Shown here: in pieces, positions 1 to 64,000 of the stretch
How positions within the stretch are numbered: the stretch's first letter is position 1
Layout of the letters: the number at the start of each line of letters is the position of its first letter
Assembly (NCBI RefSeq): GCF_014205275.1
Contig: NZ_JACHND010000001.1
Coordinates: forward strand, 4,960,001-5,024,000
Direction of reading: 5' to 3'
Source: Sphaerisporangium siamense
Lineage (GTDB): Bacteria > Actinomycetota > Actinomycetes > Streptosporangiales > Streptosporangiaceae
DNA length: 64,000 bases
Made by a program: the position numbers and the translations under genes
The notes under the pieces: generated by a model
Told to the model about the DNA's origin: nothing
Seen by the model: the letters and a program-made list of their open reading frames with translations, nothing else
Databases searched by the model: none

Positions 1-1176
1 CGCGGCCCAGACGTTCTCCGGCGGCTCGGGCAGCCCCCGGTCGAAGATGAACACCGGGTGCAGGTTGCCGTCACCGGCGTGCGCGACCGTGCAGATCAGC
101 ACGTCGTGCCGGGCGGCGGCCCGCTCGATCTCGCTGATCATGTCAGGCAGCGCGGAGCGGGGCACGCAGACGTCCTCGACCAGGCACGCGCCGAGCCGCT
201 CCTTGGCGGTGTAGGCCAGGCGGCGGATGCCGATCAGCTCCTCGGTCTCCTCGGGCGTGGAGGACACCGCGACGAAGCCGGCGCCGTTCTCCTCGCACAG
301 GCGCGCCATCGCGCTCGCGTCGCCGGGCGCGTCCCCCTCGGCCTGCGCGATCAGCATCGCCTGGACGTCGTCTTCGAGGCCGATGTTCTTCCAGTCGTCG
401 ATGGCCTTGAGCGTGCCCCGGTCCATCAGCTCCAGCAGCGACGGGCGGCACCCGGCCGCGACGATGGCCGCGACGGCGTCCCCGGCGGCGCGCAGCGAGG
501 GGAACTCGGCGGCGATCGTGACCGGCGGCAGGGCGGGGGCGCGGCGCAGGCGCAGCGTGGCCGCGGTGATGACGCCGAGCGTGCCCTCCGAGCCGACGAA
601 CAGGCCGGTCAGGTCGTAGCCGGTCACGCCCTTGATCGTGCGGCGGCCGGTGTTCAGCACCCTGCCGTCGGCCAGCACGACCTCAAGGCCCAGCGTGGAG
701 TCGCGCGTGACGCCGTACTTCACGCAGCGCAGCCCGCCCGCGTTGGTGGCGAGGTTGCCGCCGATGGTGGAGATCTCGTACGACGAGGGGTCCGGGGCGT
801 ACATCAGGCCGTGCTCGCGCGCGGCGCGGTCCAGGTCGGCGGTCACCACGCCTGGCTCGGCGACGGCGATCTCGTCGGCGGGGGACAGCTCGCGGATGGC
901 GGTCATGCGGGCGAGCGAGAGCGTCACGCAGCCGTCCAGGGCGGTCGCGCCGCCCGCGAGGCCGGTGCCCGCTCCCCGGGGGACGACGGGCACGCGGTGC
1001 TCGGTGGCCCAGCGCAGGGTGGTCACGACGTCGTCGCGGGTCTGCGCCGCCACGACGCACAACGGCGTCCCCGGCCGGAGGAACGTCTGGTCGCGCGCGT
1101 AGGACTCGGTCACGTCGGGATCCGTCAGGACCCGTCCGGCGGGGAGGGCGTCGACCAGGGCAGGGAGAGCGTTCAC
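1..1176 (-). CDS. FAD-linked oxidase, GlcD/D-lactate dehydrogenase type (3' end cut by window edge)
   Basis: The visible 392 codons read as a PCMH-type FAD oxidase. Near the N-terminus is a VVPRGAGTGLAGGA segment typical of the FAD_binding_4 domain. Near the window edge is AHAGDGNLHPVFIFD, the C-terminal FAD-oxidase signature whose His lies by the active site in glycolate oxidase and D-lactate dehydrogenase. Such flavoenzymes oxidise 2-hydroxyacids to 2-ketoacids. The GTG at 1176 is chosen because the homologous region starts just after it; no good ribosome binding site is visible and the frame stays open upstream, so the start is uncertain. The C-terminus lies outside the window. The substrate (glycolate, lactate or other) cannot be told from sequence. 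Confidence 0.85.
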   Translation of the reverse strand, partial: MNALPALVDALPAGRVLTDPDVTESYARDQTFLRPGTPLCVVAAQTRDDVVTTLRWATEHRVPVVPRGAGTGLAGGATALDGCVTLSLARMTAIRELSPADEIAVAEPGVVTADLDRAAREHGLMYAPDPSSYEISTIGGNLATNAGGLRCVKYGVTRDSTLGLEVVLADGRVLNTGRRTIKGVTGYDLTGLFVGSEGTLGVITAATLRLRRAPALPPVTIAAEFPSLRAAGDAVAAIVAAGCRPSLLELMDRGTLKAIDDWKNIGLEDDVQAMLIAQAEGDAPGDASAMARLCEENGAGFVAVSSTPEETEELIGIRRLAYTAKERLGACLVEDVCVPRSALPDMISEIERAAARHDVLICTVAHAGDGNLHPVFIFDRGLPEPPENVWAA

Positions 1177-1504
1177 GTCTGCGACTGTACGTGCTGTCCC
1201 CGCGTGCCGCCGACCCGGGCACGGGGCGATTCGCCCGGACGTATGCGCCGGTCAGCGTGGGTCAGTGCCGCCCCGCAAGTGCCGAAAATTCGGGCTTTTC
1301 CGGGATCATGATGACGATTTCGCAACATCCTCGGATGGCTTTACTCTACCTTTACTTTTTCCTCTAACGTCCGCTTTGCCGATTCTTGGGGGTTCCCTGA
1401 CGGAGCGCTCCAAGTCTCCACGTTGGCGCGTCCATCCCGGCGCGTCTTGGACGTCGCCCGGTGAACCCGGGTGAAGCCCGGTAAGGGCGGAGGAGGAAAC
1501 CCTG
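1177..1504. other. Intergenic region with divergent promoters
   Basis: There is no convincing gene in these 328 bases between the divergent oxidase and M6 protease genes. The stretch 1280-1385 is clearly more AT-rich than its surroundings (runs such as TTTACTTTTTCC) and probably holds the promoter of the protease gene. A strong GGAGGAGG ribosome binding site lies at about 1489-1496. Confidence 0.5.
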
Positions 1505-4273
1505 TTGTCACGCAAAATCAGGCGGCTCATCGCTGTGCTGCCGGTCGTGGGACTGGCGGTTGCCGGGCTCTCGGTAACGGCGGCAGCGGCACCGGGGGAC
1601 ACCACGGTCGCGCGGTACCAGCCGAAGCCGAGCGATTACTACATCAATTACGCTCCGCCTCGCGTGCAGAGCGACATCGCGGCGAAGTCCAGCGAGAAGG
1701 TGCAGACCAACGCCCGGCTGCGCGGCGCCCCGAACGCGGAGCAGTTCGACCGTAAGTACTCCGAGGGCAACCCGGTCGCGGCGCGCGTGCTCGCCAAGCG
1801 CGAGCAGGAGGCCGTCCGCACGGGCAAGAACCCCTCCGAGTGGCTGTACAAGAAGGCGAAGACCACGACGAAGGCCAAGCTGCTCACGCTGCTGGTCGAG
1901 TTCAACGAGAACGCCAACGACGACTTCTCCGGGTTCAGCCACCCGAAGACGATCAACGACGCGAACGACTGTGTCACCGAGCCCGCGGGCACCAAGATCA
2001 GCGGGCCGCTGCACAACCAGATCCCCGACCCCGCCAAGGCCGCGGGGGGTGGCAAGGACAACAACGCGATGTGGGTGAAGGACTTCAACAACGCCCACTA
2101 CAACGACATGCTCTACTCCAGCAAGGGCATCACCAAGCGCGTCCGCACGGACCTGCGCGACCCTCGCGACGGCAAGCCGGGCATCGACATCGCCGGCTAC
2201 ACCATGAAGAACATGTACGAGGAGATGTCCAAGGGCGCCTACACCGTCACCGGTGAGGCCATCGGCTGGATCAAGGTCCCGCACTCCGAGGCGTGGTACG
2301 GCGCCGGCGCGTGCGGCGCGGCCGTCCAGGACACCTCCGGCCACCCCGACAACCCGCGGGGCGCCGCGCAGCTCGGCATCGACGCGGTGAACGAGCTGGT
2401 CAAGTCGAACCCCGGCTTCAACTGGGCCGACTACGACCAGGAGGACACCTCCGACGCCGACGGCGACGGCAACTTCAAGGAGCCGGACGGCGTCGTCGAC
2501 CACCTGGTGCTGGTCCACGCCGGTGAGGACAAGTCCGGCGGCGGCGGCGCGCAGGGCACCTTCGCGATCTGGGCCCACTCCAGCGCGATCCCCGGCGGCT
2601 ACACCATCCCGGGCACCAACGTCAAGATCTCCAACTACATCGTGCAGCCGGAGAACTCGGGCGTCGGCGTGTTCGCCCACGAGTACGGCCACGACCTCGG
2701 CCTGCCGGACCTCTACGACGCGACCGGCGCCGGCGACAGCGACGTGGAGTTCTGGGACCTCATGTCCTCCGGATCCCACGCCGGCCCCATCTTCCAGTCC
2801 ATGCCGACCCACATGGGCCTGTGGGACAAGTGGGTGCTCGGCTGGGCCAACCCGAAGGTGCTCAAGCCGGGTGACGGCAGCAAGCTCGTCACCGTGGGCC
2901 AGACCTCGCGCACGCCCAAGCTCACCGAGGACGGCGTCCGCATCAGCCTGCCCGACAAGGACGTCACGCTCACCACGCCGCACAGCGGCGCCAAGGTCTG
3001 GTGGTCGGGCAACGACCAGGACTGGGCCGACGTCAAGCTGACCCGTGACATCGCCGTGCCCGCCGGGAACGACACCAAGTTCTGGTTCTGGAACGACTAC
3101 ACGATCGAGGCCGACTGGGACTACGGCTTCGTCGAGGTCTCGGCCGACGGCGGCACCACCTGGTCCGAGCAGAAGATCTACGGCGCGGGCGGCGAGCTCG
3201 TCTCCACCGACGACGGCTACGCCGACCCGAACAAGCGCATGAAGGACTACGGCAACAAGAAGTACGGCCTCACCGGCGACTCCGGCGGCTGGCAGCACTA
3301 CTACGTCGACCTGGCCCCGTTCGCCGGCAAGAACGTCAAGCTCCGCCTGCGGTACGCCACCGACGCCGCCGCCGAGGAGCGCGGCTGGTTCGCCGACGAC
3401 TTCTCGGTCGTCAGCGGCGGCTCCACCGTCTTCAGCGACGACGTCGAGTCCGGCGCCAACGGCTGGACCGCCGTCAAGGGCACCTTCACCGACACCTCCG
3501 GCGCGGGCTGGACGCAGCACAGCGGCTCGCTGAAGAGCGCCCAGTACTACCTGGCCGAGTGGCGCAACCTGGACGGCTTCGACAACGGCCTCAAGTACAC
3601 CTACGACACCACCTGGAACCGCCAGGGCGCCTGGAAGGTCGAGAAGGTCCCCTACAACGCTCCCGGCCTGCTGGTCTGGCTGCGTGACGAGGCGATCCCG
3701 CTCAACAACCCGGCCTCCAACATCTGGACGCTCCCGTCGCCCGGGTCCAAGGGCCAGCTGCTCCTGGTGGACTCCCACTTCGACCCGCTGCGCCGCTCCG
3801 GCGAGGCGGCCACGGTGGACACCAGCGTGCTGAAGAACATCCCGTCCCGCCCGCAGTCCTCCAACGCGGCCTTCGGCTTCAAGAAGACGTACGCCTTCAA
3901 GGAGTGCATCGAGGGCGCGGCGTTCACCGAGTACTGCACCCAGTTCAAGCCGCAGAACCCGGTGACCTCCTTCACCGACGCCAAGGGCTGGTACCCCGGC
4001 CTGGAGAACCGTGAGGACGGGCTGTACTACCGATTCCGCGACGGCTCCGTGGTCGTCCCCTCCAAGGGCAACCAGCAGTACTCCCTCCGCGTGGTCAACC
4101 CCGACGGCACGCCGGCGACCGACCTGTACGGAGAGAGCGTCAACGGCTTCACCCTCGGCTCCGGCAACCCCGGCGACGAGGGCAAGCAGGCCGGCGTGAA
4201 GATCCAGCTCATCGCGCCTCTGCCGGGCAACCTCGGCGTGATCGCGCAGTTCACCGCACCGCCTGCCAAGTGA
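1505..4273 (+). CDS. Secreted M6 family metalloprotease (immune inhibitor A type)
   Basis: This 922-residue protein starts at a TTG placed about nine bases after a GGAGGAGG ribosome binding site. Residues 1-30 form a signal peptide (basic MSRKIRR, hydrophobic core, AAAAP cleavage region). The zinc motif HEYGH is at residues 392-396, followed by DLGLPDLYD and a WDLMSSGSH stretch, the arrangement of peptidase family M6 (Bacillus immune inhibitor A), in which the two His bind zinc and the Glu is the catalytic base. Acidic DxDGDG-like calcium motifs precede it. The C-terminal half contains a jelly-roll type region (GWFADDFSVVSGGS) found in this family. It is about 130 residues longer than the Bacillus enzymes. 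It likely degrades extracellular proteins. A strong hairpin terminator follows, so the gene is monocistronic. Confidence 0.93.
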   Translation: MSRKIRRLIAVLPVVGLAVAGLSVTAAAAPGDTTVARYQPKPSDYYINYAPPRVQSDIAAKSSEKVQTNARLRGAPNAEQFDRKYSEGNPVAARVLAKREQEAVRTGKNPSEWLYKKAKTTTKAKLLTLLVEFNENANDDFSGFSHPKTINDANDCVTEPAGTKISGPLHNQIPDPAKAAGGGKDNNAMWVKDFNNAHYNDMLYSSKGITKRVRTDLRDPRDGKPGIDIAGYTMKNMYEEMSKGAYTVTGEAIGWIKVPHSEAWYGAGACGAAVQDTSGHPDNPRGAAQLGIDAVNELVKSNPGFNWADYDQEDTSDADGDGNFKEPDGVVDHLVLVHAGEDKSGGGGAQGTFAIWAHSSAIPGGYTIPGTNVKISNYIVQPENSGVGVFAHEYGHDLGLPDLYDATGAGDSDVEFWDLMSSGSHAGPIFQSMPTHMGLWDKWVLGWANPKVLKPGDGSKLVTVGQTSRTPKLTEDGVRISLPDKDVTLTTPHSGAKVWWSGNDQDWADVKLTRDIAVPAGNDTKFWFWNDYTIEADWDYGFVEVSADGGTTWSEQKIYGAGGELVSTDDGYADPNKRMKDYGNKKYGLTGDSGGWQHYYVDLAPFAGKNVKLRLRYATDAAAEERGWFADDFSVVSGGSTVFSDDVESGANGWTAVKGTFTDTSGAGWTQHSGSLKSAQYYLAEWRNLDGFDNGLKYTYDTTWNRQGAWKVEKVPYNAPGLLVWLRDEAIPLNNPASNIWTLPSPGSKGQLLLVDSHFDPLRRSGEAATVDTSVLKNIPSRPQSSNAAFGFKKTYAFKECIEGAAFTEYCTQFKPQNPVTSFTDAKGWYPGLENREDGLYYRFRDGSVVVPSKGNQQYSLRVVNPDGTPATDLYGESVNGFTLGSGNPGDEGKQAGVKIQLIAPLPGNLGVIAQFTAPPAK

Positions 4274-4313
4274 TCGTGAGCCCGGCCCGCCCGTGATGGC
4301 GCGGCCGGGACAC

Positions 4314-4347
4314 GCCCCGCCGGAGCCCACGCGGGCTCCGGCGGGGC
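4314..4347 (+). terminator. Hairpin terminator after the M6 protease gene
   Basis: A perfect 15-bp stem (GCCCCGCCGGAGCCC paired with its complement at 4333-4347) closes on a four-base ACGC loop 40 bases after the stop codon. There is no U-run, as is common in high-GC actinomycetes. Confidence 0.8.
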
Positions 4348-4461
4348 ACGGCGGGACTCCGGGACGGGTACGGCATGGCCGTGCCCGTCCCGTACGCTGT
4401 GCACGACCGTTGCGGCGAGCGCACGGCATGTCCCCCGCGACTTTCGAAGGACGGCAGATCG

Positions 4462-5400
4462 GTGAGCGAGCTGCGGAGCAAGGCGGAGCACACGGCGGCG
4501 ATCCGCGCGCTGCGCCGCGTCGTCCTCGTGGTGAACACCCGGTCCCGCAAGGGGCGCCACAGCTACTTCGAGGCGCTGCGGCTGCTCCAGGCCGACGGGT
4601 TCCGGCCGCTGCGGTCCTACGCCGTCATGGACCCCACCAGGCTCCCGCAGACCATCACCGAGGCGCTGGACCTCCAGCCGGACCTTCTGGTGGTCGGCGG
4701 CGGCGACGGGAGCCTCAGCGAGGCCGTCAAGCACGTCGCCCACCGCGACGTCGCGCTCGGCGTGCTCCCGCTCGGCACCACCAACAACTTCGCGCGCAGC
4801 CTGGGCCTCCCGCTCGACCTGGCCCTGGCCGTCAAGGTGTTCAGCCGCGGCAAGGTCGCCGACATCGACCTCGGCATGGCCGGTGACCGCCCCTTCGCCA
4901 ACCTGGCGAGCTTCGGGGTGTCGGTCGAGGTCGCGGGCCGGGTCAAGCCCTGGCTCAAGCGGGCCCTCGGCCGCGCGGCCTACCCCCTCACCGCCCTGGC
5001 CCTCCTGCCCGGGCACAAGCCGTTCCGCGCCTTCATCACCGTGGACGGCCGCCGCCACGAGCTGCTGACCCACCAGCTCAACATCGCCAACGGGCGCTAC
5101 CACGGCGGCTGGCAGATCGCCAAGGACATCAGCATCGACAACCGCCGCCTCGTCGCCTACCAGCTCGGCTCCGGCAAGCGGCTGCGCCTGATCGCCGAGA
5201 CCATGGTGCGGGCGACCAGCGGCCGGTGGCGCAGCCTCGCGGGCGGCCCGTTCGTGACCGGCGGCGAGATGCTGCTGGAGACCGACCCGCCGATCGCCGC
5301 CGACGTCGACGGCGAGGTCCGCCTCCGCACCCCCATGACCATCCGCACCATCCCCAACGGCCTCCGCGTCATGGTCCCCCCACGCTTCGTCGACACCTGA
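4462..5400 (+). CDS. Diacylglycerol kinase catalytic-domain lipid kinase (YegS/DgkB-like)
   Basis: This 312-residue cytoplasmic protein begins with VVLVVNTRSRKG (residues 21-32), the first strand of the DAGK fold. It carries the nucleotide-binding GGGDG motif at residues 79-83 and the PLGTTNNFARSLGLP motif shortly after. These are the catalytic-domain marks of PF00781 kinases, which phosphorylate diacylglycerol or related lipids with ATP. The C-terminal beta domain includes the usual DVDGE segment. The GTG at 4462 is chosen because it follows GAAGGACGG; an in-frame ATG at 4375 would add 29 residues with no homology. It lies between two secreted protease genes but is separated from the first by a terminator, so no functional link is implied. 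The lipid substrate is unknown. Confidence 0.88.
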   Translation: MSELRSKAEHTAAIRALRRVVLVVNTRSRKGRHSYFEALRLLQADGFRPLRSYAVMDPTRLPQTITEALDLQPDLLVVGGGDGSLSEAVKHVAHRDVALGVLPLGTTNNFARSLGLPLDLALAVKVFSRGKVADIDLGMAGDRPFANLASFGVSVEVAGRVKPWLKRALGRAAYPLTALALLPGHKPFRAFITVDGRRHELLTHQLNIANGRYHGGWQIAKDISIDNRRLVAYQLGSGKRLRLIAETMVRATSGRWRSLAGGPFVTGGEMLLETDPPIAADVDGEVRLRTPMTIRTIPNGLRVMVPPRFVDT

Positions 5401-5811
5401 TCCACACCCACCCGGGCCCCGGTCTCACGCTCGCGTTCCGTCGGTCTCGTCCACGGCCACGTTGTCGTGGGTACCTGTCACGTGCCTCGCGGAGCTCTGA
5501 TCGGTGGATGGCCGCCTTTCCCGACCCCGTGTCCGGACCTGGGACGGAGTGTGCGCCGGCCTGGCGTGGGGGATTTTTCGTGATCTTGCGGGACGTGTAG
5601 GCGTTCGGGGCTATCGCCCAGACTTATGTCTTCTTTTATGACCATCCGGTGAACGGCGCCCGCACACTCGGGCTGCGCGTCGCCGCACGGATGAGCGACG
5701 CGGGGCCGTCAAGGCCGGACGCCCCGCCCGGATGAGCTCCCCGGGGCGATCCCTTCCGGCCCACGTGCCCGACCTCACGCCCGTTCCTCGAACACCCCCC
5801 GGAGGTTGTAC
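5401..5811. other. Intergenic region before the collagenase gene
   Basis: No gene is supported in these 411 bases. The segment near 5565-5645 is the least GC-rich and could hold the collagenase promoter. A possible hairpin with GCGGGGC and GCCCCGC arms lies around 5699-5735. The ribosome binding site GGAGG is at 5801-5805. Confidence 0.4.
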
Positions 5812-8397
5812 GTGAGAATCCCGAGTTTCCGCCGCCGGGCGGGCGGTCGCCTGCCCGCGACGGCCGCCGCCTGTCTGAGCCTGGGGCTCGCGCTCCAGGT
5901 GCTGGCGGCCACACCGGCGGGCGCCGCGGAACCCCCGCCGTCCCCCGCCGACTCCACCGCCGCCCTCACCGCCACCCAGCCCCCGCCGGTCTCGCCGGGC
6001 TTCGTCAACGACGGGGCCGACCACGTCCGGCGGGCCCCGAAGCCCGCCAAGGACCGCGCGCCGCTACCCGCCGCCAAGGACGCGCTGCGCGAGGACTACG
6101 ACCGCGCCCCGATCTCCGCCGCACACCCGCGGCCCTCGATGAAGCGCCCCGCCCTGGCCGGCACGGCGGCGGCGTGCGCGCCCGGCGACTTCGCGGGCGG
6201 CACGGCGGCCGCACTGGTGGAGCGGATCAAGGCCGCCACCACCGACTGCGTCACTTCGCTGTTCTCGCTGAGCGGCGGCGCCGCCCGCGGCGCGTTCGCC
6301 GAGCCCCGGATGGCCGCCGTCGCCGCCGCGCTACGCGGCGACGCCACGGGCTACACCGGGGACGACGGCGCCGGCACCGTCCGGCTCCTGCGCTACCTGC
6401 AGGCCGGATACGCCGCGCGGCGCGCCCACCCCTCCGACGTCGGCGCCTACGGGTCCACACTGCGCACCGCGACCCGCGCCGCGCTCGACGCCTTCTTCGC
6501 CAACCCGCGCTCCGCCACGGTCGGCGACGCCAACGGCGAGGTGCTCTCCGAGGCGGTCACGCTGATCGACGCCGCCCGCGAGAACGCCCGTTACCTGCGC
6601 GTCCTGCAGCGCCTGCTCGACGGCTACGACGCCTCCTACGACGCGCACTGGTGGATGGTCAACGCCGTCAACAGCGTCTACAACGTGCTGTTCGGCGGGC
6701 ACTCCGCTCCCGGCTTCGCCGCCGCGGTCCAGGCCGACCCCTCCGTCCTCGGCACGCTGCGGGCCTTCGCGGTGCGGCACATCGGCCTGCTCGGCACCGA
6801 CCGCGGCTTCCTGACCGCCAACGCCGGCCGCGAGCTCGCCCGGTTCCTCCAATACCCCGCGCTGCGGGATGCCGTCCGCCCGATGGCCAAGGACCTGCTC
6901 GGCCGCACCCGCCTCACCGGGCCGACCGCGCCCCTGTCGGTCGGCGTGGCGGAGATGGCGTCCTCGCTGGACGCGTCGTCCTGCGGCTATTACGGCGTCT
7001 GCGACCTGCAGCGGCGACTCGCCGTCGACGTCCTCACGGTGACCTACACCTGCAGCTCGACGCTGAGGATCCGCGCGCAGCAGATGACCTCCGCGCAGCT
7101 CACCGCCACCTGCTCCAGCCTGGCCAACCAGGACGCCTACTTCCACTCCATCGCCAAGGACGGCAACCGCCCGGTCGCCTACGACTACAACACCGCGCTG
7201 GAGGTCTGCGTCTTCGACTCCAGCACCGACTACCAGACCTACGCCGGGGCGATGTTCGGCATCGACACCAACAACGGCGGCATGTACCTGGAGGGCGACC
7301 CGTCGGCGTCCGGCAACCAGGCGCGCTTCATCGCCTACGAGGCCGAGTGGGTGCGCCCCACCTTCGAGATCTGGAACCTCAACCACGAGTACACCCACTA
7401 CCTCGACGGCCGGTTCGACATGTACGGCGACTTCACCGCCGGGGTGAGCACGCCGACCATCTGGTGGATCGAGGGCTTCGCCGAGTACATCTCCTACCAC
7501 TACCGGGGCGTCCGCTACGACGCCGCCATGACCGAGGCCGGCTACCGGACGTACGCGCTCAGCACGCTGTTCGGCACCACCTACTCGCACGACACCACGC
7601 GCGTCTACCGCTGGGGCTACCTCGCCGTCCGGTACATGATCGAGCAACGTCCCGCCGACGTCGCCACCGTCCTCGGCCACTACCGGGCCGGAAGCTGGAG
7701 CACGGCCAGGTCGTTCCTGACCGGCAGCATCGGCACCCGCTACGACAGCGCCTGGTGGACCTGGCTGGCCGCGTGCGCCGCGGGCACCTGCCCGGGCAGC
7801 GGCGGCGGCGACCAGGCGCCGACGGCCGGCTTCACCTACGCCTCCAGCGGGCTGACGGCGAACTTCACCGACACCTCCACCGACGACGGCACGATCGCCG
7901 CGCGCCAGTGGGACTTCGGCGACGCCACCACCTCCACCGCGGCCAACCCGTCCCACACCTACGCCGCCGCCGGCACCTACACGGTGAAGCTGACCGTCAC
8001 CGACAACAGCGGCAAGACCGGCGGCGTCAGCAAGCAGGTCACGGTGAGCACCGGCGGAACGTCCCTGCCGGAGTGCACCGCGGCCAGGACCGACGAACTG
8101 GGACGCAACTGTCAGCGGAGTGACCTGTCGGCGACCACCGGGAACTACAAGTACTTCTACCTGTACGTCCCCGCAGGGGTGTCCCGCCTGACCATCACCT
8201 CCTCCGGCGGCACCGGCAACGCGGACCTGTACTACAGCCCCAGCTCCTGGGCCACCACGTCCACCTACAGCCGGCGCTCGGCGAACGCCGGCAACGGCGA
8301 GAGCCTGGTCGTCACCAACCCCGTGTCCGGCTACCACTACATCAGCCTGTACGCCACGCAGGGCTTCGGCGGCGCGGCCGTCCAGGTCCAGTACTGA
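5812..8397 (+). CDS. Secreted M9 family collagenase with PKD and C-terminal PPC-like domains
   Basis: This 861-residue protein starts at a GTG six bases after GGAGG; a TTG two codons upstream overlaps the ribosome binding site region and is less likely. It has a signal peptide of about 40 residues ending GAAE. After a helical activator-like region comes the peptidase unit with the zinc motif HEYTH at residues 525-529 and a downstream WWIEGFAEY segment (Glu 554-558) supplying the third ligand, the M9 gluzincin pattern of clostridial ColG and ColH. A PKD domain (about residues 667-745, with the WDFGDA motif) and a pre-peptidase C-terminal-like domain (about 752-861) follow, as in collagenases that bind and cleave collagen fibres. 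A bidirectional terminator follows. True collagen activity is inferred; gelatin or other substrates are possible. Confidence 0.92.
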   Translation: MRIPSFRRRAGGRLPATAAACLSLGLALQVLAATPAGAAEPPPSPADSTAALTATQPPPVSPGFVNDGADHVRRAPKPAKDRAPLPAAKDALREDYDRAPISAAHPRPSMKRPALAGTAAACAPGDFAGGTAAALVERIKAATTDCVTSLFSLSGGAARGAFAEPRMAAVAAALRGDATGYTGDDGAGTVRLLRYLQAGYAARRAHPSDVGAYGSTLRTATRAALDAFFANPRSATVGDANGEVLSEAVTLIDAARENARYLRVLQRLLDGYDASYDAHWWMVNAVNSVYNVLFGGHSAPGFAAAVQADPSVLGTLRAFAVRHIGLLGTDRGFLTANAGRELARFLQYPALRDAVRPMAKDLLGRTRLTGPTAPLSVGVAEMASSLDASSCGYYGVCDLQRRLAVDVLTVTYTCSSTLRIRAQQMTSAQLTATCSSLANQDAYFHSIAKDGNRPVAYDYNTALEVCVFDSSTDYQTYAGAMFGIDTNNGGMYLEGDPSASGNQARFIAYEAEWVRPTFEIWNLNHEYTHYLDGRFDMYGDFTAGVSTPTIWWIEGFAEYISYHYRGVRYDAAMTEAGYRTYALSTLFGTTYSHDTTRVYRWGYLAVRYMIEQRPADVATVLGHYRAGSWSTARSFLTGSIGTRYDSAWWTWLAACAAGTCPGSGGGDQAPTAGFTYASSGLTANFTDTSTDDGTIAARQWDFGDATTSTAANPSHTYAAAGTYTVKLTVTDNSGKTGGVSKQVTVSTGGTSLPECTAARTDELGRNCQRSDLSATTGNYKYFYLYVPAGVSRLTITSSGGTGNADLYYSPSSWATTSTYSRRSANAGNGESLVVTNPVSGYHYISLYATQGFGGAAVQVQY

Positions 8398-8447
8398 GAG
8401 GAGACCGTGGGGGAAGACCGACGCCCTTGACCGAGGGTGATCGGAAA

Positions 8448-8478
8448 GCCGGGGCCGGACCACGAGTCCGGCCCCGGC
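8448..8478. terminator. Bidirectional hairpin terminator between convergent genes
   Basis: A perfect 13-bp stem (GCCGGGGCCGGAC and its complement) with a five-base CACGA loop. It is flanked by AAA on the left and TTG on the right, so it can serve both the collagenase gene and the minus-strand ABC operon that ends at 8506. Confidence 0.8.
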
Positions 8479-8505
8479 CTTGTGCCCGGTCCAGTGCAGG
8501 GCCGG

Positions 8506-9474
8506 TCAGACCTCCGGGTAGTGGCAGGCGACCTGACGGCCCCGGACCGGCGTCAGCACCGGGGCCTCGGCACGGCACCGGTCCCGCGCCTTGTGGCACC
8601 GGGGCGAGAAGGCGCACCCCGGGGGCGGCGCCGCCGGGCTGGGCGGGTCGCCGCGCAGCACGATGCGCTCCCTCGTGGCCTCGGTGTCGGGGTCCGGCAC
8701 GGGGATCGCCGACAGCAGCGCCTTGGTGTAGGGATGGGCGGGGTCGCGGTAGATCGGCCCGCGGTCGCCGATCTCCACGATCCGGCCGAGGTACATGACC
8801 GCGATCCGCGCGCAGACGTGCCGCACCACCGCCAGGTCGTGGGCGATGAACAGGTAGGCGAGGCCGAGCTCCCGCTGGAGGTCCTTCAGCAGATTGACGA
8901 TCTGGGCCTGGATGGACACGTCCAGCGCCGAGACGGGCTCGTCGCAGACGATCAGCTTGGGCTTGGAGGCGAGCGCGCGGGCGATGCCGATGCGCTGCGC
9001 CTGCCCGCCGGAGAACTCGTGCGGGTAGCGGTCCACGTGCTCGGGGGACAGGCCGACCAGCTCCAGCATGTCGAGCACCCCCGCGCGGTCCAGCAGCCGG
9101 AGGGGGCCGGAGACGATCTGCCGGACGGTCTGGCGGGGGTTCAGCGACGCGAACGGATCCTGGAAGATCATCTGGATGTCGCGGCGCAGCGGCAGCATCT
9201 CGCGCGGCCCGAGGTGGGTGACGTCCCGGCCGGCGAAGGTGACGGTCCCGCCGGTCGGCTCCAGCAGGCGCACGATCATGCGCCCGGTGGTGGACTTGCC
9301 GCACCCCGACTCGCCGACCATGCCCAGCGTCTCGCCGTGCCCGAGACCGAAGCCGACGCCGTCCACGGCCCTGACGCGCGTCCCGCGCCGTCCGGGGAAG
9401 GTCATCCGCAGGTCACGGACGGTGAGAAGCGCGTCGTCGGCGACCTGTTCACCGCGTTCTTTGGTGGTTCTCAC
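8506..9474 (-). CDS. Peptide/nickel ABC transporter ATP-binding protein (DppF/OppF-like)
   Basis: This 322-residue ATPase has a Walker A (GESGCGKSTT), Q-loop (FQDPFASLNP), ABC signature (FSGGQAQRIGIARAL) and Walker B (LIVCDEPVSALDVS). It ends with the oligopeptide/dipeptide transporter C-terminal region with clustered cysteines (CAFSPRC and later Cys), which is typical of the DppF/OppF subfamily. The GTG start overlaps the stop of the preceding ATPase gene by four bases (GTGA), so it is translationally coupled and is the last gene of the five-gene importer operon. It powers uptake by the two permeases together with the DppD-like ATPase. Confidence 0.92.
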   Translation of the reverse strand: MRTTKERGEQVADDALLTVRDLRMTFPGRRGTRVRAVDGVGFGLGHGETLGMVGESGCGKSTTGRMIVRLLEPTGGTVTFAGRDVTHLGPREMLPLRRDIQMIFQDPFASLNPRQTVRQIVSGPLRLLDRAGVLDMLELVGLSPEHVDRYPHEFSGGQAQRIGIARALASKPKLIVCDEPVSALDVSIQAQIVNLLKDLQRELGLAYLFIAHDLAVVRHVCARIAVMYLGRIVEIGDRGPIYRDPAHPYTKALLSAIPVPDPDTEATRERIVLRGDPPSPAAPPPGCAFSPRCHKARDRCRAEAPVLTPVRGRQVACHYPEV

Positions 9475-10505
9475 CGGGCTCCTTCGGGGAAGTGACAGGC
9501 GACCTTGTGCCCGGCCCCGCTCAGGGCGGGACGCTCGGTCGCGCAGACGGCCGGGTGCCGGGCGTCGGCGAACCGCGAGCAGCGCGGGTGGAAGCGGCAG
9601 CCCGGCGGTGGGGTCGCCGGGGACGGCGGGGCGCCGGCGATGGCCGGGAGCCGCGCGCCGTCGTCCGCGTCCACCCACGCGGTGCCGGGAACCGAGGCGA
9701 GCAGCCCCTGGGTGTAGGGGTGGCGCGGCGTCTTGAAGACGGCCCGCGCCCCGGCGTACTCGGCGGTACGCCCTCCGTACATCACCAGGACGTCGTCGGC
9801 GACCTGCGCCACCACCCCGAGATCATGGGTGATCATGATGACGGCGAGTCCGCGCTCCTCCTGGATGCGGGCGATGAGCTCCAGGATCTGCGCCTGGACG
9901 GTCACGTCCAGCGCGGTCGTCGGCTCGTCGGCGATGAGCAGATTCGGCTCGCACGCCAGCGCCATCGCGATCATGACGCGCTGGCGCATGCCTCCGGAGA
10001 ACCGGTGGGGGTACTCGCGGGCGCGGCGGCGCGGCTCGGGGATGCCCACCTCGGCGAGCATCTCCACCGCGCGCTCCCGCGCCGCCCTGCGGGAGGCGCG
10101 GCGGTGCAGCCGATAGGACTCGGCGATCTGCTCGCCCACGCTGTAGCAGGGATGCAGGGACGACAACGGATCCTGGAAGATCATCGACATCCTGCTGCCC
10201 CGGAGCGTGCGCAGCCGCTCGGCGGGCGCGCCGACCAGCTCCTCGCCGTCGAAGACGATGGAACCGGTGACGGACGCCGTGCGGTGCAGCCCGAGCACGG
10301 CCAGCGAGGACACCGACTTGCCCGATCCTGACTCGCCGACGATGCCCAGCGTGCGCCCCTGGCGCACGCAGAACGACACCCCGTCGACGACCCGGACCGC
10401 GCCGAAGGAGACGCACAGGCCGGTCACCTCCAGGAGCGGGGCCGCGGCCTCCTTGGCGTGCGCGTGCGGCCGGGACGCGCCGGCCGGCGGGTCATGGTCG
10501 TTCAC
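9471..10505 (-). CDS. Peptide/nickel ABC transporter ATP-binding protein (DppD/OppD-like)
   Basis: This 344-residue protein has a Walker A (GESGSGKSVSS), Q-loop (FQDPLSSLHP), signature (FSGGMRQRVMIAMAL) and Walker B (LLIADEPTTALDVT), and ends in the oligo_HPY cysteine-containing region (CRFHPRCSRF). SGGMRQRVMIAMAL is characteristic of the OppD/DppD branch, as opposed to the SGGQ.QRI branch of its partner. The GTG start lies within a GTGA overlap with the upstream permease stop. It works with the downstream ATPase as a heterodimer on the inner face of the membrane. Confidence 0.92.
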   Translation of the reverse strand: MNDHDPPAGASRPHAHAKEAAAPLLEVTGLCVSFGAVRVVDGVSFCVRQGRTLGIVGESGSGKSVSSLAVLGLHRTASVTGSIVFDGEELVGAPAERLRTLRGSRMSMIFQDPLSSLHPCYSVGEQIAESYRLHRRASRRAARERAVEMLAEVGIPEPRRRAREYPHRFSGGMRQRVMIAMALACEPNLLIADEPTTALDVTVQAQILELIARIQEERGLAVIMITHDLGVVAQVADDVLVMYGGRTAEYAGARAVFKTPRHPYTQGLLASVPGTAWVDADDGARLPAIAGAPPSPATPPPGCRFHPRCSRFADARHPAVCATERPALSGAGHKVACHFPEGAR

Positions 10506-11482
10506 GAGTACCTCACCCGGGGGTCGATCAGGACGTAGAGGAGGTCCACGGCGAGGTTGGCGAACACGATGAAGAACGCCGCCAGCAGCGTGGTGCCGAG
10601 GATCACCGGCTGGTCGGACTTGACGACGCCGTCGTAGGCGAGCCTTCCGATGCCGGGCAGGCCGAACACGGTCTCGGTGATCATGGCCCCGGCGAGCAGC
10701 CCGCCCAGGTCCATGCCGAAGATCGTCACGATCGGCGTCATCGCCGCGCGCATGCCGTGCTTGACGACGACGGTCCGCTCGGGCAGGCCCTTGGCGCGCG
10801 CGGTGCGGATGTACGGCTCGGCCAGCGTCTCGATCATCTGGGCGCGGCTGAGCCTGGCGTACAGGGCCGCGTACAGGGCGGCGAGCGTCACCCACGGCAG
10901 GATGAGGTTGCCCGCCCACGCCGCCAGGTCCTCCCCGGGCGGGACGTAGGCCGGATAGGGGAGGATCCCGGTCACCCGGACGACGAGCAGCAGCAGGAGC
11001 ATCGCCACGAAGTACACCGGCAGCGACGCCGACGTGAGCGTGGCCACCATCAGGGAGCGGTCCAGCCGGGTGCCCTGCCGCAGCGCCGACAGCACCCCGA
11101 TGGCCAGACCGGTGGCCAGCCAGAGCAGGGCCGCGCCGATCGCGAGCGAGACGCTGGCGCCGAGCCGGTCGACCAGCAGGTCCCAGACCGGCAGGGAGTT
11201 CTGGTAGGAGAAGCCGAAGCACGGGAACCCGCACGCGAGGCCGGAGCCGAGCGTGCGGCCGGCGAAGACGCCGGCCACGTACGCGCCGAACTGCTCGTGG
11301 ACCGGCCGGTCCAGGCCCATCTGGGCGCGGACGTCGGCGACCCGCTCGGGCGTGCACGTCTTGCCGCACGCCTGCAGCGCCGGGTCGGCGGGGATCACGT
11401 AGAAGATGAGGAAGGTGACGGCGCAGATCACCAGCAGGATCCCCGCGGCGGCGAACAGGCGCCGGGTGAGATAGACGATCAC
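10502..11482 (-). CDS. ABC transporter permease (DppB/OppB-like)
   Basis: This 326-residue membrane protein starts with one hydrophobic segment (LFAAAGILLVICAVTFLIF) followed by a long extracytoplasmic loop and five more predicted membrane helices, the DppB topology. The loop contains two close Cys pairs (CGKTC, CGFPCFG), more than usual. The EAA-type motif region (ARAKGLPERTVVVKHGMRAA, G.DLGGLLAGA) is present for contact with the ATPases. The GTG at 11482 is chosen because the first helix begins a few residues later; upstream in-frame sequence has no membrane or domain character. It is spaced 34 bases from the preceding permease gene. Confidence 0.9.
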   Translation of the reverse strand: MIVYLTRRLFAAAGILLVICAVTFLIFYVIPADPALQACGKTCTPERVADVRAQMGLDRPVHEQFGAYVAGVFAGRTLGSGLACGFPCFGFSYQNSLPVWDLLVDRLGASVSLAIGAALLWLATGLAIGVLSALRQGTRLDRSLMVATLTSASLPVYFVAMLLLLLVVRVTGILPYPAYVPPGEDLAAWAGNLILPWVTLAALYAALYARLSRAQMIETLAEPYIRTARAKGLPERTVVVKHGMRAAMTPIVTIFGMDLGGLLAGAMITETVFGLPGIGRLAYDGVVKSDQPVILGTTLLAAFFIVFANLAVDLLYVLIDPRVRYS

Positions 11483-11516
11483 CGCGGGGCTCCGTACGAC
11501 ATCCCGGCCATGACGG

Positions 11517-12467
11517 TCATGCCCGGCCGCCCTTCGGGTCGATCGCGTCACGCAGCGAGTCGCCGAGCAGCGTGAAGGCGAGCACGGTCAGGAACAGGCA
11601 CGTGCCGGGGACGATGAAGTACATCGGGTCGACCTCGTACCACATCATCGACTCCTGGATCATCTGCCCCCAGGAGGCGGTCGGCGGGCGCACCCCGACG
11701 CCGAGGAACGACAGCGCGGCCTCGGTGCCGATGTTGGCGGGGATCGCCAGGGTCGCGTAGACCAGGATCGGCGCGGTGATGTTCGGCAGCATCTCGCGGA
11801 ACAGGATCGAGGCGCCCATCGCGCCGCCCACGCGGGCCGCGTCGACGTACTCGCGGTGCCTGACGGCCATGGCCTGGCCGCGGACGATCCGGCCCACGTA
11901 CGGCCAGCCGAACCCGCCCATGACGGCGACCAGCAGCAGCACCCGGTCGCCCTCGGGCATGACCGAGATCAGGGCGATCATGAAGATCAGGGCGGGGAAG
12001 GACATGAGCAGGTCCATGAGCCTGCTGATGGCGGCGTCCGCCCAGCCGCCGAGGTATCCGGCGAGCAGGCCGAGCACCGTGCCGATCAGCACCGAGACGA
12101 CCGTGGCCGTCACGGAGATGAGCAGCGAGATCCGCGCGCCGTACACGATCCGGCTGAAGACGTCGCGCCCGCTCACCGGCTCCACGCCGAGCCAGTGCTC
12201 GGCGCCGACGCCGCCGAGGGCGCCCTTGGGCACCCCGGCGAGCCTCTGGTCGACGGCGGAGGGGTCGAAGTCGTAGGGCGACCAGCCGTTCAGCGCGGTG
12301 AGCAGCGGCGCCGTGACCGCGATCAGCACGAACAGCACGATGATCGCCAGGCCGGTCATGGCCGTGCGGTCACGGCGCACCCGGTCCCAGATCAGCCGCG
12401 AGGGGGAGCGCCCGGCGGCGGCGTGGCCCGGCGGCCGTGCCGCCGCCGGGGCGGTGAGCGAGGTCAT
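11517..12467 (-). CDS. ABC transporter permease (DppC/OppC-like)
   Basis: This 316-residue permease has an N-terminal cytoplasmic segment, a first helix (MTGLAIIVLFVLIAVTAPLL) and then the BPD_transp_1 domain with about five helices. The coupling region is REYVDAARVGGA and the late FLGVGVRPPTASWG motif is typical of DppC/OppC. The ATG overlaps the stop of the binding-protein gene (ATGA at 12464-12467). It pairs with the DppB-like protein encoded next. Confidence 0.92.
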   Translation of the reverse strand: MTSLTAPAAARPPGHAAAGRSPSRLIWDRVRRDRTAMTGLAIIVLFVLIAVTAPLLTALNGWSPYDFDPSAVDQRLAGVPKGALGGVGAEHWLGVEPVSGRDVFSRIVYGARISLLISVTATVVSVLIGTVLGLLAGYLGGWADAAISRLMDLLMSFPALIFMIALISVMPEGDRVLLLVAVMGGFGWPYVGRIVRGQAMAVRHREYVDAARVGGAMGASILFREMLPNITAPILVYATLAIPANIGTEAALSFLGVGVRPPTASWGQMIQESMMWYEVDPMYFIVPGTCLFLTVLAFTLLGDSLRDAIDPKGGRA

Positions 12468-14146
12468 CCCTGCTTCACCCCGAGCGCGGAGAAGTCGAGC
12501 TGCCCCGACCAGACGGGGTGGCCGAACGCCCCGGTCACGCCGGTGCCGACGAGCAGCGGCTTCTTGTCCCACAGGGTCGGGACGGCGGGGGAGGACCGCA
12601 TGATCAGCTGATCCAGCTCGGCCCACGCCGCGGCGGCGGCGCCGGTGTCGGTCATGGCCTGGATCTCGTCGATCCTCGCCTCGACCGCCTTGTCCCTGAA
12701 CTGCCAGACGTTGCCGGAGTTGCCCTTCTCGACGATCGTGCGGCCGTCGAAGAGCATCGGCAGGAACGTCGCGCCCGAGGGGTAGTCGGGGCACCAGCCG
12801 TAGGTGAACATCTCGGGGGTCTTGGCGGTGTCGCCGATCGTGTCGTAGTAGACCGACGGGTCGACGGGGTTGAGCGTGACGGTGATCCCGACCCGCTTGA
12901 GCGAGGACTGCACGGCCTCGCCGAGCGCCTTCTCGCCGGTGGAGACGGTCATGGCGACGTCCAGCGTCCTGCCGCCGAGCAGGGCCTTGGCCTTCTCGAC
13001 GTCGCCGGTGGGCGGCAGGCCGTAGACGTCCTGCGCCTGGCCGCCGGACAGGGCGGGCGGCAGATAGGAGGTGGCGATCTCGGCCATGCCGGGCCCGCCC
13101 TGCGCGGTCTGCAGGGCCTGCTTGTCCAGCGCGAAGTGGACCGCCTGCCGCATGCGCGGGTCGTCGAACGGCGCCTTGGCCGTGTTGAAGCCGATCATGT
13201 CGGTGCAGCCGGAGATCTCGCTGACCAGGCGTGCCTTCACCTCCGGCCGGGGCAGCACCTTGGCGAGGCCGGCGGCGGTCACGTCCGAGTAGGAGACGGC
13301 CGTGGCGTCCTCGCCCCTGCTGTCGATGAGCCGGTCGTCGATGACGCTCTGCCGCAGGCCCTGCTTCATCACGATCTTGTCCGGGTACGCCTTGCGCACC
13401 GGGTCGGTGGCCGGGTCCCAGTTGGCGTTGCGGACCAGCACCAGCTCCTTGCCCCGGTCGTAGCTCTGGATCTTGTAGGGGCCGGAGGAGAACGGCCGGT
13501 TGTCGTACTGCTCGCCCGCCTCCTTGGCCTTGGGCACGGGGGCGAACGTGGGGAGCGTGACGGTGTAGGAGAACTCGGCGACCGGCCGCTTCAGCCGGAA
13601 GACGATCGTCCTCTCGTCGGGGGTCTCGATGGACTTCAGGCGCTCGCCCTTGAGCGGGCCCTTGTAGTGCTCGGCGCCCGCCAGGTAGAGCTGCGCGTAG
13701 TTGGGGCCGCCGGGCAGCTCGGGCGCGAAGGACCGCTCGACGTTGTACTTGACGTCGTCGGCGACGATCGGGGTGCCGTCCTCGTACTTCAGCCCGCTCT
13801 TGAGGGTGAACGTCCACACCTTGCCGCCCTCGCTCGGCGTGCCGAGGTCGGTGGCGAGGTCGGGGACGAGCCGTGTCCCGCCCGCGCCGGGCTCCGCCTT
13901 GAAGGTCGTGAGGGTGCGGTAGAGCAGGCGGATGCCGAAGTCCATGTGCGGCATCGTCCAGTTGCGGGTGGGGTCGAGGTGGGAGAAGTCCTGGTTGGAC
14001 AGGATCGTGAGCGTTCCGCCCTCGCCGGTCGCCGCCGTGCCGCCGGAGGACGCCGGGGTGCCGCCCCCGCCGCAGGCGCTCAGTGTGATCGCCAGGGTGG
14101 CCGCGGACAGCAGGCCACCGGCGGCCATGAATTTTCCGGACATCAT
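12464..14146 (-). CDS. Peptide/nickel ABC transporter substrate-binding lipoprotein (SBP_bac_5)
   Basis: This 560-residue protein has a lipoprotein signal: hydrophobic residues 7-21, then the lipobox LSAC with Cys 25, followed by a Gly/Ser linker. The body is family 5 binding protein: an N-terminal LDPTRN segment, then DLATDLGTPSEGG, the FTLKSGLKYEDGTPIVADDV signature and a C-terminal YDTIGDTAKTP region. It captures the ligand outside the membrane for the downstream permeases. Two adjacent ATGs exist; the second (14143) is better spaced from the GGGAGA site at 14149-14154. It is the first gene of the operon. Ligand class (peptide, nickel chelate, other) cannot be fixed. Confidence 0.92.
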   Translation of the reverse strand: MMSGKFMAAGGLLSAATLAITLSACGGGGTPASSGGTAATGEGGTLTILSNQDFSHLDPTRNWTMPHMDFGIRLLYRTLTTFKAEPGAGGTRLVPDLATDLGTPSEGGKVWTFTLKSGLKYEDGTPIVADDVKYNVERSFAPELPGGPNYAQLYLAGAEHYKGPLKGERLKSIETPDERTIVFRLKRPVAEFSYTVTLPTFAPVPKAKEAGEQYDNRPFSSGPYKIQSYDRGKELVLVRNANWDPATDPVRKAYPDKIVMKQGLRQSVIDDRLIDSRGEDATAVSYSDVTAAGLAKVLPRPEVKARLVSEISGCTDMIGFNTAKAPFDDPRMRQAVHFALDKQALQTAQGGPGMAEIATSYLPPALSGGQAQDVYGLPPTGDVEKAKALLGGRTLDVAMTVSTGEKALGEAVQSSLKRVGITVTLNPVDPSVYYDTIGDTAKTPEMFTYGWCPDYPSGATFLPMLFDGRTIVEKGNSGNVWQFRDKAVEARIDEIQAMTDTGAAAAAWAELDQLIMRSSPAVPTLWDKKPLLVGTGVTGAFGHPVWSGQLDFSALGVKQG

Positions 14147-14561
14147 TGTCTCCCGCTTTGTGGGGCCGTGATGCCATGCAACTTAATTGTGTGCAATATT
14201 ACCCACAAGAGGGTTTTGGCACGTGTTTCCATTCCGAGACTTGATGACAAGAAAACGGCATGACGATGCTCGGAAAAAGGGGAAAGAATGGCCGGTTGAA
14301 ATGCCGGTGAATCCGTGGCGCGGCGATTCGCCGGTCAGGGGATAACGCCGTCCCGGCTTGTCAGGGACGTGCCGGGACGGCGTCGGACGGCGTCCGAACC
14401 ACCCCAAGGGTTCGGCGCGCCGCCCGGGCATCGCGTCACCGGACGGCCGGCGGGCTCGGTCGGCGGATCACCGGATCGGCGGGGCTGAATCACCATTGTG
14501 ATGGCGCGGCCCGCCGCCGGCGATAAAAGAAGTCATAAGTTTGGTTTATGCCCGGCGGGCG
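14147..14561. other. Intergenic region: operon promoter and downstream sequence of the aminotransferase gene
   Basis: These 415 bases hold no supported gene. The part next to the binding-protein gene (14165-14300) is AT-rich (CAACTTAATTGTGTG, AAGAAAACGG, GAAAAAGGGGAAAG) and likely carries the ABC operon promoter. A 12-bp inverted repeat lies in the middle (see the terminator entry). A minus-strand open frame at 14183-14431 has no domain character and I do not call it. Confidence 0.5.
14346..14382. terminator. 12-bp inverted repeat, probable terminator
   Basis: CGCCGTCCCGGC at 14346-14357 pairs perfectly with 14371-14382 across a 13-base loop. It lies 180 bases after the minus-strand aminotransferase gene and upstream of the ABC operon, where a terminator insulating the operon would be expected. 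Confidence 0.5.
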
Positions 14562-15758
14562 TCAGCGCGAGGCGGCGGCGCGGGGCCTGCCGCTCAGCGA
14601 GGCGGCCATCCGGCCGACCGCCTCGGTCACCCGGTCGCCGGAGGTGGCGAAGTTGAAGCGGGCGAACCCGCGCCCGGGCGCGCCGAACTTCGGCCCCGGG
14701 TACAGCGCGGTGCCGGCCCGTCGCAGGAACCACTCCGCGGGGTCGTCGCCGAGCCCGAGCGCGCGCAGGTCCAGCCATGCCAGGTACGTCGCCTGCGGCG
14801 GCTGGTAGCCCACCTCGGGCAGCCGTTCGGCCAGCAGGCGGCCGAGCAGCGCCCGGTTGGCGTCCAGCCCGGCCAGCAGCTCGTCCAGCCAGGGCTCGCC
14901 GGAGGTGAAGGCCACCTCGGAGGCGATCACGCCGAGCAGCCCCGCGCCCTCGCTGACCTCGGGGTGGATGCGGGCGACGTCCGTGCGGGCCTCCTCGCCG
15001 GGGACGGCCAGCGCCGCCTTCAGCCCGGCGAGGTTCCACGCCTTGGACGCCGAGGCCAGCGTGATCGACCGGGCCGCGGCCGGGGCGTCCAGCCCGGCGA
15101 ACGGCACGTGGCGGGCGCCGGGGAAGACCAGCGGCGCGTGGATCTCGTCGGTGACCACCCGCACGCCGTACCGGGCGGCCAGGGCGGCGACGGCCAGCAG
15201 GTCCTCCTCGCCGAAGACCACGCCCGTGGGGTTGTGCGGGTTGCAGAGCAGGAACGCCGCGGCCCCCGCGGCGAAGTCGCGCTCCAGCGCCGCGAGGTCG
15301 AGGCGGTGACCGCCCGGGGTGAGCAGCAAGGCATTCTCGACCAGCTCGCGCCCGATGCGGGGGATCCAGTAGAAGTACGGCGGGTAGGCGGGGGTGTTCA
15401 CGACGACCCGGTCGCCGGGCTCGGTCACCAGGCTCAGCACCTCGACGATGCCCGCCATCACGTCCGGGACCAGGCGGATGGCCGCCGGGTCGGTCCGCCA
15501 GCCGAACCGCCGCGCGGCGAAGGCGGCGAAGGCGTCCGGCAGCCCTCCGGCGACGGCGTACCCGGTGTCGCCCCGGCCGACGGCCTCGACCAGCGCCGCC
15601 GCGATCGGCTCGGCCAGCGGCGTGTCCATCTCCGCCACCCACACCGGGAGCACGTCCCGCGGGTACTCGCGCCATTTGGAACTGCGCCGGGCCCGCAGCT
15701 CGCCGAGATCGAGGGCGTCCAGCGGGCCGCCGGTGCGGCCGTGACTCGTGCCGGTCAA
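14562..15758 (-). CDS. MalY/PatB family PLP-dependent aminotransferase / cystathionine beta-lyase
   Basis: This 398-residue protein is a class I/II fold PLP enzyme. The N-terminal SKWREYPRDVLPVWVAEMD segment matches the MalY/PatB branch, and the PLP-binding lysine is Lys 239 in SASKAWNLAGLK. An NPHNPTG motif binds the cofactor. Relatives cleave C-S bonds of cystathionine or other cysteine conjugates, or act as aminotransferases. The TTG at 15758 follows an ideal GGAGGGGG (15763-15770) by seven bases and is preferred to an upstream start at 15794. It faces away from the next gene; no operon partner is visible, so the substrate is open. Confidence 0.88.
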   Translation of the reverse strand: MTGTSHGRTGGPLDALDLGELRARRSSKWREYPRDVLPVWVAEMDTPLAEPIAAALVEAVGRGDTGYAVAGGLPDAFAAFAARRFGWRTDPAAIRLVPDVMAGIVEVLSLVTEPGDRVVVNTPAYPPYFYWIPRIGRELVENALLLTPGGHRLDLAALERDFAAGAAAFLLCNPHNPTGVVFGEEDLLAVAALAARYGVRVVTDEIHAPLVFPGARHVPFAGLDAPAAARSITLASASKAWNLAGLKAALAVPGEEARTDVARIHPEVSEGAGLLGVIASEVAFTSGEPWLDELLAGLDANRALLGRLLAERLPEVGYQPPQATYLAWLDLRALGLGDDPAEWFLRRAGTALYPGPKFGAPGRGFARFNFATSGDRVTEAVGRMAASLSGRPRAAASR

Positions 15759-15980
15759 GCTACCCCCTCCAGTGGCCGGAACCTCCGGCGCCACCGCTGT
15801 ACCTCGTCAATTACGTCATAGCACATGATTTCCGGCATAACCGATTTCACCCCTCCGTATCCCTCCGGACCGGCCCCGGCCGGTTCTACCCGATCGGGTG
15901 ATGTGGAAGATCACCGGGTGCGCCAGCATGGTCTGGACGGGTACGTGGCCCAGTGCCGTGGCCGGGGAGGGGGCCTGGAG

Positions 15981-16355
15981 ATGACCGAGCAGCGGCCGGA
16001 GCTTCCGCGGGACCGATGGCACGAGTTCTTCGACGAGATGACCCGCGACTACGAGGGCGCCGACGTGACCATCGAGGAGTTGCGCGCCGACTTCGGCGAC
16101 CTCCTGCAGGTGGAGAGGATCCCGCTGGCCTACCTGGAGTACGACCCCAAGGACGACCAGTTCTCGGTCGGCGTCGGCGGGCGCGACGCGCGCTACCCGG
16201 TGATCCTGCGCCACGCGGTCGACCACCCGCGGGCCATCCTCGCCGACATCGTCGGCGAAGGGGGACGGTGGGCGTTCGACGTCGTCGGCGCCGAGGGCGG
16301 CGAGACGATCGTCACCGTCTACTTCGAGGACGTCCCGGAGGCCGCCACCGCCTGA
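15981..16355 (+). CDS. Small DUF5335-like protein
   Basis: This 124-residue acidic protein begins LPRDRWHEFFDEMTRDYEGA and continues as a single alpha/beta unit with no signal peptide or membrane segment. The pattern of a helical 'W..FFD..' start followed by short strands resembles DUF5335, a family of unknown function; this is a family-level guess. The ATG is preceded by GGGGAGGGGG at 15963-15973. The gene lies divergently from the PatB-like gene and upstream of the HIT hydrolase, separated by about 90 bases. Confidence 0.6.
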   Translation: MTEQRPELPRDRWHEFFDEMTRDYEGADVTIEELRADFGDLLQVERIPLAYLEYDPKDDQFSVGVGGRDARYPVILRHAVDHPRAILADIVGEGGRWAFDVVGAEGGETIVTVYFEDVPEAATA

Positions 16356-16442
16356 CCGCCCCGCCGTCCGGGCGTGGCACCATAGGCGCGGCGGGGGCCG
16401 CGCGGCCCCGCGGCGGCGACGGCGAGGAGAACGGACGGCCCC

Positions 16443-16505
16443 ATGCGCTTCGAGCTCGACCGGCACCGGCAGCCCGCGCCCCACGCCGTGCAGGCGGGCC
16501 GGTGA
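16443..16505 (+). CDS. Possible 20-residue upstream ORF coupled to the HIT gene
   Basis: An ATG at 16443 opens a 20-codon frame (MRFELDRHRQPAPHAVQAGR) whose TGA overlaps the GTG start of the HIT gene in a GTGA junction. A GAGGAG lies 13 bases upstream, somewhat far, with a weaker GGACGG nearer. The stop/start overlap suggests translational coupling. It could be a leader or simply chance; no homology is recognised. Confidence 0.35.
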   Translation: MRFELDRHRQPAPHAVQAGR

Positions 16506-16996
16506 CCACCCCCGCCGGGACCGTGCCCGGCTGCCCGTTCTGCGAGATCGCCGCCGGGCTGCTGCCCGCCCACGTCGTGTACGCCGACGACGCCGTCGCC
16601 GCGTTCCTCGACGCCCGCCCGGTCTTCAAGGGGCACGTCCTGGTCGTCCCGAAGACCCACGTCGAGACCCTCACCGACCTGCCCGTGGCGGCGGTCGGCC
16701 CGTTCTTCACCCGCGTGCGGGCGCTGGCCGGGGCCGTCGAGGCGGGGCTCGGGGCGGCGGGCACGTTCGTGGCGATGAACAACCGGGTCAGCCAGAGCGT
16801 CCCCCACCTGCACGCCCACGTCGTCCCCCGCAACCGCAAGGACGGCCTGCGCGGCTTCTTCTGGCCCCGGGTCAAGTACGCCGACGACGCCGAGGCCGCC
16901 GCCTTCGCGGCCAAGATAGGCGCCGCGATGGACTTTCCGCCGGACGTTTCGGCGGACGTTTCGGTGAACAAGGTGGCCGGCGGGGACGTGGAGTAG
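16502..16996 (+). CDS. HIT family (histidine triad) nucleotide hydrolase/transferase
   Basis: This 164-residue cytoplasmic protein has the HIT triad His102-x-His104-x-His106 (SVPHLHAHVVPR), where the central His is the nucleophile for AMP transfer. An N-terminal CPFCEI motif (Cys pair) precedes it, as in many HINT-like proteins that bind zinc there. FKGHVLVVPKTHVETL is the typical second-strand region. A C-terminal extension of about 40 residues (VKYADDAEAAAF onward) is common in actinobacterial members. Relatives hydrolyse adenosine phosphoramidates or dinucleoside polyphosphates. It ends 11 bases before the sensor kinase gene and may be co-transcribed with it. Confidence 0.9.
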   Translation: MTTPAGTVPGCPFCEIAAGLLPAHVVYADDAVAAFLDARPVFKGHVLVVPKTHVETLTDLPVAAVGPFFTRVRALAGAVEAGLGAAGTFVAMNNRVSQSVPHLHAHVVPRNRKDGLRGFFWPRVKYADDAEAAAFAAKIGAAMDFPPDVSADVSVNKVAGGDVE

Positions 16997-17007
16997 GCTG
17001 CGGCCGC

Positions 17008-18222
17008 GTGGAACCGCTGCTGGCCGTCCCCGTCCTGCTGGTCCTGCTGGGCGTTCCCTCGGTGGTGCTCTGGCGCATGCTGCGCGGCCGGCGCGACCTC
17101 GGCACCGGCCCCGCCGAGCGCGCCACCTTCGAGACGCTGCACACCGCCTCCCTGGCGGCGCCGCCACTGCGCGCCGGGCTCACCGCGGCCGGCGCGCTCA
17201 AGGCGTCCCGCTACTTACGCGAGCTGCTCGGCTCGCCCGCCCTGGCGATCACCAGCGGCGAGGAGCTGCTGGTGTACGACGGCGCGGGCGACGACCACGC
17301 GCGCGAGGCGTTCGCCCACGCCGCCGAGACCCTGCGCGACGGCCGCATCCAGGTGCTCGGCCCCGAGGCCGTCGCCTGCGACGTGCCCGAATGCCCGATC
17401 CGTTACGCCGTGGTGGTGCCGCTGACCACCGACGAGCGCGTGGTCGGCTCGCTCGCCGCCTACGGCGACCACGCCTCCGCCGGGCTGGTGCGCGCCACCC
17501 AGGAGGTCGCCACCTGGGTGGACTCCCAGCTCGAACTCGCCGAGCTGGACCGCTCGCGCACGCTGCTCATGGAGGCCGAGGTCCGGGCGCTGCGCGCGCA
17601 GATCTCCCCGCACTTCATCTACAACTCGCTCACCACGATCGCCTCGTTCGTCCGCACCGACCCCGAGCGCGCCCGCGAGCTGCTGCTGGACTTCGCCGAC
17701 TTCACCCGCTACTCCTTCCGCCGCCACGGCGAGTTCACGACGCTGGCCGAGGAGCTGCGGTCCATCGACCGCTACCTCACGCTGGAGCGCGCCCGCTTCG
17801 GCGACCACCTGCTGGTCACGCTGCGCATCGCGCCGGAGGTGCTGCCGGTGGCCGTCCCGTTCCTGTGCCTGCAGCCGCTGGTCGAGAACGCCGTGCGGCA
17901 CGGCCTGGAGGGCAAGCCCGGCGTCGGCCACATCACGATCATCGCCGAGGACGCCGGCGCCGAGTGCATGATCAGCGTCGAGGACGACGGCATCGGCATG
18001 GACCCCGAACGGCTGCGGCGCATCCTGGCCGGCGACCCCGACGAGCGCTCCGGCACCAGCGGCGTCGGGCTGGCCAACGTGGACGAGCGGCTGCGCCAGG
18101 TCTACGGCGACGAGTACGGACTGGTCGTGGAGACCGCGCTCGGCGCGGGCGCCAAGGTCAGCGTGCGGCTCCCCAAATACCGCCAAGGGGTGTCCGCGCA
18201 GGCCGCCGGCGGGCGGTACTGA
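17008..18222 (+). CDS. LytS-type sensor histidine kinase (His_kinase + HATPase_c)
   Basis: This 404-residue kinase starts with one hydrophobic segment (LLAVPVLLVLLGVPSVVLW) that probably anchors it, followed by a GAF-like sensing region (residues about 45-180). The phospho-accepting His 202 lies in QISPHFIYNSLTTIASF, the PF06580 His_kinase signature of LytS/YehU proteins. The HATPase domain shows LVENAVRHGLEG (N box), DDGIGM and SGVGLANVDERL. The response regulator gene follows after 119 bases. Together with the symporter genes downstream, it likely senses or controls carboxylate uptake. Confidence 0.92.
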   Translation: MEPLLAVPVLLVLLGVPSVVLWRMLRGRRDLGTGPAERATFETLHTASLAAPPLRAGLTAAGALKASRYLRELLGSPALAITSGEELLVYDGAGDDHAREAFAHAAETLRDGRIQVLGPEAVACDVPECPIRYAVVVPLTTDERVVGSLAAYGDHASAGLVRATQEVATWVDSQLELAELDRSRTLLMEAEVRALRAQISPHFIYNSLTTIASFVRTDPERARELLLDFADFTRYSFRRHGEFTTLAEELRSIDRYLTLERARFGDHLLVTLRIAPEVLPVAVPFLCLQPLVENAVRHGLEGKPGVGHITIIAEDAGAECMISVEDDGIGMDPERLRRILAGDPDERSGTSGVGLANVDERLRQVYGDEYGLVVETALGAGAKVSVRLPKYRQGVSAQAAGGRY

Positions 18223-18341
18223 TCACCGTCTCCGTATAGTTATCGAATAGGCGCAGGTCCGCGCGCCGATCGGTTGACTTCCGCTGCCTGATTCATCACG
18301 CTCAAGAACATTCCTCAGTTTGAACGGCGAATGGAAGTGAC

Positions 18342-19121
18342 GTGACCGCGCTGCGCGTTCTGGCGGTGGACGACGAGCAGCCGGCGCTTGAGGACCTGGC
18401 GTACCTGCTGCGTGCCGATCCGCGCATCGGTGACGTGGCGACCGCGCGGGACGGCGCCTCGGCGCTGAAGATCCTCGACCGCGCCATGGCCGACGGCAGG
18501 CCGATCGAGGCCGTGTTCCTGGACATCCGTATGCGCGGGCTGGACGGCGTCGTGCTCGGCCGGCTGCTCACCCAGTTCGCCCGTCCGCCCCGCGTGGTCT
18601 TCGTCACGGCATACGAGGACCACGCCGTGGACGCCTTCGAGATCAAGGCGGAGGACTACCTGCTCAAACCCGTGCGCCCCGAACGCCTCGCCGAGGCGAT
18701 ACGCCGGGTCTGCGCGGCCGTCCCCGACGCCGCGCCCGGCCCCCCGCAGGACGACCCGGCCCGGGCCGCCCCCGACGCCGACACGATCCCCGTCGAGCTG
18801 GCCGGCGTCACCCGGTTCGTCGCCAGCTCCGACGTCCGCTTCGTCGAGGCCCAGGGCGACTACGCCCGGCTGCACACCCCGACCGGCAGCCACCTGGTGC
18901 GCATCCCGCTCGCCGCCCTGGAGGAACGCTGGGCGGGCGCCGGGTTCGTCCGCGTGCACCGCAGCCACCTGGTCGCCGTCAAGCACATCGACGAACTGCA
19001 CATCGACTCCGGCCGCTGCACGGTCCGCATCGGCGAGACCGAGATCCCGGTCAGCCGCAGGCACACGCGCGAACTGCGCGACCTGCTGGTGCGGCGCGCC
19101 AGGAAGGGCCGGGCCGAATGA
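18342..19121 (+). CDS. LytTR family response regulator
   Basis: This 259-residue protein has a receiver domain (residues about 1-120) with the acidic pair in VDDEQPALED, phospho-acceptor Asp 61 in FLDIRMRGLDG and conserved Lys 109 in LLKPVRPERL. A Pro/Asp-rich linker leads to a LytTR DNA-binding domain (residues about 150-255; VEAQGDYARLHT, RVHRSHLVAVKHI, RRHTRELRDLL). LytTR regulators bind direct repeats upstream of target promoters. The kinase gene upstream is its expected partner. The stop overlaps the start of the next membrane protein gene (ATGA), placing that and the symporter gene in the same transcript. Confidence 0.93.
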   Translation: MTALRVLAVDDEQPALEDLAYLLRADPRIGDVATARDGASALKILDRAMADGRPIEAVFLDIRMRGLDGVVLGRLLTQFARPPRVVFVTAYEDHAVDAFEIKAEDYLLKPVRPERLAEAIRRVCAAVPDAAPGPPQDDPARAAPDADTIPVELAGVTRFVASSDVRFVEAQGDYARLHTPTGSHLVRIPLAALEERWAGAGFVRVHRSHLVAVKHIDELHIDSGRCTVRIGETEIPVSRRHTRELRDLLVRRARKGRAE

Positions 19122-19567
19122 CGCCCTCCAGCGGGCGCGGGCGCGGCGGCCGGCCGAAGAGCGAGACACCGCGGGCCCAGGCGCGCGAGGCCGCCCCGCC
19201 CGCGCCGCCGCGCCGCGAGATCGTGACCAGCCCCCGCACCCGGGCCGCCCGCAGGCCCCGCTACCCCGTCACCATGGAGATCGACCAGCAGACCAGCCTC
19301 GGCGAGGTCTACATGCGCTCGCTGGTCCGCACCCAGTTCCGCCTCGCGCTGTTCGTCTGCACCGTGCTCGGCTGCCTGGTCGGCGGCATCCCGATGCTGT
19401 TCATGCTGGTCCCCGCGCTGCGCGAGACCCCCGTGCTCGGGCTCCCGCTGCCCTGGGTGGTGCTGGCCGGGCTGGTCTACCCCGCGTTCGTGGCCGGGGC
19501 CTGGCTGTACGTGCGCGGCGCCGAGCGCAACGAACGCCACTTCGCCGAGCTCGTCGAGCGCCGGTGA
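19118..19567 (+). CDS. Small membrane protein next to symporter (DUF485-like partner)
   Basis: This 149-residue protein has a basic, Pro/Arg-rich cytoplasmic N-terminus of about 60 residues, then two predicted membrane helices (LALFVCTVLGCLVGGIPMLF and WVVLAGLVYPAFVAGAWLYV) and a short charged tail. Size, topology and position just before a solute:sodium symporter parallel the DUF485/YjcH proteins that accompany acetate permeases, though the N-terminus is longer. It overlaps the response regulator gene by four bases and ends 16 bases before the symporter. Its role is presumably assembly or regulation of the symporter. Confidence 0.7.
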   Translation: MTPSSGRGRGGRPKSETPRAQAREAAPPAPPRREIVTSPRTRAARRPRYPVTMEIDQQTSLGEVYMRSLVRTQFRLALFVCTVLGCLVGGIPMLFMLVPALRETPVLGLPLPWVVLAGLVYPAFVAGAWLYVRGAERNERHFAELVERR

Positions 19568-19583
19568 GGCCGGCGACCGCGCG

Positions 19584-21314
19584 GTGAGCGCCGGGCTCGG
19601 CCTCACCGCGGTGCTGGTCGTGGTGGTCGCCGCGATCCTCATCGGCGCCTTCGGGCTGCGGCTCTCGCGCACCACCTCCGACTTCTACGTCGCCTCGCGC
19701 ACGGTCTCGCCGCTGTGGAACGCCTCGGCGATCGGCGGCGAGTACCTGTCGGCCGCGTCCTTCCTCGGCATCGCCGGGCTGATCCTCGCCTACGGGGCCG
19801 ACATGCTGTGGCTGCCGGTCGGCTGGACCGGCGGCTACCTGGTGCTGCTCGTGCTGGTCTCGGCCCCGCTGCGCCGCTCGGGCGCCTACACCCTGCCCGA
19901 CTTCGCCGAGGCCCGGCTGGAGTCGATGGCCGTGCGCAGGACGGCCAGCGTGCTGGTCGTGCTCATCGGCTGGCTCTACCTGATGCCGCAGTTCCAGAGC
20001 GCGGGCCTGGTGTTCCGCGAGATCACCGGCGCGCCGCCGTGGGTGGGCGGCCTGCTGGTCGGCGTCGTCGTCGGCGTCAACGTGCTGTCGGGGGGCATGC
20101 GCTCCATCACCTTCGTCCAGGCGTTCCAGTACTGGCTCAAGCTGACCGCGCTGGCCCTGCCGGTGGCGTTCCTGCTGTTCGCCTGGAACCACGACGGCCG
20201 CCCCGCTCCGCACGGCGAGGCCCCGCCGGTCTTCACCGCCCCGGTGACGGTGTCCGTCGGCGTGGACGTCACCGTGCGCGTCCAGCGGCCGGTGACGGTC
20301 ACCGCGCACGGGCAGGTGGACGGCCGCCCCGCGCGCGGCGAGCCGCTCGCCCTGGCCGCCGGCCCCCACACCATCGCCCACGACACGACGGTCACCTTCC
20401 CCGCCGGCACGCCGGTCCCGCACGTGGAGAGCCTGCCCGTGCTCACCGACCACGAGTGGGCGCTGCCGCTGCACGGCCGCGAACACCCGGTATACGCGAC
20501 GTACTCGCTGATCCTGGCCACCTTCCTCGGCACCATGGGCCTGCCGCACGTGCTCGTCCGCTTCTACACCAACCCCGACGGGCGCGCCGCGCGCAGGACC
20601 ACCCTGGTCGTGCTGACCCTGCTCGGCGCGTTCTACCTGCTCCCGGCCCTCTACGGCTTCCTCGGCCGCGTCTACACCCCCGAGCTGCTGATGACCGGCC
20701 GCACCGACGCCGTGGTGCTCACCCTGCCGGGACGGCTGGTCGGCGGCACGGCGGGGGACCTGCTCAGCGCGCTGGTCACCGCGGGCGCGTTCGCCGCGTT
20801 CCTGTCCACCTCCTCCGGCCTCGCGGTGTCGGTCGCCGGCGTCATCGGGCAGGACATCCTGCGCGGGGGAGTGCCGTCGTTCCGCGCCGCCACCATCATG
20901 GCGATCAGCGTGCCGCTCGTGCTCGCCGCCGGCGCGCGCTCGCTGGCCGTCGCCGACGTCGTTGGCCTGGCCTTCGCGGTGGCCGCCTCCTCCTTCTGCC
21001 CGCTGCTGGTGCTCGGCATCTGGTGGCGCAGGCTGACCACCACCGGCGCCATGGCCGGGCTGCTCGTCGGCGGCGGCCTGGCCTGCGGCGCCGGGTTCGC
21101 GGTCATCGTGGGCGGCCCGACCGCGGGCTGGGCCGGGGCGCTGCTCGCCCAGCCGGCCGCCTGGACGGTGCCGATCGCCTTCCTGGTGATGATCGTGGTC
21201 TCGCTGCTCACGCCGGGCCGCGTCCCGCGCGGGGTCGCCCGCACGATGGTGCGGCTCCACACGCCCGAGACCCTCGACGTCAACCGGGGAGACTGGCGTC
21301 CCCGCTCCACCTGA
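19584..21314 (+). CDS. Sodium:solute symporter family protein (ActP-like) with large periplasmic insert
   Basis: This 576-residue transporter has the SSS-family core: SDFYVASRTVSPLWNASAIG at the N-terminus, GEYLSAASFLGIAGLI, and TFLGTMGLPHVLVRFYTNPD near the middle, all typical of acetate permease ActP relatives, with about 13 predicted helices. Between helices it has an unusual hydrophilic insert of about 90 residues (roughly 210-302, rich in V, T and P) absent from the second symporter in this window. It is co-transcribed with the LytTR regulator and the small membrane protein. The substrate is probably a monocarboxylate driven by Na+ or H+. Confidence 0.88.
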   Translation: MSAGLGLTAVLVVVVAAILIGAFGLRLSRTTSDFYVASRTVSPLWNASAIGGEYLSAASFLGIAGLILAYGADMLWLPVGWTGGYLVLLVLVSAPLRRSGAYTLPDFAEARLESMAVRRTASVLVVLIGWLYLMPQFQSAGLVFREITGAPPWVGGLLVGVVVGVNVLSGGMRSITFVQAFQYWLKLTALALPVAFLLFAWNHDGRPAPHGEAPPVFTAPVTVSVGVDVTVRVQRPVTVTAHGQVDGRPARGEPLALAAGPHTIAHDTTVTFPAGTPVPHVESLPVLTDHEWALPLHGREHPVYATYSLILATFLGTMGLPHVLVRFYTNPDGRAARRTTLVVLTLLGAFYLLPALYGFLGRVYTPELLMTGRTDAVVLTLPGRLVGGTAGDLLSALVTAGAFAAFLSTSSGLAVSVAGVIGQDILRGGVPSFRAATIMAISVPLVLAAGARSLAVADVVGLAFAVAASSFCPLLVLGIWWRRLTTTGAMAGLLVGGGLACGAGFAVIVGGPTAGWAGALLAQPAAWTVPIAFLVMIVVSLLTPGRVPRGVARTMVRLHTPETLDVNRGDWRPRST

Positions 21315-21480
21315 CGTGCGCGGGTGACCGCTCGTCGCGTGGAACGCGCCTTTCGTCGCAGGCCCTCCCCTGTGAGCGATGGGTCGGGGCGGCTTGGCGA
21401 CAATGCCGTCCGGCCCCCTCCGCAAGCGCGCGCGGTCCTCCTACGGTGAGCGTGATCCAAGTCACCATGTGGGAGGTCAC

Positions 21481-21810
21481 GTGACCACAAGACAAGACGA
21501 ATCATCGGGATTCGAGCAGTTGCAGGCCAGCGCCGATTTCCAGGAGCTGCGCCGGCGCTACCGCACCTGGGCCTTCCCGGTGACCGTCGCCTTCCTCGCG
21601 TGGTACCTGCTGTACGTCGTGCTGTCGGGCTGGGCGCGCGGCTTCATGGGCACCAAGGTCGTCGGCGACATCAACGTGGCGCTCGTCTTCGGGGTGCTGC
21701 AGTTCGTGTCGACGTTCCTGATCGCCTGGCTGTACGCGCGGCACGCCGACAGGAAGCTCGACCCGCTGGCCGACAAGCTGCGCGACGAGATCGAGGGAGG
21801 CGCGCGATGA
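21481..21810 (+). CDS. DUF485 membrane protein (YjcH-like)
   Basis: This 109-residue protein has the DUF485 pattern: LQASADFQELRRRYRTWAFP before the first helix, then a second helix (VALVFGVLQFVSTFLIAWLY) ending in the YARHADRKLDPLADKL tail. In Escherichia coli yjcH lies just before actP and the same order is seen here. The GTG at 21481 follows GGGAGG by four bases; an in-frame upstream start at 21379 would add residues with no family match. Its stop overlaps the symporter ATG (ATGA at 21807). Confidence 0.93.
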   Translation: MTTRQDESSGFEQLQASADFQELRRRYRTWAFPVTVAFLAWYLLYVVLSGWARGFMGTKVVGDINVALVFGVLQFVSTFLIAWLYARHADRKLDPLADKLRDEIEGGAR

Positions 21811-23417
21811 GCAATCACGCCCTCTCCATCACCCTGTTCCTGATCTTCGTCGCCGCGACCCTCGGCATCACGTTCTGGGCGAGCCGCCAGAACAAGAGCG
21901 CCAGCGACTTCTACGCCGGCGGCCGGTCGTTCAGCGGTTTCCAGAACGGCATGGCCATCGGCGGCGACTACATGTCGGCGGCCTCGTTCCTCGGGATCGC
22001 GGGCATCATCGCCCTGTCCGGCTACGACGGCTTCCTGTACTCGATCGGCTTCCTGGTCGCGTGGCTGGTGGCGCTGCTGCTGGTGGCCGAGCTGATGCGC
22101 AACTCCGGCAAGTACACGATGGCCGACGTGCTGGCCTTCCGCATGCGTCCCCGCCCGGTGCGCACCGCCGCCGGCGTCTCCACCATCGTCGTCAGCATCT
22201 TCTACCTGCTGGCCCAGATGGTCGGCGCGGGCGCGCTGGTCGGCCTGCTGTTCGGCATCACCTCCGACGCGGGCAAGGCCCTCACGATCGTGGTCGTCGG
22301 CCTCCTGATGATCGTCTACGTGGTCGTCGGCGGCATGAAGGGCACCACCTGGGTCCAGATCGTCAAGGCCGTGCTGCTGATGGTCGGCGCCGCGCTGGTG
22401 ACCCTGCTCGTGCTCGGCCACTTCGGCTTCAACCTGTCCAACCTGCTCGGCACGGCCGCCCAGCAGAGCGGCAAGGGCGACGCCTTCCTCAACCCCGGCC
22501 TGAAGTACGGCGTCGAGGCCAAGGGGCTGGCGAGCAAGCTGGACCTGATCAGCCTCGGCCTGGCGCTCGTCCTCGGCACGGCCGGCCTGCCGCACATCCT
22601 GATCCGCTTCTACACCGTGCCCACCGCCAAGGACGCCCGCAAGTCCGTCCTGTGGGGCATCGGCATCATCGGCGTCTTCTACCTGCTCACCCTCGTCCTC
22701 GGCTTCGGCGCGGCGGCGCTGGTCGGCAGCGGCGCCATCGCCGAGCAGAACAAGGCGGGCAACACCGCGGCGCCACAACTGGCCCAGAAGATCGGCGAAC
22801 TGATCTTCGGTGACGTCGGCGGGACGATCCTGCTCGCCGTCATCGCCGCGGTCGCCTTCGCGACGATCCTCGCCGTGGTGGCGGGGCTCACGCTCGCCTC
22901 GTCCTCCAGCTTCGCCCACGACCTCTACGCGCACGTCTTCAAGCGCGGCACCGCGACCGAGCGGCAGGAGATCGCGGTGGCACGGGTGTCGGCCCTGGTG
23001 ATCGGCGCCGTCTCCATCGCGCTCGGCATCCTCGCCCAGAGCCTGAACGTGGCGTTCCTGGTCGCGCTGGCCTTCGCCGTCGCCGCCTCGGGCAACCTGC
23101 CCGCCATCCTCTACAGCCTGTTCTGGAAGCGGTTCAACACGGCCGGGGCGGTCTCGGCGATCTACGGCGGCCTCGCCTCCGCCGTGATCCTCGTGATCTT
23201 CTCCCCGGTGGTGTCGGGCTCGCCGACGGCGATGTTCCCCAACGCCGACTTCCACTGGTTCCCCTTGGAGAACCCGGGCCTGGTCTCGATCCCGCTCGGC
23301 TTCCTCGCCGGGTACCTGGGCACGGTCCTGAGCAAGCGGCAGGACTCGGCGAAGTACGCCGAGATGGAGGTGCGGTCCCTCACCGGCGCGGGAGCCGAGA
23401 AGGCCGCCGGTCACTGA
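21807..23417 (+). CDS. actP: Cation/acetate symporter
   Basis: This 536-residue SSS-family transporter carries SASDFYAGGRSFSGFQNG, GDYMSAASFLGIAGIIAL and GLPHILIRFYTVPTAKDARKS, strong ActP signatures. About 13 hydrophobic helices are visible. It imports acetate and other short monocarboxylates with a cation. It is translationally coupled to the DUF485 gene and follows a first symporter module by 170 bases; the two modules are paralogous but diverged. A hairpin follows the stop. Confidence 0.92.
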   Translation: MSNHALSITLFLIFVAATLGITFWASRQNKSASDFYAGGRSFSGFQNGMAIGGDYMSAASFLGIAGIIALSGYDGFLYSIGFLVAWLVALLLVAELMRNSGKYTMADVLAFRMRPRPVRTAAGVSTIVVSIFYLLAQMVGAGALVGLLFGITSDAGKALTIVVVGLLMIVYVVVGGMKGTTWVQIVKAVLLMVGAALVTLLVLGHFGFNLSNLLGTAAQQSGKGDAFLNPGLKYGVEAKGLASKLDLISLGLALVLGTAGLPHILIRFYTVPTAKDARKSVLWGIGIIGVFYLLTLVLGFGAAALVGSGAIAEQNKAGNTAAPQLAQKIGELIFGDVGGTILLAVIAAVAFATILAVVAGLTLASSSSFAHDLYAHVFKRGTATERQEIAVARVSALVIGAVSIALGILAQSLNVAFLVALAFAVAASGNLPAILYSLFWKRFNTAGAVSAIYGGLASAVILVIFSPVVSGSPTAMFPNADFHWFPLENPGLVSIPLGFLAGYLGTVLSKRQDSAKYAEMEVRSLTGAGAEKAAGH

Positions 23418-23430
23418 GGTCTCCCACGCG

Positions 23431-23457
23431 GCGGCGGCCCCTGCGGGGCTGCCGCCG
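23431..23457. terminator. Hairpin terminator after actP
   Basis: GGCGGCGGCCCC pairs with 23446-23457 through 12 positions including one G-U wobble, over a three-base TGC loop, 13 bases after the symporter stop. Confidence 0.75.
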
Positions 23458-23463
23458 GTCCGC

Positions 23464-23508
23464 GCGGCCCGGTCACGGCCCCGCTCTCGGCGGGCGTCCG
23501 CGACCGGG
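23464..23508. terminator. Second inverted repeat, probable terminator of the sulfite oxidase gene
   Basis: GGCCCGGTC at 23464-23472 and its complement at 23500-23508 form a 9-bp stem. It lies just after the minus-strand oxidase gene, which ends at 23519, so the convergent genes each have a hairpin. Confidence 0.5.
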
Positions 23509-23518
23509 CCCCTTCGTT

Positions 23519-24688
23519 TCAGACCACCGTCACCGGGTGCCGCACCACGCCGTCGAACTGGTACCCCAGCGTGTTGAACGCCGCCTCGTCCGGCTGGCCC
23601 GCCCCGGTCTCGTCGGTCGCGCGGGCCATCAGCACGTACGCCCCCGGGCCGGGCGGCGTCCAGGCGAACCGCCACCGGGTCCAGACGCCGGGCCGCCGGG
23701 GCACGCGGGCGCGGGCGCGCGCCCAGGTCCCGCCGCCGTCCACGCTGACCTCCACTTCGACGACGCGGCCCTTCCCCGACCACGACCGGCCGTGCAGCAC
23801 GTGCCGCCGCCCCGCCCGCAGCGTCGCCTCCCACGGCAGCTCGAAGGCGCTCCTGACGCCCTGCACGGTGAGCGGGTCGCCGTCCTCGGCGTGGCCGGGG
23901 CCGAACACGCGGTAGAAGCGGGTGTTCCACGGCGAGGTGAGGGGAGTGGCGGACACCTCGATGTCGCCCAGCCACTTGATCGAGGCGATGCCGCTCCACC
24001 CGGGCACCACCAGGCGGGCGGGGAAGCCGTGGTCGGGCGGCAGCGTCCTGCCGTTCATCTCGAAGGCGATCAGCACGTCGCCCATGGCCTTGGCCACCGG
24101 CAGCGGGCGCCGCACCCGCCCGTGGTCCACGCCGTCCTCGACGTAGGGGGCGTCGAGGCCGCGCGGCATCACGTCCACCGCGTCCCCGGTCACCCCGGCC
24201 AGCTCCAGGACGGTGCGCAGCGGCACGCCGTGCCAGCGGGCGACGCCGACGCCGCCGAGCCGCCACGGGACGCCCGCCGTGGGCGTCCCCTGCTGCGACG
24301 CGAAGAACGACCGGCCGTTGCCGGCGCACTCGATGGCGACGTCCGCGGTCGCCGAGCCCAGGGAGAGCAGGTCGCCGTAGGTCAGGCTCAGCGGTTCGCG
24401 CAGGCCGGAGCCGTGCAGGCGCAGGCGCCAGCGCTCGGCGTCGATCAGCGGGGTGCCGGTGTGGTTCCTGACGAAGAAGCGGTCGTTGGGGGTGTGGAGG
24501 CCCTGCCCGCGCATGGACTCCCAGCGCGTCTCGGCCGTGGAGCCGTGTACGACGAACAGGTCCGGGGGTAGGGGTTTGACGATGGGGGTCAGCGGCCGCG
24601 GGCCCGTGGGCACGGTGGGCTTGGTGGTGCGGTCGGCGGCGGTGGTCGGCTCGGCGGGTTGGGTCCTGGTCGGGTCGTCGAGGTCCAT
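23519..24688 (-). CDS. Sulfite oxidase family molybdopterin-dependent oxidoreductase
   Basis: This 389-residue protein has a Mo-cofactor domain (about residues 60-245) with the molybdenum-ligating Cys 121 in IECAGNGRSFF, plus GVGVARWHGVPLRTVL and a WLGDIEV segment, then the immunoglobulin-like dimerisation domain (about 265-389; VEVSVDGGGTWARA, WRFAWTPPGPG). These are the sulfite oxidase/SorA fold signatures. There is no haem domain and no twin-arginine or Sec signal, so it appears cytoplasmic, unlike SorA or YedY. Physiological substrate (sulfite or another S- or N-oxide) is not shown. No molybdopterin genes lie nearby. Confidence 0.9.
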   Translation of the reverse strand: MDLDDPTRTQPAEPTTAADRTTKPTVPTGPRPLTPIVKPLPPDLFVVHGSTAETRWESMRGQGLHTPNDRFFVRNHTGTPLIDAERWRLRLHGSGLREPLSLTYGDLLSLGSATADVAIECAGNGRSFFASQQGTPTAGVPWRLGGVGVARWHGVPLRTVLELAGVTGDAVDVMPRGLDAPYVEDGVDHGRVRRPLPVAKAMGDVLIAFEMNGRTLPPDHGFPARLVVPGWSGIASIKWLGDIEVSATPLTSPWNTRFYRVFGPGHAEDGDPLTVQGVRSAFELPWEATLRAGRRHVLHGRSWSGKGRVVEVEVSVDGGGTWARARARVPRRPGVWTRWRFAWTPPGPGAYVLMARATDETGAGQPDEAAFNTLGYQFDGVVRHPVTVV

Positions 24689-24799
24689 GGGGCCACCCCT
24701 GGCTTTAATCAGATATTACCTACCAGTTTTGCAGCCTATACCCGCCAGTCTACCTCTCGCCCGCGCCGGGCGCCTCCCGCCCCCAGACCGCCGGACGGG

Positions 24800-26485
24800 T
24801 CAGGCGCGGCCGAAGAAGGCCAGCAGGCGGTCCAGCGGCCAGGTGTTCACGACGTCCTCGCCGGTCAGCCAGGCGCGCTGGGCCAGGCCCACGCCGTAGC
24901 GCAGGTTGCCCAGGTGGGGCACGGCGTGCGCGTCGCTGTCGATAGAGAACTTCACGCCATGGTGGCGCGCGAGCCGGATCAGGTCGGACGGCAGGTCGGC
25001 CCGGTCGGGGTAGGCGTCGATCTCCATCACCGTGCACGTGCGCCCGGCGGCGGCGAAGACGGCCTCCCAGTCGGCGTCCACCGGCGGGCGCTTGCCGATC
25101 TTGCGCGTGGTCGGGTGACCGATGATCTGCACGCCGGGGTTCTCGCAGGCGGCGATCAGGCGGCGGGTCATCTCGTCCCGCGGCTGGGTGAAGTGGGAGT
25201 GCACCGACGCCACGCGCACGTCGAACCCCTCCAGGACCTCCAGCGGCCAGTCGACCGAGCCGTCCGGGCCGATGTTGAGCTCGGTGCCGTGCAGCAGGCG
25301 CATGCCGGGGTAGGACGCCTGGAGCCCGCGCAGCCGCCCGCGCTGCTCCAGCGCCTTGTCCAGCGTCATGCGCTGCATGACCAGGTCGGGCGCGTGGTCG
25401 GTCACCGCGTAGTAGGCGTACCCGCGCGCGGCGGCGGCGTCCAGCATCTGTTCCAGCGGGGCGATGCCGTCGGTCAGGTCGGTGTGCGTGTGAAGGTCGC
25501 CCTTGATGTCCGCGAGCGTCACCGGCTCGGGCAGCGTCCCGCGCAGCGCCGCCTCGACCTCGCCGCCGTCCTCGCGCAGCGGCGGCGGCACCCACGGCAT
25601 GCCCAGCGCGGCGTAGATCTCCTCCTCGGTCTCGGCGGCGATGACCCTGTCGCCCTCGAACAGGCCGTACTCCGACAGTTTCCAGCCGCGCTTCACGCAC
25701 ATCTCGCGCAGCCGCACGTTGTGCTCCTTGGAGCCGGTGAAGTACTGCATCGCCGCGCCCCAGGAGGCGGCCGGCACCACCCGCAGGTCCACCTGGAGAC
25801 CCACGGTGGTGCGCACCGAGGTCTTGTGCGCGCCGCTCGCGATGACCTCCGCGACGTACGGCTGCTCCTTGAACGTCTCCATCAGGCTCACCGGCCCGAC
25901 GGCGAGGATGTCGATGTCGCCGATCGTGTCCTTCATGCGGCGCAGCGACCCGGCGTAGGCGATCTTCTCGGCCGGGAGGGAGGCGATGACGCGCTCGGCC
26001 AGGCCCATGGCGACGCCCAGATGCACCCGCTCGCCCGACGTGCGCATCTGCTCGATGCCCTTGAGCAGGTTCTCCTCGGTCTTGGCCCCGAACCCCCTGA
26101 CGCCGGTCAGCCGGCCCTGGTGGATGGCCTCGGCCAGGGCGTCGGGGGAGTCGATGCCGAGCTCGTGGAACAGGAACACCGCCTTCTTGGGGCCGAGCGA
26201 GGCGATGCGCGTCATCGCGCGCACCCCCTCGGGAACCTGGGCCCGCAGATCGTCGAGCTGGCGGAAGGAGCCCCGCAGCAGGAACTCCTCGACCTTCTTC
26301 GCGATGGCCTCGCCGACCCCCGCCACCCGGCGGACGTCGCCGCCCGAGATGTCCTCGGGAAAGCCCGCTATCGCCTTGGCCGCCTTCTGGTAGCTGCGCA
26401 CCCGGAAGGCGTCCCCGCCCGTCATCGCGAAGAGATCGGCGTACTCTTCGAGCGCCGCCGCCGCCTCGTCGTTCGCCCGTCCCAT
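24800..26485 (-). CDS. polX: DNA polymerase/3'-5' exonuclease PolX (Pol beta domain + PHP domain)
   Basis: This 561-residue protein has an N-terminal helix-hairpin-helix 8 kDa-like region (ANDEAAAALEEYADLFAMTG, then KAIAGFPEDI), a nucleotidyltransferase palm with AGSLRRMKDTIGDIDILAVG (metal-binding Asp pair in DID), and a C-terminal PHP domain starting GDLHTHTDLTDG with further His/Asp clusters (HSHF, IGHPTTRKIG, SIDSDAH). PolX proteins fill short gaps in base excision repair and carry PHP exonuclease or endonuclease activity. The ATG at 26485 gives the usual MGRANDE start; an upstream TTG at 26515 is possible. The length matches the family. Confidence 0.94.
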   Translation of the reverse strand: MGRANDEAAAALEEYADLFAMTGGDAFRVRSYQKAAKAIAGFPEDISGGDVRRVAGVGEAIAKKVEEFLLRGSFRQLDDLRAQVPEGVRAMTRIASLGPKKAVFLFHELGIDSPDALAEAIHQGRLTGVRGFGAKTEENLLKGIEQMRTSGERVHLGVAMGLAERVIASLPAEKIAYAGSLRRMKDTIGDIDILAVGPVSLMETFKEQPYVAEVIASGAHKTSVRTTVGLQVDLRVVPAASWGAAMQYFTGSKEHNVRLREMCVKRGWKLSEYGLFEGDRVIAAETEEEIYAALGMPWVPPPLREDGGEVEAALRGTLPEPVTLADIKGDLHTHTDLTDGIAPLEQMLDAAAARGYAYYAVTDHAPDLVMQRMTLDKALEQRGRLRGLQASYPGMRLLHGTELNIGPDGSVDWPLEVLEGFDVRVASVHSHFTQPRDEMTRRLIAACENPGVQIIGHPTTRKIGKRPPVDADWEAVFAAAGRTCTVMEIDAYPDRADLPSDLIRLARHHGVKFSIDSDAHAVPHLGNLRYGVGLAQRAWLTGEDVVNTWPLDRLLAFFGRA

Positions 26486-26540
26486 GAGGGTCAGCTTACG
26501 GAAGGCCCCCGACAATCCCGGGCCGAGGTGAGCCCGCGGA

Positions 26541-27512
26541 TCAGATGCTCACGGACCGGGGGAGGTACGGCTCGGCGAGGTAGGCCAGCTCCTCGCCGGT
26601 CAGCGCCAGCGCCTCGGCCGCCACGGCGTCGTCCACGTGCCGTTCCTTGGTCGCGCCGACGATCGGGGCGGTGACGCCGGGCTGCGCGAGCAGCCAGGCC
26701 AGGGCCACCTGCGCGGGCGGCACCCGCCGCGCCCCGGCCGTCTGCGCCAGGCGGCGCAGCACCTCGGCGTCGCCCGGCCCGCCGTACAAGATCTCGATAC
26801 GGCCGTCCGCGCCCGACCGGGCGGTCTCGTCCTCCGCCCCCGCCCGCGCCAGCAGCCCCCGCGCCAGCGGGCTCCACGGGATCAGCCCGACCCCCTGGTC
26901 CAGGCACAGCGGGATCATCTCCCGCTCCTCTTCACGGTAGATGAGGTTGTAATGCGGCTGCATCGACGCGAAACGCGTCCAGCCGTGGCGTTCGGCGGTG
27001 TGCTGGGCCTTGGCGAACTGCCAGGCGTACATGCTGGAGGCGCCGATGTAGCGGACCTTCCCGGCGCGGACCAGGTCGTTGAGCGCCTCCATCGTCTCCT
27101 CGATGGGCGTGGCGTCGTCCCAGCGGTGGATCTGGTACAGGTCGACGTAGTCGGTGCCGAGGCGGGTGAGCGAGGCGTCGATGGCCGCGTGGATGTGCTT
27201 GCGCGACAGCCCGCGATCGTTGACCTCCGGGTCCACGGGGAAGAACACCTTGGTCGCCAGCACGTACTGCTCACGGCGCGGGAAGATCTCGCGCAGCAGC
27301 CGCCCGGTGATCTCCTCGCTGACGCCCGCCGAGTAGGTGTCGGCGGTGTCGAAGAAGTTCACCCCCGCCTCGGCGGCCCTCCGCACCAGGGGCCTGGCCG
27401 CGTCCTCGCTCAGCACCCAGTCCGGTCCTCGCTCCGGGTCGCCGTAGCTCATCATCCCGAGACAGATCCGCGAAACCTTCATCCCGGTCGTCCCGAGACG
27501 TACGTATTCCAT
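26541..27512 (-). CDS. Aldo/keto reductase
   Basis: This 323-residue protein is an NADPH-dependent AKR barrel. It starts MEYVRLGTTGMKVSRICLGM, has the catalytic region with NFFDTADTYSAG (Asp and Tyr), LATKVFF (Lys) and YQIHRWDD (His), and the cofactor region IVGATKERHVDDA. It reduces aldehydes or ketones; the family cannot be narrowed to a substrate. The ATG follows AGGAGG at 27520-27525 by seven bases. It is divergent from the large secreted nuclease gene and 55 bases from polX. Confidence 0.92.
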   Translation of the reverse strand: MEYVRLGTTGMKVSRICLGMMSYGDPERGPDWVLSEDAARPLVRRAAEAGVNFFDTADTYSAGVSEEITGRLLREIFPRREQYVLATKVFFPVDPEVNDRGLSRKHIHAAIDASLTRLGTDYVDLYQIHRWDDATPIEETMEALNDLVRAGKVRYIGASSMYAWQFAKAQHTAERHGWTRFASMQPHYNLIYREEEREMIPLCLDQGVGLIPWSPLARGLLARAGAEDETARSGADGRIEILYGGPGDAEVLRRLAQTAGARRVPPAQVALAWLLAQPGVTAPIVGATKERHVDDAVAAEALALTGEELAYLAEPYLPRSVSI

Positions 27513-27804
27513 GTCTTTACCTCCTGGGACATCCCAGCACGCACCCGGGTGGCCCCGCGAAGGGGGCGGCCGCCTCGTCCCGGCGCCCCGGCCCGCTCCC
27601 GTCGCGCGTACGCGGTGGGACCGGGCGAGACGCGTCCATGCGCCGGTTAATGAGCCGGGGATAACGCGTTTCCAAAAATCTCCGGCGAATGCGGAGCGTT
27701 TCCATAGCACTACGTTCTTCGCATCGGCGTGAAAAAGGTATTCCCCTTTCCGGGAGCCCGTGACAAGATCACCCTGCCTCTCCTGACTTCGACGAAAGGG
27801 CGCA

Positions 27805-30800
27805 GTGAAAACACGGTTACGCAGGGTTCGCACGTTAGGGAGCGCGTCGCTCACCGCCGTTCTCGGCTTATCGACGTCCCTGGTCGCGACGCCCGCCGCA
27901 GCTGCTTCACCGGTTCCGGCCCCCACGCCGGGCCGCGTGAGCGCGACCACGCCCCGGTCTTACTCCGCGGCCCCCGACCCGATACAGACGGCCCGGGAAC
28001 AAGCGAAACTCCAACATAAGCGCATTGAAGTCGAAAGCTTACGCACGGAGAACTCCACGACATTCGCCACCCCCGACGGCACGACATTCGCCACTTACGT
28101 CGAGGCCGCTCCCGTCCGATTCAAAAAAGACGGGACATGGCACGCGATCGACCTCACCCTCGTCCAGGACGGCGGCGCCGTACGGCCGAAGTCGATCAAA
28201 GACCAGGTGCGGCTGTCCGCGGGCGGGGACACCGCGCTCCTGACCGTCGAGGACGGCCGCGGCGAGACCAGGCTGTCGGCCCCCGCCACGCTGCCGAAGC
28301 CGGTGCTCGCCCGCAACACCGCCACCTATCCCTCGGCGTACGGACCCGGCACCGACCTGGTCATCGAGGCCACGCCTGCCGGGATCCTGCAGAAGATCGT
28401 CATCAGGCAACGTCCCGCCACCCCTCCCGCCTTCAGCCTGCCGATCGCCACCGGCGCCGGCCTGAAGTACCGCACCCAGGCCGGACGCGCCGAAGTGCTG
28501 GACGAGGGGAAGAGGGTCGCCGAGGTCGCCGCGCCGCTGCTGCTGGACGCCGAGGCGACCAGATCGATCACCACCGGGAGGATCGGCAAGGCCGAGGCCC
28601 GGCTCGACGCCGGCGGCGGACGGCTCACCTACACGCCCGACCCCGCCTTCCTCGCCGACCCGCGCACGACCTATCCGGTGACGCTGGCCGGCGACCCGAC
28701 CCCGTGGTACGGGCCCGGCTTCCCCACCGACGCGTTCGTCTCCGACGACTCCCGGTTCACGACCGGCCGTGCCACCCAGTACCGCCAGGAGATCCTGACC
28801 GGCCGCAACAACTTCGACGGCGGCGCCGGCCGTTACTACCGGTACCGCGGCTACATCAAGCACGACCTGACCAACGCGCCCTTCTACGGCCGGCGGATCA
28901 TCAACGCCGACCTGCGCCCGTGGAACTACATCACCACCGGCTGCGGCGCCAACGCCGGCGACATCGCGGCGCGCCGCGTCACCAGCGACTGGGCCCTCGA
29001 CTCCAGCAGCTCCCGCGACCTGCGCTGGGACAACCAGCCGTTGGTGACCACCAGCGGCGAGGGCGTCAAGGGCAGCGGCGTCGGGCGCATCATGAAGCGC
29101 GACGGCTCCTACGTGTACTGCAACGACCCCTCGGGGGAGGTCTACTACTCCATCGAGGGCGTCGTCCAGGCATGGGCCGACGGCGCGGCCAACTACGGCG
29201 TGCAACTCGCCGCGGTCAACGACGGCAGCGGGCCGTCGAACTACCGGGAGTACCTCTCCTCGGAATGGTCCGGCGTGGACGGCCGGGGTCCGGTGCTCTT
29301 CGTCGAGTACGAGGAGCCGGTCCCTGAGGAGTTCGACATCGCCTACGAACGCGACGGCGTCCCCGACGACAGGCTGCCGACGTACGAGGAACTGCTCGCC
29401 GACGAGATCCCGCAGTCCGACGTCCGTCCCGCCCCGGAGACGGTGACCGTCGCCGAGGCGGCGGTCCGGCAGAGCGATTCCGGGCAGACCTTCGAGGTGG
29501 AAAGCGACACGCTGCCCGACACGACGATCTCCCCGATCGGCTCGGACCCCGAGTCGGCCCCGCCCACGGTGGCCGGCACCGACCCCGCCTCCGGCGAGAC
29601 CGAGATCGCCGTCACCACCCCCGTCCGCGTGACGTTCAGCAAGCCCGTGACCGGCGCGCGGATCGAGCTCAAGGACCCGGCGGGAACGGTCGTGCAGGGC
29701 GCGCTGACCACGAACCCGGCCGGTGACGTGTGGCGGTTCACCCCGCAGGGCACGCTCGCCGGAGAGACGACGTACCAGGCCTCCGTGACCGGGGCCACGG
29801 ACGCCGACGGCATCGAGGCCGCGCCCTATTCGTGGTCGTTCACCACGATTCCGGTGGACTCCACCGTCCCGGCGGTCACCGCCACGGACCCGTCCTCCGG
29901 CGCCACGGAGGTTCCACTGACCGCCCCGATCCGCGCGACCTTCAGCGAACCGGTCACCGGCGCCGTGTTCACGGTCGAGGACGGCGCGGGGACCGCCGTG
30001 CCGGGAAGCCTGACCGCGGCCGGTGACGGGAAGGTGTGGACGTTCACCCCCGCGGCGCCGCTCGCCTGGAACGCCGCCTACACGGTCGGCGTGACCGCCG
30101 CCAGGGACGCCTCCGGCAACATGATGGCGCCGTACACCTGGTCGTTCGCCACGGTGACCGACCACACGGCCCCCGCCGTGACGCGCACCGTCCCGGCCAA
30201 GGACGCCACCGGCGTCAAGGTGATCGACCCGATCGTGGTGACGTTCGGCGAGCCCGTCTACGACGTGCGGATCGTCGTCAAGGACGCGGCCGGCACGCCG
30301 GTCGCCGGCACGGTCGCAGCCGGGGCGCGTGACGACGAATGGTCGTTCACGCCCACGGCGCCGCTGGCCGCCGACACCGTTCACACCGCGGAGGTGTCCG
30401 GTGGCAGGGACGCCGCCGGCAACACCATGACCGGCCACACCTGGTCGTTCACGACCGCGCCGCCCGACACGACACCACCCACGGTGAGCGGGACGAACCC
30501 GGCCAGGGACGCCACCGAGACCGAGGTGGGCGCCCCCGTCCTGGTGACCTTCAGCGAACCCGTGACCGGCGCGCAGATCACGGTCAAGGGCCCCTCGGGC
30601 GCCGCGGTCGCGGGCACCGCGACCGCGACCTCACCGGCCACCCTGTCCTTCGTCCCCTCCGCGCCCCTCGCCGGGACGACCAGGTACACCGCCGAGGTGA
30701 CCGGGGCCAAGGACGGCGCCGGCAACACCATGACGGCCTATACCTGGTCCTTCACGACCGGCGAGCCGCCGGTGCCGCCCGACGCGCCCCGCGTGTCGGA

Positions 30801-33441
30801 CGAGTACGTGTCCCCGTCCGACGAGACGGGGGATGTCACCTCCTCGGCGGTGCCGTCGTTCGGCGGCCGGGTGAGTGATCCCGCTGGGCGTAGTTCGACG
30901 CTGACGGTCCAGGTGGAGCACGATCCGTCCGTTCCGGCGCAGGGCAGCGGGTTGATCTGGTCGGGGACGAGTGGTGCGACCGCGTCCGGTTCGTATGCCT
31001 CGGTGACGATCGCTTCGGGCAGGTTGTCGGACGGGTGGAAGCTGCGCTGGCGTGCTCGTGCCACGGCCGGGGGTGTGAACGGGGCTTGGACGAGTTGGCA
31101 CACGCTGACGGTGGATGTGTCCAAGCCGAGTGTGTCGGATGAGTACGTGTCCCCGTCCGACGAGACGGGGGATGTCACCTCCTCGGCGGTGCCGTCTTTC
31201 GGTGGCCGAGTGAGTGATCCGGACGGGCGTAGTTCGACGCTGACGGTTCAGGTGGAGCATGATCCGTCTGTTCCGGCACAGGGGAGCGGGTTGATCTGGT
31301 CGGGGACCAGTACCTCGACGTTCCCCGGTTCCTACGCCTCGGTGACGGTTCCCTCGGGGAAGCTGTCGGACGGGTGGAAGCTGCGCTGGCGTGCTCGCGC
31401 GACGGCCGGGGGCGTGAACGGCGCCTGGACGGACTGGCACACGTTGACGGTGGATGTGTCCAAGCCGAGTGTGTCGGATGAGTACGTGTCCCCCTCCAAC
31501 GAGACGGGGGATGTCACCTCCTCGGCGGTGCCCTCGTTCGGCGGTCAGGTGGACGACCCGGACGGGCGTAGTTCGACGCTGACCGTCCAGGTGGAGCATG
31601 ATCCGTCTGTTCCGGCACAGGGCAGCGGGTTGATCTGGTCGGGGACCAGTACCTCGACGTTCCCCGGTTCCTACGCCTCGGTGACGGTTCCCTCGGGGAA
31701 GCTGTCGGACGGGTGGAAGCTGCGCTGGCGTGCTCGCGCGACGGCCGGGGGCGTGAACGGCGCCTGGACGGACTGGCACACGTTGACGGTGGATGTGTCG
31801 AAGCCGAGTGTGTCGGATGAGTACGTGTCCCCCTCCAACCAGGCAGGCAATGTCACCACCTCGCTGACGCCGTCGTTCGGCGGTCAGATGGACGACCCGG
31901 ACGGGCGTAGCTCGACGCTGACCGTCCAGGTGGAGCACGATCCGGCCGTTCCGGCGCAGGGCAGCGGGCTGATCTGGTCGGGGACCAGCAGTGCCACCGC
32001 GCCCGGTTCCTACGCCTCGGTGACGGTTCCCTCGGGCAGGCTGTCCAAGGGGTGGAAGCTGCGCTGGCGCGCGCGGGGCAACGCCGGTGGTGTGAGCGGC
32101 GCGTGGACCGCCTGGCACGGCCTGGCCGTGAGCGCGACCGCGACGGCGGCGGGGCGGTCCGTGCCCTCCGCCGCGGGCACGGCGAACGCGGCGGCGGCCG
32201 CCGCGGCGGGCGACTCGGCGCCGTGGCCGACCTTGCCCGACAAGCGCGTCCACTTCAGTGACTGCTGGGTGAACAAACAGGCCGGCAGCAAGAGGACCTA
32301 CCCCCATGGATGGGTGCGCGACGGCTACAACTGGTGCTCCTACCGCACGGTGGGCAAGGCGCGGACCCAGAAGACCAAGACCACGGACCCGTGCGGCTGC
32401 AAGTACGAGTACAAGGTGAAGGGCAAGCTCGAATTCCTGTTCAGCGTGGCCGCCTACACCTACGCCGGTGGCATGAAGATCTTCAAGAAACTTCCCGGCC
32501 CCAACGCCGAGAAGGCCACCGACGAGAACCGCACCGTGATCAACAGCCGTACCGTCAAGGTCTGGACGCGCGTCGACGACATCCGCGTGTCCGGCGCCGG
32601 GGGAGCGACCATCTGGCCGGAGTCCACCATGCTCACGGTGGACATGGGCTTCTTCGGCCAGGGCTGCCAGCAGACGGGCGGTCAGACGCAGAGGCGGACC
32701 CTCGCGGAGTGGAGGAACGACAGCGTCAAGCAGTCCTACTTCCAGTACTTCTCCGACAAGGCCGCGAGCCGCGGGCCGCACAAACTGGCCGTCTGCACGA
32801 TGCAGCCGTACCTGGCGGCGGGCACCGGCTACATGCCGTACATCAACTCCAAGATGGCCGACATGCCGGTGCGCTGCGACACCTCCGAGACGCTCGCCCA
32901 GCGGTACGGGGGCTGTGTGTTCGTCGAGTACACGCCGTCGTTCAAGAGTCCGCTGATCTACAAGAGCGAGGAGGGGGTTCCGTACGCGAACGAGTCCGCC
33001 TACCTCATACGGAAAGCCCTGACCGAGAACTCGGCGACGCCCCAGGACGACAGGACGTTCCCCCGTAAGGCGGGGAAGGTCATCCCGGGGCTCAAGGAGA
33101 AGAACCTTCCGCTGCACCGTACGGCCAGCGAGGAGAGGGACGAGGACAACCGGGATGAATCAAGGGCCTACTGTGCCGAGATGCTCAGGATTCTGAAGTT
33201 GCCCAAGCCGTCCGGTCACGACTGTGACGAGTATCCCTTCGCCGCGACGCACGAAGGCTCGGCGGGGGACGACACGGATCGCAACGTGGCGGTCGAGTAC
33301 GTGGACGAAGGCCACAACCGGTCGGTCGGCAGCAAGCTCGGATGGTTCTTCCAGGACTTCCGCGTCTTCGGCTACCACGCCGAGACGGGCGCGGACGAGC
33401 GGCACGCGTTCGAACGCTTCTATGTGAAGATTCCTGAATAA
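27805..33441 (+). CDS. Giant secreted multidomain protein with C-terminal NucA/NucB-like DNase motif
   Basis: This 1878-residue protein begins at a GTG after GAAAGGG. Residues 1-34 are a signal peptide ending PAAAAS. A region with Lys/Val-rich strands leads to a DNRLRE-like domain (about 340-500; YRGYIKHDLTNAPF, WNYITTGCG). Residues about 582-989 hold four Big_5-type Ig repeats (VTFSEPVTGA, YTWSFTT). Residues 997-1440 hold four 113-residue repeats, and an Ala-rich hinge precedes the C-terminal 400 residues. That tail is Cys- and Lys-rich and contains CAEMLR and CDEYPFAATHEGS (residues 1807-1819), the signature of NucA/NucB secreted DNases, where the acidic residues are catalytic. The architecture is that of a polymorphic toxin or cell-surface nuclease. 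The DUF6461-like gene directly downstream fits an immunity protein. Confidence 0.85.
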   Translation: MKTRLRRVRTLGSASLTAVLGLSTSLVATPAAAASPVPAPTPGRVSATTPRSYSAAPDPIQTAREQAKLQHKRIEVESLRTENSTTFATPDGTTFATYVEAAPVRFKKDGTWHAIDLTLVQDGGAVRPKSIKDQVRLSAGGDTALLTVEDGRGETRLSAPATLPKPVLARNTATYPSAYGPGTDLVIEATPAGILQKIVIRQRPATPPAFSLPIATGAGLKYRTQAGRAEVLDEGKRVAEVAAPLLLDAEATRSITTGRIGKAEARLDAGGGRLTYTPDPAFLADPRTTYPVTLAGDPTPWYGPGFPTDAFVSDDSRFTTGRATQYRQEILTGRNNFDGGAGRYYRYRGYIKHDLTNAPFYGRRIINADLRPWNYITTGCGANAGDIAARRVTSDWALDSSSSRDLRWDNQPLVTTSGEGVKGSGVGRIMKRDGSYVYCNDPSGEVYYSIEGVVQAWADGAANYGVQLAAVNDGSGPSNYREYLSSEWSGVDGRGPVLFVEYEEPVPEEFDIAYERDGVPDDRLPTYEELLADEIPQSDVRPAPETVTVAEAAVRQSDSGQTFEVESDTLPDTTISPIGSDPESAPPTVAGTDPASGETEIAVTTPVRVTFSKPVTGARIELKDPAGTVVQGALTTNPAGDVWRFTPQGTLAGETTYQASVTGATDADGIEAAPYSWSFTTIPVDSTVPAVTATDPSSGATEVPLTAPIRATFSEPVTGAVFTVEDGAGTAVPGSLTAAGDGKVWTFTPAAPLAWNAAYTVGVTAARDASGNMMAPYTWSFATVTDHTAPAVTRTVPAKDATGVKVIDPIVVTFGEPVYDVRIVVKDAAGTPVAGTVAAGARDDEWSFTPTAPLAADTVHTAEVSGGRDAAGNTMTGHTWSFTTAPPDTTPPTVSGTNPARDATETEVGAPVLVTFSEPVTGAQITVKGPSGAAVAGTATATSPATLSFVPSAPLAGTTRYTAEVTGAKDGAGNTMTAYTWSFTTGEPPVPPDAPRVSDEYVSPSDETGDVTSSAVPSFGGRVSDPAGRSSTLTVQVEHDPSVPAQGSGLIWSGTSGATASGSYASVTIASGRLSDGWKLRWRARATAGGVNGAWTSWHTLTVDVSKPSVSDEYVSPSDETGDVTSSAVPSFGGRVSDPDGRSSTLTVQVEHDPSVPAQGSGLIWSGTSTSTFPGSYASVTVPSGKLSDGWKLRWRARATAGGVNGAWTDWHTLTVDVSKPSVSDEYVSPSNETGDVTSSAVPSFGGQVDDPDGRSSTLTVQVEHDPSVPAQGSGLIWSGTSTSTFPGSYASVTVPSGKLSDGWKLRWRARATAGGVNGAWTDWHTLTVDVSKPSVSDEYVSPSNQAGNVTTSLTPSFGGQMDDPDGRSSTLTVQVEHDPAVPAQGSGLIWSGTSSATAPGSYASVTVPSGRLSKGWKLRWRARGNAGGVSGAWTAWHGLAVSATATAAGRSVPSAAGTANAAAAAAAGDSAPWPTLPDKRVHFSDCWVNKQAGSKRTYPHGWVRDGYNWCSYRTVGKARTQKTKTTDPCGCKYEYKVKGKLEFLFSVAAYTYAGGMKIFKKLPGPNAEKATDENRTVINSRTVKVWTRVDDIRVSGAGGATIWPESTMLTVDMGFFGQGCQQTGGQTQRRTLAEWRNDSVKQSYFQYFSDKAASRGPHKLAVCTMQPYLAAGTGYMPYINSKMADMPVRCDTSETLAQRYGGCVFVEYTPSFKSPLIYKSEEGVPYANESAYLIRKALTENSATPQDDRTFPRKAGKVIPGLKEKNLPLHRTASEERDEDNRDESRAYCAEMLRILKLPKPSGHDCDEYPFAATHEGSAGDDTDRNVAVEYVDEGHNRSVGSKLGWFFQDFRVFGYHAETGADERHAFERFYVKIPE
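29547..30770 (+). repeat. Four Ig-like Big_5 repeats (about 102 codons each) in the secreted nuclease gene
   Basis: Units begin at about 29547, 29856, 30160 and 30466. Each has the pattern PxVxxTxPxxxATxV followed by VTFSEPV and ends TYxWSFTT. DNA identity between units is moderate, so these are older duplications than the 113-codon repeats that follow. Confidence 0.75.
30793..32130 (+). repeat. Four 339-bp tandem repeats (113 codons) in the secreted nuclease gene
   Basis: Units start at 30793, 31132, 31471 and 31810, each opening with VSDEYVSPS and ending WHTLTVDVSKPS; the fourth is slightly shorter and diverged at its end. Unit spacing is exactly 339 bp. Units 2 and 3 share an uninterrupted 176-bp identical stretch (31285-31460 and 31624-31799), showing recent duplication or gene conversion. 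Confidence 0.9.
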
Positions 33442-33449
33442 AAGTCTCG

Positions 33450-33505
33450 GCGACGGCCGGTCTTCCGCGGGCATCGGTGTCATCCCCGCGGGAGCCGGCC
33501 GTCGC
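33450..33505. terminator. Inverted repeat between nuclease and putative immunity gene
   Basis: GCGACGGCCGG at 33450-33460 pairs perfectly with 33495-33505; within the loop CCGCGGG and CCCGCGG can pair as well. It may be a terminator or attenuator for the nuclease gene, or a processing site, ahead of the GGAGGA site at 33517-33522 of the next gene. Confidence 0.5.
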
Positions 33506-33526
33506 TCCCTTCCATCGGAGGAAGCA

Positions 33527-34114
33527 GTGCCCGACGCGGTGGAGCCCTCCTACCGGCACCTGCTCGACTCGTACGACTTCCAGATGCGCGACATCTGTGT
33601 CACCTGGGCGCCGGGCACGGACGCCGGCGATCTGGCGGAGGCCCTCGGCGCGGATCCGTCGACGGCCGCGTCGAAAGTCCTCGAGGACGCCTACGACGAG
33701 TCCTACGAGCGGGCGGTGTCAGGCGAAGGGCCGAATCCGCTGCTCGTCGGGCGGGCCGGGGCATGGCTCGTCGCGCTGGAGCCGCTGGCCTCGGCGGGAC
33801 GCCGCAGGCTCGCGACGCTTTCGGCCGGAGGGGAGGCCTGCTGCCTAACCGTTGGCCAGGGGTCGTACTGTTCGTTCTACTACGCGCGCGACGGCGCGCT
33901 CGTGTGCCGTCTCGTCCGGCTCGACGACCCCGAGGGGGACACGCGCCCGCTCGAACGGCATCTCGCGGGCCTCCGCCTGCTGGACAAGGTCACGTTCGGG
34001 GTCTGGCTGACGCACGCCTTCCTGCTGGCCGAGCGGATCACCGGCGTGCACCTGGGGGAGGACTGGTTCTCCGACGAGCACACCCGCTATTTCCACCGCG
34101 GCGCCGGGGCGTGA
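33527..34114 (+). CDS. DUF6461-like protein, candidate immunity protein of the upstream nuclease
   Basis: This 195-residue soluble acidic protein has no signal peptide or membrane segment. It starts HLLDSYDFQMRDICVTWAPG and has GRAGAWLVALEPL and a late WLTHAFLLAERITGVHL segment, features I associate with DUF6461, a family frequent in actinobacteria and often next to toxin-like genes. The GTG start follows GGAGGA by four bases. It sits 85 bases after the secreted nuclease gene on the same strand, the position expected of an immunity gene. That role is inferred from context and small acidic nature only. Confidence 0.6.
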   Translation: MPDAVEPSYRHLLDSYDFQMRDICVTWAPGTDAGDLAEALGADPSTAASKVLEDAYDESYERAVSGEGPNPLLVGRAGAWLVALEPLASAGRRRLATLSAGGEACCLTVGQGSYCSFYYARDGALVCRLVRLDDPEGDTRPLERHLAGLRLLDKVTFGVWLTHAFLLAERITGVHLGEDWFSDEHTRYFHRGAGA

Positions 34115-34146
34115 CCGGCGCCTTCGCGGTGGAACCCGGGGCCATT

Positions 34147-34306
34147 GCCGAGCCGACGTGTGGCCGAAGACCCGGAAGCTCCGTATGGCGGGCTGCTTCC
34201 GGGGGATCGCCTGGGCGACGGTCCTGGACGCTTCGACGTACTCCTCGGACGTCGCCCCGGGCTTCAACGTGTACAGGCAATGGACCTTCTGCGCGTCCGC
34301 CTTCAT
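34147..34306 (-). pseudogene. Truncated REDY-like (Dabb-fold) gene remnant
   Basis: The ATG at 34306 overlaps the stop of the GNAT gene (ATGA) and opens a frame reading VHCLYTLKPGATSEEYVEAS, then a segment RSFRVFGH, the N-terminal half of REDY-like/HapK dimeric alpha-beta barrel proteins of about 100 residues. After about 53 codons the similarity stops and the frame runs on as antisense of the DUF6461-like gene. So the 3' half is missing, probably lost when the nuclease/immunity segment was joined here. Confidence 0.6.
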
Positions 34307-34854
34307 TCCTCGGGAGCAAGCGGCTCCGCGTATGTGAGCCGTCTGTTGTATGTATCAACGCGGGGAGCGAGTCGCTTCTCCAGTAGCACGCCGGTCCAGC
34401 GGGGGCTGAATTTCCGTAGTCCGACCTCCAGAAACCCGAGGTCCGCGTAGTAACGGCGCAGGCGTGCGTTGTGCTCCACGCAGTCCAGGCGCACCAGGTC
34501 GGTCCCGGCCTCGCGGGCCCGGTCCTCCACCCAGGCCAGCATGGCCGCGCCTGCTCCGGTTCCGGCCCGCCCGCGGTCGATCATGAGGCCGTGCACGTAC
34601 GCGGCGAACGCGTCGCGTTCCTCCCAGACTCGCGGGTCCGACCACAGCAGGCGGAAGGCTCCGCACGGCACCTCGCCTGACCTGGCCACATACCATTCAC
34701 CCTTGTTTATCTGCTCCGCGATCCGCTCGGGCGCCACATGACCCTGCGGCCACTGCCGGATCCCTTGCGCGGCCAGCCAGTCCTCGGCGTCCCTGCGCAT
34801 GCGCGCGAGGGCCGGCACGTCCTGCGGCGTGGCCGGAAATATCACCATCTCCAT
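34303..34854 (-). CDS. GNAT family N-acetyltransferase
   Basis: This 183-residue protein has a single GNAT domain: an N-terminal FPATPQDVPALARMRRDAED helix, the acetyl-CoA loop in VHGLMIDRGRAGTGAGAAML (R/Q-x-x-G-x-G/A type) and a C-terminal VEHNARLRRYYADLGFLEVG motif. Substrate is unknown. Its stop overlaps the start of the truncated REDY-like frame, showing the two once formed an operon. The ATG at 34854 has a second ATG two codons later. Confidence 0.87.
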   Translation of the reverse strand: MEMVIFPATPQDVPALARMRRDAEDWLAAQGIRQWPQGHVAPERIAEQINKGEWYVARSGEVPCGAFRLLWSDPRVWEERDAFAAYVHGLMIDRGRAGTGAGAAMLAWVEDRAREAGTDLVRLDCVEHNARLRRYYADLGFLEVGLRKFSPRWTGVLLEKRLAPRVDTYNRRLTYAEPLAPEE

Positions 34855-34973
34855 GGCGAAAAACGGTATCGCGTCCCTCAGGTGTTGACATTTTCAGCGG
34901 GGGAGCCTTGGACGAGCTGCTGATGCGCGCCGGCGGTTGTTTTGGGCCTGCCGCGGGGGGTTCCGCCCGTGGG

Positions 34974-35729
34974 TCAGGGGACCAGTCCGTCGGCGATCGT
35001 CCAGGTGGTCGCGAAGGCGGGGCAGCCGGAGGCGCCGGAGGTCTCCAGGTGGAACTCGGCCGAATACTCGGTGATCCGCCAGCGCCGGTCGCCCGCGTCG
35101 AACGCGGCGGCCAGGGGCTCCATCGTGAACCGCCACGTCATCTCGTCGCTGACGTCCTCGCCCGCGCAGGTGAACTGCACCCCCGCGGGGGCGCCCGTCG
35201 CGGACCACGACCACGCCGGCGCCTCCGTGCCCTGGGAGAGGGGCGCGGGGCCGGTCACCCACGTCTGCGTCAGGCACCGCTGGGCGCCGTCGCACGGCTC
35301 GACCTTCGCCGAGATGGTCGTGAAGTCCGAGCACGTCCAGTTGTCGAAGTCCGACACGCAGCTCGTCTGGCGCAGGGGGACGTTCAGCCCGCCCTCCGGG
35401 ACGTCCGCCTCCAGCAGGTCCTTGCCGGACAGCCTGAGGCCGTCCCGGAAGATCTGCGTCACGTCCTTGAGCGACGTGCCGGCCTCCTTCTCCAGCGCGG
35501 CGATGTCCTTCTTCGCGGCGTCGCGCTCGCGGCGGAGCTGGTCGGTCTCCTTGCCGACCGTGCTCACCTGGCTCTGCAGGGACTGCAACCGGTCGGCCTG
35601 GGCGCGCGCCTCGTCCCGCAGCGCGGTGATCTTCATGCCCGCGACGACGCCGCCGACGGCCGCGAGGACGAACGTGAGCAGGAAGAGAACGGCGAAGAGG
35701 CGGACGCGGCCCGGCCCGGCTCGTGGCAC
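34974..35729 (-). CDS. Hypothetical membrane-anchored protein with coiled coil
   Basis: This 251-residue protein has one N-terminal membrane helix (LFAVLFLLTFVLAAVGGVVA), then a predicted coiled coil of about 60 residues (heptads through LRDEARAQADRLQSLQSQV to ALEKEAG), and an extracytoplasmic domain with six or more Cys likely to form disulfides. I recognise no family for the outer domain. It stands alone between the GNAT gene and HxlR gene, all on the minus strand, with no obvious operon. Function unknown. Confidence 0.65.
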   Translation of the reverse strand: MPRAGPGRVRLFAVLFLLTFVLAAVGGVVAGMKITALRDEARAQADRLQSLQSQVSTVGKETDQLRRERDAAKKDIAALEKEAGTSLKDVTQIFRDGLRLSGKDLLEADVPEGGLNVPLRQTSCVSDFDNWTCSDFTTISAKVEPCDGAQRCLTQTWVTGPAPLSQGTEAPAWSWSATGAPAGVQFTCAGEDVSDEMTWRFTMEPLAAAFDAGDRRWRITEYSAEFHLETSGASGCPAFATTWTIADGLVP

Positions 35730-35854
35730 GTGATCGGCCCCCTAGCGTCACCGGCGGATGGTCCATGTGAGGGAAACGATGGGCAGCGCAATCATCACAC
35801 GCGCGACCCCGTCAGGTCCCCTGTCCGCGACCGATCCCCGCGGGTACGTCCCGA

Positions 35855-36505
35855 TCAGTGAGCCGGATCCGCCACCGAGCGCAGCAGCCCGCGCAGGGCG
35901 TCCAGGTCGCCGGTCGCGGTGACGTGGCCGGCCGACAGGGCCGCGTCCAGGCCGGACGGCGCCGCGAGCAGGGCGTTCAGCGTCGCCGGGTCGGTGCGCA
36001 GGGCGGCGTCCGCCCCGGCGGGCTCTCCGGGACGCACGGTCACGCTCCCCGCGCAGGACTCGGCCGTCCACACGTGGTCGTCCAGTTCCACGCGGAACAC
36101 GGCCGGGAGAGCGCCGGGGGAGGGGCGCGCGGCGCCGCGCAGGTAGAGCAGGACGGAGGTCGCGCTCGGCGTGACCGCCCCCGGCGGCATCGGCGCGCGC
36201 AGGCCCCAGCCGCCCAGGGCGAGCACGATCGGCTCCAGTTCCCGTCCCCATGCGGTGAGCTCGTAGACCTGCGAGCCCGCCGGAGGCGCCAGCCGGCGAC
36301 GGGCGATCACGCCCCGGGCCTCCAGCTCGCGCAGCCGGTCGCTCACCAGGTTGGAGCTCGCGCCCGGCAGCGCGCGGCGCAGGTCGGTGAAGCGCCTCGG
36401 GCCGAGCAGCAGCTCCCGAACCACCAGCAGGGCCCAGCGTTCCCCGACGACGTCCAGGGCACGGGCGATCCCGCAGGCGTCCTGGTAGGTGCGGCTCGTC
36501 GGCAT
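35855..36505 (-). CDS. HxlR family transcriptional regulator with C-terminal SCP2-like domain
   Basis: This 216-residue protein has an HxlR winged helix (residues 10-100): CGIARALDVVGERWALLVVR, RRFTDLRRALPGASSNLVSDRLREL, YELTAWGRELEPI. The remainder (about 115-216; DPATLNALLAAPSGLDAAL, GDLDALRGLL) resembles an SCP2 sterol-carrier fold seen fused to HxlR in actinobacteria. It probably represses its own gene and the divergent VOC gene through the palindromes at 36538-36564. The inducer is unknown; the SCP2-like part might bind a hydrophobic ligand. Confidence 0.88.
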   Translation of the reverse strand: MPTSRTYQDACGIARALDVVGERWALLVVRELLLGPRRFTDLRRALPGASSNLVSDRLRELEARGVIARRRLAPPAGSQVYELTAWGRELEPIVLALGGWGLRAPMPPGAVTPSATSVLLYLRGAARPSPGALPAVFRVELDDHVWTAESCAGSVTVRPGEPAGADAALRTDPATLNALLAAPSGLDAALSAGHVTATGDLDALRGLLRSVADPAH

Positions 36506-36537
36506 GTCGTCCGTCTCCTTCTGCTCGATGGCAATTT

Positions 36538-36564
36538 ACAACCAGCCGGTTGTTTTTAACAACC
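36538..36564. promoter_or_regulatory. Probable HxlR operator in the divergent promoter region
   Basis: Three alternating half-sites occur: ACAACC (36538-36543), GGTTGT (36548-36553) and AACAACC (36558-36564). They give two overlapping palindromes: a 6-bp one with a four-base spacer and a perfect 7-bp one (GGTTGTT/AACAACC) with a TTT spacer. The site lies 33 bases upstream of the HxlR start codon and in the AT-rich gap before the VOC gene. Confidence 0.7.
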
Positions 36565-36687
36565 ATGGTCACTACGGTGAGCCTTCCGGGCGGGGCTTCG
36601 CCCGGATGGGGGCGTACGGCGACCTCGGCCCTGGGCGGGGCCGCGGTGCGCACGGACGGGCGCGAAGAGCGCCGGAAGGGGACCACC

Positions 36688-37164
36688 ATGGGACGGCCCG
36701 TCGTGCACTTCGAGATCATCGGACGCGACCCCGCGGCGCTGCGCCGCTTCTACGCCGCGCTGTTCGACTGGGACTTCGACACGACCGGCCCGGTGTCCGC
36801 GCGGATCTCCGACCCGGGCGACTACGGCTTCGTCACCCCTCGCCAGGACGCCCCCGGCTCCCCGCCCGCGACGTCCCCGCCGGACGGCCCCCGAACGTGG
36901 GACGAGGTCTCCTTCCCGGCCGGAATCCCGGGCGGCGTGGGCGGCGGTCCGGGTTTCGAGCCGCACGTCCTGTTCTACGTCGGCGTCCCCGACGTGGAAG
37001 CCACCCTCCGCAAGGCCGAAACCCTCGGCGCCACCCGCCGCCTGGCCCCCGACCCCCGCCCGGGAGGATCCCTGGTCGTGGCCCATCTCGCCGACCCCGA
37101 GGGCAACCTGATCGGCCTGGCCGCCCTCACCTCCGCCGCCGACGACGAACGGAGCTCCCACTGA
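36688..37164 (+). CDS. VOC family protein (glyoxalase/bleomycin resistance-like)
   Basis: This 158-residue protein has the VOC fold: VVHFEIIGRDPAALRRFYAALFDWDFD at the start (metal-binding His position) and VAHLADPEGNLIGLAAL at the end (Glu position), with a V.DVEATLRKAETLGA helix. The ATG follows GGAAGGGG by six bases; the long upstream in-frame extension overlaps the operator and is rejected. The divergent HxlR gene suggests it is induced by a toxic electrophile or antibiotic, but the substrate is unknown. Confidence 0.9.
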   Translation: MGRPVVHFEIIGRDPAALRRFYAALFDWDFDTTGPVSARISDPGDYGFVTPRQDAPGSPPATSPPDGPRTWDEVSFPAGIPGGVGGGPGFEPHVLFYVGVPDVEATLRKAETLGATRRLAPDPRPGGSLVVAHLADPEGNLIGLAALTSAADDERSSH

Positions 37165-37198
37165 CGCGCTCCCGCGTGAACGAACGTCGTCACTGGCG

Positions 37199-37227
37199 TT
37201 GACGAAGTTATCGGGCCTGACTAAGGT
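37199..37227 (+). promoter_or_regulatory. Candidate sigma-70 type promoter of the HTH gene
   Basis: TTGACG (37199-37204), a 17-base spacer and TAAGGT (37222-37227) give a near-consensus housekeeping promoter about 100 bases upstream of the 37330 start codon. Confidence 0.5.
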
Positions 37228-37329
37228 CGTCTACGTAAGAGACGATGTTCGGTGCGTCTCGGGCGTGTACGGGCGTGGTAGGAATGGCATTCGCGGAGGA
37301 GGCCGGGGAGACAAGAGGGTGCGTGTGCC

Positions 37330-37707
37330 ATGACCGAGTCCTACCTTGGCGTTCTTGGAATCGCCGAGGTGCTCGGGGTGAGCCGGCACGCGGTTCACAA
37401 GTGGCGGGCCCGCTATCCGGCCGATTCCGGTCACCCGTTCCCCGAACCCGACGTCGACGTCGACGGGACGCCGGGCTGGCGGCGCGATCGGCTGGAAGAG
37501 ATCGTGCGCTGGCGCGCCGGCCTTCCCGGCCGTGGCGCGGGCGGAGGCCGGCCCACCGTCGCGCGTCAGGAATACCTCAAAGCGGCGGCGGTGCGCGGCC
37601 TCGATCGCGATGAGGCGCTGCGGGCGCTCGCCGTGTTCGGCGCGGAGTTCCCCGAGATGACCGAACCGGAGATCTGCGCCTGGCTCGTCGAGAGCTGGCG
37701 CAGGTAG
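37330..37707 (+). CDS. Helix-turn-helix DNA-binding protein
   Basis: This 125-residue protein begins with a helix-turn-helix of excisionase/MerR type (LGIAEVLGVSRHAVHKWRARY, residues about 8-29). A short wing-like region with an acidic Pro-Asp-Val stretch follows, then a C-terminal helical region (LKAAAVRGLDRDEALRALAVF). It may bind a DNA site as a small regulator. The ATG is preceded by GGAGGCCGGGGAGACA. It lies 38 bases before the beta-lactamase-like gene and may be co-transcribed with it. Confidence 0.7.
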   Translation: MTESYLGVLGIAEVLGVSRHAVHKWRARYPADSGHPFPEPDVDVDGTPGWRRDRLEEIVRWRAGLPGRGAGGGRPTVARQEYLKAAAVRGLDRDEALRALAVFGAEFPEMTEPEICAWLVESWRR

Positions 37708-37744
37708 CCGATCCGTACACCCGGCTCTCGAAGGGCGATGACGC

Positions 37745-39064
37745 ATGTCCGAAGTCAGCGGGGACACCGCACCGGGATTCGAAGCGGTACGTGAGGCGTT
37801 CGCGGCCTCCCAGGCCCTCAACCCCCAAGGAGGCGCCGCGGTCAGCGCCTACCTGCACGGCCGGAAGGTCGTCGACCTGTGGGGCGGGATCGCCGACCCC
37901 GAGGACGGCCGTCCCTGGGAGCGGGACACCGTGCAGGTCGTCTACTCCACCACCAAAGCCGTCACCGCGGCGTGCGCCCACCTGCTCGCGCAGCGGGGAG
38001 AACTGGACCTCGACGCGCCCGTCGCCGAGTACTGGCCGGAGTTCGCCGCGCACGGCAAGGACCGCGTCCCGGTGCGCTGGCTGCTCACCCACCAGGCCGG
38101 GCTTCCGGTGCTCGACCGGCCGCTCACCCCGGCGGACGCGATCGCCTGGGAGCCGGTGGTGGCCGCGCTGGCCGCCCAGCGTCCCGCCTGGGAGCCGGGC
38201 ACCGCCCACGGCTACCACGCGCACACCTACGGCTGGCTGGTGGGGGAGGTCGTCCGCCGGGTCTCCGGCCGCGGCATCGGCAGGTACCTCGCGGACGAGA
38301 TCGCCGCCCCGCTCGGCCTGGACCTGTGGATCGGGCTGCCCGAAAGCGAGCGGCACCGGGTCAGCCGGATCATCGCGCCCCCCGTGGACCTGGACGCCCT
38401 GGCCGCCACCGACCTCGACGCCCTGCCCGAACCCGTGCGCGAGGTGATGGCGGCCTACGCGGACCCGGCGTCGCTGACCGTGCGGTCGATGATGCTCTTC
38501 ACCCCTCCGCTGGACCACAACGATCCCGCCGAACAGTCCGCCGAGATGCCCTCCACCAACGGCATCTGCACCGCCCGTTCCCTGGCCCGGTTCTACGCCG
38601 CCCTCATCGGCGAGGTCGACGGACACCGCGTCCTCACCCAGGAGACCCTGGCCGCCGCGACCGAGGAACAGACCAGCGGCATCGACCGCGTCCTGCGCGT
38701 GCCCGTCCGCATCGGCACCGGCTTCGGCCTGCCCACTCCTGACGCCTTCTCCTGGTACAGCCCGACCGCCTTCGGATACCCCGGCTACGGCGGATCCCTC
38801 GGCTTCGCCGACCCGGCGACCGGCCTCGCGTTCGGCTACGTCATGAACCACCTCCAGGATGGCACACGGGACCGCAGAGCCGCCGTCCTCGTCGACGCCG
38901 TCCGATCCGCGGCGCGCCGACGTCCCACGCGCCGGCCCCGGCGATCAGGAGCGGTGCGGGCTGATCAGCCCGGACTCGTAGGCGATGATCACGAGCTGGG
39001 CGCGGTCACGGGCGTGGAGCTTCGCCAGCAACCGTCCGATGTAGGTCTTCACCGTGGCCGGTGA
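37745..39064 (+). CDS. Class C beta-lactamase-like serine hydrolase (EstB/LACTB type)
   Basis: The protein is a penicillin-binding-protein-like hydrolase with SxxK at residues 68-71 (STTK), a YHAHTYGW segment that supplies the second Tyr motif and a LGFADPATGLAFGYVMNH segment near the end. Typical relatives are esterases or beta-lactamase homologues acting on esters or peptides in the cytoplasm; there is no signal peptide. The expected C-terminus (VLVDAVRSAARR) lies near 38920, yet the frame runs on to 39064, adding about 45 Arg/Pro-rich residues antisense to the response regulator gene. That overlap of 120 bases looks like loss of the original stop codon. Confidence 0.85.
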   Translation: MSEVSGDTAPGFEAVREAFAASQALNPQGGAAVSAYLHGRKVVDLWGGIADPEDGRPWERDTVQVVYSTTKAVTAACAHLLAQRGELDLDAPVAEYWPEFAAHGKDRVPVRWLLTHQAGLPVLDRPLTPADAIAWEPVVAALAAQRPAWEPGTAHGYHAHTYGWLVGEVVRRVSGRGIGRYLADEIAAPLGLDLWIGLPESERHRVSRIIAPPVDLDALAATDLDALPEPVREVMAAYADPASLTVRSMMLFTPPLDHNDPAEQSAEMPSTNGICTARSLARFYAALIGEVDGHRVLTQETLAAATEEQTSGIDRVLRVPVRIGTGFGLPTPDAFSWYSPTAFGYPGYGGSLGFADPATGLAFGYVMNHLQDGTRDRRAAVLVDAVRSAARRRPTRRPRRSGAVRADQPGLVGDDHELGAVTGVELRQQPSDVGLHRGR

Positions 39065-39619
39065 GAGGTGAAGCCGCTCGGCGAGCTCGCTGTTGGACAG
39101 ACCACGCGCGATCAGGGTCAGGACCTCGCGTTCCCTGTCCGTCAGGCGCTGGAGCTCGCGGGTCGGCGTGGGGGGTGACTCGGGAAGGCGGGCGAACTCG
39201 GCGATCAACCGGCGGGTGACGGTCGGCGCGAGAAGGCCCTCTCCCTGGGCGACGAGGCGGATCGCGTCGCACAGGTCGGCGGGCCGGGTGTCCTTGAGCA
39301 GGAACCCGCCCGCCCCCGCGCGCAGCGCGGCGTACACATGGGAGTCCAGGTCGAACATGGTCAGGACCAGGACGCGCACGCCTTGCGTCTCCGGCGTTCC
39401 GCGGATCAGCCGGGTGGCCTCGATGCCGTCCATCGCCGGCATGCGCACGTCCATGAGCACGATGTCGGGCAGGTGCGCGCGGGCGAGTTCGACGGCTTCC
39501 CCGCCGGTGCCCGCCTCGGCGACGACGGTCATATCGGGCTCGTTCTCGATCAGCGCCCGGAAGCTGCCCCGCAGCAGGGCCTGGTCGTCGGCGATGAGCA
39601 CCCGGATGGGCCCGTTCAC
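38945..39619 (-). CDS. NarL/LuxR family response regulator
   Basis: This 224-residue protein has a receiver domain (IRVLIADDQALLRGSFRALI; phospho-Asp in DIVLMDVRMPAMDG; Lys in FLLKDTRP) and a C-terminal LuxR helix-turn-helix (LTDREREVLTLIARGLSNSELAERLHLSPATVKTYI pattern). Its ATG overlaps the stop of the histidine kinase gene (ATGA at 39616-39619), so the pair is coupled. It lies convergent with, and overlapping by 120 bases, the end of the serine hydrolase frame. Confidence 0.94.
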   Translation of the reverse strand: MNGPIRVLIADDQALLRGSFRALIENEPDMTVVAEAGTGGEAVELARAHLPDIVLMDVRMPAMDGIEATRLIRGTPETQGVRVLVLTMFDLDSHVYAALRAGAGGFLLKDTRPADLCDAIRLVAQGEGLLAPTVTRRLIAEFARLPESPPTPTRELQRLTDREREVLTLIARGLSNSELAERLHLSPATVKTYIGRLLAKLHARDRAQLVIIAYESGLISPHRS

Positions 39620-40752
39620 CGCGCGTCACCTCCGACGGGCCGGTAGCGCAGGGTCGCGCTCACCTGGAATCCTCCCTGCGGCAGCGGTCCGGCGGCGAAC
39701 CGGCCGTCGTACAGCGTGACCCGCTCCCGCATGCCGACGATGCCGTGTCCCGGGGGACCGGCGGAAGAACGGGCGCCGCGGCCGTCGTCGGTCACCTCGA
39801 TGGTCACGACTCCGTCCTCGGCCAGGACGCTCACCCGGCAGCGGGCCGGGGCCGCGTGCTTGACGACGTTCGTCACGGCTTCCTGGACGATCCGGTAGGC
39901 GGCCAGCTCGACGGGTTCCGGCAGGTCGTTCCCGCCCCGCACCGACAGCTCGACGTCGGCCCCGGCCACGGAGGCTCGCTCGGCGAGCTCGGCCAGACCG
40001 GCGAGCGTCGGCGCGGGCGCCGGTCCGGTGTCCTCGCGCAGCACTCCGAGCAGCCTGCGCGTCTCGGCGAGCGCCTCCTTGCTCGTCGCCTCGATGACCC
40101 GCAACGCGTCGAGGGCCTCCTCGGGCCGGTTCCGTGCCAGGTGGTTGGCGATGCCCGCCTTGACCGCGATCAGCCCCATCCCGTGGGTCATCACGTCGTG
40201 CAGCTCGCGGGCGATCCGAAGCCGTTCGTCCATCAGCACCTGGTGGTCACGCTGCCGCTCCAGACGTATCGCCTGCTCACGCCGATCGCGCACGCTGAGC
40301 CCCCACCTCCACGCGCCGGCGAGCAGCGGCAGGGCAGGCGCGTACCACCACCACCCGCCGCCGGGACGCAGCACCGCGCCGGCGGCGCCGGCGGCCGCCA
40401 CCGCCGCCGCGGCGCAGGCCGTGGCCCGCGCCGCGCGTCCTCCCTGGGCGCTGAGCGTCAGCGTGTACAGGGCGCAGGCGGCGGCGACGAAGGGGTCCCA
40501 CAGCAGGCCGAGCGCGGCGGCGGGGACCGACAGCGTCATGATCAGGACGAGCGCGCCGAGGGGCCGGTACCTGCGGAGCGCGAGCGCCACGGCGATCACG
40601 GCGGCGACGGCCAGCGAGACCGGAAGCCGCCACGGGGAATGCGTCTCGTCCCGCAGCACGTTGCCGCCGACGCCGATGTCCACCGCCAGCAGTGTCGCGG
40701 CGATCACGACGTCCACGGCGACCTGACGGAGGGTGGGTCTCACAGCGGGCAT
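39616..40752 (-). CDS. NarL-type sensor histidine kinase (HisKA_3)
   Basis: This 378-residue kinase has an N-terminal membrane domain with four or five helices (IAATLLAVDIGVG, LAVAAVIAVALAL, LIMTLSVPAAALGLL, Ala-rich and Trp-rich segments). The HisKA_3 region is ERLRIARELHDVMTHGMGLI with the phospho-His in ELHD, and the HATPase domain has RIVQEAVTNVVKHA and DDGRG followed by GHGIVGMRERV. It autophosphorylates and passes phosphate to the regulator encoded next. The start ATG at 40752 lies where the membrane domain begins. The signal is unknown. Confidence 0.92.
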   Translation of the reverse strand: MPAVRPTLRQVAVDVVIAATLLAVDIGVGGNVLRDETHSPWRLPVSLAVAAVIAVALALRRYRPLGALVLIMTLSVPAAALGLLWDPFVAAACALYTLTLSAQGGRAARATACAAAAVAAAGAAGAVLRPGGGWWWYAPALPLLAGAWRWGLSVRDRREQAIRLERQRDHQVLMDERLRIARELHDVMTHGMGLIAVKAGIANHLARNRPEEALDALRVIEATSKEALAETRRLLGVLREDTGPAPAPTLAGLAELAERASVAGADVELSVRGGNDLPEPVELAAYRIVQEAVTNVVKHAAPARCRVSVLAEDGVVTIEVTDDGRGARSSAGPPGHGIVGMRERVTLYDGRFAAGPLPQGGFQVSATLRYRPVGGDAR

Positions 40753-40920
40753 GCCCGGTACGGTAACGGCCGGCCTGGCGGGGTACATCCGGCCACGGGG
40801 GATCATCCCCAGGTATGACGCGGGCCCGCCGGCGCCGGTCGCCGACCGACCGTGGTCGGACCGGGAAGTGTCCACCGCGGGCCGATCCGTCCCCGGCGGT
40901 CGCGGTGCGATCGTCGGGCC

Positions 40921-41628
40921 ATGCCAACCGACCACACCTTCCCCGGCCGCTGGATCAGCGCGGCCTCCATGATCGGCGGTCCCCTGCTCCTGCTCGCGGG
41001 GACGTTGATGCGCGTGCCGTTCCCTTTCTTCTTCCCCCAGCAGCTGGCGGCCGTCCAACGGGCCCCCGGCCTGGTGATCGGCGGCTACACCGCCTTCCTC
41101 GCCGGCAACGTGCTGATGTGGCCCGCCGTCGTCACGCTGGCCCGCAGGATCGGGGTGACCCATCCCTTGTGGGCCGCGTGGGGCGGGGTGTTCGTCATCG
41201 CCGGGCTGTTCGAACGCACCTTCCACGCCGGGATCAACCAGGCCGCGTTCCGCATGGTGCGGTGGCGCGGCCTGGACCCGGCGACGGCCTTCGTCCGGGA
41301 CTCCTACACGGACACGCACCTGTTCACCTATCTCTCGTTCACCATCATGTTCGGCTGGTACATCCTGGCCTTCGGCGCCTACCGCAGCCGGGCCCTCGGC
41401 CTGACCGGCTCGATCGCGCTCGCCGCGATGGGCCTGGTGCCGCTGGGGGTGCTCAAGGGGACGGATCTGTTCACGATCGCCGGGACCCTGGGGTTGTGCG
41501 TCGCGTTCCTGCCGCTCGGGGTCGAACTCGTGCGTGAGGGGCCGCGGCCGGGCCGCCGGTCGATCCTGCTCGCCCTGCTCGGGGCCCTGGTGGTCGCCCT
41601 GCTCGCCTACGCCAGCACCTACGGCTGA
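40921..41628 (+). CDS. Hypothetical multi-pass membrane protein (DUF4386-like)
   Basis: This 235-residue protein has six or seven hydrophobic segments (ASMIGGPLLLLAGTL, VIGGYTAFLAGNVLMWPAVV, GGVFVIAGLFERT, LFTYLSFTIMFGWYILAF, and two C-terminal ones) and few charged loops, resembling DUF4386-type integral membrane proteins. It is divergent from the histidine kinase operon, which could regulate it. The ATG at 40921 is the last start before the first hydrophobic segment. No transport or enzyme motif is seen. Confidence 0.65.
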   Translation: MPTDHTFPGRWISAASMIGGPLLLLAGTLMRVPFPFFFPQQLAAVQRAPGLVIGGYTAFLAGNVLMWPAVVTLARRIGVTHPLWAAWGGVFVIAGLFERTFHAGINQAAFRMVRWRGLDPATAFVRDSYTDTHLFTYLSFTIMFGWYILAFGAYRSRALGLTGSIALAAMGLVPLGVLKGTDLFTIAGTLGLCVAFLPLGVELVREGPRPGRRSILLALLGALVVALLAYASTYG

Positions 41629-41787
41629 GCCCCTGCCAGGCTCCGGCCGGCCCGTTTCGACGCCTCGTACGCGTGTGCTCCGGGCGGGAAATTCGAGCAA
41701 CAACGAGCAACATTCTTGCTCCGGATGTCGTGGGATTTCTACCTTTCATGGTCATGAGGGTTGCTTTGCAGCCGTGGGGGGAGCGCC

Positions 41788-42144
41788 GTGGCCGCTGATG
41801 AGCGGTCACGGCGACACCCCGCCGCACTCGCCGCCCACCGGCTGAGCCACGCCCTGGAACGACACGGGATCAACGGGCAGGTTCACGAAGGGCGAGGCCT
41901 CGCGCTGGTGAGCGTGTGGACCGACCTGGTGGCCTGGACGGACGGCTTGTGCTTCTGGTGGTCGGGCCCGGTGTCGGAGTCCAACCGGCGGACCTACAGC
42001 TACAGCCCGGCCGACGATCCGGTGACCACGGCCCGCCGCGTGGCCGAGCGGTACGCCGAGCTGCGCCGCCGGCCCACGTCCCCCGGCCCGCCGTCCCCAC
42101 CCGACCCCGGCCCGGCCCCCGCGCCGTCGCTCAACGCCGAGTGA
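41788..42144 (+). CDS. Hypothetical small protein
   Basis: This 118-residue protein starts at a GTG after GGGGGGAG. Residues 1-90 are a compact alpha/beta region (LAAHRLSHALERHGINGQVHEGRGLALVSVW then a Trp-rich turn TDGLCFWWSG), followed by a Pro-rich tail. Similar short proteins occur next to HTH regulators in actinomycetes, but I recognise no domain. A hairpin follows. Function unknown. Confidence 0.6.
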   Translation: MAADERSRRHPAALAAHRLSHALERHGINGQVHEGRGLALVSVWTDLVAWTDGLCFWWSGPVSESNRRTYSYSPADDPVTTARRVAERYAELRRRPTSPGPPSPPDPGPAPAPSLNAE

Positions 42145-42148
42145 CCCC

Positions 42149-42172
42149 CGGCCGGCGCCCGCGAGCCGGCCG
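42149..42172. terminator. Hairpin terminator between convergent genes
   Basis: CGGCCGGC at 42149-42156 pairs with GCCGGCCG at 42165-42172 over an eight-base loop, between the small plus-strand gene and the minus-strand CorA gene. Confidence 0.6.
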
Positions 42173-42180
42173 CCCGTGCG

Positions 42181-43155
42181 TCAGATCCAGTCCTTGAGGC
42201 GGAAGATGACGTACAGGATGGCCGAGGCGAGGACGATCAGCAGGGTGGAGGTCCAGAACCCCGCCGCGTGCGCGAACCCGGGGTAGGGGATGTTCTGCCC
42301 GTAGAAGCCGGTGATCATGGTGGGGACCGCGATGATGGCCGCCCAGCTCGTCACCCGCTTCATGATGTCGTTCATGCGGTAGCCCTGCAGGTTCAGGTGG
42401 GTCTCGTGGACGTTGCCCACCAGCTCGCGCAGCGACTCGGTCCACTCCGACACGCGCAGCACGTGGTCGTAGACGTCCTGGTAGTACGGCGCCATGTCCG
42501 CCTGCACCACGCGCAGGTCCGGCCGCATCAGGCCGTTCACCACCTCGCGCATCGGCACCACGACCCGCCGGAACCGCACGGTCGTCCTGCGCAGGTCGAA
42601 CACGCGGCGCTGCAACGAGCGGCCGTTGCCGGCCCGGTCGGCGAACAGCACGTCCTCCAGCGCCTCGACCCGGTCGTCCAGGGCCTGGGCGATGTCGTAG
42701 TGGCCGTCCACGATGTGGTCGAGCAGGGTGTACAGCAGGTAGGACACGCCGTGCTTGGCGAGGCCAGGGCTCCTGTCCCACTGCGCCGCCACCTGGTCGA
42801 TGTCGAACTTCTCGCTGGAACGCACGGTGACGATCGCGTTCCTCGTCACGAAGATCGACAGCTCGCAGAAGTCCAGGGCGCCCGGCTCGTGACCGAGCCG
42901 TACGGAGTAGGCCACGATGAACAGGTGGCTCTCGTAGACGTCGAGCTTCGGCCGCTGGTGCGGGTGCAGGACGTCCTCGACGGCGAGCGGGTGCAGGCCG
43001 AGCTCCTCGCTGATGACGTCGAGGTTCTCGGGCGGCGGCGAGCACAGGTCGAACCACACGGTGGCCGAAGGGTCCTGCAAATGATCGGATACCTCGGCGA
43101 TCGGGAAACCCTCGGCCGCGAGGACGCCGTCGCGGTAGAGCCGGGTGCGTACCAT
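42181..43155 (-). CDS. corA: CorA family magnesium/divalent-metal transporter with GQN signature
   Basis: This 324-residue protein has a long cytoplasmic domain with a stalk helix and two C-terminal membrane helices (the second ILYVIFRLKDWI), the CorA plan. The first helix ends in TMITGFYGQNIPYPG; the selectivity motif is Gly286-Gln287-Asn288 instead of the canonical GMN. Other CorA branches tolerate variants in that Met position, and I believe GQN occurs in actinobacterial homologues, so this may be normal for the clade. The ATG at 43155 gives the VRTRLYRDG start. The IS element lies just upstream. Confidence 0.9.
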   Translation of the reverse strand: MVRTRLYRDGVLAAEGFPIAEVSDHLQDPSATVWFDLCSPPPENLDVISEELGLHPLAVEDVLHPHQRPKLDVYESHLFIVAYSVRLGHEPGALDFCELSIFVTRNAIVTVRSSEKFDIDQVAAQWDRSPGLAKHGVSYLLYTLLDHIVDGHYDIAQALDDRVEALEDVLFADRAGNGRSLQRRVFDLRRTTVRFRRVVVPMREVVNGLMRPDLRVVQADMAPYYQDVYDHVLRVSEWTESLRELVGNVHETHLNLQGYRMNDIMKRVTSWAAIIAVPTMITGFYGQNIPYPGFAHAAGFWTSTLLIVLASAILYVIFRLKDWI

Positions 43156-43211
43156 GTCCGCCAAGACTAGCCCGTGGTCAGACGCCCGGGAACGCATGCG
43201 GGCGCCCGCGG

Positions 43212-43217
43212 CCTAGC
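43212..43217. repeat. Left target-site duplication CCTAGC of the IS
   Basis: CCTAGC directly abuts the left inverted repeat. The identical six bases are found next to the right end at 44328-44333. Confidence 0.8.
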
Positions 43218-44211
43218 TGTTCTGTCCCGTGAGGTTGGGTACGCGGCTGGCGGGTGGTGCGCCGTTCAGTGCGGTGTGGCCGCGGTGGTGATTGTAGGTG
43301 TGGAGCCACTGTGGGAGTGCTTGGCGGCGTTCGGTCTCTGACCGGTAGGGGTGGGCGTAGGCCCATTCGTCCAGCAGGGTGCGGTTGTAGCGTTCGACCT
43401 TGCCGTTGGTCTGGGGACGGTAGGGGCGGGTGCGTTTGTGGGTGATGCCGGCTGCGGTCAGGGTGTCGCGCCATAGGTGGGAGCGGTAGGCCGAGCCGTT
43501 GTCGGTCAGTACTCGCTGCACGGTGATGCCGCAGCTGGTGAAGTATGCCTGGGCCCGTAGCCAGAACGCGGTGGCGGTTTCCTTGGTCTCGTCGGGCAGG
43601 ATCTCGGTGTAGGCCAGGCGGGAGTGGTCGTCGATGGCGTTGTGCAGATAGCCGTAGCCCAGGTTGGGGCGGCCGTGGCGGGTTCGTGGCCGGGCCGGGT
43701 CGCGGTGGGCGGAGCTGTTGCGGCCGCCTGCCGCCCGGCCGTGGATCTTGTGGCCGCCGCCGTCAGGGATGTTGCCGAGCTTTTTGATGTCGACGTGGAT
43801 GAGTTCACCGGGGGTGGCGCGCTCGTAGCGGCGGATGGGGGTGGCCGTGGCGCGGTCCAGGTGTGACAGTCGGGCCAGGCGGTAGCGGGTCAGGACGCGG
43901 TGCACGGTGGCGGGGTTGAGGCGCAGCAGGTAGGCGATGCGGGCCGGTCCCCAGCGGCGGGCCAGACGGACCTTGATGATGCGCCGCTCGGTACGGGTTG
44001 GAGTACGCCGAGGGCTGTGGCGTGGACGGCTGGAGCGGTCGGTCATGCCTGCCGCACCGTGCAGGCGGTAGCGCTCGGCCCAGCGGCGGGCGGTGGTCAC
44101 CGCGACCTGGAAGCGTTCGGCGGCACGGCGCAGTGGCCAGCCGTCCTCGACGACGCACCGGGCCAGGCGAAGGCGTCCCAGTTCGGTCAGGGGGGCGTTA
44201 CGGTGGGGCAT
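43213..44211 (-). CDS. IS481 family transposase
   Basis: This 332-residue DDE transposase has an N-terminal helix-turn-helix (PLRRAAERFQVAVTTARRWAERY), a linker (HSPRRTPTRTE) and the rve catalytic core with Asp in ELIHVDIKKLG, Asp in AIDDHSRLAYTEI and Glu in PQTNGKVERYNRTLLDEW. It cuts and joins the IS ends. The ATG at 44211 gives the usual MPHRNAPLTELGR start. Its TAG stop lies in the flanking target duplication, outside the element's inverted repeat, so the gene borrows its stop codon from the host DNA. Confidence 0.94.
   Translation of the reverse strand: MPHRNAPLTELGRLRLARCVVEDGWPLRRAAERFQVAVTTARRWAERYRLHGAAGMTDRSSRPRHSPRRTPTRTERRIIKVRLARRWGPARIAYLLRLNPATVHRVLTRYRLARLSHLDRATATPIRRYERATPGELIHVDIKKLGNIPDGGGHKIHGRAAGGRNSSAHRDPARPRTRHGRPNLGYGYLHNAIDDHSRLAYTEILPDETKETATAFWLRAQAYFTSCGITVQRVLTDNGSAYRSHLWRDTLTAAGITHKRTRPYRPQTNGKVERYNRTLLDEWAYAHPYRSETERRQALPQWLHTYNHHRGHTALNGAPPASRVPNLTGQNS
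43218..43243 (+). repeat. Left terminal inverted repeat of the IS
   Basis: TGTTCTGTCC through GGTTGGGTACG; 21 of 26 positions match the complement of the right repeat at 44302-44327, with the inner 13 bases (GAGGTTGGGTACG) identical. Confidence 0.85.
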
Positions 44212-44301
44212 GAGGGCCTTTCGGGTCTTGGTGCAGATGTCGCAATCCACACCGAACCCGAAGGCCCTCACCCATTACAAGATCATTCGCTCGTGTCGCC
44301 C

Positions 44302-44327
44302 CGTACCCAACCTCTGTGGTCAGTACA
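44302..44327 (-). repeat. Right terminal inverted repeat of the IS
   Basis: On the minus strand it reads TGTACTGACC through GGTTGGGTACG, the partner of the repeat at 43218-43243. Confidence 0.85.
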
Positions 44328-44333
44328 CCTAGC
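44328..44333. repeat. Right target-site duplication CCTAGC of the IS
   Basis: A second copy of CCTAGC that contains the minus-strand TAG stop codon of the CooC-like ATPase gene. Confidence 0.8.
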
Positions 44334-45294
44334 CCGTGGCGAGGGTGGGGCGGCGGCCGTAGACGAAGTCGTGGTCGATCTGCTGGAGCAGGTCCTGGCC
44401 GGTGGCGCGGTTGGCCCAGGCGTGGGCGTTGCGGGTGTGGAACTCGATGGTCTGGCGGCCGAACTTGGCCCAGTCCTTGGTCTGGGCGTCCAGGTGGTCT
44501 TTGAGGACGGCCAGGGCGTGGTGGCCTTGGGGTTCCAGGTCGTCCAGGGTGAAGGGGTGGCCTTGTTCCATGGCGCGGACGGCGGGGGAGTGGGGCAGGG
44601 CGACCAGCAGGGCCTCGCCGACGTGGCGGCGCAGGAAGGCGACGTCGTCGGGGGTGTGGATCTTGTTGCCGATGACGGCGAGGGGGACGTCGAAGTCGCG
44701 GGCGTGTTCGGCGTACTGGTGGTAGACGCCGATGCCCTGGCGGGTGGGTTCGGCGACCAGGTAGGTCATGTCGAAGCGGGTGAACATGCCCGAGGCGAAG
44801 GAGTCGCCGCCGGCGGTCATGTCGACGATGACGTGCTCGCCGGGGCCGTCGATGAGGTGGTTGAGGTAGAGCTCCACCGCGCCGACCTTGGAGTGGTAGC
44901 AGGCCACGCCGAGGTCGTCTTCGTTGAAGGGGCCGGTGACCATCAGGGCCAGGCCGCCGAGTTCGGGGACGGTGGTGGTGTGGTGGCGGGTGAAGTAGGG
45001 GTCGTCGATGGTGATCAGGCGGGAGCCGGAGCCGGGCGGGGTGGTCTTGACCATGGTGGCGGCCGAGGGGATGCGGGGGTTGTCGCCGCGCAGGTAGTCC
45101 TTGATCGCGGTGATGCCCGCGCCCAGCGGGGCGGGCAGCCGGTCGGGGGTGAGCCCGAGGGCCAGGCCCAGGTGCTGGTTGATGTCGGCGTCGATGGCCA
45201 CCACCGGACCGCCGGCACGCGCGGTGTACCGGGCGAACAGCGAGGACAGGGTGGTCTTACCGCTACCACCCTTGCCGACGAACGCGACCCGCAC
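44329..45294 (-). CDS. CooC/ArsA-like P-loop ATPase
   Basis: This 321-residue protein has a deviant Walker A, VGKGGSGKTTLSSLFARY, as in MinD/ParA/CooC proteins, then VVAIDADINQHLGLALG and the later VDMTAGGDSF (Walker B-like) and FVYGRRPTLATG end. CooC relatives insert nickel into carbon monoxide dehydrogenase, and others aid metalloenzyme maturation; here no CO dehydrogenase gene is in the window. The GTG at 45294 is preferred because GGGGAG lies eight bases upstream; a GTG at 45303 overlaps that site. It lacks any nearby partner and its end adjoins the IS. Confidence 0.78.
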   Translation of the reverse strand: MRVAFVGKGGSGKTTLSSLFARYTARAGGPVVAIDADINQHLGLALGLTPDRLPAPLGAGITAIKDYLRGDNPRIPSAATMVKTTPPGSGSRLITIDDPYFTRHHTTTVPELGGLALMVTGPFNEDDLGVACYHSKVGAVELYLNHLIDGPGEHVIVDMTAGGDSFASGMFTRFDMTYLVAEPTRQGIGVYHQYAEHARDFDVPLAVIGNKIHTPDDVAFLRRHVGEALLVALPHSPAVRAMEQGHPFTLDDLEPQGHHALAVLKDHLDAQTKDWAKFGRQTIEFHTRNAHAWANRATGQDLLQQIDHDFVYGRRPTLATG

Positions 45295-45344
45295 GGGTAT
45301 CACTCCCCTTATTGATTATGAAAACCGTTGCTAGCATACTGAGG

Positions 45345-45395
45345 GCACGACGCCCCTGGGGTGGGAAGGCCCACCTGTCCCCAGGGGCGTCGTGC
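45345..45395 (-). terminator. Strong terminator after the M28 peptidase gene
   Basis: A perfect 17-bp stem (GCACGACGCCCCTGGGG with 45379-45395) encloses a 17-base loop that itself holds a TGGG/CCCA pair. It lies between the M28 gene end and the CooC-like gene, so the latter needs its own promoter. Confidence 0.85.
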
Positions 45396-45433
45396 TGTCG
45401 TGCCGTGGTGCGACGGTGCCGGGTGGAGTCCGC

Positions 45434-47074
45434 TCAGACGGTGATGCTCCAGCTGTCCAGGACACCGGTGTCCTGCGAGTACATGTCCGTCACCTGCAGC
45501 GTCCAGGTTCCGGAGGCCTGCTGGGTGACCGGGACCGAGTAGTTGCGGGTGCCGAGGTTGCTGCAGGACGAACCACCGGCGTTCTTGAGGGTGTAGGTCG
45601 TCCCGTCGGGGCCGCGCAGGCGGATCCGCAGGTCCTCGGAGCAGGTGTGCGTGCCCTTCACGGTGACCTGGACCGGCGAGGCGGCGCTGCCGGAGGCGGT
45701 CGAGGTGATCGGGCTGCTGGCGGTCACGTAGTCGTTGAGCTGGTAGTCGGTGTCGTTGGTGAACGACCGGTTGCCGCTCGTGCCGCCGACCGTCAGCGAG
45801 TACGTCGCGTTGTGGTTCGCGGTCTCACCGGTTCCCGCGACGGTGATGTTGTAGGTGCCGTCGGGCGTCGCCGCCGAGGTGGCGATGCTCAGCGTCGAGG
45901 AGCTCCCCGAGTTGACCGAGGTCGGGTTGAACGTCGCGGTCGCGCCGGACGGCAGGCCGGAGGCCGACAGGTTCACGCGCTGCGCGGTGCCCGACGTCGT
46001 CGTGGTGCCGATCATGGTCGTGGCCGTCCCGCCCGCCTGCACCGTGCCCGAGCCCGGGCTGGCGGTGATCGAGAAGTCCCGCTGGGTGGAGCTGCCCACG
46101 GCCTGGTTCCAGATGGCGTACGCCAGGGCGTCGCCCGACCGGTCCAGGTGGGTGTCGCTGATGTTGGACGTCGTGTCGCACGAGGAGTGGTAGCACGAGT
46201 CGTACGCGCGGTACGCCGTGCCACCCCACTTCTGGGCCTGGGCGGCGGTCTTGGTCGCGCTCGCGCCCGCCGCGACGCCGGAGGTGGGGATGCCCGCGTT
46301 GCGGAAGGAGGCGTCGTCGGAGCGGTTGGCGCCCTCGACGTTCTCCTCCGGCTGCAGGTTCAGGTTCGTGTAGAACGCCCGCAGGTCGGCGGCGGCCGCG
46401 GTGGAGATGTTGTTGATGAAGTAGCCGCCGTTGGTCGAGCCGACCATGTCGAAGTTCAGGTACTGCTTGATCTTGCTGCGCTCGGTCGAGGCGAGCCCGT
46501 TGACGTAGGCGCGCGAGCCGAGGAGGCCCTGCTCCTCGTCGCTCCACCAGCCGAAGCGCACGTGCTTGGTCATCGTCGGCCGCTGCGCGGCCAGGGTCAG
46601 CGCGACCTCCAGGATCATCGCGGAGCCCGAGCCGTTGTCGTTGATGCCCGGGCCGGCCGAGACGCTGTCCAGGTGGGCGCCGGCCATGATGATCTGGTTC
46701 TCGTCACCGCCGGGCCAGTCGGCGATCAGGTTCGGCCCCGCGCCGCCGCTGCAGCCGGGCGAGCAGGTGACGCGCCGGGTGGTGTAGCCGGCGGCCTGCA
46801 GCTTCTGCTCGACGTAGGAGACCGAGGCGGTGTACCCAGGGCCGGTCGACCTGCGGGTGCCGCCGTTCTGGCTGGCGATGCTCTGGAACTGGCTCAGGTG
46901 TCCCCTGATGTTCGTCACGCTGACGTCCGGGGGCGCCAGGGCGGTGCGGGCGACGCCGCTCTTCGCACCATGCCCGGCTCCCGGCGGTGCCTGGGCGGTA
47001 ACGGGGGTCGCGGCCGCCACCATGCCCATAAGGGCCATGGCGGCGGTGGCCGCGAGCACAGCTGTGCGCCTCAT
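45434..47074 (-). CDS. Secreted M28 family aminopeptidase with C-terminal P-domain
   Basis: This 546-residue protein has a signal peptide ([20 protein letters not shown], cleaved after TAQA or similar). The M28 catalytic domain (about residues 60-300) shows the zinc ligands His134 in GAHLDSVS, Asp146 in [10 protein letters not shown], the Glu pair in [10 protein letters not shown], Asp in LNFDMVGS and a late His in [10 protein letters not shown], like Streptomyces griseus aminopeptidase. A Ser/Thr-rich Ig-like segment leads to a proprotein-convertase P-domain (about 435-546; [34 protein letters not shown]). It removes N-terminal residues from peptides outside the cell, complementing the M6 and M9 proteases. 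Confidence 0.93.
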
Positions 47075-47740
47075 GCGCGTTTTCCTTTCTCGGCGTCCCG
47101 CCGCCACATTGTCCGACGTGAACGCGGGCAGCGCTCATCGCGCCGTCGCGAATCGCCGGACGGCGCGATGAGTGGGACTGGGGGGTGTGGAGAAATGAAT
47201 GCTCACAGACCGGATTCGCGGCTGAGGGCCGAGGCGGGCCGTGGCTCATCCGGCACCGAACATAACTCCCGGGGGTGGGAGTCACGTTATACCTTTAGTA
47301 CGGGTACGACATGATATGGCGCTCCTCGCTGCGTCGTGACGGTCGATCCGACTTGTGCGTGACGGTAGGGCCACAAGAAGGTGTCGTACATCCGTAGCGA
47401 CATCCGTATATGTACGGAAAAGCTACGCCGAAGGCGGACGGCAGCGTGTATGTGACGTGCGGGCATCTCCGGCTTCGCGGTGAACTCCGGTTATGGACCG
47501 TTCCGACGCCAAACGGGATCGGATTTCATTTGCGATCCTCCGGAGAACGCGCCGCGGGACGCGCGGGGCCGGGCGCGGATATTCGGGCTTTCCCGCCATT
47601 CCGCGTTGGAGGGAATGCCCGAACGCCGCCTTCCCCGACCGGCTGCGGAAGGCGGCGGGAGAGACGGCGGCGCACAATTGTGCACAGAGGGTTCGCGTGT
47701 TACCGCATGACGGAAATTTCGCCCGGAGCGCGGCCTCGGG
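47075..47740. other. 666-bp intergenic region with regulatory repeats
   Basis: Several short open frames exist on both strands from 47410 to 47800, but they overlap in all frames, lack domain character and I do not call them. Features seen: the 14-bp inverted repeat at 47134-47172, an AT-rich part at 47275-47420 with TACCTTTAGTACGGG and short CCGTA/TACGG arms, and plain sequence to 47740. The M28 promoter is probably here. Confidence 0.45.
47134..47172. promoter_or_regulatory. Perfect 14-bp inverted repeat upstream of the M28 gene
   Basis: CTCATCGCGCCGTC at 47134-47147 pairs fully with 47159-47172 over an 11-base loop, 60-98 bases upstream of the M28 start codon. It could be a regulator binding site or a 5' untranslated RNA hairpin. 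Confidence 0.5.
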
Positions 47741-48079
47741 TCAGCGGCGGCGGCGGAGGTGGCGGGCGATCAGGATGAGGGCGAGGCCGAGGAGGAGCTG
47801 ACCGCCGAGGACGATGCGGTTGACGTCAAGGGCCGGCTCCCACCGCACCTGGCCGTCCTTGATGACGTACGCGCCCGCCGGGCGGGCGATCGCGCCGCCG
47901 CCGCCCCCCGAGCCGCCGTTCTCCTTGCCGTGCTCGGGCCCGTGGCGCTCCCCGTGGCCGAAGCCGCCGCCCGCGGTGACGGACACGGCGGGGATCACGG
48001 TCACACCGTCCTTCTCGTACGGCTCGCCGTACACACGCCGCGCCCCGGACAGATGCTCGAAGAACTCCCGCAGTTCCAT
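47741..48079 (-). CDS. GerW/YtfJ-like spore protein family member
   Basis: This 112-residue protein starts MELREFFEHLSGARRVYGEPYE and continues with VTVIPAVSVTAGGGFG, the YtfJ (GerW) signature, a Gly-rich stretch (ENGGSGGGGGAIARPAGAYV), and a C-terminal hydrophobic helix (LGGQLLLGLALILIARHL) with an Arg tail. YtfJ is needed for spore germination in Bacillus, but relatives are common in non-sporulating or hyphal actinobacteria, where function is unknown. The ATG follows GGAGGCGGGA. The gene is divergent from the double GNAT gene. Confidence 0.82.
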   Translation of the reverse strand: MELREFFEHLSGARRVYGEPYEKDGVTVIPAVSVTAGGGFGHGERHGPEHGKENGGSGGGGGAIARPAGAYVIKDGQVRWEPALDVNRIVLGGQLLLGLALILIARHLRRRR

Positions 48080-48169
48080 GTCCCGCCTCCGCGTGTGATG
48101 ATCCGCCTTATGACGCAATCATGCCCCCCCGTGACGGCCCCGCGCGGGCCCGGCGGTACAACGGAAGGC

Positions 48170-49120
48170 GTGAACGCGCCCCCCGACTCCGGCGACCTCC
48201 TCGCCCACGACGTCCGCCGCCCCGCCGCGCGCGACGTGCCCGCCCTCCACCGGCTGGTCGCCGCCTGCGACGCCGAGGTCCTCGGCCACCCCGACATGAC
48301 CGAGGACGACGTGGCCGACGTCCTCGCCGACCCGGCGCTCGACGCCGCCCGCGACGCCTGGCTGGTCGGCGTCCCCGGCGGCGACGAGGTCGCGGGCTGG
48401 GGCTACGTCCTGCGCCAGGGCTCCGGCGTGGAGGTCGAGGTGTACGCCAGGGACGCCGCGGTCTCGGAGTGGCTGTGGGCGGCCGTGCTCGGCCGGGCCC
48501 GCGAGCTGGCCGCCGACCACGAGCCCTCCCCGCTGACCGTCGACATCGGCGTCTACCGTCAGGACACCGCCAAGCAGGCGTCGGCCGAGCGGCACGGTTT
48601 CGCCCCCGCGACGAGCTTCCACCGGCTGCGCATCGCCCACGCCGGGGCCGACCCCGGCGACCTGCCCGGCGTCACCGTCCACCTGGCCGGCGGCTCCGAG
48701 GAGCTCATGCGGGCCGCCCACCGGATCCACCAGGAGGGCTTCGCCGAGCACTTCGGCTTCGTGCCCAAGGGGTTCGACCGCTGGAAGCAGGACTTCGAGG
48801 CGTCGAGCACCCACGACTGGTCCCAGCTCCTGCTGGCCGAGGCGGACGGACGCCCGGCGGGCATGCTGCTCGGCAGCGACATGTTCGCCGCCGACGAGAA
48901 CCACGGGTACGTGCGCATCCTCGCCGTCCTCCCCGAGTTCCGCGGGCGCGGCATCGGCCGCCTCCTGCTGAAGCGGGCGTTCGCCGCCGACGCGCGCCGG
49001 GGAAGGGCCGGAACGTACCTCCACGTGGACTCCGGCAACTCCACCCCGGCCCTGGACCTGTACCTGTCAGCGGGCATGCGACCCGTGCTCGCCATCGACG
49101 TCTGGCGCCGAACCCTCTGA
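48170..49120 (+). CDS. GNAT acetyltransferase with two tandem GNAT domains
   Basis: This 316-residue protein carries an N-terminal degenerate GNAT domain (RRPAARDVPALHRLVAACDAE, then AGWGYVLRQGSGVEVEVY) and a C-terminal canonical one with the acetyl-CoA loop VRILAVLPEFRGRGIGRLLL and a VDSGNSTPALDLYLSAGM tail. Tandem GNATs often acetylate aminoglycosides, mycothiol precursors or peptides, but nothing here decides. The GTG at 48170 is followed closely by domain sequence; an ATG at 48110 is an alternative that would nearly abut the divergent GerW-like start. Confidence 0.85.
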   Translation: MNAPPDSGDLLAHDVRRPAARDVPALHRLVAACDAEVLGHPDMTEDDVADVLADPALDAARDAWLVGVPGGDEVAGWGYVLRQGSGVEVEVYARDAAVSEWLWAAVLGRARELAADHEPSPLTVDIGVYRQDTAKQASAERHGFAPATSFHRLRIAHAGADPGDLPGVTVHLAGGSEELMRAAHRIHQEGFAEHFGFVPKGFDRWKQDFEASSTHDWSQLLLAEADGRPAGMLLGSDMFAADENHGYVRILAVLPEFRGRGIGRLLLKRAFAADARRGRAGTYLHVDSGNSTPALDLYLSAGMRPVLAIDVWRRTL

Positions 49121-49264
49121 CCCGGGCTCAGCCGCCTCGCCGCAGCAGCGGCAGCGCGCACGAGCGCCGCCTCGCGGGGGCCGTCGGCGCGGTGGACGCG
49201 CTGCCGGCCGAAGGCTGGGCGTTCGCCGACCCGCTGTGATCAGGTGCGCCGTCCGGAAGGGACG

Positions 49265-50539
49265 TCACCAGTTGGGCTGGCTCGGGACGGCCGGGGGCGG
49301 GAGCCTGCGGCCGGGCGGGTGGATGACGTAGACGACGCCGCCGCTGCCGGTGCCGCGGAGCCAGACCGTTTCGAAGGCGGCGCGCGGGTAGACGTGGCGG
49401 ACCGCCTCGTCGGAGGGGGAGGCCGGGTCGTTGGCGATCACGTCGCCGGTCGCGGTGAAGCCGACGACGACCATGAGGTGCCCGTTGGTGCTGTAGCCCG
49501 CCCCGGGCAGCTCCTCCTCCTCGAACGACTGCGAGGTGACCACCGGGATGCCCGCGGCGACCAGGCGCTCCAGCTCGGCCAGGGACCGCAGCCGGGTGAC
49601 GAACCCGTCCATCCCGTACCGGCCGGCGTAGGCGGTGTTGAACGGCCAGTTGCCCGCGCCCTCGTAGTCGTGGTCGTAGGTGTAGCGGGCCGCGTGGTCC
49701 ACCTCGGGATCGGGGTCGGCGGGGTCCACCCACGCGGTGTCGCGCGCGCTCGGCCACCTGCCCCAGTAGCCGAGCACCATGGTCGTCGAGGTCGGGCTGC
49801 ACCACGCCTCGCCGCCGCCGTCCCACTCGGGGTAGTGGCCTACGTGGACGTTCTGGGAGCGCCGCGGCACGGGCAGCTCGACGCCCCACGCCCCGCCGGA
49901 CGGGCTGACCGGGATGGTCGTGCGCGCGGGGACGGCCGAGGACATCGCGCCGAGCGTCCTGACCGACGGGCGCGCCGCGGAGCCGGGCGCGCGGTACAGG
50001 GTGAGGCGGAGCTGGTAGGCGGAGACGGCCTTGCCGGCCGCGGCGGCGAAGGTGTCCACGTAGACGGTGCCGTCGGCGTCGCGCTGGCCGGGCACCGAGG
50101 TGCGGCGGATGTCCCCCTCGCCGTACGCCCAGCGGCCGAGCACGTACCACTTGGTCAGCCCGGCCGCGTGCCGTCCGCGCATCTCGACCTGGAGCCAGCT
50201 TCCGGCCGGAGTGTCGGCGTTCCAGGAGGCGACCAGCTCGGTGGCGGCGAAGCCGATCGGGTGCTCCTTGCCGGTCCAGCGGGCGTACTCCCAGGTCCTG
50301 GTGCCGAGCGCGTCGGTGTAGGTGGTGGTGCCGGCGGGGGAGCGGAACGTCAGCCGGTCGCCGGTGGACACGCCCTCGGCCGTGCCGGTTCTGAACGCCT
50401 CGCGCTTGTACACGACGTCCACGGCGGGGCTGGGGCGGGGCCGCCCCTCCACGGGCCTCGGGACGGGGTCGGCGGCGGCGGGAGCGGTGAGGAGTGCGGT
50501 GGACAGGACGGCGAAGAGGAATACGGCGGGGACGCGCAT
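49265..50539 (-). CDS. Secreted C39-like peptidase domain protein
   Basis: This 424-residue protein has a signal peptide (FLFAVLSTALLTAPAAA) and a beta-rich N-terminal region. A papain-like C39 domain then shows Cys247 in GGEAWCSPTSTTM, His354 in TNGHLMVVVGF and Asn/Asp in VIANDPASPSDEAV. Such secreted actinobacterial proteins are annotated as C39 family peptidases and may cleave peptides or cell-wall cross-bridges; the activity is not proven. ATG 50539 follows a GGTGGAG site; an upstream GTG at 50548 is possible. Confidence 0.85.
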   Translation of the reverse strand: MRVPAVFLFAVLSTALLTAPAAADPVPRPVEGRPRPSPAVDVVYKREAFRTGTAEGVSTGDRLTFRSPAGTTTYTDALGTRTWEYARWTGKEHPIGFAATELVASWNADTPAGSWLQVEMRGRHAAGLTKWYVLGRWAYGEGDIRRTSVPGQRDADGTVYVDTFAAAAGKAVSAYQLRLTLYRAPGSAARPSVRTLGAMSSAVPARTTIPVSPSGGAWGVELPVPRRSQNVHVGHYPEWDGGGEAWCSPTSTTMVLGYWGRWPSARDTAWVDPADPDPEVDHAARYTYDHDYEGAGNWPFNTAYAGRYGMDGFVTRLRSLAELERLVAAGIPVVTSQSFEEEELPGAGYSTNGHLMVVVGFTATGDVIANDPASPSDEAVRHVYPRAAFETVWLRGTGSGGVVYVIHPPGRRLPPPAVPSQPNW

Positions 50540-50725
50540 GGGCTCCACCTTGCCTCGGGGGGCTTCGGATGCCGCCGACCGTAGGGCCGCGACACGGTTC
50601 GCGCATCGGCAGGTTTACGTATCGCACACGCCCCGGTGAGAACCGCATGTCAGACGGCTGCGGCCGTTCCGGGAAGCGATGCGTGCGGTAAGCGATCTCG
50701 TCACCTTTGGTAAACCTTGCGCTAA

Positions 50726-50986
50726 ACAGGCGGATCAGCCCTGCGGCTGACGTTCACCAACCCCGGCACCGCGGCCGTGGACCTGAAGATCACCCCGCTC
50801 GCCTACGCCGGCCCCGGCGAGGAGCGGACGATCAGCCTCAAGCCCGGCCACCACAAGCAGGCGCAGTGGCACTGCGACGCGCGGGAGGGCTGGTACGACC
50901 TGCGTGTCACCTGCGAGCAGGACGCCACCTACACCCGCCGCCTCATGGGCCACATCGAGAACGGCAGGCCCAGCGTCAGCGGCTGA
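50726..50986 (+). pseudogene. C-terminal fragment of a phospholipase C (DUF756-type domain)
   Basis: The frame opens only after a TAA at 50723-50725 and shows no start codon before the homology. It reads ALRLTFTNPGTAAVDLKI, then REGWYDLRVTCEQDATYTRR and ends GHIENGRPSVSG, the C-terminal domain of bacterial phosphocholine-preferring phospholipase C (domain usually present twice after the catalytic region). The catalytic domain and first copy are absent, so this is a deletion remnant. A terminator hairpin for the lost gene still follows. Confidence 0.75.
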
Positions 50987-50995
50987 ACCCCCGCG

Positions 50996-51022
50996 GGCGC
51001 CGTCCCGGGAAGGGACGGCGCC
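50996..51022. terminator. Bidirectional hairpin terminator
   Basis: GGCGCCGTCCC and its complement form an 11-bp perfect stem with a five-base GGGAA loop, between the phospholipase remnant and the end of the minus-strand permease gene. Confidence 0.75.
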
Positions 51023-51038
51023 CCTCACGGGGCCTGGG

Positions 51039-52562
51039 TCAGTCGCGCTCCGCGGTGTCCTCCAGGACGACGCGGCCGATGATCTCGAACTTGGCGGGGT
51101 TCCTCGACCTCAGGTACAGGGCGACGCCGGCGCCGAGCGCGGCCAGGGCGAGCACGATCCAGGGGATCAGGCGGAACAGCGGCGTCTTGGAGGCGTCGCC
51201 CGCGGCGGCCTCCTGGTTCTGGAAGAGCAGGAGGACCACGTACAGCATCGCCACGCCTCCGGCCAGCGGCGCGACCAGCGTGCGCCACACGTTCGCGGTC
51301 TCCGGGTGCTTCTTCCTGACGTGGAAGTAGCCGATGACCGCGAACGAGCACAGCGACTGGACGATCAGGATGGCCAGCGTGCCGAGGACGGCGAGCAGCG
51401 TGTACATGTGGACGTAGGGGTCCATGCCGGTGAGGAAGAACGCCAGCACCAGCACCACCGAGACGGCGGTCTGCGCGAACCCGGCGATGTGCGGGGAGCC
51501 GTGCCGGGGGTGGGTGCGCCCGAGGGTGCGGGCGGTGCCGGGCACGAGGCCCTCGCGGCCGATGGCGTACAGGTAGCGCGAGGCGCAGTTGTGGAACGCC
51601 ATCGCGCAGGCGAACGACCCGGTGAGGATCAGGATCTTGAACACGTCCACCGCCCACGTGCCCGCCAACCGCTCGGCCGGGTCGAAGAACACGTTGATGA
51701 ACTCCTTGGCCGCGATGGCGGGGGCGTCCGCCCCGTTGGCCGCGACGGTCATCCACGAGACGAAGACGTAGAACAGGCCGATGCCGACCACGGCGACCAG
51801 CGTGGCCCGGGGCACGATGCGCTTGGGGTCGCGTGACTCCTCGCCGTACATGGCGGTGGACTCGAAGCCCACCCACGACCAGAAGCACATGAACAGCCCG
51901 AGCCCGACCGCGCCGCCGGCCACGCCGTTGGTGCCGAAGGCGTTGACCGGGTTCAGTGAGCCGGCCATCAGCCCGTCGGGGCCGCCGCCGTGGAACAGGG
52001 TCACGACCGAGGTGAGGCCGAGCATGACGATCTCGCTCACCAGGAACACGCCGAGGACCTTGGCGGTGAGGTTGATGTCGAAGTAGGTGAGGATCGCGTT
52101 CAGCGCGAGCCCGAGGAAGGCGAACCACAGCCAGTGGACGTCCACGTGGGCCAGCGAGCCGAAGGTGTCGTGCGCCTGGTAGGCGAAGAACCCGATGATC
52201 GACGCCTCGAACACCACGTACGCCATCGTGGCCAGCAGGCCCGCGACCATGCCCGCGACCTGGCCGAGGCCGTGGGAGATGTAGCCGTAGAAGGCGCCGG
52301 CGGCGGTGATGTGCCTGGCCATCGCGACGTAGCCGACCGAGAAGACGGTGAGCACGACGGTGGCGACGAGGTAGCCGGCGGGGACCCCGGTGCCGATGCC
52401 GGAGCCGAGGGCGATCGGGACGTTGCCGGTCATGGCGGTGATGGGGGCGGCGGTGGCGACCGCCATGAAGATGACGCCCATCAGGCCGACGGCGTTCTTG
52501 CGCAGGCGGTGGACCTCCACATGTGGGGGAGTCGCCGCCGCGGGTCGATCAGTGGTGCTCAC
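51039..52562 (-). CDS. APC family amino acid permease
   Basis: This 507-residue transporter has about 12 predicted membrane helices, with the APC signatures VGLMGVIFMAVATAAPITAM (helix 1), YGYISHGLGQVAGMVAGLLA and FMCFWSWVGFESTAMYGEES (helix 6 region). It probably imports an amino acid or amine with protons. The GTG start follows GGAGG by seven bases. Its gene begins within a four-base overlap of an upstream short ORF and is divergent from a phosphotransferase gene that may act on the imported compound. Confidence 0.9.
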   Translation of the reverse strand: MSTTDRPAAATPPHVEVHRLRKNAVGLMGVIFMAVATAAPITAMTGNVPIALGSGIGTGVPAGYLVATVVLTVFSVGYVAMARHITAAGAFYGYISHGLGQVAGMVAGLLATMAYVVFEASIIGFFAYQAHDTFGSLAHVDVHWLWFAFLGLALNAILTYFDINLTAKVLGVFLVSEIVMLGLTSVVTLFHGGGPDGLMAGSLNPVNAFGTNGVAGGAVGLGLFMCFWSWVGFESTAMYGEESRDPKRIVPRATLVAVVGIGLFYVFVSWMTVAANGADAPAIAAKEFINVFFDPAERLAGTWAVDVFKILILTGSFACAMAFHNCASRYLYAIGREGLVPGTARTLGRTHPRHGSPHIAGFAQTAVSVVLVLAFFLTGMDPYVHMYTLLAVLGTLAILIVQSLCSFAVIGYFHVRKKHPETANVWRTLVAPLAGGVAMLYVVLLLFQNQEAAAGDASKTPLFRLIPWIVLALAALGAGVALYLRSRNPAKFEIIGRVVLEDTAERD

Positions 52563-52666
52563 CGAAACCTCCGGAGGAAGCCTGCTCCTTCAGCGCCAGG
52601 AGGAATCCGGACCCCACCAGGGGTTGCCCGGCGAAGGCGGGACGGCCCAGGGTGCGTGGCGCCCAT
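52559..52666 (-). CDS. Possible 35-residue leader ORF coupled to the permease gene
   Basis: ATG 52666 follows AAGGAG by seven bases and opens 36 codons ending in a TGA that overlaps the permease GTG (GTGA). The peptide is Pro/Gly/Arg-rich with no known family. A second overlapping frame (GTG 52671 to 52549) has higher third-position GC but poor ribosome binding site spacing, so which frame, if any, is translated is unclear. A coupled leader controlling the permease is a reasonable reading. Confidence 0.4.
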   Translation of the reverse strand: MGATHPGPSRLRRATPGGVRIPPGAEGAGFLRRFR

Positions 52667-52995
52667 GACACTCTCCTTTCGCTTAACTGATCAGGCAATG
52701 GGATGGCCGATGCGAACGTGCGTCCGGTGGTGCGGGTCTACCGCGCCCCCGGACAGGCCGCGGTGCCCGCACGTTCACTGGTGTACGCCTGCTCTGGAAC
52801 AAGCTCCTCGCTTGGCGGCACGCCCGCCATCACGCTGGGGCGTGACTCTCGTCGACGTGCAGATGATAGGGTCCGGCGGCCCCTTCCCCGGTTTCCCTCT
52901 GGAAGGGCGGCGCCGGAACCGTGACCATGGTGCCGGGCCCGCCGGAGCCGGGGACGGCGCAGCGGCGCGAGAAGTCACGAGCACGAGGAGGGCCG
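52667..52995. other. Divergent promoter region of permease and phosphotransferase genes
   Basis: No gene is supported. The first part near 52675-52700 is AT-richer (CTTAACTGATCAGG) and may carry the permease promoter. Near 52900-52960 are GC-rich short inverted arms before the GAGGAGGG ribosome binding site of the next gene. Confidence 0.4.
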
Positions 52996-54009
52996 ATGGA
53001 CCTGCACGACCTGTCGGGCGGCGGCGACGTCCTGTCCCGGATCGAGATCACCGCCCGCCGGGCGCTGCCCGCCTACGACCTGTCGCCGGAGGCACGGGTC
53101 GCGCTCGTCAACGTGTCGGAGAACGCCACCTTCCTGGTGGAGGACGCGGGCGCCCGCACGATCCTGCGCGTCCACCGGCTCGGCTACCACCCGCCCGAGG
53201 CGATCCTGTCCGAGCTGGACTGGCTGTCCGCGCTGCGCGACGAGGCCGGCGTGCGCATCCCCGCGGTGATCCCCGCCCGCGACGGCTCCCGCGTCGTCAC
53301 CGTCGAGGATCCCGGCGCCGCGCCCCGCAACTGCGTGATGTTCGAATGGGCGCCCGGCGCCGAGCCCCCCGAGGACCGGCTCGTCGAGCACTTCGAACCC
53401 CTCGGCGCCATCACCGCCCGCATGCACCGGCACGCCCGCGCCTGGGCCAGGCCCGCGGTGTTCACCCGGTTCCGCTGGGACGAGGACGCGGCCTTCGGCC
53501 CCGCGCCGCGGTGGGGCCGGTGGCAGGACGGCGCGGGCGTCGGCCGCGAGGCCCGCGAGGTGCTCGGCCGGCTGGAGAGCACCCTGCGCGACCGGCTCGC
53601 CCGCTACGGCAAGGGGCCCGAGCGGTTCGGGCTGATCCACGCCGACCTGCGGCTGGCCAACCTGCTCGTCGACGGCGCCGCCGGCACCACGGTCATCGAC
53701 TTCGACGACTGCGGCCTCGGCTGGTACATGTACGACCTCGGGGCCGCCGTCAGCTTCATCGAGCACCACCCCGAGGTCCCCGCCATGATCGACGCGTGGG
53801 CGCGCGGCTACCGCACCGTCCTGGACCTTCCCGAGGAGGACGAGCGCGAGATCTGGACCTTCGTCATGTTCCGCCGGCTGCTGCTCGTCGCCTGGATCGG
53901 CTCACACCCGGCGGTCGACGTCGCGCGCGAGCTCGGCGCCGGCTACACGCTGGGCAGCTGCGAGCTGGCCGAACGCTTTCTCGCCGGTTCACCGCGCCCG
54001 AGCGGATGA
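52996..54009 (+). CDS. APH family phosphotransferase (aminoglycoside/choline/homoserine kinase-like)
   Basis: This 337-residue protein kinase-like enzyme has a VNVSENATFLVED start with a conserved Lys/Arg region, the catalytic Brenner-type loop LIHADLRLANLLVD (catalytic Asp, Asn) and the metal-binding TTVIDFDDCG motif. APH relatives phosphorylate antibiotics, choline, homoserine or hydroxylysine. Its gene is divergent from an amino acid permease, so a small imported amino compound is a possible substrate; resistance cannot be excluded. The ATG follows GAGGAGGG by four bases. Confidence 0.85.
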   Translation: MDLHDLSGGGDVLSRIEITARRALPAYDLSPEARVALVNVSENATFLVEDAGARTILRVHRLGYHPPEAILSELDWLSALRDEAGVRIPAVIPARDGSRVVTVEDPGAAPRNCVMFEWAPGAEPPEDRLVEHFEPLGAITARMHRHARAWARPAVFTRFRWDEDAAFGPAPRWGRWQDGAGVGREAREVLGRLESTLRDRLARYGKGPERFGLIHADLRLANLLVDGAAGTTVIDFDDCGLGWYMYDLGAAVSFIEHHPEVPAMIDAWARGYRTVLDLPEEDEREIWTFVMFRRLLLVAWIGSHPAVDVARELGAGYTLGSCELAERFLAGSPRPSG

Positions 54010-54094
54010 CGCGCGCGCCCGCACCACGCGCGCCAGGCCCTTCCGCGCGTGATCCCGCGGTCCCCGGCCCCGAGCCCACCCCGACCGGCCCGGG

Positions 54095-54652
54095 CTACCC
54101 GCCTTCCGGCGGTAGGCCCGGCGGCGGGACAGGCGGCGGGCCGGCGGACACCTCGCACGCGGCCGGTTCCGGACCCGCCGCCGCGCAGGTCGCCGCCCCC
54201 GAGGGCGTCCTCAGCTCGACCCGCGCGCTCGTCGGCGCGGTCAGGGTGTACGTCGCCCGGCACGCCCCCGGTGGCCCGGAGCGGGGGCGCGGGCAGCCCA
54301 GGCGGACGTCCAGCGTCGTGCCGTCCCGCCACGACTCCTCGAAGTCGCGCTCGCCCTCCTCCCAGGACATCTCCCGCCGGACCGCGAGCCTGCCCGCCGG
54401 GCCCAGGGCCACCATCACCCGCACCGGCCCCGCCGCGTGCACGACGATCACCGGCGTCGTGATCGCGTAGGTCACCGTCGAGACCTCGGTGGTCCGCCGC
54501 CCGAGGTCCGCGCTGTCGTAGGACCCGAGCGCGAAGTCGTAGTCGTGCGGCAGCCGCACGGCGAACCACAACCCCAGCGCCACCACGAGCACGGCCGAGG
54601 CCGACAACAGCCCGCCCGCCGCGATCCACCCCACCCGCACGTTCCTTCGCAT
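54095..54652 (-). CDS. Hypothetical membrane-anchored protein of a two-component operon
   Basis: This 185-residue protein has one N-terminal membrane helix (IAAGGLLSASAVLVVALGLWF) and an extracytoplasmic domain of about 110 residues with four Cys, ending in a Pro-rich tail (PPPVPPPGLPPEGG). No family is recognised. It is the third gene of the histidine kinase/regulator operon, 20 bases after the regulator, so it may modulate or be controlled by that system. Confidence 0.65.
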   Translation of the reverse strand: MRRNVRVGWIAAGGLLSASAVLVVALGLWFAVRLPHDYDFALGSYDSADLGRRTTEVSTVTYAITTPVIVVHAAGPVRVMVALGPAGRLAVRREMSWEEGERDFEESWRDGTTLDVRLGCPRPRSGPPGACRATYTLTAPTSARVELRTPSGAATCAAAGPEPAACEVSAGPPPVPPPGLPPEGG

Positions 54653-54672
54653 CCCGTCGCGCCTTCCGTCCT

Positions 54673-55314
54673 TCAGATCTTCAGGAAGCGCAGGACGGCC
54701 AGCACCCGGCGGTGGTCCTTGTCCGCGCCGGAGAGTTCCAGCTTGGCGAAGATGTTGTTGATGTGCTTGCCCACCGCCCCCTCGGAGACGACCAGGGCGT
54801 CGGCGATGCCGGTGTTGGACCGGCCCTCGGCGATCAGCGCGAGCACCTCGTGCTCGCGCGGGGTGAGCCGGTCCAGCGGGTCGCTGTGCCGGCGGACGAG
54901 GAGCTGCGCGACCACCTCGGGGTCCAGCGCCGTGCCGCCCGCCGCCACGCGGCGCAGCGCGTCCAGGAACTCCGCGACGTCGGCGACGCGGTCCTTCAGC
55001 AGGTACCCGATGCCGCTGGTCTCCGTCGACAGCAACTGGGTGGCGTAACGCTCCTCCACGTACTGCGACAGCACCACGATGGGCAGGCCCGCCCGCCGGC
55101 GGCGCAGGGCGAGCGCCGCGCGGAGCCCCTCGTCGCTGTGCCCCGGCGGCATGCGCACGTCGGTGACGACCAGGTCGGGGGTGTGCTCGTCGCAGGCGCG
55201 CAGCAGCGCCTCGGCGTCGCCCACGGCCGCCACGACCTCCATGCCCGCCGAGCCGAGCATCCAGACGAGCCCCTCCCGCAGCAGCACCGAGTCCTCGGCG
55301 AGCACTACACGCAC
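54673..55314 (-). CDS. NarL/LuxR family response regulator
   Basis: This 213-residue regulator starts VRVVLAEDSVLLREGLVWML and has a receiver with LVVTDVRMPPGHSDEGLRAA and a Lys in YLLKDRVAD, then a LuxR DNA-binding domain (LTPREHEVLALIAEGRSNTGIADALVVSEGAVGKHI pattern). It overlaps the upstream kinase gene by 10 bases. It likely activates genes in this operon or elsewhere after phosphorylation by that kinase. Confidence 0.94.
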   Translation of the reverse strand: MRVVLAEDSVLLREGLVWMLGSAGMEVVAAVGDAEALLRACDEHTPDLVVTDVRMPPGHSDEGLRAALALRRRRAGLPIVVLSQYVEERYATQLLSTETSGIGYLLKDRVADVAEFLDALRRVAAGGTALDPEVVAQLLVRRHSDPLDRLTPREHEVLALIAEGRSNTGIADALVVSEGAVGKHINNIFAKLELSGADKDHRRVLAVLRFLKI

Positions 55315-56543
55315 GGCATCTCCACGCTGATCGTCGTCGGCCCGCCCGGCGGGCTGTCGAGCTTCAGTGTGCCGTCGACCGAGCCCACCCGCTGCGCCAG
55401 CCCGCGCAGGCCCGTCCCGCCGCCGGGGTCGGCGCCGCCGCGGCCGTCGTCGTGTACCACCACCCGCAGCAGGTCGCCCTCCCGGGCCACGACCACCTCG
55501 GCGGTGGTGGCGCGGGCGTGCTTGGCGACGTTCACGAGCGCCTCCGACACCACGAAGAACGCCACCGCCTCGATCGTGGGGGAGACGCGCCGGGGCACGT
55601 CCACCCGCAGCCGCACCGGCAGCGCCGCGCGCGCGGCCAGGCCGGACAGCGCGGCGTCCAGACCCTCGTCGGTGAGCACGGCGGGGTGCAGGCCGCGCAC
55701 CAGGTCGCGCAGCTCCTTCAACGCCTGCTTGGCCTCGTCGTGCGCCTGGGCGATCATCTCCTTGGCCGGGAGCGGCAGCTCGCCGAACGTGGCGCGCGCC
55801 ATGCCGAGCTTCATCGCCAGCGACACCAGCCGCTGCTGCGCCCCGTCGTGCAGGTCGCGTTCGATGCGCCGGCGCTCGGCGTCCGCCGCGTCGATCACCT
55901 CGGCCCGGCTCTCGCGCAGCGACTCCACCCGCTCGGCGAGCTGGTCGCTGACGCTCGGCCCGAGCAGCGCCTCACCCGCGATCACGTCCAGGGACGACAC
56001 CCCCTGCGCCAGCCACGGGCCCGCCACCAGCAGCGCCGCGGAGAGCAGCGCGAACGGCACGCCGCGCCAGCCGCCGCCGAGCACCCAGAACTGCACGGCC
56101 AGCGCGCCCGTCACCAGGGCCCCCGACCAGGTCACGATCACCCCGGCGCACCCCACCACGCTGATCAGCGGGGACGCCAGGTGGTAGGCGACCTGGCGCC
56201 ACAGCGACGCCGAGCGGGTCCTGCGCAGCAGGCGCATCGCGACGTTACCCTTGAGCCTGCGCCGGGGCACCGGCGGGATCTCCACGTCCAGGAACGCCGC
56301 GAACCTCAGGCGCTGCAGGCGCGTGAGCAGCGGCACGAGCCAGAACAGCAGCAGCGCGCCCGCCACCGGCACCGCCACCGTCCACACGAAGATCACCGAC
56401 AGGGCGGTGATCGCGACGATCAGCAGGCCCGCCAGCAGCCCCAGCGGAACGCCGGTCACGACGTGGAACATGCGCAGCCAGCTCCGCGCGGACCAGTGCC
56501 CGCGGACCCGGTCCCAGGGGCTCCTCACCTCGGCGACGGTCAT
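55305..56543 (-). CDS. NarL-type sensor histidine kinase (HisKA_3)
   Basis: This 412-residue kinase has an N-terminal membrane domain with two pairs of helices (GVPLGLLAGLLIVAITALSVIFVW, VAGALLLFWLVPLL, LISVVGCAGVIVTWSGALV, FALLSAALLVAGPWLAQGV). The dimerisation region is RRRIERDLHDGAQQRLVSLAM with the phospho-His in DLHD, followed by a HATPase with VVSEALVNVAKHA, DDGRGGADPGGG and GLRGLAQRV. This resembles the LiaS/DesK-like kinases that sense membrane stress. It is the first gene of the three-gene operon. Confidence 0.92.
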   Translation of the reverse strand: MTVAEVRSPWDRVRGHWSARSWLRMFHVVTGVPLGLLAGLLIVAITALSVIFVWTVAVPVAGALLLFWLVPLLTRLQRLRFAAFLDVEIPPVPRRRLKGNVAMRLLRRTRSASLWRQVAYHLASPLISVVGCAGVIVTWSGALVTGALAVQFWVLGGGWRGVPFALLSAALLVAGPWLAQGVSSLDVIAGEALLGPSVSDQLAERVESLRESRAEVIDAADAERRRIERDLHDGAQQRLVSLAMKLGMARATFGELPLPAKEMIAQAHDEAKQALKELRDLVRGLHPAVLTDEGLDAALSGLAARAALPVRLRVDVPRRVSPTIEAVAFFVVSEALVNVAKHARATTAEVVVAREGDLLRVVVHDDGRGGADPGGGTGLRGLAQRVGSVDGTLKLDSPPGGPTTISVEMPCV

Positions 56544-56831
56544 GTTCCAACCGTAGGGATAACGCGACCACCACCGACATGGTCATAACCCCCCTCCCCA
56601 AGGTGAGGAAAACCCCCGCCCCGCCCTCCCGCCCGTCCCATTCCGGCGTCGCCCGCGCCGTGGACGCTGTGGTTCGCGAGGGTTCTGCTGCTTTCGGTGT
56701 GGGGGTTGCTACGGAAAGTTATGCACATCTACGCGATCACCATTCGAAGTCACTACGTAATGTGATAACCATGTGACGGCATGCGATCGGCAAACGGGCG
56801 GACGTCCCCTGTCAGAAAGTGGTCGTACAAG
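56544..56831. other. Intergenic divergent region
   Basis: Between the kinase operon and the DUF4239 gene. AT-rich DNA at 56705-56775 (GTTATGCAC, CGTAATGTGATAACC) probably carries promoters. An ATG at 56781 could extend the next gene by 17 residues. Confidence 0.4.
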
Positions 56832-57605
56832 ATGATGATCCTGGTCAGCGTACTCGCGGTGCTCTGCGCGGTCGGCGTGGTGGTCGTGGCCGCGTTTCTC
56901 TTCCGCCGGTTCGTCAAAGGCACGGACGACCTCGCCCCCAACGGCCCCTCGTCCGGGCACGCCGGGTCCATGCTGTCGTCGCTGTTCCTCCTGGTGTTCG
57001 CCATCGCGATCGTCGTGCCGTGGAGCACGGCCGACGCCGCGCGGCACAACACCTACGCCGAAAGCCAGGCCGCCGTCGAGAGCTATTGGTCCGCCGCCCG
57101 CGTTCCCGCGCCCGCCGGCCCCCGGCTACGGCAGCAACTGCGCGACTACGTCGACTTCGTGGTGCGCACGGAATGGCCGCTCATGGCGTCGGGCGGCCTC
57201 AGCCAAGAGGGGGCCTCGCGCCTTGAGGCCCTGCGCACCCAGGTGACGGGCCTGGTGCTCAGCGACGAGGACGCCAAGGCGGCGAGAGGCGAACTTCTCG
57301 ATGAGATGCGCGACCTGTCCGCGGCCCGCCGCCAGCGCGCGGCGGACGCCGGGGCCAAGCCTCCCGCGGGCGTGCTGCCGCTGGCCGTCTGCACCGGGGT
57401 GATCGTCATCCTCTTCCCGTTCCTGGCGGGGGCGCGTCCCCGGGGCAAGACGCTGGTGCCGCTGTCCCTCATGGCGGGGCTGCTCGGGCTCGGCATCTTC
57501 CTGGCCTGGCAGATCTCGCACGTCTTCGCCAGCGGCCTGTCGGTCGGGCCGGAGGCCTACGAGGCCGCGCTGACCGAGATGCGACGCCTTTCCTGGAGCG
57601 GGTGA
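56832..57605 (+). CDS. DUF4239-like membrane protein
   Basis: This 257-residue protein has four predicted membrane segments: two near the N-terminus (MMILVSVLAVLCAVGVVVVA and LSSLFLLVFAIAIVVPW) and two near the C-terminus. A long extracytoplasmic or cytoplasmic helical loop of about 100 residues (ADAARHNTYAESQAAVESYW, then LRQQLRDYVDFVVRTEWPLM) lies between. This is the DUF4239 (bestrophin-like) plan. The ATG at 56832 directly precedes the first helix; 56781 is an alternative. Function unknown. It is coupled to the Pro-rich gene by a GTGA overlap. Confidence 0.8.
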   Translation: MMILVSVLAVLCAVGVVVVAAFLFRRFVKGTDDLAPNGPSSGHAGSMLSSLFLLVFAIAIVVPWSTADAARHNTYAESQAAVESYWSAARVPAPAGPRLRQQLRDYVDFVVRTEWPLMASGGLSQEGASRLEALRTQVTGLVLSDEDAKAARGELLDEMRDLSAARRQRAADAGAKPPAGVLPLAVCTGVIVILFPFLAGARPRGKTLVPLSLMAGLLGLGIFLAWQISHVFASGLSVGPEAYEAALTEMRRLSWSG

Positions 57606-58390
57606 CCGTGCCGACCTCCCGTGTGACCGCGCTGGTCACGGCCATCTCCCTGACTCCCTTGGTCCCCCTGCAGGCCCAGCCGTCCCCGCCGGAGGACAGG
57701 ACGGCCGAGGCGGCCATGGTCGGCGACCATGACGGCGGCGCGGCCGGGGCGAGGCGCCGGCGGGCCGTGGTCGATTCCGCGGTCGATCTCGACGCCTCCG
57801 TCGGCGGGCTCCTCTCGGTGTGCCTGGACGTCGACCTGCTGGTCAGCCTGCGGGCCGGGCTCAGCGTCGGGGGCCCGCCCATCTGCCACGAGGCCCGCCC
57901 GCCCGCCGAACCGGCTCCCGTCCCGCCGCCGCCCGAGCCGCCGCCCGCCCCCTCCCCGGCCCCGCCCGCGTCACCCACCCCGCCTCCCTCCGCTCCACCG
58001 GCGCCGACGAGGCCGCCCGCGCCCCCGGCCGGGCCGCCCACCCGGCCGCCCGCGCCGCCCACGAGGCCGCCTGCTCCGGACCCGGGCGTCACCCCGACGC
58101 GCGGCCCGGTGCCGCCGCCCGTCCCGCCGCCCACGTCGCCGGGACGGCCGCCGCTCGCGCAGGGTTCGGTCGTCCCGCCCTCGTCCGAGCCCACGGCCGC
58201 GCCGACGCTGCCGCCCGCGCGGCCCGTGCCCACCCCGTCGCTGGCCTCGCCCACTGCCGAGGTGCGCAGGGCCCGGGCGCACATGCGGGCGCCCCGCCGC
58301 CCCCAGCCGCTGGGCACGGTCATGGTCGTGATCGTCCTGTCACTGATCATCGCCGTGATGGCGGGCGCGGCCTTCGCCGCGATCCGCTAG
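57602..58390 (+). CDS. Proline-rich membrane-anchored hypothetical protein
   Basis: This 262-residue protein has an N-terminal hydrophobic segment (VTALVTAISLTPLVPLQA), an Asp/Val-rich region with two Cys, a Pro/Ala/Thr-rich linker of about 125 residues (residues 100-225) and a C-terminal membrane helix (VMVVIVLSLIIAVMAGAAFAA). Such Pro-rich spans usually cross the peptidoglycan. The GTG at 57602 overlaps the DUF4239 stop; another GTG is at 57608. I know no family; the linker makes other homology unreliable. Confidence 0.65.
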   Translation: MTVPTSRVTALVTAISLTPLVPLQAQPSPPEDRTAEAAMVGDHDGGAAGARRRRAVVDSAVDLDASVGGLLSVCLDVDLLVSLRAGLSVGGPPICHEARPPAEPAPVPPPPEPPPAPSPAPPASPTPPPSAPPAPTRPPAPPAGPPTRPPAPPTRPPAPDPGVTPTRGPVPPPVPPPTSPGRPPLAQGSVVPPSSEPTAAPTLPPARPVPTPSLASPTAEVRRARAHMRAPRRPQPLGTVMVVIVLSLIIAVMAGAAFAAIR

Positions 58391-58407
58391 GCCGAACGCG
58401 CGAAAGA

Positions 58408-58436
58408 CGGCTGCGGGGCGCGCCACCCCGCAGCCG
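58408..58436. terminator. Bidirectional hairpin terminator
   Basis: CGGCTGCGGGG and its complement make an 11-bp perfect stem with a seven-base loop between the convergent Pro-rich and TIGR03118-like genes. Confidence 0.8.
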
Positions 58437-58480
58437 ACCTCCGCTCATTCGGGCAGGTCGCCTCCTTTCGTCAGGGAGAG

Positions 58481-59680
58481 TCAGTAGGAGTGGGAGTCGC
58501 CGGTCGGCGACGCCGACGGGGACGGCGAGGAGGACGGGCCCGGCGAGGCCGTCGGGCTTGGGGAGCCGGTGGCCGCGCCGGCGGGCATGATCAGGCCGAC
58601 CAGCCCGTGCCGGGCCTTCTGGATCCCGGCGGAGTACCACACGGCGTTCTCGCCGCCGCTCGCCGCGGTGCCGGGCTCCAGGTCCCACAGGCCCTCGATC
58701 GCGATGGGCCTGCCGTCGGCCTTGCGCAGCGGCCCGAGGTGGCGCCCGTTCCGGTAGGCGTTGATCCAGCCGTCGCCGAAGTTGCCCACGAGCAGCGCCC
58801 CGGCGTAGGCGCCGAAGGCCCGCGGGGCCTTGATCATGGCCCACGGCGCGTTGAGCGCGCCCCGGGCGGCGACGCGGCCGAGGAGCCGGCCCGTCGCGGA
58901 GAAGCGGCTGACGAACCCGGAGCCCTTGCCGGCGACGGACCCGCCGGTCGCGGGGTCGCGCTTGGCGAACGCGACGTAGACGGCGTTGCCGACGACCTCC
59001 ACGTTGAACGCCGAGTACGACGACGGCAGCCCCCGGTCGCGGAACGCCCACCTCGGCAGCCGCACCCGGCGGAAGTCGTCGTCGAACACGTCGACGCGGT
59101 TGTGGGCGAAGTCGGCGGCCAGCAGGAAGTTGCCCCGGTTCGTCGGCATCAGCGCCAGGCCCTTGTAGTCGGCGTGCCTGGTGAAGGCCGCGATGATCGC
59201 GCTTCCCGGGCTGACCTCGGCGTTCCACCCGGTGATGGCGCCGCTCGGGCTGGCGAAGACGAACGTGGCGGGGCCGCTCACGCCCTTGCTGCTGATCGGG
59301 AAGTCCCCGGTGGGGTTGAAGATCTGGCCCGTCGGCGACCCGCCCGGGATGGCGACCTCGGTCTTCTCCTTGGTGAGCCCGCCGGCCCCGCCCGAGTACA
59401 CGGTGGCGGAGCCGGTTCCGGCGTTGGAGACCCACAGGGTCTTGCCCATCGCCAGGCCCCAGGGGTTGACCAGCTTCGGATCGGTGACGTCCGCCTTTCC
59501 GGCGAGGTCCGATATCAGGGGAAGGTCGGTGAACCGCGTGGAGTGCGCGGTGACGCTCTTGGCGTGCTCCGCCGAGCGGGTGGACCGCGCGGAGGACGCG
59601 GATGTGGCGTGCGCGGGGATCGTGCCGGACAGGCCCAGGACGAGCGCCGCAGCGCAGAGTGTGACGATGCGTGGCCGCAT
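58481..59680 (-). CDS. Secreted TIGR03118-like beta-propeller protein
   Basis: This 399-residue protein has a signal peptide (IVTLCAAALVLGLSGTIPAHA). The body shows LVNPWGLAMGKTLWVSNAGTG, FVFASPSGAITGWN, GLALMPTNRGNFLLAADFAH and ALLVGNFGDGWINAY repeats. These match the TIGR03118 family, predicted beta-propellers of unknown role. It ends in a Ser/Pro-rich tail (about 25 residues), possibly for surface association. The gene is alone and convergent with the proline-rich gene. Confidence 0.85.
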   Translation of the reverse strand: MRPRIVTLCAAALVLGLSGTIPAHATSASSARSTRSAEHAKSVTAHSTRFTDLPLISDLAGKADVTDPKLVNPWGLAMGKTLWVSNAGTGSATVYSGGAGGLTKEKTEVAIPGGSPTGQIFNPTGDFPISSKGVSGPATFVFASPSGAITGWNAEVSPGSAIIAAFTRHADYKGLALMPTNRGNFLLAADFAHNRVDVFDDDFRRVRLPRWAFRDRGLPSSYSAFNVEVVGNAVYVAFAKRDPATGGSVAGKGSGFVSRFSATGRLLGRVAARGALNAPWAMIKAPRAFGAYAGALLVGNFGDGWINAYRNGRHLGPLRKADGRPIAIEGLWDLEPGTAASGGENAVWYSAGIQKARHGLVGLIMPAGAATGSPSPTASPGPSSSPSPSASPTGDSHSY

Positions 59681-59857
59681 CGAGGCCTCCTATGTCGTCT
59701 GCAGGTGCGTACGGACGGAGGTACGCGGTCCCGGCGGAGCCGGTTCAGGTGATTTCGCGCGGCGGCGCGGGGGGAGGGGAAGGAGATGAGGCATGAAACG
59801 CGCCTGCCGGGACAGTGAGGGGGCGACCGGGGACCTTCACCAGTGGGGGACGAGACG

Positions 59858-61360
59858 ATGGGACAGCAGGTAGCCAAGGAGCGGTTCTCCGAGGACGAGT
59901 ACGCGCGCTTCGGCCGCCGCCTCGAAGACTGCCTGGTCGCGCTGCGTGAGCTGCTGGACAGGCCCGGGTTCGGCGCGGGCCCGGCCAGTGTGGGCGCCGA
60001 GCTGGAGCTCTTCCTGATCGACGAGAGCGGCCGGCCGCTGCGCCGCAACAAGGAGGTGCGCGAGTCGGCGGGCGACGAGCGGGTGGTGCTGGAGCTCGGC
60101 AGCTTCAACCTGGAGGTCAACCTGACCCCGCTGCCGCTGGCCGGACGCCCGTTCTCGGCGATGGAGGACGAGGCGCGCCTGCTGGTCGGCCTGGTGGACG
60201 AGGCCGCCCGGACGCACGGCGGGCGGGTGGTGCCGATCGGCATCCTGCCGACGCTGAGCGAGTTCGACTTCACCCGCGACGCCATCAGCGACGAGGTGCG
60301 CTACCGGGCGCTCAGCCGGGGCATGCGGCGGGTCAGGGACGAGCCGTACCGGGTGCGGATCGACGGGGCCGAGCGGCTGGACCTGGAGGTCGAGGACGTC
60401 ATCCTCGAAAGCGCCAACACCTCCTGGCAGGTGCACCTGCGCACCTCTCCCGGCGATTTCGCCCGCGTCCACAACGCCGCGCAGCTCGCGATCGGCCCGG
60501 TGCTGGCGGTCAGCGGCAACTCCCCGTCCTTCCTCGGCCGCGAGCTGTGGGAGGAGACGCGGATCGCGCTGTTCGAGGCGTCGGCCGACGACCGGGACGC
60601 CGAGCGGCCCTGGCGCGTGGCGGGCCGGGTCAGCTTCGGCTCGGGGTGGGTGCGCAGCGGCGCCGAGGAGTTGTTCGAGCAGAGCGTGCGCGAGTACGAG
60701 CCGGTCATGCCGGTGACCAGCGACGAGGACCCGCTGGCGGTCGTCCGCGCGGGCGGGGTGCCCGGCCTGGCCGAGCTGCGGCTGCACCAGGGCACGGTGT
60801 GGCAGTGGAACCGTCCCGTCTACGACCCCGCGGACGGCGGCCACCTGCGCGTCGAGCTGCGCGCGCTGCCGGCCGGGCCGACGTGCGCGGACATGGCGGC
60901 CAACGCGGCGTTCCTGCTCGGCCTGGTCGCGGCGTCGGCCGCGAACCCCGGCTGGATCGAGGACTTCCCGTTCGCCGACGCCTACCGCAACTTCTACCGC
61001 GCGGCGCGCGGCGGCCTGGACGCCGTGCTGGCCTGGCCGGGCCGGTCCGGGCCCGCCCCGGCGTCCGAGCTGGTGCTCGACCTGCTGCCGATGGCCCACG
61101 AGGGGCTGCTCGGGGTCGGGGTGGAGGAGGACGAGGCGCGCGAACGCCTGGCGGTCATCCGCGAGCGCGTGCGCGCGGGCCGCACCGGGGCGGTCTGGCA
61201 GCGGCGCGCGCTGGCCGCGCTGGGGGAGGAGCCGAACGCGCGGGCGGCCATGCTGGCGCGCTACCGCGAGCTGGCCCACGGCGGCGAGCCCGTGCACACC
61301 TGGCCGGACATGGAGCCCCTGAGCATGGTCGCCGCCGAGACGGCGCGGCCTGCCCTCTAG
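59858..61360 (+). CDS. GCS2-family glutamate-cysteine ligase-like protein
   Basis: This 500-residue protein belongs to the carboxylate-amine ligase family GCS2 (PF04107 type): VGAELELFLIDESG near the start, VVLELGSFNLEVNLTPLPL, GILPTLSEFDFT, SWQVHLRTSPGDF and HLRVELRALPAGPTCADMAA. Such enzymes join glutamate to cysteine or other amines through ATP. Actinomycetes use mycothiol and not glutathione, so a different amine substrate, as in EgtA or related ligases, is possible. The ATG at 59858 follows GGGGGA by seven bases. Confidence 0.85.
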   Translation: MGQQVAKERFSEDEYARFGRRLEDCLVALRELLDRPGFGAGPASVGAELELFLIDESGRPLRRNKEVRESAGDERVVLELGSFNLEVNLTPLPLAGRPFSAMEDEARLLVGLVDEAARTHGGRVVPIGILPTLSEFDFTRDAISDEVRYRALSRGMRRVRDEPYRVRIDGAERLDLEVEDVILESANTSWQVHLRTSPGDFARVHNAAQLAIGPVLAVSGNSPSFLGRELWEETRIALFEASADDRDAERPWRVAGRVSFGSGWVRSGAEELFEQSVREYEPVMPVTSDEDPLAVVRAGGVPGLAELRLHQGTVWQWNRPVYDPADGGHLRVELRALPAGPTCADMAANAAFLLGLVAASAANPGWIEDFPFADAYRNFYRAARGGLDAVLAWPGRSGPAPASELVLDLLPMAHEGLLGVGVEEDEARERLAVIRERVRAGRTGAVWQRRALAALGEEPNARAAMLARYRELAHGGEPVHTWPDMEPLSMVAAETARPAL

Positions 61361-61430
61361 GGGCGGTCCGGGCCGTGGACGGAGAACCGGAGACCGTGCG
61401 GAGACGGTCCCGCGGTGGTGGTCGCGGCGT

Positions 61431-62270
61431 CTATTCGGGGTCGACGCCGGTGAGGGAGCTTCCGTAGCTGAGCGCGACGAGCTGGGCGACCGCGCTGTGC
61501 GCGCCGATGGGGTCGGAGCAGCCCGCGCCCACGGACTCGGCCGCCTTGGTGATCTTGTGCGGGTCGACCTCCGGGCCGATCAGGAAGGGGGCGAGCGCCA
61601 GGCGGGAGGCGCCGATGTTGCGCAGCCGCTGGGCGGCGTCCCCGACGCCGGGGGAGGCGTCCAGCGAGGCGGCCACCACGGGCAGCGTGAGCCGCGCCGC
61701 CAGCAGGACCACCGTGGCGTCGGCGGCGCGGACGGCCTCGGGACCGCCGACCGTGGCCACGATGATGCCGTCCACCGGGGCGGCGATGTTGAACAGGCGC
61801 ATGCGGTCGGCGCGGGCCAGCCCGCTCTCGGAGAGCTTGACGTGCAGGGCCTCGGCGAGCAGCGGGTGCGGCCCGAGAGGGTCGGCGATCGTCGTCACGA
61901 CGTCGCTCTCGGCGACGGCCTCCCGTACGGCGCGGTAGACCTGCTGGTGCGGGCCGGTGACCAGGGGGACGACGATGGCGGCCGGTGCTCCGGCGGGCCG
62001 TTCGGCGGCGCATTCGGTGAGCGTCTCGGCCAGGCTGGCCTTGGAGTCGCCCAGGTTGACCAGGCGCACGTCGAGCTGCGGGTGATCGACGCTGACGATG
62101 GTCTTGACGGCCGTCGCGACGTCGCCGCCGATGCCGGGCGCGGCCAGCACCAGGGCGGGCGCGTCCGGAGGCAGGTGCGCGGGCACCGGGCGCCGGTGCC
62201 TGCCGGAGCTGGTCCGGAACGAGCGTTCGCGGACCGGGAGCTCCTGTGGGACGTGGTGGCCATCGTTCAC
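61431..62270 (-). CDS. CbiX/sirohydrochlorin chelatase family protein
   Basis: This 279-residue protein has two half-domains of the chelatase fold: PALVLAAPGIGGDVATAVKT (residues about 36-55) and DGIIVATVGGPEAVRAAD (about 165), with LVTGPHQQVYRAVREAV and ALAPFLIGPEVDPHKI. Members insert cobalt, nickel or iron into sirohydrochlorin. His is replaced at the first 'HG' position (APG in place of A.HG), so activity is uncertain. The GTG has no ribosome binding site but a possible promoter lies directly upstream, suggesting a leaderless mRNA. Confidence 0.75.
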   Translation of the reverse strand: MNDGHHVPQELPVRERSFRTSSGRHRRPVPAHLPPDAPALVLAAPGIGGDVATAVKTIVSVDHPQLDVRLVNLGDSKASLAETLTECAAERPAGAPAAIVVPLVTGPHQQVYRAVREAVAESDVVTTIADPLGPHPLLAEALHVKLSESGLARADRMRLFNIAAPVDGIIVATVGGPEAVRAADATVVLLAARLTLPVVAASLDASPGVGDAAQRLRNIGASRLALAPFLIGPEVDPHKITKAAESVGAGCSDPIGAHSAVAQLVALSYGSSLTGVDPE

Positions 62271-62278
62271 ATCGGCGG

Positions 62279-62306
62279 ATTTTACGGGGTATGCGGCAAA
62301 AGTTAA
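62279..62306 (-). promoter_or_regulatory. Candidate promoter for leaderless CbiX-like mRNA
   Basis: On the minus strand, TTAACT (62301-62306), a 16-base spacer and TAAAAT (62279-62284) end eight bases before the GTG start codon. The transcript would begin at or very near the start codon, which fits the missing ribosome binding site. Confidence 0.4.
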
Positions 62307-62523
62307 GTCTGATTCGCGCCGACGCGCGGAGGGCAGTCGATCTTTCTCCGAGGAGATCACTGACATATTAGGTCTCGATCGTCCGGACGGTACCAACGGA
62401 CCGTAATCATTCGAGATCATCGCGGGGGCGGAGGGCCCGCCCCGCGTGGCGCGGCGTGCCGTACCACTGACACGGCCTTCGCGCGGGCCCGGGAACATTT
62501 GATCCCCGGGGGCGGCGGACTCC

Positions 62524-63045
62524 TCAGTGCGCGGGACGCACCGCCCTGAGGAGTCCGATCACCTCGATCCCGGCCACCAGCAGAGCCGAGGCGCCGATCA
62601 GCGCGTAGAGCAGCCGCGGCCGCGCCGGCGAGGGGACGAGGCGCCACCCAGGCCGGCGTGGCACCGGCCCGGGAACCGTCACGGCGGGTTCGTCTCCCGG
62701 GACGCGCGCCGTCACGGCGGGCTCGTCCGCGGCCACGGGGGCCGTCACGGCGGTCGTGTCCGCCGCCGGCGCCGCCCGGGACGGGCGCGTGACGCGCAGC
62801 TCGGGATGTCGCGAGAGGTACCCACGGGGAAAGATCTTGACATCGGTGTCGCCGCAGGCCGGGCAGCACACGCCCGACCACGGCGGCTGGACCCGCACGC
62901 CGGCGAGCGACCAGACCTCCACCTCGGTGCCGTGATGGCCGGTGAGGTGCCGGACGGTGTAATCCTCTTCCCAGATCATCAGGCAGCGGACGCACTCGAA
63001 CGGCCAGGTCTCGCGAGTGCTGTAGGCATCGTGCACGAGCACCAC
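62524..63045 (-). CDS. Hypothetical protein with zinc-ribbon Cys pairs and C-terminal membrane helix
   Basis: This 173-residue protein has two CxxC-type pairs (FECVRCLMIWEED and VCCPACGDTD) that could bind one zinc ion, then a Pro/Ala/Val-rich linker with near-repeats (DEPAVTARVPG, DEPAVTVPGP), and one C-terminal helix (LLYALIGASALLVAGIEVIG). No family is recognised. It lies 47 bases downstream of the MFS gene on the same strand. Confidence 0.6.
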   Translation of the reverse strand: MVLVHDAYSTRETWPFECVRCLMIWEEDYTVRHLTGHHGTEVEVWSLAGVRVQPPWSGVCCPACGDTDVKIFPRGYLSRHPELRVTRPSRAAPAADTTAVTAPVAADEPAVTARVPGDEPAVTVPGPVPRRPGWRLVPSPARPRLLYALIGASALLVAGIEVIGLLRAVRPAH

Positions 63046-63092
63046 CCCCAGGGCATGCCTTGCCTAGGCTCGCCCGTTCTTGAGTGTGTGCG

Positions 63093-64000
63093 TCACCGGG
63101 GTTGATCGCAAGAGCCGACGCCGATACGTCCGGTGTCCAGATTTTCGCGCCGCGTCACGTCCAGCACGCCCCGCATCGCCGCCACCACCGCCAGGGCCAC
63201 CAGGACGCAGCCCGTCATGATCAGCGCCATGGGCCCCGCGTCCCGGCCGCCGCCGAGTCCGGCCAGCACGGCCGTGATCGCCCCGGCCGTGAACTGCGCG
63301 GCCCCGAGCGTGCTCGCGGCGCGCGGGGCACGGGCCAGCGCCAGGCCGCAGGCGGCGCCCAGCACCAGCCCGAGAGCGGAGACGGCGGCGAACAGCAGGA
63401 CCAGGAAGGCGGCCAAGGGGAGCGCGCCGGCCAGCGCGAGCCCGCACAGCGCCGCGGACGCCGCAAGCGTCACCGCCAGCCCCGCCTCCAGCAGCCGGTG
63501 CGGCGCGAACGCGTACGTCAGGTGGCTGCCCGCGACGCCCGCGAGGACGAGCCCGGCCGCGTTGACCGCCAGCACGAGCGCCAGCGCCTCGACCGGCAGG
63601 CCGAACAGATCGCGCAGGAGGAACGGGAAGGCCGCCAGGTACGCGGCGAGCGCGCCGAAAGCCAGGACGAACGCGAGCGCGTACCCCGCGAAGGGCCGGT
63701 CCGGCGTCCCGGCCGCGGGGCGGTGGCGCATGGGTCCCGCGGGCGCGCGGGGCACGGTGGCCACGGCGGCGGGGACCATCGCCAGCGACAGCAGCGCGAG
63801 CGCCCAGAAGACCGCGCGCCAGCCCGCGGCCGCGACCAGGACGCCGCCCGCGAGCGGGGCGAGGACCAGGGCGACGCCGAGGGTGGCCATCAGCAGCCCG
63901 TAGAGACGGGCCGCCTCTCGTCCCCGCCGCCGGTCCGCCACGACGGCGCGGCCGACGAGGAGGCACGCCGACGCGGTGAACCCCTGGACGAGCCGCGCGC
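63093..64000 (-). CDS. MFS transporter, Bcr/CflA-type (5' end beyond window)
   Basis: The visible 302 codons hold the C-terminal part of a 12-helix drug:proton antiporter. At the window edge the frame reads RLVQGFTASACLLVGRAVVADRRR, matching the helix 4 region of Bcr/CflA proteins, followed by eight more hydrophobic helices and a basic tail. It probably exports a drug or metabolite. The first three to four helices and the start codon are outside the window. Confidence 0.85.
   Translation of the reverse strand, partial: ARLVQGFTASACLLVGRAVVADRRRGREAARLYGLLMATLGVALVLAPLAGGVLVAAAGWRAVFWALALLSLAMVPAAVATVPRAPAGPMRHRPAAGTPDRPFAGYALAFVLAFGALAAYLAAFPFLLRDLFGLPVEALALVLAVNAAGLVLAGVAGSHLTYAFAPHRLLEAGLAVTLAASAALCGLALAGALPLAAFLVLLFAAVSALGLVLGAACGLALARAPRAASTLGAAQFTAGAITAVLAGLGGGRDAGPMALIMTGCVLVALAVVAAMRGVLDVTRRENLDTGRIGVGSCDQPR

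Follow-up and report, generated by a model that had tools for sequence, protein, structure and literature searches.

A candidate secreted polymorphic toxin with a NucB-type tail and its DUF6461 partner gene in Sphaerisporangium siamense

Introduction

Is a very long secreted protein that ends in a nuclease, with a small gene close behind its own, a toxin with its antidote, or an enzyme with other duties outside the cell? The question is raised by a locus of Sphaerisporangium siamense, a soil actinomycete, in whose genome of 8.5 Mb the two genes lie on the same strand (Table 1). A preliminary description of the window (the whole stretch of 64,000 nucleotides that was analysed) had interpreted them as a polymorphic toxin and its immunity gene, and the analysis presented here supports that interpretation. 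We would put at roughly three in four the probability that the long protein is a secreted polymorphic toxin, with a NucA/NucB-type domain that cuts the DNA of competitors and is blocked by a DUF6461 immunity protein.

Table 1. Features of the locus, in positions of the window.
Feature	Position	Strand	Basis
Long ORF, candidate secreted polymorphic toxin (1878 aa, GTG start)	27805..33441	+	
Putative Sec signal peptide, residues 1-34 (MKTRLRR...LVATPAAAA)	27805..27906	+	read from sequence
N-terminal module, residues 30-560, with DNRLRE/CBM96-like part; common to RHS-repeat proteins	27892..29484	+	
Big_5 Ig-like repeats, four	29548..30779	+	Pfam and repeat spacing
113-residue repeats, four (339-nt units)	30786..32141	+	
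Tail, first part (tail residues 1-233), predicted beta-sandwich	32230..32928	+	
NucB-fold nuclease domain, predicted (tail residues 235-402)	32932..33435	+	
Asp1808-Glu1809 (DE of CDEYPFA), equivalent to NucB Asp93-Glu94	33226..33231	+	alignment with NucB
Asn1838, equivalent to metal-binding NucB Asn117	33316..33318	+	alignment with NucB
Intergenic GC hairpin, very stable, no T-run	33449..33506	+	
Ribosome-binding-site-like GGAGGAAG	33517..33524	+	read from sequence
DUF6461 gene (195 aa, GTG start), candidate cytoplasmic immunity protein	33527..34114	+	

Architecture of the long protein

Both open reading frames of the preliminary description, that of 1878 residues and the small one 85 bases downstream of it, are present, and most of the architecture that it had proposed was recovered. 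Its four Big_5 repeats correspond to four Pfam Big_5 stretches, each scoring above the model's cut-off, in units 303-306 nt apart, and its four 113-residue repeats to four copies of 300 nt at a spacing of exactly 339 nt, copies 2-4 being 82-87% identical to copy 1 at the DNA level. A hydrophobic stretch within the first 45 residues (19-residue mean 1.51) has the typical pattern of what would be a Sec signal. The proposed DNRLRE-like domain stood in part: the Pfam model for CBM96 (DNRLRE) had no match in the protein at E-values up to 1, but the N-terminal module aligns with stretches of two relatives, P0052 and P0057, that include their CBM96 domains, and residues ~337-504 show 29-37% identity to the CBM96 domains of P0021 and P0024. 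No RHS family of Pfam matched the 1878-residue protein at E-values up to 1.

The tail ends in a NucA/NucB-type domain. In the HMM search that the preliminary description had proposed, the Pfam model PF14040 (NucA/NucB) gave 35.0 bits for the full-length protein and 37.4 bits for the isolated tail, against a curated cut-off of 23.8; the motif CDEYPFA is found at 33223-33243, as had been described. The D-E-N residues of the tail could be aligned with NucB chains (a weak match, E 0.45), for which their roles in catalysis and metal binding are set out in the relevant parts of PMC5758888, and the catalytic Asp-Glu and the metal-binding Asn are invariant in 14 of 14 and in 36 of 36 aligned tails. 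The C-terminal domain is predicted to adopt the beta-beta-alpha fold of NucB. A failure of the tail to match NucA/NucB had been named beforehand as evidence against a toxin; sequence, residues and predicted fold all match. The ten Cys of the tail, six of them invariant in the 14 aligned tails and two (C315 and C332, in the NucB domain) in the 36, count against the toxin reading, since disulfides between them, if formed, could make the domain better adapted to the outside of the cell than to the cytoplasm.

The beta-sandwich ahead of the NucB domain, for which no convincing known relative was found, possibly serves entry. It is a conserved, Cys-bearing domain of ~230 residues, present also in 13 tail relatives that cover the full length.

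PF14040 matches the host genome at two places in all. The second is a NucB-tailed gene for 459 residues (L140:6246-7625) with no downstream partner gene, so the genome contains a plain NucB gene as well as a paired one.

The small downstream gene

The preliminary description had seen in the second reading frame a small acidic DUF6461-like gene with its own ribosome binding site, and so it proved: the 195-residue protein passes the model PF20062 (DUF6461) narrowly (24.4 bits, curated cut-off 23.2), it is acidic (pI 4.9), its N-terminus is not hydrophobic, and GGAGGAAG stands ahead of the GTG start. Among 18 proteins of the DUF6461 partner group, 17 match the Pfam model at E-values up to 1 and all are acidic (pI 4.1-5.6); the most hydrophobic 19-residue stretch in their first 45 residues averages below 1.0 in 16 and 1.27-1.29 in two, compared with 1.51 in the toxin. 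Such acidity and low N-terminal hydrophobicity are as expected for mostly cytoplasmic proteins. Pfam found nothing but DUF6461 in the 18, with no DNA-binding, ComJ or SUKH domain, and the predicted model of the DUF6461 protein had no close match in a comparison that covered part of the solved structures. A search of the open-licence literature found no paper on DUF6461.

Some loci (L040, L046, L047, L073, L084, L087 and L114) encode a longer form of the partner, with ~150 extra C-terminal residues. The host genome has eight further DUF6461 matches at seven places (L141-L147), none of them beside a NucB tail.

A hairpin segment between the two genes (-52.9 kcal/mol, z -5.4) carries no T-tailed terminator that we could find. 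Of the seven other loci that were folded, four (L042, L047, L050 and L051) have a counterpart with z at or below -3.5; that of L190 is weaker (z -0.9), and L043 and L073 have nothing similar. With no T-run, we would guess that the hairpin ends the toxin transcript in part and so lets DUF6461 be transcribed alone. Judged from the sequence, such a strong hairpin means that co-transcription of toxin and DUF6461 would be no given, and we count this against the toxin reading.

Linkage of DUF6461 to the tail

Matches to the tail were found in at least 119 of 341 genomes of the family, many of them partial, and matches to the DUF6461 protein of the window in at least 113. The best 150 places listed for each were crossed, same-strand only and with the window's own DUF6461 as the query, so that the comparison is not circular: 31 of the 150 tail places (the window's own included) have a DUF6461 homologue downstream in the same orientation, at 33-482 bp from the matched stretch, against ~0.01 pairs expected from random placement. 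All 11 of the best-scoring tails have a downstream DUF6461, and two more pairs among the matches listed, less than 1.5 kb apart, are on opposite strands. Seen from the other side, 119 of the 150 DUF6461 homologues listed have no adjoining tail (ten strong ones among them were inspected), which means that pairing with NucB is confined to part of the family.

A second set, mostly from named genomes and searched downstream in six frames, comprised 82 tail-bearing genes, of which 23 are followed by DUF6461, 39 by a member of a family here called A3, 20 by neither and none by both, counts that are partly circular because downstream genes of the same set went into the A2 and A3 profiles (5 of the 23 DUF6461 rows and 21 of the 39 A3 rows are outside the profiles). 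These genes come from 80 of the 92 loci surveyed, the 12 without a called tail gene (nine from Bacillota, and L048, L056 and L111) having been left out; the six-frame search recovered some DUF6461 genes missed by the gene caller (e.g., L041), and for L066 just 229 bases were available downstream. The 20 genes with neither partner, the L140 gene of the host genome among them, indicate that a NucB tail alone needs no partner. At the nine Bacillota loci, which have NucB-like tails, no co-directional ORF of at least 100 aa was seen within 250 bp in the longest-ORF view.

In a quick tree of 80 tails, two of the 82 having been dropped for want of the motif, the window falls within a clade of 24 (SH-aLRT 93), 21 with DUF6461 and three partnerless, and a clade of 26 is all A3 (24 Streptomyces, one Couchioplanes and one Actinoplanes). 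Two of the 23 DUF6461-partnered tails (L086 and L100) lie outside the DUF6461 clade, and at one partnerless member of that clade, L049 (the same as L130), a DUF6461 gene is located upstream instead, 240 bp from the start called for the toxin. The 62 partnered rows require three changes on the tree; with the partnerless rows as a third label none of 200 shuffles was as ordered as the tail tree, an order that is inflated by near-copies in Streptomyces. Partner type largely tracks tail type, and the DUF6461 gene is linked to this type of tail across genera. In the neighbour survey that the preliminary description had called for, the small gene is found with the tail elsewhere; a lack of such linkage had been named there as evidence against a toxin. 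A dedicated partner gene that immediately follows the tail and is inherited with it is one of the features by which polymorphic toxins are recognised.

Probable exchange of tails and persistence of the partner

Residues 30-560 have at least 73 relatives at E-values up to 0.001 among the best 7986 candidates scored. Of the 73 listed, 32 have NucA/NucB according to precomputed Pfam assignments and 22 have RHS domains; the latter, all among P0052-P0077, share a homologous N-terminal module (27-39% identity) but differ in their RHS domains, in some cases with a pretoxin HINT, and in having no match to the NucB tail. One further record, P0016, matches residues 135-1294 of the window's protein at 99.9% identity and stops within the repeats; we treat it as a truncated entry for the same gene. 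That record aside, the six closest N-termini listed (54-60% identity) carry tails with just 24-32% local identity to that of the window, and the seven closest tails listed (52-57%) sit on N-termini of 34-44%, the N-terminal figure for P0003 spanning 105 residues. This disagreement in kinship suggests that tails have been exchanged, and C-termini that vary where the N-termini are related are a further hallmark of polymorphic toxins.

The same place in S. album (L190) is still flanked by the 5' part of an aldo/keto reductase gene and by a DUF6461 gene, but the toxin gene has been lost from it; what is left are two short stretches near the 3' end of that gene, one of 56 bases matching window positions 33010-33065 and one that runs from 33405 to its last bases. 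The DUF6461 gene is an intact ORF with ~79% identity to that of the window, and dN/dS between the two is 0.23 over 191 codons, a value in which selection before and after the loss of the toxin is inseparable. At four further loci, an open DUF6461 frame comes after a tail that is fragmentary or interrupted: L200 (also S. album), L201, L203 and, close to the end of a contig, L202. Such fragmentary toxins recall the Rhs orphans mentioned in the parts of PMC12704120 that concern these toxins.

Mode of action and alternative explanations

As a polymorphic toxin, the 1878-residue protein would be exported by Sec and displayed on the hypha or released from it, and its stalk of Big_5 and 113-residue repeats would keep the nuclease at a distance from the hypha or at the hyphal surface. 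The tail would then enter neighbouring, probably related, actinomycetes, where the NucB domain may cleave the target DNA in a metal-dependent manner; in the cytoplasm of the producer and its sister cells, DUF6461 would bind and neutralise that domain. The tail has no visible entry route, which we count against this reading.

The enzyme might instead be a DNase, bound to the wall or released, that breaks down extracellular DNA as a nutrient or in the turnover of the matrix, with DUF6461 guarding the producer's own cytoplasm against enzyme folded before export. The NucB of Bacillus is indeed a secreted, biofilm-dispersing nuclease (PMC5758888, in its relevant parts), the tail is Cys-rich, partnerless NucB genes exist, one of them in the host genome, and a lectin-like and carbohydrate-binding-like build could serve adhesion. 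We consider such a role unlikely, however, because DUF6461 kept after toxin loss implies protection against something besides the producer's own enzyme, because N-termini and tails disagree in kinship and related N-termini carry RHS builds, because partner type largely follows tail type, and because the nine Bacillota loci, in the longest-ORF view, have NucB-like tails with no co-directional ORF of at least 100 aa in the 250 bp behind them.

DUF6461 might also be a specific partner of another kind, a chaperone or a regulator of the toxin gene, and the wide occurrence of the family without a NucB neighbour, which suggests that its basic function may differ, and the longer form with its additional residues would accommodate this. 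Yet the gene persists without a toxin, it occupies the position of known immunity genes, after the toxin, and the 18 partners show only DUF6461 in Pfam, so we give a chaperone or regulator very little credence. That DUF6461 is an unrelated neighbour, commonplace as it is (witness the seven other places in the host genome), is contradicted by the 31 linked tails of 150 listed and can practically be dismissed. The polymorphic toxin with its immunity protein is the reading that we retain.

Relation to known toxins

ComI, NucA and the proteins of PF14040 are one family, and ComJ is Nin. In the relevant parts of the survey by Zhang and colleagues (PMC3482391), Tox-ComI, with its DE motif, is a polymorphic-toxin domain with actinobacterial cases included, ComI itself being the competence nuclease of Bacillus subtilis, and the immunity proteins are Imm-ComJ or Imm-SUKH. 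The present locus resembles Tox-ComI in its DE dyad, in the toxin-tip position, which occurs in actinobacteria and others, and in a candidate inhibitor gene after the nuclease gene; unlike the Tox-ComI row, it has DUF6461 as the partner, and Big_5 and 113-residue repeats in place of RHS. ComJ (PF11033) had no match in 120 genomes of the family at E-values up to 0.001, and the B. subtilis control was positive.

Another parallel is WapA-CT1 of Streptococcus suis, described in the pertinent parts of PMC12704120. This protein has DNRLRE near its N-terminus, RHS and a NucB-like tip; it is toxic in Escherichia coli, and the Imm1 encoded next to it gives partial protection, an effect shown in competition. 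WapA is Sec-exported and has a sortase partner there. DNRLRE near the N-terminus, a NucB-like tip and a neighbouring small gene are common to both, here as read from sequence, but the RHS and LysM domains of WapA were not found by Pfam in the 1878-residue protein. In Bacillus, according to the relevant parts of PMC5758888, Nin is encoded beside NucA and inhibits both NucA and NucB; these share with the tail the nuclease fold (predicted here) and the catalytic D-E-N, but are single-domain enzymes.

The preliminary description's claim of an unprecedented combination was accordingly too strong, given the ComI/NucA-type toxins already listed (PMC3482391) and the tested DNRLRE-Rhs WapA with its NucB-like tip and immunity gene (PMC12704120). 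The nuclease class is known; the partner family is apparently new, and the stalk lacks RHS repeats. Neither a DUF6461 partner nor a stalk of Big_5 and 113-residue repeats appears in the relevant parts of those two papers. The open-licence literature searched on NucB, Rhs and actinobacterial polymorphic toxins names no DUF6461 pair, and for Streptosporangium with polymorphic toxins it yielded nothing.

A broader proposal, to which we would give slightly less than even odds, is that DUF6461 is a new immunity family that replaces ComJ/Nin against NucA/NucB-type toxins in Actinomycetota, beside the unrelated-looking A3 inhibitors of Streptomyces. On this proposal the toxins would be a class of their own that has no RHS barrel: the part of the RHS shell would be taken by the stalk, Ig-like or lectin-like, together with the conserved Cys-bearing beta-sandwich, and these would bring the enzyme into the target. 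The way in which a nuclease that lacks such a barrel gets into a hypha then becomes a testable question. The pair gives DUF6461 a predicted function, for which the support comes from natural experiments (linked pairs, partner type tracking the tail, and partners left after toxin loss), and it predicts a role in bacterial rivalry for the very long 'DNRLRE', 'LamG-like' and 'Ig-like' proteins of this actinomycete family.

Other small genes at related loci

At L158 and L159, a DUF6461 gene follows another conserved small gene (ending in ...DARAITGPPDIW or ...DARSITEQPDMW), possibly a different pairing. The A3 proteins, of which 18 were tested with no convincing Pfam match, are predicted to be a second immunity family for NucB-type nucleases. 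They are of ~175 aa, with a 150-aa form in Streptosporangiaceae, and their genes often begin 14-20 bp after NucB-tailed genes; the loci (L061-L118, e.g., L082:10703-11230) are mostly from Streptomyces, and many of their NucB-tailed genes encode ~430 aa.
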